Shown in pieces: positions 1 through 64,000 of a stretch of 64,000 nt of DNA. Both the position numbers and the translations under genes were made by a program. Origin of the DNA: Membranipora membranacea. Lineage: Eukaryota; Bryozoa; Gymnolaemata; Cheilostomatida; Membraniporidae. The first letter of the stretch is position 1, and each line of letters begins with the position of its first letter. The stretch lies in the NCBI GenBank assembly GCA_914767715.1, contig OU612069.1, positions 18,535,387 to 18,599,386 on the forward strand, given 5' to 3'. The notes beneath the pieces are model-generated. The model had not been told where the DNA came from, did not search any database, and worked only from the letters and a program-made list of their open reading frames with translations.

Positions 1-180
1 TGCCCAAAGTGATATTGCTTTACTGCTGACATAACACTATGTATTAGACATTTATCTGATGAGAAATTGTAAGAGTTTTGCAACCTTACCCCATATAGCT
101 CTGTTCGAATGCTAGAGCAATCAACACAAATATCCTAATATAACCATTAAAATTATTTGAACAGTTGTGAACTAGTTTTC

Positions 181-420
181 GAGGTGGCTCAGTTGGTTAG
201 AGCGCCGTTCCTTTAACAAGCGTATATTGAAGGTTGGGGGTCTGAATCCCACTGCAGTCCGTTGACTACTGGGGTTTGGTCGGCCCTTGGTGTGCTCCAA
301 CCTGCCTGCAAACAGAGAGCAACCTGGCGTAGGTATTGTAGCCTTGCCTTGCATCAAAATTTTCCGCCAATGCTTTGGGATGTGGTGTGTGATAAGACAC
401 CTGATTTAATCAACCTCTCA
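181..420 (+). mobile_element. tRNA-derived SINE, family A, copy 1
   Basis: A polymerase III promoter is visible: an A-box-like tggctcagttgg near the 5' end and a degenerate B box (gtctgaatccc) about 60 bases on. The body after the tRNA-like head (gtgctccaacctgcctg, cagagagcaacc, then tttgggatgtgg and gtgataagacac) recurs in the copy at 51044, so this is a SINE and not a tRNA gene. The head does not fold into a proper tRNA by eye. Confidence 0.8.
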
Positions 421-444
421 ATTAATCAACCTGAATTACTATAA

Positions 445-2840
445 TTATTAGATATATTTCTCTGCCGTATGTGAGTGACTTTGGTTAGGTCCCAGTGCCC
501 TCGAGATATAAGTAACCCTAACATATAGACTGTTAAGTAGTTTCATTATATACAATACTTGAATACATCTGATTTTAATCAACCTTAGTCAACATAGAAA
601 TTAATGTAAAGTTTTACGGCTCATTAAAAATAGATCTATATAGCTCACTTTAAATTAATCTGAAAAATGACAGCTCAGCCAGCATTTTTCATTTACATCA
701 TACTGACACCATTGAAAGCATTACAAAACCTCAAATTAAAGGAATGTTGCTGGCTCAATATCAATTAAATTTGTTTTGACACTTGAGTGCCACTGGACTG
801 AGGCTGCCAAATTCAAAGTCTATTTTTAGTGATTTAAAGCATGGGATATTCTAACAGAATTATTCCTCACTGTAAAATATACGACTGGAACTTATCCCCT
901 CTGTGGTAGTCGATATAGTCTGTCAAGATTTACTACTTTTGTCCAAAGAATTGACCATCCGAAATGGGTCCAATGTATCAATCCCTGTAGAAGAGGAGCG
1001 TACCAAAGCGGCAAAACCAAACTTGTTTAGCGATTAGCGCCGCAGTTGTCGAGGGTTTGTGTTCAGCATGAAACGACATGCTGAAAAGCTGGACAAAACA
1101 CAATTGAAACACTACATTACAGTTATACTGGAAAAAAAAAGACCTGCAACATTTTTGTATTGTTTTTTCTTGAGAGCTATGCCATAATCAATGGTCAAAT
1201 ACAGAATAAACATTTTACATTGTTATTTGGCTTTGGAAACAAATTCTAGTTAGTCAGTTCATAGCAAAAATAGGGTTGACAACCAGCAGTGGTTTAGGTC
1301 TCTTTTTAGGTATATGTCTATGCCCATTGTCTTGCTTTGGGGACTTTCAAGGCTTTTTGGTCCAGCCCAAGTGTCTGAGTGCATTCACACCCCACACCAA
1401 TGGATAGTATGGTATTTGAAATCATAACAATAAGTTGAGGATCTCAGGTACAATTCTCAATGACTTTTTGGAGACATTTTTTATCTTTAATTTAGAAAAG
1501 AATAACTTTGCTCCCAGCATAAAGAAAGCTGAAAATTGACACTTCACAGTAGTAAAAACCATTCGGTTGAACGAGTTCCACTGTTGCTTTGTCAAGAAAA
1601 CTGTTTTGGTACCAAGAGACATCAGAGCTTATGCGGCCATGTGTACTCACAGATATCTCTATTTGCCAATACATTTATAGATCAATCCGTTGGGCTAGCC
1701 TTCAGCCCCATGTAGTGATGCAAACCAACAGTAGTCTCAGATTTTGTTGTTTTTTGACATTCTATTTTGACATTTTACATTACTTCATTTTGTTGGCTTC
1801 TCATCACGAGCAAGAAGGTGGTTTTTCAAGACCAAATTGGCTCAGATTCCTTAAAAAGCCTTACTTTGACATTATTAATCCACAAGGCTAGGTGTTTGCA
1901 CGGTTCCATATAGTTTAAAATTAATTTTAAAGTTATTGTCTAGATTTCAATTCATAATTTGTCACAGCTTTCAGCTGACTGACTGACAGCTGTTGGTTCT
2001 CAGTCAATTCACTATCATCTCTTTATCCAGGCATCCAATCAACTTCATCATGTCACAGTATTCATCAAACAAAGGTTGTTTTAATATTATGCTTGATGTT
2101 CCTAGATCTTATTGAGGTTTTGAAAGAGTTAGAGCTAGAATAGGAACATGCTTTGTCTACAAATGGTTGGTATTTGGCTGTCACGAGTAAACCTAAAATC
2201 TTTTTGTGTTTTGCTTTGGAAAAGAGGCAACTTCTGGGGTTCGTAATCCGACATACTGAAAAGAACTCATTCACGCAACGCGTTCCATTGTTATGACAAC
2301 CTGTCAAAATTATGTATTATTGTCCGTGCTTTCACCTTCAAGGTCTTAAGGCAGTATGTTGGGCATTTTTCTTAACCATACAATTGCAATCAGAGTAAGC
2401 AATGAAATCTTTGTCTCATGAATAAACCGAAACAAGTCCCACTGCAATCACCCGGTTTACCTACAGTCACTAACCATCATCAATAGATTTCTAGTACCAT
2501 GCTAGTTGAAAGCTTTTACATGATTTCATGTGTCTATGAGAAGGCAGTGAACGATTTTTTGAACAACATGACTGACTGCCTTACTAAGCAAGTATGTGAT
2601 CGCTCAATGTTAAACTGTTGTAAATAGTGCTGCGGCCAGCATAATCAAGATTTTAATTGACACTGTTGACAGTGTTACAAAATATTAATTAAAGCAAAAG
2701 TTGCTGGCGTTTCATTAATTAAAATATATGTTTTGACATCCGGTTTGTCAACAGGCATTTTGTTGGTTGGTTGGCTTTATTCCAATCGATGCAGAATGTC
2801 ATCAGCACTCTAATCCCATTGGTCAACTACATATGACATG
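445..2840. other. non-coding stretch, no supported gene
   Basis: AT-rich sequence with only short open frames on both strands, none with a convincing signal peptide, splice pattern or family motif. I see no gene here. Confidence 0.5.
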
Positions 2841-2848
2841 TCTAGCCT

Positions 2849-2856
2849 TATTTAAA
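2849..2856 (+). promoter_or_regulatory. TATA-like box of secreted peptide gene 1
   Basis: The motif tatttaaa lies 84 bases before the ATG at 2933. The related minus-strand genes have TATA boxes at similar distances from their starts. Confidence 0.5.
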
Positions 2857-2932
2857 CGATGCTAGAGAGCTATTGAGTTCAAGTCAGGATTGATTGTCAG
2901 AGCAGTAGCAACAAATCACATCAAATCACAGA

Positions 2933-4700
2933 ATGAGAGCTGTAACTGTATTGTTGGTTATTGTGGTCATAGTGTTTGTTGGGCTGTGCTTTGGTGAAAG
3001 CGAATATGCTAGGTAAGTAACAGATCAGGGTGTAGGTATAAAAAAACTCAGAGAGAATGTGTCATTTGATATGGTTAAATTAACTTTGTTTTCATTGACA
3101 TAGCACTACTAATAATGATTAATATAATAAAAATTAAGGTTTTCCAAGGACTTTACCTTATAAAATGGCAAGTGTACCAAAATTGCCTGTTTTTGTGGTC
3201 AATCTATATGTTTATCTAGCATTTTGTTTCTTATCTTTTTACACCAATCAAAATTGTTAGATATGACACCTTATATACTGCCACACCTATGAAATTTGAT
3301 ATGACAAACGGCTGTTTTGGAAAAGTATAAAACTAAGTGTATACTTTTCTTTTGGTTCAAGATTTGGAAAGATCGTTAAGCGGGGAAAAGGATATCACTG
3401 GGCACCACGGTCAGTCAAAAGGTAATATGATTATTTATATACATATATATATTAATTTGAACTTTCCCAATCTCAATATGTAGAAGAAAAACCTGTTTGT
3501 TGAGCAATCACTAGCATGCTATGTACACAATTCAACGCATTCCTAGAAAGGGTATTGATTCTTTGGTTTGGATTATTATCTAGATGGTAAGGCTCATATG
3601 ATGCTGTAAATTCTCAAAAATAATATAAGTTTTTTAATTTCCTCATCTTGCACATGAAACAATTCAACAATAGCAATTGGGCAGCAGTCTGCCTTACAAA
3701 TCATTAATCACATTGCCTAGGTATGTTCATGAGTATTTTAGTAGAACTGGCTTTTTATAGAGACACTGTGAAAGCCGCAATGATGCCTGGTGCTGTGAAA
3801 AGGTAACTTTTTGCACATACTTCACATTTGTGTTACTATTGCTTTCCTCATAACATCACGGTAGCTGAACGCAGATTCAATCTGATGTATATATGAGAAC
3901 TTCCATTTTGAAATGATGGGTATCATGTTTACTTAATAGATTTGATTATTTTAGTTTTCAAATCATTAAAACAAATTTATGTAACAGTTTCCTGTTGGAG
4001 TTCCTTTATATCGGTCCAAAAAGGATGGCTAGTGTCTGTTGTTTGCCATGCAATGTTTTATCATATGCCTGGAGTTGCTGAAAGGTAATTGCACATTTTG
4101 GTTGCCTTTGACGACCAATAGGCCTAAACTCTGCTGAATGTAAATTTGTATGCGAAGGCCAAAACTAGTTAAAGTTAATTTTTTTCTTTCAACAGAAAAT
4201 GCTAAACCTACCATTTTGATTGCAGTTTCATCAACATCGTGATATTAATAATCATGTGTATGTTTTAGCATAGACAGAGCGTTTTCGAAAAAAAATCAAA
4301 CACTGATTTAGTGTACCAATATCTCCTGTTTCTATTGTGATCCATCTCAAGTTTATGTAGCACATGATTTTAACACCAATCTGAATCGATTGATATATCA
4401 TATTAAATGCTACTATACCTCTAAAAAGTTTAGTGCAGCAATTAGGGCTTAGTTTAAAATAGGGAGCCTAACTTTCACACACATCATATGAGTATTGAGG
4501 TTTATTTACTTGATTTGCTTCTTTCAGTCTTTGAATCAACACAACACATTCATGTCTCAGTTTCCTGTCAGAATTCCTGATCTTAGTTCAAAAACGATGG
4601 CTAGTGTCTGTCATGTGACATGTAAAGTTTTATCATTGAATCAATGTATTTTAGAGACATTGGCAAAGCTTCTATGATGCCTGGAATTGCTGAAAAGTAA
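2933..4700 (+). CDS. secreted dibasic-processed peptide precursor, gene 1
   Basis: Four exons: 2933-3012, 3362-3421, 3761-3802 and 4655-4700, giving 75 residues. Exon 1 encodes a hydrophobic signal peptide (MRAVTVLLVIV to GLCFGE). Exon 2 encodes FGKIVKRGKGYHWAPRSVK, exon 3 DTVKAAMMPGAVK, and exon 4 DIGKASMMPGIAEK then stop. Every internal intron is phase 2 and splits the Arg codon (AG|A); after exons 2 and 3 that Arg follows Lys, so a Lys-Arg processing site lies exactly on the splice junction. There is also a KR inside exon 2. Known of such precursors: dibasic sites are cut by furin or proprotein convertases in the secretory path. The signal peptide and the (I/V)VKRG motif are shared with the minus-strand genes at 17.6 and 23.9 kb, so this is one family. 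I do not recognise the mature peptides; antimicrobial, neuropeptide or pheromone roles are all possible. An AATAAA lies at 4915. Confidence 0.72.
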
Positions 4701-5110
4701 TGTCACATTTTGGTTGCCTTAGTGGACCAATAAGCCCACACTCTGCTTTATAGACATTTGTATGCTATATACCATGTGGGCAAGACTAGCTAAAATTGTT
4801 TTTTTTCTTCAAAAGAAACTGCTAAAGCTGTCTTGTTACCGGGAGTTTCATTGATGTAGCGCCATTAATGATGTTTGGCTTGATATAGCGCCGACAGAGC
4901 TTTTTCAAGCAAAAAATAAATCGTATTAGTGTACCAATATTGCCTGTTTTTTGTGATTCATATCATGTTGATATAGCATTGTAATATCCTGCTGTTGACA
5001 ACAAACAGAATCGATAGATATATGTCATATTAAATGATGCTATACCTCCAAAGGTTTGGTGCAGTCGTTAGGATATACCTGAAAAAAGGGAGCCAAACTT
5101 GCACATACCT
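3160..5110 (+). repeat. tandem diverged repeats holding the peptide exons
   Basis: Segments around 3980-4470 and 4555-5110 are direct copies about 600 bases apart (shared: gatggctagtgtctgt, cctgga.ttgctgaaa, cacattttggttgcctt, agtgtaccaatat). A weaker third copy of the last part starts at 3160. The copy at 4063-4087 keeps the coding end (atgcctggagttgctgaaag) with a GT donor but has lost about 45 bases including its acceptor, so it is a dead exon between two live-looking ones. Confidence 0.75.
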
Positions 5111-5206
5111 CATGTATTTGAGCATGGCGAGGTAAGCCTACAAAGTTTAACATGATGGATTAGCATAAGATTTTGTATGTAAAAATGATATTAAATTTTG
5201 TTCCAG

Positions 5207-5504
5207 TGGTGCTGGAAAGATCGTTAAGAGAGGAAAAGGATATCACTGGGCACCACGGTCAGTTAAAAGGTAATATCACATCTATATTTCAACTCTTTGC
5301 TTGCCCAATCTTGCACCTAAAAGAATTATACTGTAGAGCATTTGGACAGCCTGGACATTGGAAAGGTAACTTCCCATTTTTGTCGAAGTAAGTGTCCTTT
5401 CCTAATAATTTTCCCAAAGACTATCAATGTTGAATGATTTTTTGCTCCAAGTCTGCTAATAACCAGTTTTTTTCCATATTTTCATTATTCTTGTAGATAA
5501 ATAA
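5207..5504 (+). CDS. second peptide module with alternative last exons
   Basis: Exons 5207-5269 (phase 2 in and out), 5337-5365 (phase 2 to 1) and 5497-5504 (phase 1, then stop) read on in one frame. The first encodes SGAGKIVKRGKGYHWAPRSVK, nearly identical to exon 2 of the gene starting at 2933. The next encodes AFGQPGHWK, and the last adds Asp-Lys and a TAA. No signal-peptide exon lies between 4700 and 5207. The simplest reading is that these are alternative 3' exons of the 2933 gene that skip the stop-bearing exon at 4655: exon 3 ends in phase 2 and can join 5207 directly. Alternatively this is a tandem copy that lost its first exon. Exon strength is judged by eye only. Confidence 0.55.
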
Positions 5505-5509
5505 TGGGA

Positions 5510-8470
5510 GTACAGATGGTAAGCTGAAGCAAAGCGTAGAGTAAGCTATCACTTGACACCAGGACCTGTGAAAAATTATATAACAGTTTTTTATTCGATG
5601 ATAATATATACAGGTGCCTCTTATTCGGTTGTATGGGAATAAAATTTTGATTTGTAACAGTACTAGTAAATTGATTACTCATATCAGAACATCATTAATA
5701 GACAGTAATATGGCTACTTAGATTCCAATTGATGATCGCTTGAACATGACACCAGCACTGTGGTATTTGGGTATTTCCCCCTGCTACCAATATTGTGAGC
5801 CATCGTAATTCAAAAGGTAACTTGTTTAATATGAGGGGCGTAAACATAACATAGATGCTTCTGAGCTGACTGTCAATAATTGATCACTGAAGGATGACCT
5901 CACTACCAATTAGCCAAGACAAGGATTTAGACAACTCCTTGGTCTCTAACTCCTTGGTCAAGATTACAAAGCTTGTTATGCTGTTAGTGCAAAGGAGAGA
6001 AAAGATAAAATATATATAATTTATATTGATCATATGTCATGTACAACAATTGAGAAGCCTCTCATCATTGTCTATGCCATTCGACTACTAGTGAAATCAG
6101 GGAGCATAAGGAAATCAGGGACCATTTGGACCACTGATATGAATCAATGGAGTGGTATCAAATCACATTCGGTATGCGTGATAATTTGGTAGCATATAAA
6201 TGTGTTCAGGTTTTTACTTATAATCCTTCAAAGTGATGGTAATTGTTAGTATTGTGTAGTTAGAGGTACATACTAAAAGCCAAAAAACTTATGCCCTTTT
6301 AAAATTTAAATGTTGTTAGACACTGCGGGTTATGCAACAAAAATTTCCCAGGGATATTCTGCAAGAATCCAAAACAAATTTGTTAGCTAGTCCCCAAACT
6401 AGACCACACATGTTTGGTGACATAAGTATGTTATACAAACAGTAACTTATAGGATCAGATAATGAATAACCTCTGGGAGCTAGAGCAAGTATGTTTGCGT
6501 GGCAGTTTACAGTGCTTTGGACAACTCTTTTTGCTTGTAACCAAAGAGCTTACAAGAAAGTTTGAACGAAAGCATCTTTGCCATTTTCAATTTCAACAAG
6601 CGAATGTAAGTGACCAAAACCTGCAGCACTTGAGTGGGCCCAGTGCTCAAAGTTCCTCAAAAATACTGTGATATCGCTAATATATTGCAGTAAAAAACTC
6701 AGTGCCCTGTGCAAAACCAATGATGACATTGACATTCGTGAGGCAGCAATTGTGAAGCGTGAACACTCTAAACATGATATGAGCAAAATTTGAAGGTTCT
6801 TTGGTCTTAACCTTGACATTGAAAAAAGTGATTGAAGGATTTTCTGGATCGGTGATTAAAGGACTAGTATAAACTTATTAAGAAAAAAACATAGGCATGA
6901 CAACGCATTCATCTTGAATAACTTTTGTTCTATTGTACAGCAGGACTCGAAATAAGAATAGCCATATCTTGGCTGAGCAAATGCAAAAATGGCAAAAACA
7001 GAACCGTCAGTTCCAGCCTTGGGTCATCGTTTTACGCTGATTTCATAACTGGCAATGACTAAGGAGCAGTTGTGAGTCTTGGTAGGGCGTTAACCACTAT
7101 AAATAAGAAACATACAAGCTATTCATCGCTCTAACGACATACTCGAATATGGAGAGTCTGCCTTCAACAATTGTATATCGATATCATGGTCTGGCTTTTA
7201 CAATAGGAACGGATTGGCAGCAATAATATTTGAACCATTTTTCGAATAGTGATAAATTTTTATAATTCTCAAAATGAAAGGAAATGATACAGACAACGCA
7301 CCTCCTTTGGCTCTCATTAATAATTTGTGAATACCTTGAGGGTCAACCAGTCACTCTAAGTAGCTCACAAGTTAACCGCTGTACCTATACATGAAAACCC
7401 AGATACAAACGGCCCTCCTTTGTATTGTGTTGATCAACAACATCTATCGGTCATCCATGTTTATTATCATCATCTTATTCACTGCGTTTCAAGCCCAAGA
7501 ATTGCTGAACAGTTCTGAACAATTCTATAATTGTCCACTTTTGACCCATATATCAGTACCCAACCAGCAACCAATTATTATACAATTAACCCTGCCTGCT
7601 AAATAAACTACATCAACTATCTATCGTTATTGCATAAGCTTATATATTTGGCTTGACATTGACTTTAATGATAGATGCTGTAATGAAGAGATATTTCTGT
7701 GTAATGTAGCATCAAAGACTGTGTAGCAGGAGCCCCATGTTTAATTCAAGGCTGGGGCAATGAATTACTTTTGGTTCATCATGATGGATCACGAAAGCAT
7801 CTCATTTGTATGAAGACTGATTTGTGCCGAATTCTTGCATGGAAGCTTGTGATATTCCCTTCATCTGACCCAATCAATCATTTATCATCGTGAATCCCAA
7901 CTGCTGTAATGGATCTATAGAAACCCTAATCTCGCAACCAAGCCACCTGTCTAAGCTACCGGTCTCATATATCAGAATAAATATCAGTGTCGGTATTCCT
8001 TCGGCTAGAATTTGTTGAAATGATTTGAATTCCAGACTCCATATGCATTATGGAAATCCTGACATTATAGCCTAATTTTCTAGCAAAGGACATGGTGCTG
8101 ATGCATCGACATTGTTTCGCCCGATACTAGCCACATTACTCAATTACATGCAACTGGTTTGAACTATAATGTTAAAAAAATTAGGTGAAACTTGTATTCA
8201 TCAGGAGCAGGTTGGTGAAATCAGTCTTGATATTCATTGATAAACCTTTAGGTTGTCACAACTTTTAACATACCAAACTTTTGGAGTGCATGAACTCGAT
8301 GGCTACAAAACACAATTTGATCTCCCTGATCATTTTCAATGAGATTAACCTATTGAATTATTCAGAAGTGTTCAAAATTTATTGATAAATTAATTCTTTA
8401 ATATCCATCTCAAATATGGCCAATGTCATGAGCCACAATGAATTTAATTTGCCATGGATAGACCTATCAA
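5510..8470. other. non-coding stretch, no supported gene
   Basis: Only short open frames are present. A 71-codon frame at 7391-7606 starts with a hydrophobic stretch, but it lacks a family match and sits in AT-rich sequence. I see no gene I can support. Confidence 0.45.
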
Positions 8471-8477
8471 TTCAATA

Positions 8478-8640
8478 GAGGAAGTAGCTCAGATGTTTAG
8501 ATTGCCTACCCCTACCCAAGCGTTGAAGGTCTTGGGCTCAATTGACGCCCGCGTGTGCTCTGACCTACCTGAAAACTAAGAGCATTTTGTACCTATATTT
8601 CTCAGTCTTCAGACAAAGACCTACTAGCGAATTTAACCCC
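8478..8640 (+). mobile_element. tRNA-derived SINE, family A, decayed copy
   Basis: It resembles the copy at 181: a head gaggaagtagctcagat, then gttgaaggtcttggg and the body motif tgctctgacctacctgaaaactaagag. The box B is strongly decayed. Confidence 0.6.
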
Positions 8641-8644
8641 ACTT

Positions 8645-9335
8645 GTTTTAGCTAGACATGTCAAAGGATATTCTTTCAGTTTGTTATACAGCCAAGCTTG
8701 AGTCATTTATTAACTTGTCTAAACTCAATAACGTTATTTTGCAGATCATTCAATTACCTGGCATAAGAGCTGGATAAGGTTGTTTTGATGGTATCTCTTT
8801 AATATTCACTGTAGAGACTGTTAGACATTATGAGCATTTTGCATAAGACGGCCTGTAGAATTATCTTGATGAATCACAAGTCATCAATCAGAGTGTTCCT
8901 TACTTTTTCCTCTTATCTTGATCGAGGATCAAGGATATGGTCACGCTCATTTCCCCAATATATAACCTTGTTGTTACAAACTTTGCCACATTTTCAACAT
9001 GCGAATCGATTGGTTTGCCAACTGAGACAAGCGTCTCATTCTATCTTTATTTCAAACCAAAACCAAACCCATCTGTCTCAGTTTTATCAGCATTTTCATC
9101 AGGTCTGTAAAAAAATTTGTGTAGACAAAAGTGAACCAAACAAAACTTGGCACTACAGAGATATTCATCATAACAAGGGTTTGATGATAGAGGCAGGATA
9201 TTGCATCTGTAATACATAACTCACCTGTCAACGTGTTCCTGCATTCTTCCTTGTCCCAGGTTATTTCAGAAAAATTAATTACTACGTCTCACTTCCTTTT
9301 TGTATCCTTATTATTACATGTTTCATCTCAATAGG
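8645..9335. other. region upstream of WAP-type gene
   Basis: It contains a 129-codon open frame at 8830-9219 rich in Ser, Gln and His. The frame has no signal peptide, recognisable domain or splice support. It ends just before the promoter of the gene at 9418. I treat it as chance. Confidence 0.4.
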
Positions 9336-9338
9336 GCA

Positions 9339-9345
9339 TATAAAA
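9339..9345 (+). promoter_or_regulatory. TATA box of WAP-type secreted protein gene
   Basis: TATAAAA lies 79 bases before the ATG at 9418, which places a transcription start near 9370 and a 5' leader of about 50 bases. Confidence 0.7.
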
Positions 9346-9417
9346 CAACAGTGCACGCTTTCCGAGTATCATTGTAGTCTCAACTCTTTCAATTCGCTAG
9401 ATACTTTCTTCGACATA

Positions 9418-10381
9418 ATGAATCAAGTGCTACTTATCGTGATTGTCCTAACAGTTCACTGTTTGTCTTATTCTTATGCTACTGGTAAGTAAATTAATGT
9501 ATAGGAAGGAACTAATTAGTAATTCCATTTGAGGGATTATTTAATAATTTTTGGATTAATCAGCAAGAGTGGATAAATCATGAGCCTTTATTTGTTCTTC
9601 ATAATCACATAAAATTAGGCTTTAATGGTGGTAGCAGTATATATCTTTTGTTAGAAAACAGCAAACATTTGTCTGGTGCCTGTGATCTTTCGATCTGGCA
9701 CTATATATAAATTGCCTTCTTTTGCTTAAATACTTTTGAATGTTTTATACCTTTAAGGTAAAATTGATTCTTGTTTATTTGTTTCAGTTGGTTGCGTTCC
9801 ACCTAACTGCCCTGATGGCACATTCCCACCAGCACCATGTACAGGGGGAAGAGGGCCCATAGAATGTCCGGGTATTGTCTGCCCCAATGACTTTGTGAGA
9901 GACCCGGCAACATTATGCATTCGTCCAGGTTGTCAATGTGGTAAGTGGTGTACCAGTCTCACAACTTTGTCTTCTGGGATCTTGTATTTTCCTCTTTCGA
10001 GTATCAACATAAGCTGAGATAATAATATGAAATGTATAAGGTCTTTAAATTTTACTCGATCAATTGCAAATACAAAATATTTACATTGCCATTTGAAGTT
10101 TTGTCTATATAAACAAATTATTCTGGTGTACGAAATTCTAGTTTCCTTGTATTTTAACATCGAAATTGAAAACACTGATATTGTTTAAATATTGGTATTC
10201 AATACACACAGTTGAAGAGAAACCGGTGGTACATCCAGGACGCTGCCCATATTACAAGCCGAACACCTACATATACAGACCAGAGAGAGATTGTCAGGAT
10301 GATGGAGACTGTTCAGCAAATAAAAAGTGCTGTGACATTGGATCTCACCCACTGCAGTGTGTGCTTGCCATCAACAATTGA
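9418..10381 (+). CDS. secreted cysteine-rich WAP-like protein
   Basis: Three exons, 9418-9484, 9788-9940 and 10212-10381, all joined in phase 1 with good GT-AG sites, give 129 residues. Exon 1 is a signal peptide (MNQVLLIVIVLTVHCLSYSYA). Exon 2 is a 51-codon domain with nine cysteines, starting GCVPPNCPDGTFPP and ending LCIRPGCQC; I cannot name it. Exon 3 is a WAP (four-disulfide-core) style domain: HPGRCP, then RDCQDDGDC, KKCCD and QCV. Known of WAP: eight cysteines pair C1-C6, C2-C7, C3-C5 and C4-C8. Here the C2 and C7 positions are both absent, so exactly one bridge is missing. WAP proteins are secreted protease inhibitors or antimicrobials, as in crustins and elafin-like proteins. That role is plausible here but unproven. 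AATAAA follows at 10480. Confidence 0.82.
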
Positions 10382-10479
10382 ATTTCCAAAATGATCTTGA
10401 CTTACCTTTGATTCCTTTCAAAACATGACAGAAACTGCAGTTGCAAAACAACAAAATTTGAACTTAATTCAACAACATA

Positions 10480-10485
10480 AATAAA
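10480..10485 (+). terminator. polyadenylation signal of WAP-like gene
   Basis: AATAAA lies 99 bases after the stop codon at 10381. Confidence 0.65.
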
Positions 10486-10499
10486 AAGCTTCTCCCTCA

Positions 10500-13455
10500 G
10501 ACATCAATGCTTTCTGTAATCTCTTGAACATCCTTCAGAAATAAACCAGCTATGAATTTAATTCTATCAGGAAGGAAATCCATGCTCATGAATGCATACA
10601 AGCTTCCCAAACCATATTTGCTGTTAGTCTTGAACACAGATAGACGATAATCCTTTTTATAAGGTTGCATTATGAGGCTACAGACTAGAAGAAATACTCA
10701 GAACTTTAATCAATCTATCAAGTTTAAAAACTGAGAAACTCATAAAAAATTGAAACTATAGATTTCGACCTGGCAAGGTCGATTATGAAGAGCCATAGGG
10801 TAAGACAGGTAAATTCCATCAGTGATACTGTATCATCAGCACTTTCTGTGTAATGTGCAATATTATTTGATCCAAACGTTGCAGAACCAGACGCTGCTTG
10901 TAAAAAAAAACTTTTAAGCAGACAAATGCGCACGAAAGAAACTTTTTTATTTCAATTTTGTCTCAGTGTTTTTAGATTTTAGGCCATCTATCCATTAAGG
11001 TATTTCCATGTATTTTGATAAGTCACCCTAGAATATGCAAACTTATTGTTAATTTATTGTCTGTCTTTATCTATAGGGTCATTTGATTATTGGGTCACTT
11101 AAAATTAAAATCTGTCACATTTCACCGTGTAACTTAGTCATAAAAATTCATGATAACCCTGACCAAATTTCACTGCCCTCTGCTCATCATAAGAGAAGAG
11201 GTGTTGACTCCAAATGTCAAATTATGTTTCAAGATATTGGGTAAGTTGAGCGAAGAATTCCCTCAGACATTCTCAATTGAAAAATTGATATTATGCTCAT
11301 CTTTCATAAATTTACATCATCCATGATATTGATGATGAATTTCTTGGCCATTAAGATTCATGAAGATAATGAGTGAAAAAACGCAAAAAAAATTGGCATG
11401 ATAGAGACAAGTTGCGTAGATCTAGGAAACCTACTACACTAAATATATGAAGTTTTTTGTAACTTCTGCGCAGTGATTTATTATAAATAGCAAATAGAAC
11501 TGGGATGGTATACACAGTATATGCAGGTACAAGAGGGCTTATCTTCTTTTTGAATGGGGGGATACAACCCATATGCCTGCACTTAGGCTGTTGCAGTACA
11601 ACAGCATTTTGTAATAAATATGCTGCTGATTCTACACTTTACCTAGATACAAAGAGCTATATTTTGTACCTGTTGCTGATTAGCTTTCTCCCATTGTATT
11701 CAATAGCTGTGTGCGAGTGTTTACATGGCTATTCGTTTTTGTGTTTATTTCACTATATTATCAATTTTTCTATGACCAGCCTCAGTCAAGTCTAGGCTTT
11801 TGTACGAGTCAGGACACCATGGTTTTGGAAACAACTGAGCACATCAATCATGCTAACCGCTTATAATTATACACATTCTGATATGGGTTCTACCTTTTCT
11901 GAATGGTATGTTATTACACAGATATATATATATTACATTTTTCTTCATGCACTTAAAACTACACAGAGTATTGGAATAACGCCGCTATGTCATAAATATT
12001 ATAAGTTCACACACACACGCTGCCCTACACCAAAGTTTTGATGTGGTAAATTTGCTACCGATATATGCTGCCCTAAGCTTCATGATGTAATTGTGTTGTA
12101 GTTGCCATACACACGACTCACACTCGAGACAGCTCCAGCTACAGCTTGTCTCTCTCAATAGAACAAAATAATATATCCTAACATTCGACAACCTACTCCG
12201 ATCCAAGCACCTAAGGGACGGTTTTGGAATGTGTTATTAATTAATTTGCAATATAATAAGAAATGTGTTTTTTTGCTTATGTATTGTATTTGCATTAATA
12301 AGATTGGCATTATTGTTAAATTGTATTGTATTGAACTTGATGCCCACACATACACACAATTTTCATTCGTTTGCTAATCTTCTATTTGTTGTTGTTATCC
12401 AGTGTTTACGATCTCCAATAGTCGCATATAAAAGCAAGATCCGTTTAAACCAAGCTGTATAGATCTAAGCAGTATGTCTGTTGTAACAGTACCATTGAAC
12501 TAAAATCTTAATACTTTGAAACTTTTCAGTATCTTCTATGATACTTTTGCAGTACGAAAGAATACCTCCTTCGATTGCTGAGGTTGGTACTGGTTGTATT
12601 GGTGGAAAAGCCTTCTGACACATCCTGCCAGCACTCAAAAAAACATTTTGTTTATTTAAGATTTACTAGAGGAGCAACAGCATGCCAAAAACATCTTGCC
12701 CTAAATTAACCATGACCAAGACAGAATTATATTTATGAATATATCCACTAATATCAATACATACACTTAAATTATATTTATGAATATATCCACTAATATC
12801 AATACATACACTTAAATGCTTGTTTACCCGCATGGGTACCTGAAATCAGTGCTTGTAGAAAACTTTATCTTTGATAGTCAATTGCAAAATAGTTTAAAAT
12901 ATGGTGGCTCGGCAAACCACATTCTCATTTAAAAACAAACATGAAAGCAGGTTATCTGATTACTTGCTAGATTGGAAGAAATTCTGCTGGTTTGGTTTAG
13001 ACCTTTAGATTAAGTGTCATTTTGAATCTAGAAAGGAGCAGTTGACAACGCTTGGCCGCAGCAGGGATTTATTTCACAAGGTTTGTGAGCTTAACGATAA
13101 TTTGCAGAATGACAGCATATAATACTACAGCTGCATGGACTTTAGCTTATGACATAACACTGTGACAAGTATTCGCTTGATCATCAATGTACAATCTCAG
13201 TATAAAAATTGATTTGTATTGATTTAGGAACAAAGTATTTGTCATAATCCAATATGACTGCCTAGCTGCCTAAATCTCTGCTATGTGTATCAACAACTGA
13301 CAAGTTGTATTAGTGACATTCTGCCTTATTTTACAATTCTGTACCCCAAAAAATACAATCCAATATTCTGTTTTTTTTTTAATCCATCAATATGAATTTT
13401 TTTCAAAACTGCAGACCCTGTGGAGTGACAACATAATTTACCGCTAACTTAATAA
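10500..13455. other. non-coding stretch, no supported gene
   Basis: Open frames of 60-96 codons overlap on both strands around 11.3-12.5 kb, but none carries a recognisable motif or splice pattern. The only definite structure is the 45-base tandem duplication at 12724. Confidence 0.45.
12724..12813 (+). repeat. perfect 45-base tandem duplication
   Basis: Two head-to-tail copies of a 45-base unit, beginning attatatttatgaatat and ending acatacacttaa, lie side by side without visible mismatches. This indicates a recent local duplication. Confidence 0.9.
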
Positions 13456-13460
13456 AGATA

Positions 13461-14096
13461 ATGCCGAAAGGAGAACAAGCAACAGGACACCAGAGTCAGG
13501 GATATCCTGATCACTCACACGCCAGCGCAAACGCAAGGTTTGTTTGAGTTACAAAGTATAAAGTTACTCCATTACTATTGTATCTATTGCATTACCGTGA
13601 CCTTTTGCACATAGTTGATCAATCGAAACCCTTTGTATTTTGGCTTGCCAAATGCCAGATAATATAACCGTCAGACTGTAAACTGATGTTGCAACTCTCA
13701 AATGAAGGTCTAAAGTTGGCTCAGTGAAAATCAAAATCTGAGGTAGTATATTTGATACTTTTCTTTTTAACAGGTGTTCCCATTGTGGAGGAGTTGCTCT
13801 GAGGTCCACTGATCAGCCATACATTTACAGAGATGGGAGGTGGGTTAAAGTATGTCGATGCCCACCAAGTTGCTCAATACTATGAATACCGAAACCATAG
13901 TCTTAGTGTATTACAATTGTTTTAGATAATGATTTCGTTTATTATATTGTGCAGGGTATTCCTGACATGCAATAAATATGATAATAAAATTACATCAAAA
14001 TGGTACATTATCGCATGTGCTCCATCTGAATTTTGTGTTTACAATGATAAGGGTTATATACTTGACATCCAGATGTCAGGTAACAAGATACAGTAA
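13461..14096 (+). CDS. small CxxC (zinc-ribbon-like) protein
   Basis: Three exons, 13461-13537, 13774-13839 and 13955-14096, joined in phase 2, encode 94 residues. The N-terminus is polar (MPKGEQATGHQSQGYPDHSH). Exon 2 gives CSHCGGVALRSTDQPYIY. Exon 3 gives VFLTCNKYDNKITSKW then IIACAPSEFC and ends SGNKIQ. The CxxC plus three later cysteines could bind one zinc ion, but the spacing is not one I recognise. No signal peptide is visible, so it is probably intracellular. AATAAA lies at 14172. As in the neighbouring peptide genes, each intron splits an Arg codon (AG|G). Evidence for the gene is the consistent phase, the splice sites and the conserved-looking cysteines. Confidence 0.55.
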
Positions 14097-14171
14097 GCAA
14101 CCCTCATGTTACGTATGTGATTCACAATTAGAGTACAAAGCCATACACAACATTTTGTGAAGATCAATCTC

Positions 14172-14177
14172 AATAAA
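14172..14177 (+). terminator. polyadenylation signal of small CxxC gene
   Basis: AATAAA lies 76 bases after the stop at 14096. Confidence 0.5.
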
Positions 14178-14179
14178 TT

Positions 14180-15490
14180 TTCAACAAGCACACCAAGTAC
14201 AGATAGTTCAAAGGTATGCTATGCCATTGTGATACCATCATAAATATATCTATCAATGAATTATTACTGTGGTCTACAATACAAGTTGCATGTGCATATT
14301 GCAAAGTTTACGAGTTCAGTTCTCCTAAGACAGACTTTTTCTACTAGCATAAGTCACTTTTGGAGGAGCTAAGTCACCCTACATGTCTCAGATATATTGA
14401 GGATGTAGAAGTGGACTTTCTTTTACTGAAAACAAATGCAGTGGTTGGTACACTCAGTATCCCCAAATGAGTTGAGAGGAGACATGGGTCAGTAAATGTG
14501 GAATTCACACGTTCCTATGCTCCTAAAATTCCCTCCTTGCCTCAGCCTAATGAACTGACCAAGAATACTATTACTGCAGAAAGACCCTCATTCACATGTC
14601 ATACTTTGCTTTGACCAAATCTATTTCAATCAAGACTCTACTAAGGGAAGCTTACGATGCCAAATAACTCCTATATAGGGCTATCAATGAGCCTGTCTCT
14701 CTTATCACCTCTTTTCTTATGTATTATATTTTAAAAGAAATCTGCGTCTGTATTTTGCATGGTTAGCCAGATGCTTTTGAGAGGGGGGGGGGGGGGGGGG
14801 GGTTAAGTATCATTGTGTTGGTTATCGGGCCAGAATTATTTTTTTGCTGGCTATTTACTATCAGCAATTTTGCAAGTGTAGGTATATTGTGTTACAAGCA
14901 TCATAAGTTATCAACCTGTAAGAGTGCATTTTTTTTGACAAACAGGCTGACGCAAATCACATTCAGGAATTGTACTCCCTGGATCATATTAGAGAATAAC
15001 TTCTACACTATAATCACAATGTCCAATCTCTAAATACAATGTAGAAATAGCCATTTATCAATGACCAATAGGTTATTCTTGATCAGACCATACTAGTTAC
15101 CAGAAGTAGCTAGTGAATGAATATGTCAAAGTTGTTGCCATATTAGTTGTTAAGCCCAGTGATATAACATTCTATTGTATAACAATGAAGACTGGCTCTG
15201 ATAGGAAATTTGGACACATCTGACAGCCTTACTCTGCATGAAGCATATCGCTACAAGGTCAGAGCTGCAGTGATTAGTGACAGCTAAACCATACAGAAGG
15301 ATCTCTCATCTGTATGCACAATGTTTGGCTTGTCAAATGGCAGACGCACTTACCGCTGAGCAAGGCTGATTAGCTGTAGATGATACTATATCAAGTTATG
15401 CCAAATGATGACTAGTTTGAAACTCCAAACAGCGTGAGGCGTAGATAATTCTACTTTTCAGATTAGTTCTTATGATGTAAATCATAAAAT
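14180..15490. other. non-coding stretch with a poly-G tract
   Basis: No supported gene. A run of about 20 G lies near 14783-14802, with similar G runs near 19287, 21550 and 31868. Confidence 0.5.
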
Positions 15491-15499
15491 TTTCTACAA

Positions 15500-16990
15500 C
15501 TCAACTGATATCTGCACAGCAGACCAGGGCGCTGCCTATAGGTGTATTGCAACCCTGGATCGGATTTTGGATGACCACATAACAAACAACCAGACCCATT
15601 GCAAGGGAATTGGACCAAAACTCCCTGAGAGTGTTCTATACCATATTTTAATATTGCTTAGCGTGTTAAAGTTAGCTTAAGTTCCTGTGTGATGGTGGGA
15701 TAGTTAGATATAATAGCTTCCTAGGATAATGCAACCAAAAATGAAGTCATCAGCAAGCTTCTGACTCTGGGTTGCAGAATTGTGAGTCTACAACGTTATT
15801 TCAGGACCCAACTCCAACAATGTTAAGGTGGCAGCAGCAATAGGAAAAGTATGCGGGGATGTAATTTTGCAACAATGCAGCAATATTTTCAGTGCAAAAC
15901 TGAGGCTCTTAAATTATGGGTGATTATTGTTACATTGCCTCATATCGTTGGTATATTGGGACCTTATTACTTGTCTTCTCCTAAATTTGGGTATTTGGCA
16001 ATGTATGAATGCCCCCCTTGAGTTTTTGTCAAACAACACAAAAACTCAATGCGGGGGCAGTCAAGTCGTGTCAAGGCCCAGGTTTTTCGCGGTAGACATG
16101 CAGACCGTACGCTGTGAATGCATAACAGAGCTTATCTTGGTATATACAAGTAAGAGCCACGCTAATGTGCGACTTGTGCCATCAAAGCGTAAAGCTATAA
16201 CTATATGAGATTAGCTGGACAGGGATGAAATTCATAAATGTACCAAACAGCTGTTGCTGCATGAGTTTGATAGTTTTTTATGTATCGTTTATTTTGCAGT
16301 TAAAACTGTATATTTTAGTGCATGTAACTTTTCCTGTGTGAGAAGCCTCCCTATCTAGAAAAACCATGAAATTTGTTCTTTTTTGTGAGTGGTAATTAGT
16401 TTATTTGATGAACTAATGTTGCTCTTCAAAGCAAGGTTCTAAATTCTTGCCTTATCCCGAAAAGAACCCCACATCTTCCATGATTGGAAAGCTTAGAAGT
16501 AGAGCTTTACCGATGCTCAAATTTTTGTAATGATTATGCTCAGACGGAAATCATTTATCGGACAAATAAACCCTGTTATACAAATCCATTTTTGTGATAA
16601 ATACATTCAAATTGAATCTGCTAACATAACATGAAATAGCCAAACCACAAAACAGTTTTTGGCAGCAGGAGAAGATTACGCAAGAATAGTGTCAATCTCA
16701 GCATATGAATCACTGTAAGCATTACATGACCAGCATAGTGATTAATATCTTGCAACACCAAGCGTCAACTAGTTGTATAGGAATAATAACAAACAGTAGT
16801 GACATAAACGCCAGTTTTTTTGGTTTTATGATTGCTAGAACAATTTGATACCTAACCTAATAATAACTGATCAATCTTAACCAGTTTGTGAAAACTGTCC
16901 GGACAAAAAATAATATGTGTATTGACAAGTGAGATTGTGATGTTATGTTAGCTCACAAAATTGAATTCTGGCTAGCGGCCCAAAATAATT
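15500..16990. repeat. tandem duplicon, unit 1, 5' part
   Basis: It shares ordered blocks with 19430-20480 and 21700-22770: a cctgggtcgga-type block with ctccctga and accatatttta, then agtttttggcagcaggagaag, attacatgaccagcat, ttgcaacaccaag and gagattgtgatgttatgt. Each copy lies just before the position of a minus-strand peptide gene. Confidence 0.75.
16010..16059. repeat. GC-tipped inverted repeat (hairpin)
   Basis: The left arm has tgcccccc followed by ttgagtttttgt; the right arm has acaaaaactcaa followed by tgcgggggca. The arms pair except for a few bulged bases, around an 8-base loop. Confidence 0.7.
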
Positions 16991-17548
16991 GAGCACGTTT
17001 GGAACAAATTTAAATTGTAAGCACGATAGATGCGACGAATCTGAGGGACTACCCACAAATCATTTCTCATTGAAATAGGCTTACGTATCCTTTAGCTTGA
17101 TGGAGCATTATATAAACTTCAAATAACAAAGCTAGCAATTTTCTTTACTCTTTCGAAATAAATAAGTTGCCTTCTTTAGAAAGCAATTCAGAATGTTTTT
17201 CTACATAAAAAGCAGGTCAAAGTGATATTATCGGACAATGTATATTCATTTCTGTTGCTCAGCCTTGGTGAGTAGGGACGTCAATAGCAGTCTTTGTTGT
17301 ATGAATTATTGTTTCCATAGTATTATCGTTGACTTGTTTCTGAGTTATATGTGGATTAGTGCGGGGCGAAGTATGGTCTTAGTACAAGTGCGAGTAAGAT
17401 GGTATGGTATGTTGGTATCATTTGCATAGCGGGCCAAGAAAGCCTTGCTACATCCCATACATAATCTTGTTTACTCTTGAACCATATTGCACAACAAGTT
17501 AGGATGTTAGAATATCAGAGGGGAACCATTCAAGAATTTGCTGAAACA

Positions 17549-17554
17549 TTTATT
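17549..17554 (-). terminator. polyadenylation signal of peptide gene 2
   Basis: AATAAA on the minus strand, 70 bases beyond the stop codon. Confidence 0.5.
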
Positions 17555-17623
17555 ATCATGAAATTCTTACATCATAATTATAATATTTTGGATGCATTTC
17601 TGTCTAACAATATTTGTAGATGA

Positions 17624-18647
17624 CTAGGCCTGACCAGGCGCACCAGGGCCATCCCAGTAGATGTAAGCAGAGTATACAATTCTATAGCCAGCAGCACCGG
17701 GAGCTCCACGCTTCACTATAACCTTCCTGATTGCTCTAGAACGAAAAAGAAAATAGCAAAATGATTTGATTGAAATTCAAGACTCAAAACTTTGTGCGTT
17801 TTGAAACCTCGCAAGAATTTTTCCGCCAAATTGGTCAGAGTATCAGAGCCATTTTAGCAATCCCTAAATAAATTGATATATAGGTTAACACTACATCTTT
17901 TTCGCGGAATTAATACACTCTATCGATGGTTAGACTACAAAAAGAAAAAATATCATATATGATTGGAATAGGGTTGAGATGAGACAACTATAATCAGAAT
18001 AATTTTACAATGTTTCTTTTATCTAGCCAATCTAACAAAACATTAAATAGAAGAGCTTTGATATATGATAGCATGCTTCACCAAATTCTATTTCAACAGT
18101 CAATTACCAGTGAATTCAATAGGATAACATGTACATTGGTAATTTTTGAAAATGAAGGTCATAGTGTTTCCCTAAGTTTGTAGAAACAGCCTGCAATAAT
18201 AATGCTGGCTCACAAGACTTACGCGATTACATGTCATAGGAAACACCTTGGTATCAAAACAATCAACCAAAATATTTTCGCGAGTAACATGGCTTCAATT
18301 GTAAAAAGTAATGTAGGATGTGTTGCCAAAATGCGAGAATTGGCAAAAGCAAGAAAGCCATGAGTTGAATCATATTAGTGGTACTTTCCTCTCATGGAGA
18401 AACTGGAAACAACATACAACTCTCACGCGCATATATTTTGATTCAATAGAATTTCAAATTTCAGTCTCTTCTCAACATACAAGTTTATTGGTTTCTGATT
18501 GTGCTTCTACTATAAGGCCTCGTACTGAAAAAGCTGCGCATAATTCTATCTGTTAACTCACCTCTTGGATGGGGCCATATCTTCACCATAGCATTGTCCA
18601 ACAAGTGCTAAAGCTACAATCACCATCAAAACAACAATACCCCTCAT
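17624..18647 (-). CDS. secreted dibasic-processed peptide precursor, gene 2
   Basis: Two exons on the minus strand, 18562-18647 and 17624-17735, joined in phase 2, give 65 residues. Exon 1 encodes a signal peptide (MRGIVVLMVIVALALVGQC) and a short spacer ending in Lys, with Arg split by the intron, so a Lys-Arg site again lies on the splice junction. Exon 2 encodes AIRKVIVKR, a second dibasic site, then a 27-residue Gly, Pro, Ala and Tyr-rich C-terminal peptide that starts GAPGAAGYRI and ends GPGAPGQA. The propeptide (I/V)VKRG is shared with the gene at 2933, and the whole layout with the gene at 23895. TATATAAAAA lies upstream at 18714-18723 and AATAAA (minus strand) at 17549-17554. The predicted mature peptide has few charges and many aromatics. 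I do not recognise it and assign no function. Confidence 0.78.
18515..18556 (+). mobile_element. SINE family B tail fragment
   Basis: The sequence ggcctcgtactg followed by aaaaagctgcgcataattct matches the tail of the SINE at 20620. It abuts the donor site of exon 1, as the full SINE does in the second gene copy, so the insertion predates the duplication or was copied with it. Confidence 0.7.
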
Positions 18648-18713
18648 TATGAAATTTGTAACAATGTCAGTGGAGTATCCGCTCAACTTTGAAAACCAAA
18701 CGTATTCGCAATG

Positions 18714-18723
18714 TTTTTATATA
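18714..18723 (-). promoter_or_regulatory. TATA box of peptide gene 2
   Basis: TATATAAAAA on the minus strand, 67 bases before the ATG at 18647. The duplicate at 20968-20975 reads TATACAAA and is damaged. Confidence 0.7.
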
Positions 18724-18939
18724 GCAAAAAAATCACAATGATTCACCATTAGAACATTGATTGAAGGACCTGCTTCAGAAAGTCATTTTGTTAATTTTGC
18801 AACAGAAAAACCTGGGGATGCGAGCCAATAATGTGCAAATGTCACAACAAGTTTTATCACTTGACTGCCAGCATAATGGATGCAAAACAAGTGTTGCACA
18901 TATATATTTCTGCTAATATGTGATATATATATATACTGG

Positions 18940-20480
18940 TGACAGTTCTAATTTTGGACGATTCATTAAAGCGCTTATCAATAAAATACACCAAAACATA
19001 CTTTGCGGCTATATTCACTGCCAATATGTCAGCGGACAACAATACTGGTGGCAGCTCTAATTTTAGACTATCTATTCAAGTTTTCATCTGTAAATCACCC
19101 CTTGGTTGTGTGTGTTTTGGGCAATCTATATCTATAATCGGAACCTGTAAGCAGCTTTTGAATGGTAGGGCATGGCTAAACTAGATTTGTTACATGTCAC
19201 CAAGTGGTAATTTTGGTCCACTTTCTACCAACCAAATCTTCTTTCGATACGCTTTTATCATAATCATAATCAGGCATCTCTCATGGGGGAGGGGGGAGGG
19301 GGTAGGGTGTAGGAGCGTTAATTATATGATATTGATTCAAGTTATGCCTATTATGAGTCTCTTCTATTTGTCAGATGAGTTTAAATAAGGTGCGGCATAA
19401 AATATGCACAGCATATTGTGGCTCTGCCTTGGGTGTGACTAATCAGGGTTAGTCAACCTTGGGTCGGATATTGGATCAGCGCATAATTCCAACCTCAGAT
19501 CCGGAACGGATTGGTTAATTTACAGGTCATTTTATCATCATATATTACACTTACAAGCAGAGACTGACCAGGGTATATGTCCGGGACTCTCTGAACCAAC
19601 CATATTTTTATTCACACTGTTCTATAACCTCTTTCAGTTGCTAAGCTTGCTAAGTTACTCAGTGTTGCTGTTTAAGTTACCCTCACTTGGAAATGAGATT
19701 CGTTTGGAGTGAGATAATTAGGTACGCTAGAATAGCACAACTAAAGAAGAGGTCATCATCAGGCCTGTGGTTCTGTGCTTTGTGATTATGAGCCAACAAT
19801 GTTAAACCAGATGTAAGGGTTTTTTGATGTACAACAAATTGGCTCACTGATAGCCGCAAAAACTTAGCTCTAAGATGCTATAGTTTTCATGTGAATGGTT
19901 ACAATTATTTTGGATCTGGTCTATTACACAGTCAGTTTGTTATCCAAGGTTAAATATCCGAAATTCAAATCCAACCTCAAGCGCCCATTGCACACACACA
20001 CACAGCCAATCTTAGAACAAAATGTCATTTGGTTTTTCCCTGCAATTCGGATTTTTACATAACCTCGGTAAATTTGCCAGATTCGCATTAATACTGAACA
20101 TTTAGCATATGTCACACAATTGAAACTGTAAAATTAGTGAATACAAGGGTCACTTATATAAAATTCACAACGGTTATGCTGTGATTCTTTCATTTCCGAG
20201 GGGAAGTTCAGACTAAAAAATGAACCATTCGACCAGGCATAAAACATGTCTTAATATTAATGTACATGTTGCTGAGATAAACCCGTTCATATTCATGAAA
20301 AAGACGGCGCTAACAGTTTTTGGCAGCAGGAGAAGATTTAACAGGTGTCAAGCTCGGCATATGAATCATCGTAATTATTACATGACCAGCATACATCATG
20401 ATATATATTTTGCAACACCAAGTGTCAATTTTGTTGAAGAATCACAAACAGCAGCAGTGACATAACTGTAAATATTATTC
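18940..20480. repeat. tandem duplicon: upstream part of unit 1 and 5' part of unit 2
   Basis: 18940-19430 (tgacgattcattaaagcg-like block, aatactggtggcagctctaa, G-rich tract) matches 21186-21700 with an offset of about 2250 bases. 19430-20480 repeats the blocks described for 15500-16990. No gene is supported inside. Confidence 0.8.
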
Positions 20481-20619
20481 AATGTTGGCTAGAAAAAGTC
20501 AACACAACAGCATGTAAATCAGTTTGAGAGACATTTATGGGACAAATGTCCATAGGAAGAAAAACGTTTTTTTATTGAGTAAAGTGTAATTGAATTAGCG
20601 TAATCGACCCATTTTTTTT

Positions 20620-20810
20620 GGGATGGTGAGATGGCGCAATCGGTTAGCGCTTGCTATTCACTGCCAGACGAGAAGTGCCGCAGGAGTTGTGGGGTTCGAA
20701 TCCCACTGGGAGAGCTTTCATGGTTGATTGTCAAGCCCCCAGCACCCTCGGGTGTATACCTCTCCTTCAATCACGGCCTCGTACTGAGAAAGCCGCGCAT
20801 AATTCTTTGT
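20620..20810 (+). mobile_element. tRNA-derived SINE, family B, full copy
   Basis: The head gatggcgcaatcggttagcgc is an A box and ggggttcgaatcccac is a near-perfect B box. The tail runs ccctcgggtgtatacctctc then ggcctcgtactgagaaagcc. The same head and body occur inverted at 54041-54186. It replaces the place where exon 2 of the second peptide gene should be. Confidence 0.85.
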
Positions 20811-20820
20811 GTTAACTCAC

Positions 20821-20906
20821 CTCTTGGGTGGGGGCATATCTTCACTATAGCATTGTCCAACAAGAGCTAAAGCTACAATCACCACCAAAACAACAATACC
20901 CCTCAT
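20821..20906 (-). pseudogene. orphan signal-peptide exon of a third peptide gene copy
   Basis: An intact 86-base exon 1 on the minus strand encodes MRGIVVLVVIVALALVGQC and a spacer ending in Lys, with a good GTGAGT donor in the same phase as its twin at 18562. No mature-peptide exon lies behind it before 18650, because the SINE at 20620 occupies that position. Its TATA box is damaged (TATACAAA at 20968-20975). It is either a dead remnant or an alternative first exon that splices about 3 kb on to the exon at 17735. The open frame and intact donor leave the second option open. Confidence 0.6.
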
Positions 20907-21185
20907 GATGAAAATTGTAACACTGTCAGTGGAGTATCTGCTCAACTTTGAAAACGTATTCGCAACATTTGTATAGCATAAAAATCAGAATGCTTCACCA
21001 TCAAAGCATTGATTGAAGGACCTGCTTCAGAAAGTTATTTTGTGTATTTTGCAACAACAAAACCTTGGGATGCGAGCCAATATTGTGCAAATGTCACAAC
21101 AAATTCGATCATTTGATTGCCAGCAGAATAGGTGCAAAACAAGTGTTCCACATATATTTTCTGCCAATATGTGAGATTAATATAC

Positions 21186-22770
21186 TGGTGACACTTCTAG
21201 TTTTTGACGATTCATTAAAGCGTTTATCAAACAAATACACCAAAACATATTTTGCGGCTTAATTCACTGCCAAGATGTCAGCGGACTATAATACTGGTGG
21301 CAGCTCTAATTTTAGACTATCCGCTCAAGTTTTCATCTGTAAATCACACCTTGGTTGTGTTTGTTTTGGGCCATCTATCACTAAAATCAGAACCTATAAG
21401 CAGCTTTTGAATTGTGGGGCATGGCTAAACTAGATTTGTTACATGTCAACAAGTGGTAATTTTTGTCCACTTTCTACCAACAAAATCTTCTTTCTGTACG
21501 CTTATATCATAATAATTTGGGGCTTGCCTGTTTAGGCATCCCTCATGGGAGAAGGGGGGGGGGGGGGGGGGGGTGGGTGGATGTAGGAGCATTCATTATA
21601 TAAAATTGAGTCTGTTCTATTTATCAGTTTTAATAAGGTACAGCATGAATTGGACGGGAAATCGAATTGAAATCTGCACAACATATTTGGCTCTGCCTGG
21701 GGTGTAACTGATCAGGGTAAGTCGACCTTGGGTCGGATGTTGGATCAGCGCGTGATTCAAACCTCAGATCCGGCACAGATTGGTTAAATTTCAGGTTTTT
21801 TTCATCATATATTACATTTACAAGCAGAGGCTGGTCAGGGAATTCGTCAAAGACTCCCTGAACCGACCATATTTTAATTCACACTGTTCTACACTCTCTT
21901 TCAGTATCGCTAAGGCTGTTAAACTCATCATCAGGCCTCTGATTTTTTGTTTCTGGATTATGAGCCATCAATGGTCAACCAGATAAAAGGATTTTTGGAT
22001 GTATTCTAAATTTCACTAGTGAACTAGGAATTAGTGATGGTTCACTGATAGCCGCAAATAACTCAGCTCTAGATAGGCAGCCGCCTGTAAAGGAGTCTTT
22101 TCAGAACCTATAGGTTCCATGTATAGGCTTACAATTGTCTTGGATCTGGCCCATGACAGAGTCATTTTGCGATTTGATCTGAGATGAAATATCCGAAATT
22201 CACATCAAACCCCAAGCGTCCATTGCACACGAGCACTGCCAATCTTAGAACATTATTACTCTGCAAGTCGGATTCCTACATAGCCTACATAAATTTGCCA
22301 TATCCTCATTAGTACTCGCCATTCGGCATATGTCACACTATTGAAACTGTGAAATTAGTCAATACCAGGGTCACTAATATAAAATACACAATGGTTCTAC
22401 TGTGATGCTTACATTTCCGAGAGGAAGTTCAGATGGAAAAAATGAACGTTTTGGCAATGCATAAAACATGTCTAAATATAAATTTATCTGTTGCTCAGAA
22501 AATCCCATTCAAATCCATGAAAAACACTGCACAAACAGTTTTTGGCAGCAGGAGAAGATTGCACAAGTGTCAACCTCGCTGTATATATCAACACAATTAT
22601 TACATGACCAGCATACATCGGGATATATATATTGTAACACCAAGTGTCAATTTGGTGGAAGAATCACAAAAAGCAATGACATAAATGTCAATATTATTTC
22701 ATGATGGTTAGAAAAAGTCAACTCAAATTACGTTGATAACTGATCGCTGTGAATCAGTTTGTGAGAATTT
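21186..22770. repeat. tandem duplicon: upstream part of unit 2 and 5' part of unit 3
   Basis: 21186-21700 matches 18940-19430, and 21700-22770 matches 19430-20480, including agtttttggcagcaggagaag at 22538, attacatgaccagcatacat and ggacaaatgtccataggaag. No gene is supported inside. Confidence 0.8.
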
Positions 22771-23894
22771 TGGGGACAAATGTCCATAGGAAGAAAGACA
22801 TTTTTTATAGAGATGTGAGATTGTGATGTTATGTCAGCAGCTTGCACCATTGAGTTTCAGCCCTAAAGAACAAGGTCTGTTTGGTACAACTTGGAATTGA
22901 AATTGGAAGGCACAACAAATTTGTGGCAAATCCAATAGACAAACCCTGTATTATTCGACATCTGGATAGACCTATGTGACTCGGTGAAGCATATCTCCAA
23001 TTCAGATCAGCTAGTGATATGCTTTGCTTATCTCATGCATATTTCTTATCATATGAAGCATTATGAGTGAGTCGGTCTACTTTCAACAATTGTAAGCTGA
23101 ATAAATTAACATTACCAATATTATATTAATTTTTATGACTAAGCATATTATTGACAGGAAGTCAAGAGGTCTTTGGTGTATGGATTTGTCTTCCCGTAGT
23201 AATATAGTAGTATCTCTCTGACTAATATTGGGACAAGTTAGGAATAAAACTTGATTTGTAAAAGTAGGAGGGTGAAAGCATAGAAAGAGTCAATGCTACA
23301 CTGGCTATACAACGTTCAAGGTTTTTATCTTCAAAGTAGTTCTCTGAGATGGATGAGTGTGATTACCACAGCTGATGGCCAATGTTATCATACATCATGC
23401 CATTCTAAGATTCAAATTTGTTTTTCCTGATCATTCGGATTAACGTGGTAGCAGCAAAGTTGTGTGTTAGAAGACAAAGTTTCATGTCACACTATGTGGC
23501 AGAAGTTATAGGGTGGTGATCACAAATTCATTGATGAGCATACAAGTGTGGAGCTGAGTGTCCTAACTCAACTATGCATAAGGATTCAGATCCCTTTGCG
23601 CACATTACAACTAACAGCCCATGGAAGGTCAAGATGGTTAATAGTTAGTTTGGATGTTAATATCGTAAATATAGCCCCTCCCTTATGGAGAAGGCCTAGA
23701 ATTCATTTTCCATCGTTTTGTTGTTTGAACTTTGCAGCTACAATACAAAGATGGCAAATTTAAGTTAGAATTGTCGAAAATTGGGATTGGGTCATTATTA
23801 CAAAAGGCCAGCTTGGTTTCCTGATATTTCTGGTATTTTATTTAATTACATATGTTATGTAAAACCAATTGAAAACATTCATATTTAAGCATGC

Positions 23895-24707
23895 TCAGGC
23901 AGCACCAGGTACAGGGAAATAATACAATACAATGTGGTACAGTACACTCCCTGGAGGTCCTGGGGCACCACGCCTTACAACTTCCTTCCTGATAACCCTG
24001 AAAGAAAAACAAAACAATGTTAATAATTTAATTTTTTATTAAAATCAAAATTTGCGGAACAATTTATTTATTTATTTATTATAAATTGTAGTTTAAATTT
24101 TTGGAAACTTTTAGATAATTATCTTCTTCTTCAAATGTTGAACCAATCATTTTAATGGTATAAATGAAAACATCTCCATACAAAGCGTCTTGTTCGGTGC
24201 CTGCCAAATTGCTATGTTTGTCTGTTTTGAAAGAAAGACAGTAAACGTTACAGGTGTGATAAAGTTTGTGTGCAGCCTTGTGATCTATGAGGTCCGAATT
24301 TAATCCCTGGCGCTGCCTTTTTTTATTTTATAGTGGCACGTTGTTCAACTAGGCCAGGTGCTTTTGGAAGAGGACTAAAAATACAGGTGTGTCATTGCAT
24401 GTTTACACACCTCACCTAGTAAATTTCATTGCAAAGATCCACATCTGCATCATTTTATAAAGAGTAGCAAGGGTATAGGGAATGAATTGAGTACTGTTGG
24501 CCCCCAGCACATGTACACAAAGAGAATAACTCTCTCCACGTTGCAGACTTACTACTTTAAACTGATATTACTTAGCCTTTTGCTGAGAAAGAATAACATC
24601 AATTCATAACAGTTCACTCACCTCTTTGGATGATCTATGCTCTCACTATAGCATTTTCCAACAAGGGCTAAAGCTACAAGAACTGGTAGGATGGCAAAAA
24701 TGTTCAT
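23895..24707 (-). CDS. secreted dibasic-processed peptide precursor, gene 4
   Basis: Two minus-strand exons, 24622-24707 and 23895-23997, joined in phase 2, give 62 residues. Exon 1 is the same 86 bases long as in the other copies and encodes MNIFAILPVLVALALVGKC plus a spacer ending HPK. The split Arg completes a Lys-Arg site. Exon 2 gives VIRKEVVRR, a dibasic site, then a 24-residue peptide starting GAPGPPGSVL, with an aromatic core and the end PGAA. The dibasic site, the GAPG start of the predicted mature peptide and the GA or GQA end are kept from the gene at 17624, while the middle differs. That pattern suggests diversification of the mature part. TATAAAA lies at 24774-24780 and AATAAA at 23837-23842 (both minus strand). 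Function unknown. Confidence 0.76.
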
Positions 24708-24773
24708 GGTACTTATTATGTTGTCGCTCCTTCAACTATCAAATCAATATTGGAGATTATCATAATTCACAGG

Positions 24774-24780
24774 TTTTATA
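24774..24780 (-). promoter_or_regulatory. TATA box of peptide gene 4
   Basis: TATAAAA on the minus strand, 67 bases before the ATG at 24707, the same spacing as in gene 2. Confidence 0.65.
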
Positions 24781-24789
24781 CAGCAACCT

Positions 24790-27700
24790 CACTTCAGGCT
24801 TATTATAATATATGTAAGAAGAATGCTGATTGGCAAATCAGTAGCTTGCTAACTGAATATTATTTCGGAACAAATATATCAACAGTAGTGCCGATACTCT
24901 CTCCAGCACAACCTCCTCTATCGCTGATGGGCATCTCATTCAGCTACCTTTTTGTGGGTGATAGCTGCTTCGCACCATGGGAGGGTACCAACTCTCCATT
25001 GGTTTAATGCAACAATGGACACGCTGTCACTCTCATGCTTATACACTAAGCCAAACTAGCGCATAGAGGCTTGCATGTTATTGACTGACCGGTGCAAAGT
25101 CATAATTGTCAAGGCACTGCACTTGTGCCATAGTTCAGCACCTAAACTCACAACATTGAGCATCATACATCTCATTAACAAGTCAGATCGTTGACTTGTG
25201 TGTGCTACAGCCAGGTCTCGTATCCTGTTCTACCTGTCCTTTATGCGATGGTTAAGATGTTCACCCATTTTTACGATGTTTTAAATCCTAGACTCCCTAA
25301 ACATACAACAGAGATAATCCCCACTGGCAAACTGTTTTGTGACATAGGCTCACAGATATATGTCTGTTTTTGTATTCTATTAAGACATAATTCAGCACAT
25401 GATATATGGCTTGTGAACGGTGATGATGAGAGCCCTGAAAATTTCAATAACATAGTAAGCTGTTCCAGTGCAATTCGAGAGACGAGTTACACATCTTTCT
25501 AACATTGAAAAGTTGTCTGTGAACTATAAGAACACAACTTTTTTCTGAAGTGCCAACATGCGATTGAATTTGAAAAAATGTGCACATGATAGTAAGTTGT
25601 CTACAGGTATGCCAGCCAGTGACTCCTAAATACCTAATTAGATTCATGCTTGTGCAATTTTGACATGGCATGTAAAGTGGTGGGGTGCTCGATTTCCACC
25701 ATTGGTTCCTAGCTCCAAACAAATCTAGCTACAACATGATAAATGCTCAAATTGAAGCTAACAAACGTCATAGAAACTTTTGAAACAACTATAGGGTAAC
25801 AAATTTTAAAATCAAAGTGTCAATAGGCAAACAAAAGATGTGAAAGCACTTGCAAGCAAAATGAATTTTCGCTGTGATTACACCCTCAACTCTTAACATA
25901 TGAGCCGCAGCAGCACTGGCAAAACACTGATGAGATGATAGTCCACATAGGTGAGGTGACAAGGAGACATGAAAGTCCACCTGTACAGAAGAAATACCCG
26001 TGGAGGAGGCATTTATGCAAGATTTAAATTTTTGTTGCTGGTAAAGGTTATCCTTGTAAGGGAGGGTAGCATGCACGAGTGAGTACGGAATAAAAGTCCA
26101 CATACCTTGGAGTTGAAAGATTTGTTTTAAGCTAAAAGTTATTAGAGAGATCCTTCCAATGATGAAATGACTTGCCGCTAATAATGGTAAATGATGGTAT
26201 ATTTATCAAAAGCCATATAGACGATATAGATGTATTAAAGTACCGGATCAACCTTATAGTGATATGCTTCTGGGCTATGAAGAGATGATGGCGTCATGAC
26301 CAGTAAACACTGTAATGCTGTTACCATGGTGATGGATAACAGCAAGGATTTACAGAGGGGAACCTGTGAGGACCACCACTACTGTGCCTGTGAATCTGGC
26401 TACATTTACAACTAAGACATTATTCATAATGCAATACAATGCAATAATTTTTGTGCAAACATACCAATCGAATACAGACCAAAAATAGTTCTGTATTTAA
26501 CACAACTAATTTCTAAGGCTTATATGTAGGCTTAAAGCTATAGCAAGTATTAGTACATATTTTCCTGTACTGCTAGGACCCATTATGTCTGTTGATTTTT
26601 GCTCTGTTGCATCACACCACCCACACCACAGTTGGTTGAAGCAATGTATTGTGGACTATACATTTTTGCCCCCATCGTCTGGACTGCTGTTATGTCGTAA
26701 GCATTTCTCTTGTCCTTTTTGTTCTCTTTGCAGCAAGAGCAAAAATATGCATGACTGTTCATTGTCCTCTCAACTGGTCGACTTCCATGAGTCATCCCTG
26801 CCGGCAAAACTGTATCTAAACTATGTTGGAAAGATGTTTACCTTAGAGGCTGAACTATGTCTGCCTAATGTGGCAATCTGTCATGCTATATATGTTGGAA
26901 TGGCGCATTTTAGTAGATATTCCTACGTTATATAAACTGCCTCTGCTACACATCCCACTAGAGGCTTCCTATATATAGTAACCATGCGTTTTCTTGACAG
27001 CAAAAATTTACGCAATATTTCGTACCTCAGTATGTATTTATTTTAATTACGATTTATTAGATTTAATATCAATTAGTTTTGAGGGATGTGTTTTACTCAT
27101 AGCGATTCAGTCCAGAGTGGATGTTGACTAGTAGACCTTTGGACTTCCACTAGTGTAAGGCAAGTTAATGAGTCCAACGTGGTGTTACTCTGAGTCATTA
27201 CGTATAATACACTCTGGTTCAACTTTATTCGCAAGTGGTGTTTAATGCAGGTAATTGAAACCCTGGCTGTATATTAACCTATTTCAAAATACTGACATGT
27301 ATTGATGTTTCAAAGTTGTTGAATAATGGTTTATATAAATAATTATATTGCACTGTTGGGTTGGCACAATGCTTACCAAACATTAGCAGCTTACCAGGGG
27401 AGATAAATGCAAGTAATGTATACAAATAATTCAACAGCTACGCAGTCATAAACGCATCATTCCCATGCAGTTTGGAGACTATATTTGATTTTAAGAAAAT
27501 GGAATAAAACAGTACAAAATAGAATTGCACACAATTTGGAGCCACACAGAGTGTTAGCAAACAAATCGCAAAGCATTTTATCCCATATGATGTCAGAATT
27601 CTTGCAAATTACTCTCTAGTAAAGAAGCTGTAGTTACTGCGCAATTGCCATATTGGAAAAATTTGTGATGCTTTGTATGCATCGTTTATGCCTCTACAAG

Positions 27701-28150
27701 ATATTTAATGTTAAACGTGTACCATGCAACACAGAAACAATGCAATTGCGACATTGGAAACATGTTGCCGCATACAATGTGCCCGCTTGGATCAGATAGA
27801 CATTGAGCAGTGAAAAGCTGGCTTTTATCATATCCAGGGCCCAGTCAATCACTTCGTTGACCACAGACCACTCCCTATTCAACACATCACACCTTGCTGC
27901 CTTAAGCGCCTGGTGCTGTTGCCGCCCTGTTGTCACCCTGTTGTCGCCCTGTTGTTGCCCTGTTGTTGCTGGTCTTGTTGGCCTGTTTGATAATTATTAC
28001 ATAACAACCTGGTCTCAAATGCCTTGATTGAATGTAGCTGGAATAAATTTCGACTGGAATAAGTCTAGCCAATGGGTTGACTGCGATGTGATTATCACAG
28101 AAAGCATGCTATTGAGTGATAATGAAAGTGGATCTAAAATAATGTACACG
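24790..28150. other. intergenic region, no supported gene
   Basis: Several frames of 80-116 codons overlap on both strands (25191-25722, 25789-26103, 26585-26935), but none has a recognisable domain or splice support. At 27915-27970 there is a short tandem repeat with unit gccctgttgttg and variants. Confidence 0.45.
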
Positions 28151-28159
28151 ATCATTTTT

Positions 28160-28270
28160 TATCAGTAGAGACTTTCAGGAAACCACCATCTGACCTGGCA
28201 TTTGCTCTTATCCAATTCTCCAGCCAATCAGAGCCAAACAATTGCTTTATCACATCTATGAAAACGAGAA
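28160..28270. repeat. dispersed repeat, three copies in window
   Basis: A block with tttcag, acctggcattt, gctct and ccaatcagagcc recurs at 30545-30670 and 56465-56600, where it is preceded by tctcaatag.tactt. It has no coding capacity and is probably an old non-autonomous transposon fragment. Confidence 0.55.
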
Positions 28271-28408
28271 AGAAAAAAAACAAACAATATACTACCCTCA
28301 ATCATAATCAGGCACCTAAAAGTGAACTCATACAGTTCTTATATTAAGGATATCCCTGTTTGCACAGTATCCATACTCAGATGATGTTGATTTATCTAAA
28401 TTCTGCTC

Positions 28409-31400
28409 TCAAAAAACATCATCATAATCTGCCACACCAGCCCACATTGTTTCATATGTATGATGTGACTCTGCCTGTGTTTCTGTAGCTGTGATGTTCT
28501 CAGGAGGCTGCAATGATGTATCTGCTGATGTATTCAGAGAAGTGTAGGTGTCTTCGCCCTGGTCCTCTCTTGTAGCTTGCATCGGAGGTTGTAGTGATGT
28601 GTAAGTTGGAGTTGTATCTCTTGACATATCTAGTGAAGTGTAATTGTCACTGTTCGCAGTCGAGTCATGTGACTTTCCACTCTGTTTAGATTGTGGCCTT
28701 TGTCTGGATAATAAGATAAGCATTGTCTGACTGTATCCTATTTTGATCAACTTTAGGTGGTCAAGGGTTTTAATTTGGATTGAAAAGCGTCAGATATTTA
28801 GTATATTTGAATGATATAGTTTTTCGCAAGGATGTGTAAAAATGGCTCCCCCCCTAACTTACTCAAGGTCCATTCTCCGATATTCAATCAATTGTATCAT
28901 TTACGTAATGTTTTTATAACAACCCAAAATGGGCTGTAAGTATCCAAGTAAGTTACTTTAAATCGGGATATAGCTAGTTATATATAGCAGTCAGCCGTCC
29001 TCATAATATATTTTTGTCTGGCACTGAGTGCAAAACATTTCGAATGAGATGACTTTGGTTGCCAATAAAAGTAACTGATTCAATACAGAGAATGTTAAAG
29101 ATTCAAAACCAGCTGATGTTACAAGAATGCGTAGCACAGATCATAATATGAATCGGTAATCTTAGTCTCCTTGCTCACTCTTGACCATCTATGTTTAAAT
29201 GATATGTCATTTCTTCAAATTTGCCAACTAAATTGAACAAATCACAGAATTGAACTCAGATTCAAGGGTGATAATTTATTTTATTTCATCTCATCTTGCC
29301 CAGCAACCAATGAAAGTTCGTTGTCAGTTTCCAGTTACAGATATTTTGCACATCATGTGTATAACATTGATACTTCGACACCTACCTTTTTTTCTTGAGG
29401 AAGAACAGAATAAGGCTTATGCAGATTACAATTATAAGTATCCCAGACACCGAACCTCCGACAATCACAGGCACTTTAATAGTTGCTGGCAAGAATCAAA
29501 AGAATATGCAATTCAATGAGTTGTAAGGCAAACAAATTTTCAACTACTTTTTTTAGAACATAATTTCCTTACTTTTAAAAAAACATAATGGCACCATCGG
29601 ATGGTAGAGCTGTTGTAAAATGTGTATGGTTGAAAGATTACGGTGCCAGAAATTAATTAATGACAACCTATAAATATTTCTGCCCTCATGTGTTCTTATA
29701 ACAGTTGGCAAATATGATTGAAATGCTGATAATGCCTCTTTACTCTACTCTTCCCCATCCTTCTTGCAATGTACTTCAATTACACCTACACATGGTAAAA
29801 ACTAACTACCCACAGCTAGCCTTTCATACAGCTACTTTCTAAAATTATTTCATACTACCATTGAAACCTCACTTTTTGTTCTAGGTGTGTTTGCTTTTGT
29901 ACCTGAATCGCTCAAGGCAACAGATGATGTAATTGTACGACTTGATGTCCCAGTAACGGTGGTGGTTGTCGAGTCACTTGTAGTTGTAGTTGGAGTTGGA
30001 GTTGTTGTTGTTGTTGTTACATTAACGTAATATCTTTCAACTACAACTAAAAGACTTTGCGATATTACAACTCTTATATTACTGCAATTACCATAACTGT
30101 ATTCTTGTGATCGATATGCCATACCTCTGGCCACCTCTTGAGTGTTTGGAAAGACTGTTTGAAAAACACACCAAAAGTTTTTGGGAAAACGCACCTTGCA
30201 TCAAAAACTAAATGTGTACTGCCATGGCTGACAAACTAACAATCATTTGAACGAATTTGATGATTATTTTTTATGACCTTGTTTGGAAGTGACAATTCAA
30301 CTAAAAGCTCAAATCTTTGCGGCCCATGTGTAATTGTAGTCAGAAATTGTCTACCTTCATGCACTTTATGTATTTGTAAATTCATGAACACATAGTTATA
30401 TTCACGTTACATTTAAGCTGCGATTGACTTTGGGAGGTTGTCCAGATCATGCAGTCAGGATAGAAAATCTGTTAACTGCATGTTCACTATAAAACTGTAA
30501 TAAAACTCATTCAAATAAACTACAATGTATCCGTACTTGTTTCACTTTCACTACATCTCAATAGGTACTTTCAGTGACCTGGCATTGACTCTCCTTAACA
30601 CAAAATAGCCAATCAGATCATAGCCAACACATTGGCTATCCAATGAGCCTTGATCATATACTTGGCTTTTCATAATATTCAGCAAATCAAGTATTATCAC
30701 ATTATGGTCTAAACACACTGAGAGAGGTTGCAATCTCAGCGGGTCCTCAATGAGTTTTTATACACACACTAATCCTCTAAGGATCAGCTGAGGGTTATAT
30801 TTTAGTACTGTGGCGTCATGCAGAATGCTCTGCACTCTGATCAAACCTCTTGGGATCAGCTGAGGCTGCTGTCAGCATACATGTTAACTATTTTGGTGTC
30901 GTGCAAAACTCTGAGGTTACAGCCGCTAAGTGTTTTGACCATTACAATATATTTGCGCTTGGTGCATGACAATTGTCAATTCGAATAATTACAAAACTGA
31001 TGTTTCATACCATATCTGAAACTCCCATCGAGACGCTCGAATATCAGTATATGACTGTCATTGATCCACATGGCGTCAGATATTGACTGAAATGTACAGG
31101 TGCTGTTAGTATCATCTATGTAGCTCGTGTTCCTAACACAATCGGTCACTTGAAGAATTGGGGCTGAAATATCCAACAGCGCAAATTGAAATTTGAAAAA
31201 AACTCATTGGTCTAGCTATTTGATAACAAAGCAAAATGATTCCCATCGGTCTCCTTGAAAAAAAACCGTAGCAGGGCTTTTTGGCAAGCCGCAGTCAAGG
31301 TATTCGGTTTGCATAATATCAGAGCAAGTACAAGTGGGGATAACCTTTCTCACTTTGAACACATGGCTTAACAGCCTCCCAGCAGAGGAATTACATATTT

Positions 31401-34400
31401 GAAATATGCTAGTTTTCGCGCACAACAAGTTTATATGAAGGAAAGAAAGAAAGCCCTCTCAAAAGCTCTTCAATTTGATAACTCCTTGCTAGTATAGACT
31501 TTCTATATAGACACTTCACTTTAACATGTAAATTGATACATACTACTTGTTTTTGTCCCGTCATCCTGGGTATACAAGAAGAATATCAAGTCGAGCTCTG
31601 TGTCAGCAATAAGTAGCGTGTTTCCATCAGGGGAGAACTGTAATCTAGCATTAGTTTGACCCAGCGCTGGATAGGATTGGTCATTGTACCGTGCTGTGCT
31701 GTCGATAACTGGCTACCCGAAGCGCTGTAATAAAGAATATTCGTGGTCATTGACTGATGGCATAGAAAAAGAATCGTTGGAACTTCCCTAATTACAAGAT
31801 AACTATGTTGATTTCGAATTTGGAACCTGTTCGCTACCTTAAATTTCTGTTTTCAGGAATTTTTCTAGGGGGGGGGAGGGGGCGAAATCATCCTGCAGAT
31901 AAGGAAACCCTTAGAATTTCTTGGCAAAGGGTTGCTTGATCATCTGCATGTGCGATTTCTATTCAAACTGGTAGAACTGAATTGATCAGTGCCATCTGCA
32001 TTGGATTGATTGATTCGAAAATGGTGTATATAGATAGATATCCTGAGATACACACAGAAAAATGATAGCGTTAGTTTGACGAACTGAAAGTATCATTTTA
32101 ATATTATCGTCATTTTGGCTTCAAACATAGTTCAAACATATTTCATTATGACGCCAAACTAACGATATGAATGTATCATTGAATTTTGATTTTCATGCAG
32201 CCTTTCATAAGTCAGACATCGTTATGTTAACGATTTGTTAAGATTATTGTTTTCTTAGCGTTAAATATTCGTTGATTAAGTTCCTTTCATAGAAATATGT
32301 TTACAATGTAGAAGGGGTATAGGCTGAGATGGCTATAAACTCATGAATGAAACTGGGACCATCTAATTATACCAAACTCAATCAATTAAATGGCTGTTTG
32401 AACTTAGAGTAATCTACTGGTGAAACTAGCAACATGTACATAGATTGCTATTCCATTCACAGCTATATTCATCTTCTTTATACTGTAGGCAACAGTTCAG
32501 ACATGGAAGGAAGAGGCAGTTCATTGGTTTAGATAATGAAAGTTTTATGTATAGTCTCATAGAATAGAAATGATCCTCAGGGCGAAGAGATCCTGAAAGT
32601 CTCAGTTGGTCACTTCATTGCGTATCCAGCTGAAGTCTTCACAAAATTGTAGTTTGACCAAGGAGTTAACTCCTTGTTTTGACTATACATGCAGGTAGTG
32701 GGTAGGTCAAATTCGCTTACACAATGCTTATACAGTTCATAATCAAATATTCGGTTTCGTAGGCGTGGTAGTAGCTATTAGAGTCTGTGCTGTAGAGGCG
32801 CCATCGGGACTCAACCTGGCCTAGCTCGCTGTTAATGTTTGCCAAATGTTGTTGTGCATAGTCTGGGCAGATACATGTGACTAAATTATCTGCAATCAAA
32901 GAGTTAGTCCTATGAATTGTTATCCTTTTGCCTCGACATAACCATTTTTTTCTCCCCGGTCGAGATCCAGTTATGCCAGCATACTGTTTTGTTGATATTT
33001 TCGGGCTGTGGGCAACGATAGGTTCGAAAATTACCTGTAAATAGAGCAAATAATTCTGATTTTCTTCCTCTTGAACATTACAAGCCTATATATACATATC
33101 CTACTAGTATCACAATGCAATTTGGGAAAGTCTAAAATCTCGATGTATTACACCAATGACAGAGTTACCTTTTGTATGGACCAGAATTTTTGTGGGCATA
33201 GTGAAGAGGGGCCAAGAAGGCTTTAAGGTAAAAAGTAATTTAGTTAAATAGTTTAATTGCAGGAGTCCAGGCAATAGCGGCACAAAATTAAATCTGTTGC
33301 AGGGTCAATTAGATGAGGGCAAATTTAGATGAGTCAGAGTGCATGAAACCATTAGCCAGATTTTAGTTTAAAAAATGGAGGAGGAATGACTGGTGGTGTT
33401 GAGTCAGCTTACCTTTCCAGGTGCATCTTCCAGGTGTCTGTCACACGTCCATCCCTATAACTACACTAACCATTTCCATTTCTTTCTCTGCACAGGGGCG
33501 TCTGAAAAAAATTTAAATAAGTCGCAGTCAATCTTAAACCATCTTCATTTCAAAATTTATGAGGTGTGGGCCTACATTTGTGTTGGAATTACCTCCCGTG
33601 AAAAAGTTAAGACAAGAAAACTTTGTGATTAGAAAACTTTTAGGCCTATAATCATTCATCTACACTCAAAACATTCAAAGAAATACTCTTACAAGACATC
33701 GCATAAAATATTTTCAAAATTGAGACAAGGGTAAGTGGCTGTCCAAGGTTTATCCACACTTTATCCGCAGGACTCCAGAAAAATAGCGGACGAGTCTCTA
33801 ATTGAGATTACCCTCAGGATAACATACTCTAGACCCAAAATTAAATTGAAACAAGACAACTTTGAGTTTAGAGAATTTTTAGGCCTATGATAATTCATCT
33901 ACACACAAAACAGGACATATATGTAGCTTGGGCAGGCTGTGAGGGGTGGGTAGTGGGGAAAGGGGAACCCCGCTCCCCAACCAACCAACCCCGAAAGCCT
34001 GCCCAGGCTAACATATATGCATGAATAAGATTAAATTTGATGTGAGATCCCCTATAGCATTATGCATATCGAGATGACTGACTTTCAAAGCTTATCAGTT
34101 GATGAATTGAAACCATGGCAAGTGGCTGTCCAGGGTTTATCCACACTTTATCCGCAGGAGTCCAGACAAAATGGCAAATGAGTCTATAATCAAAACCACC
34201 CTCAGGATTATATACTCTAGACACAAATGAAAATCAGTGGCAGGGAGGATTGGAGGGGCCAGAGGAAAATTTTGTTGCGAATTCATCCTCGTCAGGCCAT
34301 GGCGAGGCATACACGAGAGACTTTTCAAAGTGAGTCAACGGTGTACAAAATCATCAGGCAGTTTAACCTCACAAATTAGATGGGGGATGACTGGTGTTGT

Positions 34401-37400
34401 TATGTCAGCTTACCTTTCCAGGTGCATCTTCCAGGTGTCTATCAAGAATCACTCTCCGTTACCACTTTATATTTCTTTCTCTGAATGAGGGCATCTGAAA
34501 AATATTAAATAATAAATATTTTTAATAGCTGCAATTAATTAAACCTTAATTTTAAAACCCACATATGTTGTTAGCCAGCATAGTCAATGTTCTATACTCT
34601 CAAAGAGTATGCATAAAAAATGTACTGAGGGTTATTTTAGTATTTTCGATCACTGTAATGTGTCATGAAATGAGCATTTGGTGGTAGGTATGATGCTACC
34701 TGACGTTATATTCTACATGTCCAATTTTGAGACACCGGTGTCACCATGTGTGGATAAGTTGACATCAAACGAGAGTGCTGACTTTATTGGTTAGAAAAGC
34801 ATTCAGAATCTCTATTACAGGATGACGTAGGGGCGAAGGTTATCCTACATTTATCCAGTTATTTTGCAGTGATATCTGTTGCTGATTCTTACACATAAAA
34901 TACTTTTTAGAATTTTGCAACTAAACTATTTCATAGGAGAAATCAGCATCAGATGTTTCAAGCAGGCATGCATAGACCTAGTATTTCCAATAATACAAAC
35001 TCCGACCACATTTCATGCTAAGTAAATGTAAGTAAGTTAACTTTGTACACTCATGTCTCTTTCTCACAGGATGGTCACAGAGGTTTGTAGCTTGGACCTA
35101 AAGGTGTGATCATACATAAGAATCCACATCTTAGGATGCTTACACTCACAGCCCCTGCAATTCCTAACCCTCCATCTCCCAAAACCTAGATAAGCTTGAT
35201 CCAGTTTCCCTGCATTTAGGTTTTGAGCCGGAGGCTCACCAGTATATTGGGAAAGACCGGACTGCGGGCAAATTGGATCACACCTGTTCTACCCAAACCC
35301 ACATCTTTTATTTGGGGTGAAATATATTTTACTCACAGTTTTCTAGGCTGTTTCAGTCACCAGTTACGATCGTCATGTCCCAGATAAATTCAAATCCTAT
35401 GTTGACACTAGGCCCCTCACACCTTCAACAATTGCCATAAAATCAGGATCATTTGATAACGAGTCACTGGGTTAAGCTTGCGCCAACAGTGTTGGCAGAC
35501 TTACCAAATCTAAAATAGAAAAGATGTGAGGTTCATAATCAGTCCAGTATTTATGGATGAGTTATCAACACCACGATGTTTAGTAAGAAGAAGCAAAAGT
35601 AAACATAATATAAAGGTTTTAACCCGGCCGACGAGAGACACTTTGATTACCAGCTAAGCGCTATGGTTTAAGATCACCTTAACTCCCACCCTCAAATCAT
35701 GCAAGCTCAAAAGGTCAGCATATGGATCTGAGAGCAGATATTAATAATTGGCAGCTGATCTAGTATATTACGCTATCGAAGACAGTACTCCACAGTAGTA
35801 CAACAGGGGTCAAATGAATAGCTTGAGTGACAGTACATGACAGTACATTTATATCAACCAAAGTGAAAAAGTCCATGCAAAGATGGTCATGTACTGTACA
35901 TGACCATCTCTGCATGGACTTTTTCACTTTGGTTGATAAAAATGATGAGAGATTACCAGTGACAGTTTAACAGTAGGCCTAAAACTGACTCCCCTAGGAC
36001 AGTATCTTATCTTGGTGGGTGAGATTTATTTTGGATAGCAGTGAGTGTGATTGTGTAGCTCTTTTTTTAGTTTTTACTATCACAACAAGACTCACTCAAA
36101 GACCATCAAGAGGCATGAGACGGTCTGAGAAAAAATTACTCCTTGGTTTGGCAAGTCATTCAAGCTGGTTAGCAATAGAATAGTAAGGTAGGTGACAGTG
36201 TTGAATGATTGTGCCAATAAGTTTGCTCACCAGAACTAATGGCCAGTAATGAGTAACTATTTAGACTAATGCCAATCCAATGGCCAGTAGTTTGTTAGTA
36301 GTACTAGTAGCCAAGCCTAGGGAATAGTGCTATGTTGCTCAATTGATTTGTGCAGGTGCTTGTTAAGATGTTATTCTTTCACTCACTTTTCACCTACTAG
36401 GAATAACTCATTTCCTAGACACTCAACTGTCTGCAGATGCTTATGAGTTGGAATAAATTTCTTTTCTCAGAATATTTTACTTCCAAATTCTTCTTCACAA
36501 CAAATAAATGCCAAAAACGGACCCGCTATATTCTTCCCAAGGTTCCACTTCAACTTTTTGAATTAAATGAAAGAGCCCCCTACTTCCTTAAATACAATTA
36601 CTAATTTTGGAATTAGGGCTATGACAGAGCGGAAAAGTTTGAAAAAGTTTGAAAAAGTCTGAAATTGATAAACAGTCATCTTACTGCAATGTTCTCCTGT
36701 TATTGCCTGCCTGATATTCACATCACAAGTAAAAGAAGAAAAGATAATTATCTACAAAGTAGCAATACCAAAGGACTGCTGAATATATCCTGATTAACAT
36801 GCAAGAAGAAAACATTTCAATAATAATGATGAATATTATAAATAGATAAGATAGATAGATGCATCTAGAGGATGACTATTAGTCTACTAGTTCTATCAAC
36901 AGCATGGATGGATTGAAGATGGGAAGAACCAATGAGTTACTGGAACTGGCAGTACTTCTTGATGTGTCCAGCACTTCCAAAGGTAAGTCCTGTTATAAAA
37001 TGGTTAGAATTGATTAAAAACAGTAGGCCTAGGTCACCTCTAGGTGTTCCACTCACTGATTAGGCCTAGCTAGTACTTATCATGTATTAAGCTGTGTCAG
37101 GGTTAAACTTTCTTTTTGAACCTACCTTTGATCTCTCTCTCTCTCTGCGTATAGGCTTGACCAGTCTGCTTTCATACTTATACTATCAGTGTGAGGCCCA
37201 AGCCTACTCAGAGAAAGTAAAATCAGAGCCAATATCTTCATTTTAGATTAGCTTTAATATGCAATCAACTGTCTGTAAGACCACAATATGTGAAAAGCAG
37301 TTGCTTCACCTCTTTCTTCTTGAAAATTGGTTTTTTGGTTGTTGGTTGATTGTGAAACATTACGCATGTATGAATCATGTTTTCTCAAGATTAAAAAAGT

Positions 37401-40400
37401 GCTTCCAGAGTCTTCTAGCTTGGATCAGATCTTAGTGGGAAATGAGAAAAGTATGATAAACTAGATATAGGCCTACATACTTTCCTCTCAACAACCTTCA
37501 TTGCCATTCTCATGTTTGAATTCATTATGGTAATTTGGCTAAGTTTTTTTCTGCTTTTAGTTGGCAAGGAACCTAGCTAGCCCTGATAATGTCTCTCATG
37601 TTATGGCGGTCACCTATGATTGGAGCAGGATGTGGATTGTTGACAACCCTGGCCTTGAATGGAGAATTACTGACGGCCTCAAAGTCGTTATAACTAGCCC
37701 TAAGGAGGTGACTATTATTGTTATGGACTTGGTCCTGCTATTCATTCTATCACATTGTAAAGTAACATAGCTTCACTGTTATTTGCCAGTCGGATACATT
37801 TGAATTATTGGTCCTGATCAGCTATTTGTTTTCCCCTATTTACCTCCTAATAGTGATCTTCAAACTAACTGGGTCTAAGACCTTGGCTTTCCATGTCCAG
37901 TCTTAGTGTCAACACCACAGTATTGCAGTTTGATCCCTTGCGTTAGTTACTTAATGAATATAAAAACGTCTTGATCACTGCTGTAGCTTGACCAATGAAG
38001 CCAGCTAGCCATGGTCTACTAAGCATTGATGTCTTTCCGTGTCCAGGCTCAGTGATGCTACCTCAGTGTTGGAGTTTGGTCCCTTGAGCAAGTTACTTCA
38101 CGGTTAATAAAGTGTTTCAATTGTCACTACAGTTTGACTGATGAGGCCAGCTTATCTTTAGTATTGATGCCAATCCATATCCAGTCTTATTGTTCCCATA
38201 TCAGCGTTTGCATTTGGTCTCATATGCAAATTATTCATTTCATGGGTAAAAAACATCTCATTCTCAGTTCAATTTCAAACAATGAGACCAGCTTCCTTCA
38301 TAGCGTTGACTACAAAACACTGTCTTTGAGCGTTATCTCCTTAGCGTGGCAATTTTTGTAATGTAAATGTACTGCATTATGGATGATTGGACATGATTGG
38401 CTTAAATGTAAAGTGTCTTTATCGAATCAGTTTTATGCGTATAAGACAATATGTATTGTGAAACTAGAGTTCCCCCTTTTTTTGCAGTTTTGGCTGGAAT
38501 CGGAACGCTTGGGAGGGAAGCACACTGCCGAGGGAGACAAGATCAGATTACTCAGCTGATGAATCAGATGACAGGAAAAGGTTAGCATCTATGTTAACTA
38601 TGTACATTATAGTAAAATATGATACATGGCAAATCCTAATAATTGAGCGTCTAAAAACAGTGGCACTAGATGCAACTAAAAAGAATTGGGTGCTTTGCTT
38701 GTCCATTAAATTTCTCTCGACCTAACCATTTTCAAGTTTCTGTTTGGTTTTAAGTAATCAATATGTATGAGTGTATGTTATGACCGTGGCTACTACGTTT
38801 GGTGCGCTAGGGTCATTTAGCACACTGATCACGTGATATACTATTGCATGTATATCTCTGATCGATAGAGGGCAAATTCACTTAGTAGTAGTATTATCAC
38901 AAGGAATTTGGTGTGACGACCCGTGTTCAATTTTATTAATAAGTGCTGGGTACATGTAGCAGTACCTAACATGTTAGGTTCTGCTACATGTTAGGTACTG
39001 CTACTAAATTGACTCTGACGATCAGAGATACACATGTTAATAGTGTAATCGATGTCAGTGGGCGCATTGAGTGCATCAGGTTTAGGCTCTGTGCTAAGCT
39101 ATCGTTTGTGATATACTCACAGTCGTTTTGAATTGTATATCCCTCAAGAATGGTTTATTATGATGAGTGTGTTGTTTTGCCGGCCAAGACTAATAATACC
39201 GGAGGTCGACTGTGTGGTTGCACTCCCCACATGCAGTAAAAAGATCCCCCTCTGCCTTCAATAAAAAGAGTAGCCGGTATTCCGGCGGGTAAGGGTATAG
39301 GGTGCAGCTTGAGTACCATGGGTTCCTGTACCTGTACTCTAGAGGGGTAACCCTCTCCGCAATGACGACTTAAACTTAATATCCATGACATGATAGCATG
39401 ATTCTGACAGTGCTTTACTTATGTTGTAGATCCTTCAGACATCATTAGAGCAGTGATGAAAAGAATGCGAGTCAACAAAGTGGATGGTGCCCTCAAGCAG
39501 ATAATGGTTTTGAAGGACATTCTAACCGCCGCCAACAACACAGGAGGGGTTATTGCAGCTCACCAAGAGGGCAAGATTTTTATCTGTGAGCATGGTGGTT
39601 TTTCTCTAGAAATAGGTAGTCTGTGTGAGGTACTTAGTATCTTTCCCCTCATGCATTATATTCTGCACATAGAGATGCCATGTTCAACCTTCGTGAAATT
39701 TCTCGCCCAGGTTATGGGTGTTGAGGGCGAGGACGGAAAGTCCTACAATCTCAGTAAAACTCAGCACGAGCTGATTAGCAAATATACACGCTGAATTTTG
39801 TGTAGATTATTTCTCATTTCTTAACATTGTCTGACATTATATTCATTTTACCTGATCTCTTTTCCCATCTTATTGCCCTTTTGCATACTTAAGTGTTGTA
39901 TTCCCTTCCTTATCCTGTTTTATAACGCGTAACTCTCGGTTTATATTACTAATACTCAGTCACTTTTCTCATATTTCCCACATATAGACCTATGCCTAAG
40001 TTTTTTTCGTTTTACCTAATATCTTCTTCATCTTATTATCATTTTGCTTACTTATGCTTACTTATATGCACTTTTTTATCTTGTTCTGTCATATTTCATT
40101 ACTTGTAACTCTCATTTTTTATATTACTCTTATTACAATTTCACTTTTCTCTTAAATCACATGCATGTACCACTCCTAAGCTCTTTTTCAACTCAGTTGT
40201 GAATAGAAATAAAAAAATTAGAAAATATTTGGCTCTGTTTCTTGATCGGAAGTATCATTGAAGTTTCGGTGTTATAAGTGAGACTGATATTTTGAAAACA
40301 ATCAATTTGAATCATCATAAATTGGCAAAGTAACGCTACCAAGATCAGTATGATCATCTTTGAAGCCTCACTCTCGTTACTGTAACAACTATTTAACGAT

Positions 40401-43400
40401 ATCATAGCATTAGCATTATTTGAATGAATAGGCCTGGGAGGCCTGCAAACCATTTGTTATCGTTACATTGATACAAATACTAGATCCTTTTGATCAGTTT
40501 ATGACCCTGAATTGATCATATTTTGACGACTTCTTAGTTCCCCTATTTAACGACTGCCTATAGTTAGAATTCGATCAAATTAACGAATGTATTTTCCTGT
40601 GTGTATGCAAGTGGAATACCTGAGAAATCTACTTGGCATACCTAAGTGGAATTCTAAGTGCAATTTGAAGCAGAATTTTCTAAATGGAATACCTGAGATA
40701 TCTGAACAAGTTGTTATTGTACGTAACTGTACCACTTTGAGCATCTACTGTTGTCAGGTCATAGTAGTTCATACCAAAAAGAATAGAGCGCATTATTACC
40801 ATACCATATACCTAATAAAATTTATAAGTGGGATTTGAAATTTAAAAAAATACAAGTAATGCTTAATTAAATTCCTTTAATGGAATGTAAATATGAACAC
40901 AACCTATCAATAACGTTCAACATTGGGCCTTAGCTGAAATTGGTCTGATAGGCTATTGCATCTGATCCGTATTAGCATGAATAAAAAAGGCCTGGGAAAT
41001 AGTCGTCTTTACGCAAACAGAAAACCAAAATCCTCAGCATCAATGTTCATAAATTTCTAAAATGCTACTACTGTCTATATCGGCATGCCCTTGGTAGGTC
41101 ATAAGAATGCAAATGATGCTGTTCCAGATATGGAGTTCAATTGCAAGTTCATACTAAATTGTATTAATAATATTGTATTTATATTCTTGTTATGTTGGCG
41201 AGCTGTCAAACAAACCTTCAGACACTTTTTGCCAGATTATTTGATTGTTAGCTGCAGAAGGAGCTCTGATAATTTGTTGCACGGAGTCAGATACTGTATG
41301 AGACATATCTACTATGTCGATCAGTAGTCTCCCCTGTTTTGTAGTCTGATCATAGACATAGACTCCCTGCAACACAGATAAGGCACTCTGCCTGCAGGAT
41401 AGCCTTGTAACATAGTCTATCTCTGCAGCACAGCAGTGGTGGCGCTGCCTTCCATCAAGAAAAGCAACTCCCAGGGTTCAAGGTTATGAGATATCAAAAC
41501 CAGTGTCCGCTTAGGCCCAAATATTTCTAAATTATGGGTTTCCATTGTTTTCCCAAGTTTGGTACTCAGACTAGGTGAATTAGTTCAAGCCCTATGCTGC
41601 AGAGACGAACGTATGACTCAACAGTTTGCACATGCGCAGACTGCAGATAAGGAGTTGAAGCACAGAACTACCTACTTAATTAACATATTTGTTACACTAA
41701 AAATGTTTTCTCATGAATTTAAGGCAGAGTTAGAATAGTGATAAATTAAAATGATGTTCATGCATTCTGAATTATAGTATTGTGTCAGGAAATATGATAC
41801 CAGCAACACTGATTGACGCAACACTTAAGATGTATATTTTTTAGATTAACATTCTGTATAATTGCGAGTTACCTCCTCTTAATCAATGCACATAACTGAG
41901 GTCACAGGCTAACTTAGCCGAGTATCTAAACTTACCAAGTTGACAATGGCGAAAACCCACATATTTTTGTCTTCGTAAAATGTCATACCAGAAATGAGTC
42001 TCTGATAAAATGTATCGGCAGGATCGAGGTCCAAAGTGCCATTTCCGCACAGACCTATAACATAACGCAACCGACAAATTACCACAGTTGTCTCCTTTTG
42101 ACATTAACAACCATTTTGATCTGATAGCTACTTGCAATAACACACTGACTTACAATATTCAATACTAAGACCAAGTTTGGTTCATTTGCCTGCATCCGGA
42201 GTTGCTCCCCCTCAACTTTTCAAGCTGCGGCGTGACCCGAGGAAAGGGAGCTGCTGGAATGCAAGCAAAATGGATCAGACTTGTTCTGATCCATTCTCTA
42301 CACGTAGCTATGGATTTTTGATTTCGTCATTTTAAACTTCCTTAAACGCAGTCAATACTTGTCTACTAATTACGAAGCTCAAAGGCTGTTAAATTATTAT
42401 CTCTCTTACGGCGTAAGTAAAGCTAACTGAGCTTACCAATTTCAGTTGTGACGTGTTGAGCAGATATATTGACTTTCCTTGCGCATGACTTGTCGTCGAC
42501 GAAATAGATCACATCTGAATTTTTTGCCTGGTAAATATGCTCAGGTGTTTTAATCTGAACGCTTCTCCCGATTCCATCCCAATTGTGCCCAGCTACGGGT
42601 CTTGTCGCGCTCACATCTCCATATATAACTATTATGGAGAAACAATAAAATATTATCTGTGAACAAGTTTAGAGCAGCTAAAGGTAATGAAAAGTTTGAT
42701 ATCGAAACTAGCTTATCAACAATGATAGCATGAACAATAACACAATAATGATGACAGTAGTTTATTTTATGATATTTGGACTGGTGATAATTTCTTCTCA
42801 TATAGACACATTCAGTGAAAAGTTACTAAAACAATTAATTAATTATATATATCAATTATTTTGTGCAAGGTCACTGATTTTTACTCTACATATATCAATC
42901 AAGATGTACACTGTACGATTGCACATTGTTTTCCAATAAAACAGATCAATACCTCAATTGTCCATTGTTATTTCGTTATAACATACCGAGGTTGAGATAA
43001 AAGCAAGTAATAAGTTACCGTTTGCTTCTGCCGTTAGATCAGACAAAGATATGGTGCCAATTCCTCCTGATTTACCGAGAGAACTTGGAGAGCAGATTGA
43101 AATTAACAATTCCTCTGTTGATCCTTTCTTGAACTGAAAATAATTAAATCATCAAAATTAAAGTATTTCCGATGAAAAATTTTCAATGAGTTCTATAGCT
43201 CACACAACTGCAAGTGGGATGTAATGGCATTCTTATCAATCACTAATTTTACAGAGATAAATATAGATCATAAAAGGCCACTAACTCGCACTTGCAGCCG
43301 ACTGGGCACTGAGACTATGATTTTTAGTGTGATCATAGTAATGGCAATACACTTGGGAGTACTAGGCTAATGATGCATTATGGGAAGTTCTAAGTTAACT

Positions 43401-46400
43401 CCTTAGTGATAACCATCTAGCGTTACTTGAGGCAGAACTGGGAGTTGTGTTTTTTCAGTTGTTAGTTCCACACGCCTCCACCTAGCACAGACAGTACTCA
43501 GTAAGCGGTTTGACATCAGCATTATGGAAGGAAAATTTGTTACTATAAAGTGTTGTTGCTGTTACAATAGGAACCCAAAATATGTCGCGGCAGCAAAATT
43601 GTGGCTGAAGTTCCATAGGGCCTTTATAATTATGGGCCAAAGAATATTTGCAACCGAATACTATATAAGCTAAGTGGCTTATATTTGATATAGGCAACAT
43701 ATTTTGGGGCCGAAATGCACTTGGGCCAGAACACTTGATGAGCGCCGACGGCATAAAGCAAATTGTTAGCTGTTACATACCTGCATGGAACCTATACAGA
43801 CATACTCAGAGTCGACACTGTGTACCAGATCACCTTGGCTCATCAGTGTTATATTCGTCATGTTTCTAAAGTAGTCACCACGCCCTAGTGTTACTCTGAA
43901 AGAATGATGCATTCAAGTGTTATTTTAAAATCACTCTATCCCACCAGTGATCAGTTGACACAAGCCATGGGGGAAGGTAAATTGGAAAGGGTGAATGAGT
44001 TTTTTTTTTAAATTCCAAACCAGGTGAATCAAGTGTCTTCTCAAAAGCTAAATCCTGAAGCATGGGGGAGAGATATCAGTTGCCTAAAGGGCAAGGCTTG
44101 AATTTTTGCACCAGTTTGCTCTCAGGTTGCAAGCTCATCGGAGCACGCCTGGTGACCAACCAAACCCCAGTAGTAATTGATAGACTGCAATCAGATCCAA
44201 CAGTAACTTGTCATATTGTAAATAGTTATTATCTAGATCTTCAGAAGAGGTCAAGTACTTCTTCCAAATCAGAAAATATTATAATCTTTCCATGATATGA
44301 ATACCATAATTACTGGCAAAGCTCAATATTTTCATCACTACCATTTTGATGACGCAATCTGAACCATGAAGAATAGTGTTTTCTATTTCCGATGAGGTTT
44401 TTTCAGCATCTTTTGCCATTCTTAGTAAAAAAACTAGCTGAGAAGGGGGCTACAATATAATCCCCTTTTTTATTTAAGTTGAGGAAAGAGTCGCAGTTGG
44501 TTAGAGCATCTGCCATTTCAGCTCACAACTTAGTGTTGAAAGTCTTGGGTATAAATCCTGGATATTTGCATGCAGTCCACCGATCATATGGCTTTGTCGC
44601 AGTGGTCATAGTGGATTTTTTTCTTTGTGGGTACTCTCCTCTCTGGGTTGAAAATCGTTTTAAGAATTTGTTGCAATTTCTAGATCAAATTATTCAGAAA
44701 TATGGATCTGTAAAAGTATGATTGATATTTGGTAAAAGGGGACAACTTGACACTGTTTTTGAACAGAATCCAGTGGGAACTGTGTTCAAAAGGTTCCCCT
44801 CCTATATTTTTTTGCGGGAAACCAGTTCCCACTCACTCAAAACACTGCTTAATCGGCATCAAATGCATGCTTGGATCCATCTTTGCTTAATTGTTCGCTG
44901 AAACTGTGAGCTGGTATATTTTGTTGTCCTCTCCTCAAAATGAGCCCAATGACAAGACTTTCCGATTTTTGACAAGTCATTTTAAGCCACATGAAAAAAA
45001 ATATTATTGTTGATTCGAACCAAATACTTTGACCCACTATTTGTAGAAACAGGAGAGCGTAAGCAGACTCAAGCATGACAAGCTGGTAAAGTCGTCTCAG
45101 CCTGGCAAGCAGATCTCAAGTCTACCTATCAGTGGTGAATTATGCAGCGGGACATTTTAAAAATTTTATTTGCCGACCAAGTCACTTAGATATAAATAAG
45201 GCCATGCAAATTCAAAAACAAACGATAAAACAGTTGGTCATGTAGATCAAGCTTAATCTAATTGCCCAGATTCCAGTTGCTCTCTCCGACTGGTCACGCC
45301 GCAGGCAAAGGACCAGTGGAGTGGGAGCAAATCCAAATGCAGGCAAGGGTTAGGGTCATGTCACAAGGTTGTCTGAGCCCTCCTCCCGAACTCTTGCTAG
45401 CTAACAGCCAACTGTCTAAGCTAATCTAGCTGTCAAGACAGAGTCAGCCAGTTTACAGTGCTAACCGCTTGAAGCTGTCCAACCAATGTAAAAATCATGA
45501 CTTCACTGACATTTGCTTTGTTGTTAGCGAGCACTGAAGCATGTTAGCGGGTCAACAAAACCCTCTGGGATATTGTGTTATAACAACTTCCTTTTTTATA
45601 TAGCTTATGAATAAGCAATTTTTTATCAACCTCACATATTCAATACGGTTGCGTAGGAACCAATAACAACAAAGATAAGAGAGCGCTGATTCTGAACAAG
45701 GAAGTTTTGAAGTGCGTAGTTCTAAGGCTAAATTTCTCTGTATAACAAACCCATAAACATATAAATACTCTAGACTGGAAACTTTTGGCTATTTGATACA
45801 GGCTCAGTGTCTTGTATAATTCAGTGATGCGACGTCACTGCGCCATTCACTTTTTCTCTGTAGTGCATAGGTCGGAATAGGAGTTATCTCCACATAAATG
45901 TAATGTATGAATAAAAGACCTTCTTATTTCCAAATATTACCACTACAACTGGGTAAAACCGGTGAATTTTACAGAACATGTACTAATGAAGTATAAAATT
46001 TGATCAGTATACCGTGTCATCAGAAATTATGTGTGCCATAACAACATATGCTATAGCATGTTTCTGGTCTTAACATTTGTATGAAAAATGGTGCGTCAAA
46101 TTTTCAGAGTTCAAGGTTTTGCTCAGAATTTTACCTAATTAGCTGCATCTGATCTTTCCAGCTGTCAGACGTGTTGGCGTAAGATGGAAAACACTGATGG
46201 CCCATAAGTAAGGTCTGATTTCAAATGTATTTTTGTCAACTAAATGCTTAAAAGCTCAGAACACTTAGTCTTTGTTCTTCATGGTTCTTGCTCTTGGCTA
46301 CTGATGGAATTTTAGTGCGGTGAACTAAAAAAAAAATCTCAGCAGCCATCACAAGTAAATATGAACTGCAGATACAACACATGCAAGTCACCTTTACCGC

Positions 46401-49400
46401 TGTGTAGTAGTGTATGGCACATCAGATTATTTGATCTTTACCGGTGATATCTATAACACTAGTTTGATCCCTCGGAGGACGGTGGTGGTGGAGGGACATT
46501 TAAAAAGCTGTGCATCATATCAGTTTGTACCTATGTATAGTCTATATTGAGCCAAGATCTACAAGTTGTCCAGGGACCTAAGTCTGCAAAATGAGTGCGG
46601 CTTCGTCTGATTCAAATTTTCTAAGGTACTAAAGGCAGAAGATTTTTCTTCTGTCCGCGACTTCCTAATATATCAAACAGAACCCACAGAGAGCCATTTG
46701 AGTCCAGCTGCTGGTACTCAGAATTTGCAATTTGCACACTATACCCATATCTACAACCCTATAGGATGAAAATATTCACTGATTTAGATTTAGCAACCTG
46801 GCCAAGAATAGGAAAACTTACTAGCGAATCTTTAATGAATATCGATTTTGTAAATCCACAATGTATACTATCATTGGTAACTTTCCAAACACCTTATAAT
46901 TTAATTAGGGCAAGACTTATAGACTAACTTTAACTCCTTGATTAGGGAAGTAATATTTTGGATATTTTCATGAATACTTAATAAGCGAAATTTTAATTTT
47001 TATAAAAGTTTTCATGCTGTGGGGTAATCTCATAAACATATAAATACTTTAGACTGGAAACTACTGGTTAATTGAAGCATGAATAGGGTCCTCCCTAACT
47101 GCGCTTTTCAAAACTCCATACATTTTTATGCAGTAGTACGCAAAAACAGGCTTGATCTACAAGCAGATAGGTCAATATCAATCAGCCAGTTGAACACATA
47201 AATACATATTTAAATAGATTAATTATAGTATTAATTACTCAATGGTACATTATTCTTTCTCTGATAGGAGGTTTTATAACAAGAATGATGCAACTAAGCT
47301 GTAGCCTTTGTGTTGAGGATGTGGCCAAAGCGAGGGAAGTTGACATGACGACACTAATCAAACTTAGGAAACGTGATGGACTCAAAACCCCTTCCGAAGC
47401 AGTTTTGAGAGTTTGTCTTTTGTCAGAGAGAGTAATCAGATCATTGCTTAAAACAGGTTTTGGTCCTAAATTCCCAGAACTTGCCTGGCTTCTCAGTCTA
47501 TCAAAGATTATAGAGTCAGGCCATCTCTCATTGTTCAGTTGTGCTGAGCATGCAAGCAGCGTTGTGAGGGAAATAATCATGCAAACACTTTTATCCGGTC
47601 CAAAATGACCCGCCTCCCTATATTCAGCCATGTCTGATAGGATAAGTCTCCGTAAATATACAGGCGCTAAGTTATCGATTGATTTGGCCAGTCCGAGCCA
47701 CTTTTATTTTCTCTACAGCATGCACATTAAACTCAATATTTATGTGATTGATTGAATCGATAAGAATCTTGCTTAATTTTTGAAGTTTTTCTTTGGATTG
47801 ATTGGGCCAGCCTGGGCTGCATTTAAATCATACCTGATAATAGCTCAATTTCTTATCCCTATCAAATATTTTATTCATGTCCTGTTGCAAGCCAGGAGAT
47901 TATTCTCACAAGGTGAGTTAAATTGTGGTATTTTATCAAATCTTATTTCCTGTGCGATGAAGAGACCTGTTGTTCTGCCAGTTAATTTTCTTCAAAAATA
48001 AAGTCTCAAGAGGAATACCCACCAAATATTGGGGAAACACTAGACATCTAGGTCATATGTGAGATTATAAACCCTCAACGCTATTGAAACATTCCACTGC
48101 TAATTATTTGTTGATTTTTACACAGATTGATATATGTGTATCAGGGAGGGATGTGTAGGAATACCATGTCAATCTAAGACCAAAATTTCTAGCTTATGCT
48201 AGTTTAAAATGCCAGTAAGATCGATCCAAAAGTAGCTTATCACCAACAATATTATCATCCAAAATCACAAAATCGATATGAAGAGCAAAGACTCAGTGTT
48301 CTGAGCTCAGATTTCAACCCTTTAGTTGACAAAATACATTTGAAATTCGACCATACTCAAGGACCATCAGTATTATCCATCTTACGGTTACATGTCTGAT
48401 AGTTGGAAAGATCAGATGCAGTTAATTAAGTGAAAATGCTGAGCAAAACCTTAAATTTACAATGCACCATTTTTCATACAAATTCTTCAGGCCAGAAGCA
48501 GCTATAATGTAAGTTGTTATTGCACAGACAATATTTGATTGCACGATGTACTGATCACATTTTATACTTTATTGCTATATGTTCTATAAAATTCATTGGG
48601 TGTACCAAGATTAAGTGGTCATATTTAGAAATAACAGGGTGTTTTATTCTTACATTACATGTATGGGGACATTACTCCTATTGTGGCCTATGCGCTACAG
48701 TGAAAAAGTGAATAGCGTAGTGACGTTGTGTCACTGAATTAGAGAAGACGCTCTAAGCCAGTAGTTTCCAGTCCAGAGTATTTATATGTTTATGAACAAA
48801 CCTGAACAAGGAAAGGTTACAGAACAAAAGAGACCTGAATCAAAAAAGGAAAGGGTTTTTAAATAAATGTAAACATGTTTTCCAATGCTGAGGGCTAGCC
48901 CGAGACTGCCAACAGTTATATTTTTAGAATTAATGATTAGGATTGAACTTGAGACCCGGTCACTTTCTTTAGAGCATTGTGAGTACACTTTTTATAAGCA
49001 TTTTGTTATGTTATTGAAAGTCTGAAAAACACACACAACCCCTAAACCTTTCCCTCCCCCGGTAAGAAATTCAATAGAAAGAGGGAGAAACACTTGAACA
49101 AGGAAATGTCATGTGATCAGTTGGGAGGAAGATCCTTGTAGTGCATCATGGTTGTTGCGTATCTTATCCGCTGACCAAGAAGCCATTCTGAAGCTTGACC
49201 ACTCTGGCTTTCAACATAATACTCTACCCCGTTTGTAAACTACTTGGTCTATCGCGACTGAAATGAAGTAGTCATTACTATCAAACAATCATATTTGTTT
49301 GGCTAACGCAGGCATCAAGCTTATCAAGACGCTCTGTTATCACAACTCTCTTACAGATGGTGTTGGTAGAAGGCTAGTCGGATCATCAAATTGCGGCTAG

Positions 49401-50301
49401 CGCCAATGTGGAACCTTGGAAACAAAATGTAGGGAACGGTTTTTTCCCTGTTTGGAGCTGGGTACACTACCAAGGGGAATCCAGCAATATTACCAAGCAG
49501 GATAACAAAAATGACTATTTTCAGGTCTGAGCTTGAGCAGACGGTTCAAGAGGCTTAATCTGTTTCATATCTTGCCTACACTGTGCGTAACGGTTCATAT
49601 CGAAATTGGAAGTGATAGTAATGGTAGACCTTTCCCAATCAGCAGAAACTTAATCAGGAGATTTTATTAATTGGTTAATCAAGTAAATTGTCCGAACACA
49701 GTGGTAGTTGACCAGCAGCCTGCCATGCCTGCCAATCTGTCTGGTATTACTGTCACTTAACAATTTTATCAATTACAAAATAGTTAGTTTATAATATAAT
49801 CGATTGTATTATTAAATACCAGGTATTCAATTACATCAGACTATTAAATAGGATGATATTATGACTAGTGAGTACTAAGAGAGAAGTAGTGATTAGCCTT
49901 GTCAAGGCCTCTGTCTGTATTACAAGGTTCTGTATTACAAGGTTAAGTTTGGATGATATGCTTTGAATGGTAAGCAGAACACAAGGGATCTTAGTGACAG
50001 TAAGAAAAATTACAACAACTCCTAGGTCTGTTTACTAGATTAGTTTCAATGTCTGTTCCTAAAAGGGCAAGTTTATGAGTATCTCAGAATGCAATTCTCT
50101 GGTCTGCCCAGAGACATCAGATATCTCTGAAATCCCTAGTTCAATTGCATTGTGGGAAGGTTGTTAGCTTGCCTGTTAGCCTACTTTCAGTTACACACAG
50201 TTAGTTAGGTAACTCGAAAACAATAGTGAAAGCCTGATTTCCAAGTATCATACTTACAGCGTATATAGAAGTAGAATGATGTACTGTTTAGACTCCGCCA
50301 T
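28409..50301 (-). CDS. type I receptor: NHL-like propeller, Thr-rich stalk, YxxL/YxxM tail
   Basis: Eleven minus-strand exons join without phase conflict to 590 residues: 50258-50301, 43781-43895, 43019-43133, 42437-42628, 41936-42054, 32816-33034, 31544-31712, 31011-31163, 29903-30154, 29386-29485 and 28409-28703. Residues 1-20 are a signal peptide (MAESKQYIILLLYTLVTL). The next 400 or so hold NHL-like blades: SATRPVAGHNWDGIG...TPEHIY...IYFVDD, MWVFAIVNL, LQFSPDGNTLLIADTE, AMWINDSHILIFERLDG. A threonine-rich, probably O-glycosylated stalk (VTTTTTTPTPTTTT) follows. A membrane helix lies near 464-489, ending FFLKKK. The 100-residue tail has YTSL at Y514, Y527 and Y546, and YETM at Y576. Known: paired YxxL resembles ITAMs bound by Syk-type kinases, and pYxxM binds PI3K p85. 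Inferred: a cell-surface recognition receptor on blood or immune cells. The exon 6 donor (CAG|GTTGAG) is the least certain join, but other choices hit stops. Confidence 0.78.
30545..30670. repeat. dispersed repeat, second copy
   Basis: Copy of the element at 28160 and 56465, located in intron 8 of the receptor gene: tctcaataggtacttt, cagtgacctggcattg, ccaatcagatcatagcc. Confidence 0.55.
33413..33503 (-). ncRNA. non-coding spliced-looking exon, copy 1
   Basis: On the minus strand a T-rich acceptor (tttttttcag) is followed by 91 bases ending CACCTGGAAAG and a consensus GTAAGC donor. It is a paralogue of 34414-34494. No frame is open in both copies. It lies in intron 5 of the receptor gene and may be an untranslated exon of an alternative or non-coding transcript. 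Confidence 0.35.
33730..34230. repeat. direct repeat pair in receptor intron
   Basis: 33735-33850 and 34113-34225 share aagtggctgtcc, ggtttatccacacttt, atccgcagga and taccctcagga-type blocks. The surrounding 33.2-34.5 kb is a local duplication that also contains the exon pair at 33413 and 34414. Confidence 0.7.
34414..34494 (-). ncRNA. non-coding spliced-looking exon, copy 2
   Basis: Minus strand: acceptor atatttttcag, 81 bases with the same end CACCTGGAAAG, and donor GTAAGC. All three frames contain stops. It shares both splice sites with its copy at 33413, which suggests the splice signals rather than a frame have been kept. Confidence 0.35.
35852..35938. repeat. 87-base near-perfect hairpin
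   Basis: Two 42-base arms with a 3-base centre (ctg) pair with a single mismatch, near ccatgcaaagatgg against ccatctctgcatgg. Read as RNA from the minus strand the mismatch becomes a G-U wobble, so that strand would fold with every arm base paired. It lies in intron 5 of the receptor gene. Confidence 0.85.
36904..39794 (+). CDS. nested multi-exon gene, unknown 178-residue protein
   Basis: Exons 36904-36982, 38488-38580 and 39430-39794 all join in phase 1 and give 178 residues, entirely inside intron 5 of the minus-strand receptor gene. It starts MDGLKMGRTNELLELAVLL. The middle exon gives GREAHCRGRQDQITQLMNQM. The long last exon has an alpha/beta look (GALKQIMVLKDILTAANNTG, IFICEHGGF, FVKFLAQVMGV) and ends SKTQHELISKYTR. 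The CR..QI..L element faintly recalls the start of ORC5, but no Walker A motif follows, so I do not make that call. A further possible exon at 37577-37707 (phase 1 in, 0 out) would shift the middle exon into a frame that stops at 38559, giving a 93-residue product. Function unknown. No signal peptide or membrane helix is evident. Confidence 0.5.
38956..39004. repeat. perfect 19-base inverted repeat
   Basis: The arms gtagcagtacctaacatgt (38956-38974) and its exact reverse complement (38986-39004) flank an 11-base spacer. It lies in the last intron of the nested plus-strand gene. Confidence 0.85.
39800..41930. other. receptor intron sequence, no further gene seen
   Basis: AT-rich intron. Frames at 40193-40453, 40587-40838 and 41085-41327 have no motif or splice support. 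Confidence 0.45.
44481..44650 (+). mobile_element. tRNA-derived SINE, family A, decayed copy
   Basis: The head gaggaaagagtcgcagttggttagagca and the later gttgaaagtcttgggtataaatcc correspond to the A and B boxes of the copy at 51044. It lies in intron 1 of the receptor gene. Confidence 0.65.
45752..48794. mobile_element. P-superfamily DNA transposon with long inverted repeats
   Basis: Both ends begin CATAAACATATAAATACT when read inward. The inverted repeats run about 530-540 bases (45752 to about 46285, and about 48255 to 48794) with visible mismatches throughout. An 8-base target duplication, aacaaacc, flanks the element at 45744-45751 and 48795-48802. Known: P elements make 8-base duplications and their ends start with CA. 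The interior contains a P/THAP9-like transposase fragment at 47233-47608. About 3.04 kb, in intron 1 of the receptor gene and not interrupting an exon. Confidence 0.8.
47233..47608 (+). pseudogene. P/THAP9-type transposase C-terminal fragment
   Basis: The frame reads LIGGFITRMMQLSCSLCVED, then RKRDGLKTPSEAVLRVCLLS followed by E. This fits the pattern seen in P-element and THAP9 transposases (a Y.aGyi.rk. stretch, a C..C pair, then K..GGL..PS......C...E). The frame stops at 47606-47608 and nothing else of a transposase is recognisable in the element, so it appears to be a remnant. The identification rests on recalled family patterns, not on a search. Confidence 0.5.
48803..50250. other. receptor intron 1, distal part, no gene seen
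   Basis: No supported gene or repeat beyond short AT-rich segments. The signal-peptide exon of the receptor follows on the minus strand at 50258-50301. Confidence 0.45.
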
Positions 50302-50759
50302 GGCAGCAGCTTGCCGTCAAGAGTATAGTTCTGTGCCAGTGGTTGTCACTGAGGAGATATCCAAGCTCTAGCTGACACTACAGATTTTGTTCGTGACGAA
50401 CAAGGCTTTGTTTGTGAGAGTTATATTCCCAAATTGCTAGAGAATTCATTCCATTGACTGTAAGGATAAATAGAGCTGTATCAAGAATTTTAGATAATAG
50501 TAGCAAATGCTAACAATCAACACTCTCATTGTTAACATGCTCTATTGTGCAATATTATTCCTGTTACCCAACTTGACAAGGTGTCCATGTTGCCTCAATG
50601 GCCATGAATTGGGACTACTCAAGATCGACATTGCAGACATGACTGCCCAACAAAACCCGGCAGCAGTTGACTGAAGGGGTATCAAATCCAATATCATTAG
50701 CTTAGCGATGACCTTGCACTCTAACATAGATGGGCGGGGGATAGAAAAAGTAAGCACTC

Positions 50760-51540
50760 TCTAACAAAGGTTCAGTCTGAGCTAAAAATTTTAATCGATG
50801 CTTGTGGCTTGATATGGGAATCCACAAGCTACCTTTTCGATTTAATTCTTGGAAGCAGAATTAGAGAAACACCATCATTTCAATCAATCCTCAAGATTAT
50901 TGCCATGTAATTAGGGATAATCTTGATTGCAATGGGATATTGGCACCAATTTAAACTCAAAGGTATCATTCATTTTTTTTTATTATGAGTTAGTTACATT
51001 CTTCTGAAAGCAATCCTAGAATCATCTCTTTTGGGAAGAGTATGAGGTGGCTCAGTTGATTAGAGCGCCAGACTTCAACATGCACATGTTGAAGGCCTAG
51101 GGTACGAATCCCACTGCGGTCCATCACCTACTCTTGCACTCTAGATGTGCTTGGACCTGCCTGGAAACAGAGAGCCTCGCCGATAAGGCACTAAAATTTC
51201 ACCGCCCATGCTTCGGGATGTGGCAAGTGATAAGACATATGATTTGAATCATCCTTTTTTGATCAAGACTTAGTTAGGCTTGCCTACAAATCCGTGCAAT
51301 GTTTGTTATGTTTGAATTCTGCGCTGTGTATCAGTGTTCCCATACAGAAACACCATTAGAATATAAATAACAACAGGGAATCACAATAAAATCAAATATT
51401 TCATCATATTTTTGATATTCTGTAATTTCAAAGCAGCTTCCATTCAATTACGAAAAAGGCATACCAATGTTACCTCAATGGCAAGGAATAGCAACACAAC
51501 ATGCGATATAAATTTTTATTTTAATGCTGGACCATGCATG
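50760..51540. repeat. third arm of foldback repeat, split by a SINE
   Basis: 50780-51030 and 51265-51540 together match 51690-52260 in direct orientation (cttgatat, caagctaccttttc, gatattggcaccaattt, tatcattcat, atacagaaac, gggaatcacaat). The gap between the two parts is exactly the SINE at 51044-51258. Confidence 0.75.
51044..51258 (+). mobile_element. tRNA-derived SINE, family A, best copy
   Basis: A box gtggctcagttgattagagc and B box gggtacgaatcccac are clear. The body runs gtgcttggacctgcctggaaacagagagcc and ends cttcgggatgtggc then gtgataagacat. It interrupts a foldback repeat arm and is therefore younger than that arm. Confidence 0.85.
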
Positions 51541-51559
51541 TAAATGTAGGTATGTCAAG

Positions 51560-53720
51560 TTATGAGAATGGCAGCGTAATCAGAATAACAGAGTGCTGGA
51601 CCCGCTCTAGTCTTGTTTTTACAATGTCCGTCAGCAGACTGTACCATATAAGGCGGGCGTGGTAATATTAGCTACAAACAAGGCTTTCAGGCCATCGCTG
51701 GAGGCTTGATATGAGATTTTTCAATTTGGCTAGGAATCCAAAAGCTACCTTTTCTACTGACAAATTAATTTCTGGAAGCTGAATTACAAAAAACATCTTC
51801 ATTTCAATCCATTGTCAAGATTATTGCCGATATAATATTGGATAATGTTCATAGGAATGTGATATTGGCACCAGTTTGAGCTCAAACGTATCATTCATGT
51901 CTTTGGATTATGAGTTAGTCACATTGTTCTAAAAGCAATCCTAGACTAATCGGTTTGTCAAATAGTAATTTGGGAGTACATAGCCAGATTTGCTTTCAAA
52001 TCCATACAAAAGATGCTATGTGTGCAATTTGCACTGTGTATCAGCGTTCCTGATACAGAAACGGCGTAAGAATATAAATAACAATAGGGAATCACAATCA
52101 AACAAAAATTTCCATCATATTTTGGATATTCTGTAATTTTAAAACAGCTTTCATATAATCACGAACATATATGACAGGCATCTGTGTCACCTCAATAGCA
52201 GGGAATCGCGACACAATATGCGATGTGAATGAAGCGACAGCAGCTGGTCACGGACAACAAAGGGCGCATAAGAATTATAATGCTAGGGCTTTATGCTTTT
52301 CTGGGCCTTGTACCAATTCAAGAGTAGTGCAGCTTTTCAAACACCATTCTTTATCACCCAAAATCACCTACAAAAACTAATGAACTTCAACAGTTGTGTG
52401 CTTTTTCGCTACACCACCCTACCCCTGCCCGCCCTCAGATTTCAGTTTTCAATGTTGTATGGTAGAGAAAACGGTTGCAATAGCAGCATTATTCTCCCAC
52501 TTCATTATATTGTACAAGAAAGCAAATACTTTTGATTCAAAATTCTACTGACAGGCATCAAATTACACCAAATAGTTGAAGCCGGTTGAGATAAATATCC
52601 TGCCAGCTGATCCCGAATGTTCTTAACAGCTTTTTTAATTTACTGGTCTATTATCACACCATAAAGTGATATACTCCCGCAATTGATAAGTTTGATCAAA
52701 TTCTATTATTAAACTACTGCTGCCACTCATTCAAATTTGTGCTCATTGAATTCTGCATAGCTCCAAGATAATTAATTGAGACTTAAATCTCATAATCGTT
52801 ACCTAATGGGCAAATAATTTGCACAAACTGATCTTCAAAATCAGGGCATGAAATCTACGCACCAGCTTATGACGTGTACAGTATGCACTAGTAAGACGGT
52901 AACTACGTCACCCGTGCCGGTAGATAATTAATTTCATACCCTAATTTTGACGATCAGTTTGTGCAAATTATTTGCTCATTAGGTGACAATGCTGAGATTG
53001 CAGCCTCATTTTATCAGTTTTGAGCTATACAGAATTTTATAAGCACAAATTTGGCTGTGTGGCAGCAGTGGTTTAAATTTCAGTTTCAAAGTTACAGATT
53101 TTTGTGACTAAATGCGTGCAAGGCGAATTTATGGGCAAAATGTTGCAATTACAGGAGAAAATGTATTCATAAATGATTTTTTTGATTATGATTCCTTGTT
53201 GACATTAATATTCTAATGGTTTTTCTGTATTGGGAACGCTGATATACAGTGCAGATTGCACACATAAAATCCATTGCATGGATTTTAAGGCAAATCTGGC
53301 AATGTCTTCTCAAATTACTATTTGACAAACAGATTAGTCTACGATTGCTTTCAGAACAATGTGACTAGCTCATAATCCATTGACATGAATGATACCTTTG
53401 AGTTGAAACTGGCGGCAATATCACATTCCAATCAACATTATTCCTAATTATATCGGCAATAATCTTGAGGATTGATCGAAATGAAGATGTTTTGGTAATT
53501 CTGCTTCCAAAAACTTGTTTTTGAGTGGATTCCTAGCCAACTCGGAAAATCCTATATCAAGCCTTCAGCGGTGGCCTGAAAGCCTTCTAAGTAGCTAATA
53601 TTAAGTCTTTAATCACCTACGCCCGCCCTGCATGGTAGAGTCTGCTATCAGACACTGACAAAACAATGATTTGAGAGGATCCACCTCTCTGTTAGTCAGA
53701 TTTTGATGCCCTTCACTGAC
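51560..53720. mobile_element. foldback element with nested inverted repeats
   Basis: Outer arms 51560-52160 and 53110-53720 are inverted copies (taatattagctac, ggctttcaggcca, gcttgatat, tatcattcat, ggatattctgtaat). Inner arms near 52690-52835 and 52955-53090 form a second palindrome (gataattaatt, acctaatg.gcaaataatttgcacaaactgat). No transposase frame is visible. It is probably a non-autonomous foldback-type DNA element. Confidence 0.7.
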
Positions 53721-54040
53721 AACTATGATCAGAGGCAATGTAGCACTGCAAATCATCTCAACTTTCCTGCACGCCTCTTGCAGTGAAAACTTCACCAATA
53801 TAGCCGAAGACAATCATCACCACCTGAACTCTCGTATTAAAATAAATACAAAGAAAAGTCTGCTCGTAGAGCAAAAATAGATAAATACAGGCCATCCATG
53901 TGTAGAACCACAAAGAGACAAATAACCTTTTCCCTCTAGCTGGTTTGCGATTTGTCACCAAATAAATATTACAGGAGTGTATATATAAATTGACAAGAAC
54001 ATTATCAGATCAATATTGATCTTGTGTCGATCTTGAGTGG

Positions 54041-54186
54041 AGAGGTATACACCCGAGGGTCCGAGAGCTGGAACAATCAACAATGATAGCTCCCCCAGTG
54101 GGACTCGAACCCACAACTCCTGCGGCACTAATCGCCTGGCAGTGAATAGCAAGCACGCTAACCGATTGCGCCATCTCACAATCCCC
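54041..54186 (-). mobile_element. tRNA-derived SINE, family B, inverted copy
   Basis: On the minus strand: gagatggcgcaatcggttagc and gggttcgagtcccac, then the ccctcgggtgtatacctctc body, as at 20620. Direct 35-base repeats (cagatcaatattgatcttgt and the bases following, one mismatch) stand at 54006-54040 and 54249-54283. A second tRNA-like remnant (gatggcgctaattagatagc) lies between at 54210-54240. Confidence 0.8.
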
Positions 54187-54299
54187 CAAAAAGAATGGTT
54201 CGATGGCGCTAATTAGATAGCCCGCTATTCACTACTCAGGAATATAAACAGATTAATATTGATCTTGTGTCGATCTTGAGTGGTACCAAGGTCCAACAC

Positions 54300-56460
54300 C
54301 TCTATTTATTTCCCCATTGCTTTACATGCAAACTATGTTGACTTGTCACCTCAATAGGCCTGCTTCAGGTTGGTTCAATTCTTTAACCAGACCACTCAAA
54401 ATCACGGTATGCTTCTTCTCTTCTATATTGGTTGGGGTTGAAAATTTTTAGTGACCCCATATGTAAGACCGTTGAATTTTTCACACATTTCTGGTCTAAT
54501 TTTCATTAGCCAAACCGTATGAATTGATCTTCCTAAAATGATTTTGCAAACGGAATTTCAAACTTTAATTCAATAAATTTCCATTGCAAATACACCTGAA
54601 AATATTGACAGGGTTCAATATCACTGATAGCAGTGCTTTTGAGTTGGCTACACCCTCATTTGTCATCAGCATACTAATCATTTTATTTTGGAGGATGGGT
54701 GCAACAAGTTGACCTTCACCCAATTACAGGTGTATTATCTAATAGTGACTGGACTGACGGTAACGGGTCTTCAAAGTTGGTCATATAAGGTCTCTGTTAG
54801 TACGCTAGCATGGCGCGAAGTTCGGAGGCGATCCATCCATAGCGTGACTGGCCACAACCATTTGACCATAAGACCGTTTCCCTCAAAACTCACCTTGTCA
54901 GGCTTTGCTCCCTTATTGGTCTCTAAAATGGTATCTTGCTTAGGTTGCAGCTTTCAGATATACAATGTTCATGACCATCATCTGCAGCTACGGCTCAGGT
55001 TGTCTACAAACATAAGATAGAAGAGATGTTAAGCTAAAGTGTGACGTATACATGTCATTTGGAAGTAACTTTTCCTTGTCAAGCGGGGAGTTAGCTTCAA
55101 ATAATGACCCATTGACTGAAGATACAGGTGTTTATTGAGTAATGGGGTGGGGTTTTGACCTTTAAAAATGCATTCAAGGAGACACTCAATAATTCAACAC
55201 GCTTAAACCTAGTTAAAGTCTTATAATGAAGAAGAGAGAACAAATCCGGACTTGCCCGACAGGTAAAATTCATGCGCTGTAAGCACCAGACGAAGTGTTT
55301 TATGAGGTTAAGAGATAGTGTAATTTTGGGTTTTGGGGTCAGCCTTTGGGGTTTAGGGGTCAGGTTCGGGATCAAAATTTGGGGTTTGCGGCTTGAAGTT
55401 TGAAGTTGAAGTTCTTTTACATTGATCGATTTTAGAAAAAAAGATTGAATTCAGACATAATGGTGTTAGGTTTCTTTATTTGAAGAATACATTGTAAAAC
55501 TTAATCTATATTATTTTGACTATAAAATTATAGTACAAATTGCAAGTGTAAGAGTGTTTTGATGTAAATAATGGTTTACCATCAACACATAATAATAATT
55601 TACCTAACAAAAATGAGTTAACTGGCTCTATATAAACTATTATTTGTGGCAATATGTAAGAGGTTGTTACAAAAGTTTGAAATGATTAAGAATGCATTAT
55701 GCATAAAAGTGTTTACCGGCACAAATCCAGCTTAGTCAGCGGCGATAAATGTAATAAAATACGGGCGTATCTACACATACAACTATAAAAAAGTCCATCT
55801 GAGCTCATACATTCAGTCTTCAATGAGATGATAAGGTTGAAAACAGCTCACACCGTTGGTGACACAATGCAATTATACGAGGAATTCTAAGAGGGATCCG
55901 GCAGTCACATACTACTGCTTTATCCTTGGAATTTTAGAGAATTGCATTGTGGGATACTATTAAACATTTGTGTCTAATTAACTACTGCAATTGAAGGCAT
56001 TGTAAGCTTGAGATTGAAATACTTGATGTGCTAAAACTCTGCCTACGTGGCTTTATTAGTGTTCCACCGAAGAATATCCATTGTCCCTGGTCCCACTATC
56101 ATTAACAGCCCAATCAAAAAGTAGTTGATATGGTATGCTGAGACTAGAAAACAAGGCGGAGGGTCCTCTGTAGATATTACTTTGAGGAGTTTTTGTTTAT
56201 TAGGTCTCGCACTTTTGGGTATGATATAGGAGCTGAGCGACAGGTGTGTACCAAAGTATTGATTTATCTTTTGATGTAGAGAGAGTGATCGTGAGTCATC
56301 CTGCTCTTGAACTTCTTCACTGAAATATTGAGTGAGAGTTGAAGTGAGTCATGATGCTTAGCTGATGTGGCGGTTCTGATTGGTCAAGTCAGGTGGGGAA
56401 GAGCTAATGCCAGGTTAGATGGTACTTTCCAATTGTACCTATAGATATAGTGAATGTGAA
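54300..56460. other. intergenic region, no supported gene
   Basis: The frame at 54688-55020 (110 codons) has no motif. At 55320-55395 the plus strand is G-rich (gggttttggggtc, ggggtttaggggtcagg), which could form a G-quadruplex. 56465-56600 is the third copy of the dispersed repeat seen at 28160 and 30545. Confidence 0.45.
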
Positions 56461-56464
56461 AACA

Positions 56465-56600
56465 ATGGAGTTTCACTCTCACTATATCTCAATAGATACT
56501 TCAGTGACCTGCATTGGCGCTCCTTCCGAGCTAACACTCAAGCAGATCAAAGCCAAAACATTGGCTGATGGGTGACTCAAAGAATAAATTGAATTAAAAT
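56465..56600. repeat. dispersed repeat, third copy
   Basis: It matches 30545-30670 closely: tatctcaatagatactt, cagtgacctgcattggcgctcc, agatcaaagccaa, ttggct. Confidence 0.55.
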
Positions 56601-56853
56601 CGGTTGTTTATTAGGAAATTGCATCACTTTTTTATTATATTCACCGTGATTTCTAGTATAAGAGAAACAAGAGGTCACTGTTTAATGAAACGATATTCAT
56701 AATTTTCGGCAGATGAGGCATAGACAGAGATATAAGCCGGTTGATATTGGATTATATTAATCAATGAGTTTTCATTCACAGTCATATCAACAAACTTGAT
56801 AGAACACTAAGGATTCAGAAGAGGTAAGAAAGTGAAGAATCTAAAACTTAGAT

Positions 56854-59800
56854 ATGGATGGAAAAGGTCTACATCAAAGAATTAATGTGACATTTCAGAA
56901 CGAAATAGGAACTGCAGGACCTTCACAGGAACAAGAAATAAGGTATCCCGTTGTTATTTTAGTTTGTACAAATTCAGGCTCAGAAGCTGGCTACTGAATT
57001 TGTTAGCCGAATAATTGTTCATGGTTCATGGTTGTTTATTTTGAATAATAAAGTTTTGAGTTCCTGCTTTATTTGCCCTTTTGAGACCGGTTCAGACTGG
57101 TACCAATAAGCAGAGGTTTGATGCTTCCTGAGGAATTGTGCAGCAATAATCAATGATAATGATACAGACCACGTAATTCGAACAATTGCCAAGCAGTTTA
57201 TACCTGGTGTGGTTCTTTTATATATCACTGATGATAGAAATTGTTACCCTTGTAGGGTATAAGTCTCTGTGGGAAATTGAGACACCTTTTCTTAAATGTT
57301 TTGAGATAATCCTTTCCTACAATTTCAGACCAGTGAGAAAAGTTGCGACATTTTCCTGTATGAGCAAGGACTGTGATTCCCCGTTGAAAAATGTAAGGGG
57401 AAAATACAAGAGAGATGGAAAAGCACTGGAATGCTATTTCTGTCATGTGAATATGATTGAAATCTACACCCAAGAAAACATACAGCCAGGTCTGTTAAAT
57501 GTAGAAGATATATACCAGTCTACAAGTAGACAAAATAGAAAGTTTATGAAACTTTTCTCAGGCTATGGGCAACAGTGGTAACAAAAATTCATCAGGAAAT
57601 GTAAGGATAAGAAACAGGTCATTAAAGAAAAACAAATTTGTTGATTTTTAGGCCTTTTTGAAAAATAAAATTGACTAAAATGTTGATACTTAAAATAGCA
57701 CTAAAATGGATTTTATAGATGAGTTGCTATTCAAATTGTATACTGAATCGGACACCAAGGATTCAGAAAAGATAAGAAAGTGTGGAATCAAAAACTTACA
57801 TATGGATAGAAAAGGCTTGCAACAAAGTATTCTTGAGACTGACACACGCCAAAATGAAATATCGACTGCAGAACCTTCACAGGCTACTGAATTTGCTTGC
57901 CAAATGATCCACAGTGTGCCCCAACATAATTGCTCATTTCTGATTTAAAATTTTTTAGTTTCAGCTGTTTTTGCCTTTTTAAGATCGGTTCAGAATCATA
58001 CAAATAAGACAGGATGTATGCAGTCCCTGAGGTAAAGGTGTAGCATACCTGACATGTCTCCCTTTTTAGTAGGGAGACTCACAGCTTGGGATTTTTTTCT
58101 ATCCGCTCCATATCTCTCAATTTTCTTCCTTTTTTCAGCTTCATTCACCCAGGAAAATGTTCAAGCATCTTTGACCGAGGGAAACTATATTTTCCTTCCT
58201 CCAGAGCACATATTACTATGTTTTTGCGTATCACCATTACTGCTTGTTCGCAGCTTTTCTTTATCTTTACCTTGCCTCACGCTAATGTTAGTGCTGTCTC
58301 GCTATTTCAGTTTAATTGTGGCAACATCATGTTTGTAAAATCAGGTTAAATGAACCAATTCATAACATGAATGCTCAAGGGTAGTACTCCGGGTTTGGGC
58401 GCTCTTCTGTATTTTTATTTTTGGTTTTAAAATCATATATAAGTAATTAGGAGTTGTGTCCACACTGTTAATGCTGCTTTTGTTCTTCAGTTTTGGTGTG
58501 GAAAGTCAACAATTAAATTGTTCATTTTTGTGTCCTGAAAAAGGTTCTTTGTGGCGCTACATGGATTACAGAAACCGTCATATCATACAGGCAGGTAGCT
58601 GTAGGCAACATTGCTGAATTCCAATAAGACCTAAGCCTCAATCTGATGTCAGCAAACACAGCCCTAGATGCCTAATGCTTCATATTCATTGAAAGTCTTT
58701 AACAGCCACCCCATGCCTACTTTTTGCATTCCATAATATTATGATGGAATGCAAAAAGCTTATTTTGTGACAGTTTACAACTTTTTATATGTTTATATGA
58801 CTCCCAACAGTTGTGAGACATATGGTGATGTCACACATTACTCATCCTTACTAGAAATGGTTGCTAACAAACAATGAGGGTTTTTTTCTTGCCCACATTT
58901 TCATCTCAGGGAATTCTTCCTTCCTTTTTAAACACCATTGGTCAGGCCTTCCTTGTTGAATGTTCCTTGATATTGCTTGATTCCCTCTTTATTGTACACA
59001 ACGCTTACACAGTTTTATCATTATAATATCACTGCATAACTCTGTACCTGATATATGGAAACAAATATATCATTATGATCACAATTTATGATATTCCTAT
59101 ATACTATAATCCTATAATCCTAGGAAATTTCCTAGATGCTATGATATTATCCTTTCCTTCATTAATTGCAGAACAGCAGGAAAAATTGGAACATTTTTCT
59201 GTAGGAATGAGGTATGCTATGCTTGGTTAAAACATGTAACAGGAAAATACAAGAGCAATGGAAAAGGACCAGAATGCTATTATTGTGAGAGTAATACGTT
59301 TGAAACCGACATCAACCAAAATAAAAATCCAGGTCAGTAAAACGTAGAATATATATAATTATATTTATATATATATATATATATCTATATATCAGTCAAT
59401 GACTAGTCAAACCTTGAATTTACGTAATTTTTTCTACGCTAGCAGCAGTTACATCAATTCACCAGTAAATATAGGGATCGGAAGTAGTTATTTAAACGGA
59501 GACAAATGGCTTGAATTCTATTCCTGTTCTAAATTGAATAAAATATTGACACTTATAAAAGCGCTTACAAGGAATTTGAAGATGAGTTATTATTCAAATT
59601 ATAATTAATCCTGAATTTCATATTACTACCATTCACTGAAAAGTTCATTAAAAGATGCTTGGAAGGAACCACTTGCAGTTGATATAAATATTATGATCAC
59701 TGACACTTGGCCCCTTCACATCCATACCTAACTCTAACTATATTGTTCGTTCACCATAGATACCCCTTCTAACCTTCTTTCGCCTTTTGGTGACTTGAAT

Positions 59801-62077
59801 TCAAGCTGTTATAAATTTTTTTCATTCACTATCCAGTTGATACATCAGGTAGAGCAGTAGTTGGGTACTACACGCTTCCTTACTATGGGCAATGAAACTG
59901 CAGAGGAGAAAGCAACATCATATGTTCCGTATGTATGAATGCACATATTTAGTTGCCCTATTGTTAAAACTCACGAAGAAGGCTCCAACGTCATATCATA
60001 TTTGTTGTAGTAGACCTTTTCATGTGGTTGGCATCTTTCCAACTTTATATAATACATTGATATGGAAATAACATGCAGGCATAACCATAATTTGTTCATT
60101 CAGCTTAGAAACTTAGATAGTAACTTACTTGTCCTTTGAAGAACTCATGAGAATATGAGAATATGTGTTTTATAAATTTTCACTCATCTGCTGTAGAACT
60201 TATGAGTGTAAGAGAATAACAAAAGAAGCGTTTGAAAGGGAAACATTTGACCGGAGCATTGAAGATGAAAAGGCTAACAATGAAGCGGATCTTATCTATA
60301 ATATGTATGTCAGGTCTTAATATACTTGTTACCGAATATTTGGTTTTACTGTGATGTAGTTGTTGATTTACTTTTCCTTTAATGAATTCATGAGGATTTG
60401 AGAATACATGCTGAAGCGTATGAAGGGGAACGATGGATTGGATCCTATCGATGAGACGTATGTCAGATCTAAATATACTTGTTACCGAATATTTGGTTTT
60501 ACTGTGATGCAGTTGTTGATTCACTTGTCATTTAAAAAACTTGAGAATCTGGAGAATTTGAGAATCTGAAGCGTTTGAAGGAATAAAATTTGAACGGAGT
60601 AGTGATGATGATAAGGTTGATGATGAAGTACATCCTTTCTTTAAAACATATGTCTGATCTAGATATACTCGGCACCAAATAATTAGCTATTTTATTGTGA
60701 AATAGATGTTGATTTGCGATCATGTTCCCAAGAATTCAACAGAATAAGAGAATGATTGCTGAAGCGTTAGGGGAAAAATTTAACAACAAAGAGGAACCTA
60801 TCTATAGGACGTATGACAGAGCAGAATGTCAAGTAAGATCAGCAAATGAAAATATTCAAAGGCAAATTGCGATGATTGATATGCATGTTAGAGATCACCC
60901 CAATAAGATGCCAGTAAAGAAAACACAACAGAAGTCACATTGTGAGTTCATTTCTTTATTTTTAAGTGATGAAAGCAGCTATTGATATGTGCAGTGTGAA
61001 CAGAAACCTGATTATGTTGTATTCGTTTTATGTTTGTTGTCTTAAGAGATATGTCAATGAGAGCTATCCGTCTGTATCAAAATCAAATGATATGATTTTG
61101 AATTGTAGTGTCTCAATATAAGCGTTTAGTGGCAGTATCATAAGCATATGCATTGCTCTCTTTTAGGCGAAGTTGCTGTAGAAAACAACACAAAGGGGAA
61201 TGCAGCAACTCAAAATGTATGTATTGCATATCAATGTCGCTACTATACAATGTGTTATTATGTCAATAGACATGACATGGAATAAAATATTTAGCAGCAT
61301 GCCAGGACACTTACTTTGTGTTTCAAATACATTGCTACCGTTGATGTGACCATTTTAGATATAATTAACCTGATTCATACAATAATCAGGCTTTCGATAT
61401 CGGTTCTAATGATCAAAATTATTTTGAACAGCATTGAACCATTGATGTCTTGAAACATTCGAAGTATCATTTCAACACACATATTTTCAAGAAAAAAACT
61501 GTGTTGTGCCTTTGAGGGGAAAATGAGCATGCAACAAATTAATGCAATATTGAGTCAGTGTAAGACCTAGACATGGTAATATGAATCTATTGTTTTTAAG
61601 CTGCAGAAAAACAAAGTTGGGACTACGAACAGAAAACAAAAGGAACCTATTTGGCGCTATGAAGCATGTGAAAACCAGTTGGATTCATGTAAGGCTGCGA
61701 GAACAACAGACAAAGAGACCATACATACTCCTAAGAAAACTGCCGAAGCCGCTCAACATGCTCACAAAGGTCCTGTTCCCTATTTGTATGATTTCCACAT
61801 TTTGCAACGACTGTCAGGTGTTTCACAAAACAAGACAATATCAACCTCTGATACCTCTTCATCTGACCCTACTCGATCGACACCTTCTACCTCCAAGACA
61901 TTGGAAATAACTGATGCGGCTGAGGTCTTACCAGGTTCTCCATATAAAGTAAACAGACTAAAGCGAAGGCATACAGTGTGCCATGAAGAAAAATCAGCGG
62001 TTATGCAAATTCCATCTCCAATGAAATATCTACAATCATGTCTGAACCCTAAGCAAAGGAGAAAATCTGAGCCATGA
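56854..62077 (+). CDS. modular gene with twin zinc-ribbon-like exons
   Basis: Exons that chain by phase: 56854-56942 (starts MDGKGLHQRINVTF, ends phase 2); 57329-57489 and 59172-59332 (both 161 bases, phase 2 to 1); 60197-60313 (2 to 2); 60733-60941 (2 to 1); 61167-61216 (1 to 0); 61607-62077 (last, 156 residues). The twin exons share F.C, x4, C, 19 residues with GKYK and GK, then ECY(F/Y)C, so four cysteines could bind zinc. Phase forbids joining one twin to the other or either to 60733, so these three look mutually exclusive. The last exon starts KNKVGTTNRKQKEPIW, has a Ser/Thr-rich middle (TSDTSSSDPTRSTPSTSK) and basic stretches (NRLKRRH, KQRRKSEP) that suggest a nuclear protein. AATAAA lies at 62166. 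An in-frame stop lies just before the first ATG. Function unknown, and the exon order is inferred from phase alone. Confidence 0.5.
57706..57948 (+). pseudogene. decayed duplicate of the first exon and its 5' flank
   Basis: An open 80-codon stretch contains MDRKGLQQSI...NEISTAEPSQATE, matching MDGKGLHQRI...NEIGTAGPSQEQE at 56854. The donor site and about 60 bases after it are deleted, so it runs into the former intron and stops. A shorter third echo (gatgagttattattcaaatta) lies at 59580. Confidence 0.65.
60160..60720 (+). repeat. tandem array of decaying exon copies
   Basis: Units near 60190, 60395 and 60550 repeat the pattern of the exon at 60733 (gaatttgagaat.., ctgaagcgtttgaa.g, aaatttgaacgg, tat.t.ag.a..tatgtcag) with intervening tatacttgttaccgaatatttggtttta. 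Only the first (60197-60313) and the last (60733) are open and properly framed; the middle units have stops. Confidence 0.7.
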
Positions 62078-62165
62078 GCTTCGAGTTAACAGTTGAATTC
62101 ATTGAGTTCATTCATATTAAGGCACTCAACAGCAACATACAAAGAGATCCTTCGAGATACAATCA

Positions 62166-62171
62166 AATAAA
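62166..62171 (+). terminator. polyadenylation signal of modular gene
   Basis: AATAAA lies 89 bases after the stop at 62077. Confidence 0.6.
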
Positions 62172-62179
62172 ACCGCTAA

Positions 62180-63430
62180 ATATTACCTAGAAAGCATTTT
62201 TAATAGGGAAACATGGTGATAACCCCCACAAGATACAGTTTAGATAGTTAGATAGCAACAGGAATAGCTGTAGGAAAATGCCACAGGAGAAAACCCTAGG
62301 AACTCGCAGCAGACTGTGAAATGGCTTATAATGGCAAAATTAAAAAAGGAAAGAGTAACACTGGTTTGGAAGAGATAATGCCATAATATAACCAAATTTA
62401 TTGCTCAGCATCATTTTAGGTCAACTGAAAATCACTCCATGGTCACAAAAAAACACTGCAAATGATCATAAAAGATCATGAGATACAGTTTACCATCACC
62501 AGAACATCGGTTGATTCATTACACGTTCAGCTGTAGCTTTGTCTTCGGAAAATTATGATGAACACTAATTCATTTCAATTTTGACAAATTATTAATTTAA
62601 ATAATTTCACACTACATATAACATTGTACACTGTTTTTTTTTTCAAATTAATCATTCAATTGTATCAGCTTAACTTTTTTATATTGGTTTTAATATTTAT
62701 GATAAGGATTTTGCAGCATTTTAAAACTTGTCGCTTGAGCAATTATTTTCGTTTGGTATAAAAAATACCAAATCCATTTCATATTCCAAGCTGTACAGGT
62801 TTTCAATCAATCATTCAATCAATGACAGGCAGGTTGGTCTCACTGTTAAGAGGTTTGTATCAGTGTGAATAAACAAACAGTTCTGATTTTCAATTACAAC
62901 TTGTGGACAAAACCTGAAAATTATCAACAAGGGGAGGCTATATAACTCTTCTGGTAAGAGGTTTTAATATTTATATAACTGCCTCTTCGATACCAAAGAA
63001 ACCTCTGCACACATAATAACACTCAGTTAAACCTTAAATGTACTCTCAAAACTATTTAGTTGACTTGTTGAAAGGACTCAATGTAGCTTACAAACAATAT
63101 CAAGCTTTCAGACACATTCATTGTAAAACTTTGAGTTTAGCCCAATTTACTTGGAATAGTAAAATTGAAATACTAGTCAAAACAGATTTTAAAATTAACA
63201 GAGAGAAATCAATATTATCATAGAAGTTCACATGCATCTATGCCTCACAGGAGGAACATCAACAGCTCGTCCTGAAATAGCAATACGTATTGCCGAGAAA
63301 ATTACCATTTAAATTCGTACAATTAGTGATATTGGCAGGAATCCAAAGTGTTCATTTTCCACAACAAGTAAAGGACTGCAAACCCTATCATGTATTTCAT
63401 CTGTTTAATTTTTTTGCACAACAATGTCCT
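62180..63430. other. AT-rich spacer before LINE
   Basis: No gene supported. Short frames at 63038-63223 and 63290-63487 show no clear LINE or cellular motif, though part of them may be a decayed 5' end of the LINE that follows. Confidence 0.4.
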
Positions 63431-63438
63431 TGTCATGA

Positions 63439-64000
63439 AAAAAAGACCACAGTTGCCTATATTATACAGTTGCCTATGAGAGTATAACAGTCAAGGTCAG
63501 ACCCAGAAGCCAAAAGAGTTTTTTGGTCACATACTTATATAGACCTCCCCAATCAAAAGCATCATGGAACACAGACTTTTCAGAGTTTGTCGAGCGTTGT
63601 TATGGTTTGAACGATGAAATTATAATATTTGGTGATTTCAATATTGATTTGCTTAATCCAACTTCGAAAAACAGGTGGTTAGATAATGTTACCTCTCCAC
63701 TACTGTTGAATCAACTTATATCTGAACCCACTCGCATAACTAATTCATCAAGGACACTAATTGACCACATCTATTCAAGTAAAAGTGACAATATTGCTAA
63801 ATCTGGTGTCATCAAATATTCACTGAGTGATCATTTCATGATAGTAGCTTCAAGAGAGATTGATAGAAATGTTAAAATATCTAGACAAAGATGTAAGGTA
63901 ACATTTTTGGATTATTCATTTGCAACACCTGAAAACATTTTTAACACATTCTCAAGGGAAAATTTTGGTTATGTACTGTATGAAAGATCAATAGACTCAA
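63439..64000 (+). mobile_element. LINE retrotransposon, endonuclease domain, partial
   Basis: A frame with no stop runs from 63439 to the end of the window. It has the C-terminal half of an APE-type endonuclease: YLYRPPQS, then IIIFGDFNIDLL, LISEPTRITNSSRTLIDHIY, and YSLSDHFMIVAS. GDFN and SDH are the hallmark active-site motifs of non-LTR retrotransposon endonucleases. The reverse transcriptase would lie beyond the window. The upstream half of the endonuclease is not seen in frame, so the copy may be truncated at its 5' end. Confidence 0.88.

Follow-up and report, generated by a model that had tools for sequence, protein, structure and literature searches.

The DNA analysed here, a stretch of 64,000 nucleotides (the window), contains a dispersed and probably decaying copy of a gene whose small multigene family, in a bilaterian animal, probably encodes type I receptors: an NHL-type head is borne on a mucin-like stalk and is followed by a transmembrane (TM) helix and a tail containing YxxΦ motifs. 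As judged from its genes, the family is best read as a set of modular recognition receptors with putative YxxΦ signalling.

The gene occupies the minus strand, running from an ATG at 50301 to a stop codon at 28409. These limits, the strand and the motifs quoted in the sequence-only reading were all recovered in the window, as were the Thr-rich stalk, the single TM helix, and the three YTSL motifs and one YETM. The same reading had eleven exons joining in perfect phase to give 590 residues; instead, we count 12 exons (Table 1), and the window copy has suffered a frameshift and the loss of an acceptor. That the propeller, stalk, TM and tail exons belong to one gene is established by two colinear, intact copies within 14.95–15.01 Mb of contig C8, paralogs A and B, in which all 12 exons are ordered, intact and in frame over 12–13 kb, with canonical splice sites. 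Both encode a signal peptide, an ectodomain, a Thr/Ser stalk and a TM helix, behind which the tail contains three YTSL motifs plus YETM; the proposed surface protein, of type I and with an NHL-related ectodomain, a stalk and a tyrosine-motif tail, is thus found in intact form in these paralogs. The stalk of the intact members is encoded by phase-1 cassette exons; a second stalk exon present in A and B, exon 10a, is not seen in the window copy. Exon 10a was considered as a terminal GPI exon, a reading rejected because of its phase-1 GTGAGT donor; it is better read as a cassette exon.

Table 1. Exons of the window gene and the transposon within it
Feature	Position	Strand	Remarks
Exon 1	50258..50301	-	Start codon and signal-peptide core (MAESKQYIILLLYT); gt donor
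Exon 2	43781..43895	-	N-terminal ectodomain; differs between copies; high N/S ratio
Exon 3	43019..43133	-	From paralog comparison
Exon 4	42437..42628	-	NHL-like blade (WDGIG...IYFVDDKSC)
Exon 5	41936..42054	-	Includes variable stretch; from paralog comparison
Exon 6	41216..41366	-	GVYVYD...WQKVSE
Exon 7 (true)	40693..40774	-	tblastn with P0001; matched in 6/6 paralogs (A–E and K)
Exon 8	31547..31724	-	From paralog comparison
Exon 9	31011..31163	-	End of ectodomain
Exon 10b	29903..30046	-	Thr/Ser-rich stalk; phase 1 at both ends
Exon 11	29386..29485	-	TM helix and KKK; 98–99% identity in A and B
Exon 12	28409..28703	-	Cytoplasmic tail: three YTSL, YETM, YDDV, stop
TIR transposon	32051..40603		CACACAG ends, TA flanks; 8.55 kb; in intron 7

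Several joins were rejected. An uninterrupted product of 586 aa required the ORF at 32889-32723, as did one of 582 aa and a join that was interrupted by stops. This ORF was rejected as an exon, since it lies inside the intron 7 TIR transposon, which paralog A lacks; moreover, it gave no blastn match (E ≤ 1e-3) across the 10 regions searched, six of which contain the gene.

Two lesions bear on the state of the window copy. The exon 7 acceptor reads TTTTTG/GT, as against AG/GT in 6/6 paralogs, and exon 8 is 178 nt long, as against 179 nt in all six paralogs read, corresponding to a 1-nt deletion and a frameshift. The window copy is therefore probably decaying and probably not a working gene. The genome search additionally places a TAG within its exon 8 stretch. 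It is, however, conceivable, albeit unlikely, that the copy functions through alternative splice sites, or that the two lesions are assembly errors: an in-frame join encoding a 553-aa protein exists, using an exon 8 acceptor at 31698 and a non-AG acceptor for exon 7, the tail and TM frames remain open, and the changes private to the window copy (16.7 N : 8.3 S) are not fully neutral. Against this, the lesions are independent of one another and both sites are intact in 6/6 paralogs, and the replacement share of the private changes is higher than in paralog D (8 N : 16 S).

For the ectodomain, the claim of an NHL propeller is supported at the profile level for the N-terminal half, but finds no match with the single sequence, in the C-terminal half or in Pfam NHL. 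A profile built from four family sequences and searched against the PDB matched only NHLRC2 at E ≤ 10, through two sequences (6g7w and 6gc1; 7.7e-6 and 3.4e-5, respectively), and the better value argues for an NHL-type propeller in the N-terminal half; neither stretch of this match is significant alone (0.068 and 1.4), and the best of them covers only ~95 residues. The leading matches for an exon 4 profile were NHLRC2 (6.4e-5), 3hrp (1e-4) and SOQ1 (0.033). The similarity is confined to profile searches and to about residues 67–161: the window sequence by itself had no PDB match at E ≤ 10, and Pfam NHL was not found at E ≤ 10 in the window protein, P0001 (a separate homologue), A, B, D or the exon pieces from C5 and C7, in a search where the HMMER filters discard most matches above about 0.1. 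A doubtful alternative denies the C-terminal half a propeller fold and leaves only one or two NHL-like blades in a mixed ectodomain. Consistent with this, the C-terminal half profile had no match in the PDB (the best, at E 1.1, being a fimbrial protein), hhalign detected no internal repeat in the ectodomain, and Pfam NHL was silent; yet, exon 8 holds a stretch, SPDGNTLLIADTE, that looks NHL-like by eye, and profiles of four sequences are shallow. NHLRC2 itself, a protein with a thioredoxin-like domain, is not known to be a receptor or to have a stalk, a TM helix or a tyrosine tail. An NHL-type propeller is also carried by the TRIM-NHL proteins, which are intracellular E3 ligases, and by the teneurins, which are type II and laid out differently.

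The ectodomain exons vary between copies to different degrees. Between A and D, they are 88–96% identical without gaps, as against 82.5% with many gaps for the introns, and ectodomain dN/dS lies between 0.16 and 0.76 (exons 2–7 and 9; 15 pairs among A–E and K). Between the window and A, exon 2 is 84% identical, below the introns (89%). Replacement changes are relatively more frequent in exons 2 and 5 (39.7 N : 12.3 S) than in exons 3, 4, 6 and 7 (31.2 : 36.8; Fisher p 7e-4) in a test that excludes exons 8 and 9, counts the decaying window copy among the paralogs and ignores gene conversion; the exon 9 counts between the window and its paralogs are out of register owing to small gaps. The tail yields a dN/dS of ~1 from a very small number of changes (window and A, 3 S : 11 N; A and B, 1 S : 5 N), which does not demonstrate selection on it within the propeller-head family.

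The exons are unevenly represented among the relatives in the genome. Exon 1 recurs at 93–100% identity in A–E, which make up half of the 10 regions searched, exon 6 is present at seven loci (DNA search, E ≤ 0.001), and DNA matches to exon 12 are confined to A and B (95.6–95.9% identity). C and D retain the ectodomain and have a short TM tail encoded by a different TM exon, which is found at two places; their ending after AVTRKIL presupposes that a GTAAGA donor is unused. A further member at C8:6.26 Mb has the ectodomain followed by an S/T stalk and a hydrophobic C-terminus, an end that, judged by eye, appears GPI-like. The genomic exons support a family with signalling and non-signalling members, in which one head would be presented on long-tailed, short-tailed and anchored forms. 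Four additional loci (F, G, H and I; C8 15.15–15.36 Mb) match exon 4, and no other exon reaches E 0.5 there; an exon 4 copy lies at C8:15207632. P0001 covers the exon 1–9 region without a break in a single 1244-nt contig, and was the only further relative returned by the protein searches, in some of which the best ~8000 candidates by shared words were scored.

All five tyrosines of the tail fall within YxxΦ motifs, an arrangement that shuffling reproduced in 0/200,000 trials for the window tail and in 1/200,000 for that of paralog A. The description of these motifs as immune-type is to be qualified: they are YxxL and YxxM, and correspond to neither a strict ITIM nor a strict ITAM. The residues at −2 of the YTSL and YETM motifs are D, P, D and H, which do not fit the strict ITIM pattern, I/V/L(/S)-x-Y-x-x-L/V/I; the first two YTSL motifs are 9 apart and the next 15, whereas an ITAM comprises two YxxL/I with a spacing of 6–8, which is likewise absent. 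A hemITAM has acidic residues ahead of a single YxxL; the corresponding sequence is GEDTYTSL in the window, and GKDTYTSL in A and B.

YxxΦ is also an AP2 sorting motif and, given the missing ITIM residue at −2, the protein might instead be an adhesion or endocytic receptor, whose propeller serves adhesion or ligand uptake, and whose tail has no part in immune-type signalling. We regard this as improbable, as several spaced motifs, with YETM/YETL repeated in tails encoded on C9, are more than sorting needs, and amphioxus BbLcLRR has D or H at −2 and nevertheless engages in phosphotyrosine signalling (PMC8211107).

The C9 tails are weak protein matches to exon 12 at three places (E = 0.0255 and 0.236 for two of them). 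TYETL and DYY occur in 3/3 and TYTSL in 2/3, the third having THTSL in place of a YTSL; none of them has an equivalent of the third YTSL found in the window tail, and in two only 5/9 tyrosines lie in YxxΦ. In one of these genes, a WSC domain (2.8e-13, spliced exons) is accompanied by a Thr-rich stretch as well as a TM helix, and its TM/tail intron follows the poly-Lys in phase 2, as in the window gene.

Receptors of comparable construction are known from other invertebrates; those that we found described with ITIM- or ITAM-type tails have heads of the Ig, sushi or LRR type, the last combined with WSC. The Botryllus fester co-receptors (FcoR) share with the window family a type I, multigene organization and a long tail bearing tyrosine motifs, which in FcoR are ITIM, hemITAM or core Y-x-x-I/L/V, and the exons between their TM and head are varied by splicing (PMC12065747). 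Their head, however, is Ig plus sushi, with no NHL stated, and their role in allorecognition has been studied. BbLcLRR resembles the window family in combining a TM helix with tail tyrosine motifs that have D or H at −2, motifs that are inhibitory in BbLcLRR, and it has a WSC domain, as does the C9 relative, although its head is LRR plus WSC (PMC8211107). The Alr recognition receptors of Hydractinia form a 41-gene family in one complex (PMC11999971) and contain ITIM and hemITAM motifs (PMC12065747), but their heads are Ig V-set and I-set, unlike that of the window family. Among the open-access matches listed, no family contradicts the claim that such a layout is undescribed, although this is weak evidence.

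In the proposed mechanism, the propeller-like ectodomain would act as the ligand head, binding a surface or soluble ligand; a Src-family kinase would then phosphorylate the YxxΦ motifs, allowing SH2 proteins to be recruited. The short-tailed and GPI-like relatives may serve the signalling members as partners or as decoys, in the manner of paired recognition receptors. More tentatively, the phase-matched cassette of TM and YxxΦ tail, with its Thr-rich stalk, placed beneath heads as unrelated as an NHL propeller and a WSC domain, together with the short-tailed and GPI-like propeller forms, might represent an invertebrate counterpart of the paired immune receptors that uses a β-propeller head rather than Ig, LRR or lectin. 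A tail of this kind topped by a propeller head would broaden the range of recognition folds, and a clustered family with exchangeable ends and a WSC-headed related tail would illustrate receptor assembly by exon shuffling. The intact A and B genes render the receptor reading testable.

Scanned against Rfam and for tRNAs, the window returned one weak tRNA match and no relevant feature. The host is a bilaterian, and an origin from a sponge was rejected: a search of the genome with an Antp homeodomain gave 10 matches at E ≤ 1e-10 (best 92%), five of which lie within C1:21.41–21.47 Mb, the Hox cluster.

The gene under study reads as 12 exons on the minus strand (see the table), one more than the eleven of the sequence-only reading, whose outer limits (28409 and 50301) hold as the stop and the ATG and whose quoted sequence motifs are present in the gene. 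The best joint explanation of the evidence, and one that we consider fairly probable, is that the gene is a probably decaying member of a receptor family with an NHL-type head, a Thr/Ser stalk, a transmembrane (TM) helix and a tail of YxxPhi motifs.

Exons of the window gene (window positions) and intact paralogs (assembly positions)
Feature	Position	Strand	Remark
Exon 1	50301-50258	minus	
Exon 2	43895-43781	minus	
Exon 3	43133-43019	minus	
Exon 4	42628-42437	minus	
Exon 5	42054-41936	minus	
Exon 6	41366-41216	minus	
Exon 7	40774-40693	minus	
Exon 8	31724-31547	minus	
Exon 9	31163-31011	minus	
Exon 10	30046-29903	minus	stalk
Exon 11	29485-29386	minus	TM
Exon 12	28703-28409	minus	tail
Paralog A	C8:14950838-14963215		all exons in order, open, canonical sites
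Paralog B	C8:14987566-15000868		all exons in order, open, canonical sites

That head, stalk, TM and tail are parts of one gene is best supported by the intact exon series of A and B; the 559-aa product of A has the layout of the window gene. Paralogs were sought in the 339.3-Mb assembly (18 contigs; window at C5:18535387-18599386), and 10 regions were taken from it for comparison. At E<=0.001, exon 4 DNA finds 12 places, exon 6 DNA seven (A, B, C, D and E on contig C8; the window copy and K on C5) and tail exon DNA three (the window, A and B). K has a stop within exon 4 and an altered exon 8 donor, and may therefore be dead. A search of 5.8 billion proteins returned one relative, P0001 (398 aa, E 2.4e-43; 34% identity across 63% of the query), from a 1244-nt contig, and two further protein searches added none. 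Its exon 1-9 region is unbroken, as expected of a spliced transcript or, less probably, of an intronless gene. Compared with the window by tblastn, P0001 revealed an overlooked exon at about 40775-40693, namely exon 7, and gave no clear support to an ORF at 32889-32723. The latter, rejected as an exon, sits within an 8.55-kb insertion (32051-40603; CACACAG inverted ends, TA flanks) that distinguishes intron 7 of the window from that of A; this transposon also contains a near-perfect palindrome (35846-35944; 49-nt arms, 1 nt between, 96%).

The window copy is probably decaying, because it has lost the exon 7 acceptor (TG, versus AG in 6/6 paralogs) and one base of exon 8, carries a TAG within its exon 8 match in the genome search with P0001, and has many private replacement changes (16.7 N : 8.3 S, versus 8 N : 16 S in D). 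The same search finds no stop in the exon 8 match of A-E, K or the C2 gene. An alternative in-frame splice join, or lesions introduced by assembly error, seems unlikely: such a join, giving 553 aa, does exist, but all six paralogs retain both the acceptor and the exon 8 base that are changed here, and we continue to favour decay. Elsewhere in the copy, an element with 105-nt inverted arms (84%) occupies 46129-48435 of intron 1, its ORF weakly matching the THAP9 transposase (E 0.0013, below cut-off), and at 30046-31011 stalk exon 10a has seemingly been lost through recombination of the related 10a/10b regions seen in A and B.

The head of the family fits no Pfam model, and the window ectodomain, searched singly against the PDB, finds nothing at E<=10. 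Against all PDB sequences, a four-sequence head profile (P0001, A, D and B) gives two matches at E<=10, both to NHLRC2, with whole-chain E values of 7.7e-6 and 3.4e-5; the stretches that make up the better match, two in number, have 0.068 and 1.4 when taken singly, and the match is best across profile residues 67-161. Seven exon-4-type sequences, combined in a profile, give 15 matches at E<=10, with NHLRC2, 3hrp and SOQ1 at the top and weaker unrelated ones, e.g. Elongator 6. For the C-terminal half the profile search finds nothing, and hhalign detects no internal repeat in the head. The NHL propeller of the sequence-only reading is thus supported, at the level of profile similarity, for the N-terminal half, where the matches fall, and is assumed for the remainder.

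All five tail tyrosines lie in YxxPhi motifs (YTSL three times, YETM and YDDV), an outcome reached by 0/200,000 shuffles of the window tail and 1/200,000 of the A tail; none of the window motifs is an ITIM or an ITAM by the strict definitions. Within the family, replacement and silent changes per site are about equal in the tail, on few changes. With the tail as query, the genome also yields three weaker matches, all on C9 (E 0.0036, 0.0255 and 0.236). All three C9 peptides contain TYETL and DYY, and two contain TYTSL (THTSL in the third); the third YTSL of the window tail has no counterpart in any of them. In the two longer C9 tails, 5/9 tyrosines are in YxxPhi, matched by 30 and 154 of 100,000 shuffles. 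The recurrence of the same motifs in these divergent tails argues that they are in use.

The ends of these genes vary. In C and D, stalk exon 10a is followed by a TM exon of another type, which ends in AVTRKIL(KH) and a stop; a genome search at E<=0.001 finds this exon only in these two, and a GTAAGA donor inside it could splice to additional exons. At C8:6.26 Mb, a more distant gene (exons 2-9 matched at 35-59% identity) finishes in a terminal S/T-rich exon whose last residues, LTSSANLFLFSPIFVWLMISSV, look by eye like a GPI signal. Downstream is a peptide resembling TPR repeats (by eye), and across C8:6.237-6.318 Mb exon-6-type matches occur four times, at spacings of about 25-29 kb, one of them in this gene. 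The C2 gene carries exons 4-9, with no end found. Searched with P0001 at E<=1, the genome gives 64 matches, including NHL-like exons on C5, C7, C9 and C11; one C5 locus has an EGF-like stretch too, for which the Pfam hEGF match (0.012) falls below cut-off. On C9 at 12.0 Mb (11997601-12001600), a related tail (TYTSL, TYTPL, TYETL, YYNM and YATL) is preceded by a WSC domain, a Thr-rich stretch and a TM helix. The WSC match is at 2.8e-13, above cut-off, when the exons are spliced, and at 0.018 and 0.0003 when they are taken singly. The TM/tail intron there follows poly-Lys in phase 2, read from the bases, as in the window, and exon order and phase suggest a single gene. Since a related TM and tail occur there under a WSC domain, the TM-tail cassette seems to be independent of the propeller head. 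Two more related tails lie on opposite strands at C9:15939501-15942500. At C8:15.15-15.36 Mb, four of five exon 4 copies examined are open or nearly so and stand without the other exons, three of them having one extra base on the acceptor side; behind copy E (C8:15.715-15.73 Mb) are long ORFs of Polinton-like appearance, judged by eye as integrase-like and protease-like.

The 15 pairs that can be formed from A, B, C, D, E and K have ectodomain dN/dS values of 0.16-0.76. Between A and D, all eight exons compared are closer than the introns; between the window and A, exon 2 is 84% alike and the introns 89%. Exons 2 and 5 show relatively more replacement changes (p 7e-4; pairs A-B, C-E and window-D), as expected of contact surfaces. 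This reading is weakened in that the comparison uses paralogs, may be affected by gene conversion and includes the window copy, which is probably decaying.

From the observed gene anatomy, we propose steps of binding, signalling and modulation as the most likely: the head would bind a ligand, the stalk would keep it away from the membrane, phosphorylated tail tyrosines would recruit SH2 proteins, and relatives with a short tail or an anchor would act as modulators or competitors. A precedent exists in amphioxus BbLcLRR, whose tail tyrosines, with D or H at -2, were tested and are inhibitory (PMC8211107). The Botryllus FcoRs combine core YxxI/L/V motifs with stalk-exon splicing (PMC12065747), a precedent for both features. 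Among the matches listed in the open-access literature, there is no report of a tail of this kind under an NHL head; invertebrate receptors with immune-type tyrosine tails are a known kind.

In the same genome, the fly Antp homeodomain finds 10 matches, the best at 92%; five lie within C1:21.41-21.47 Mb and, judged by similarity, represent the Hox cluster of a bilaterian.
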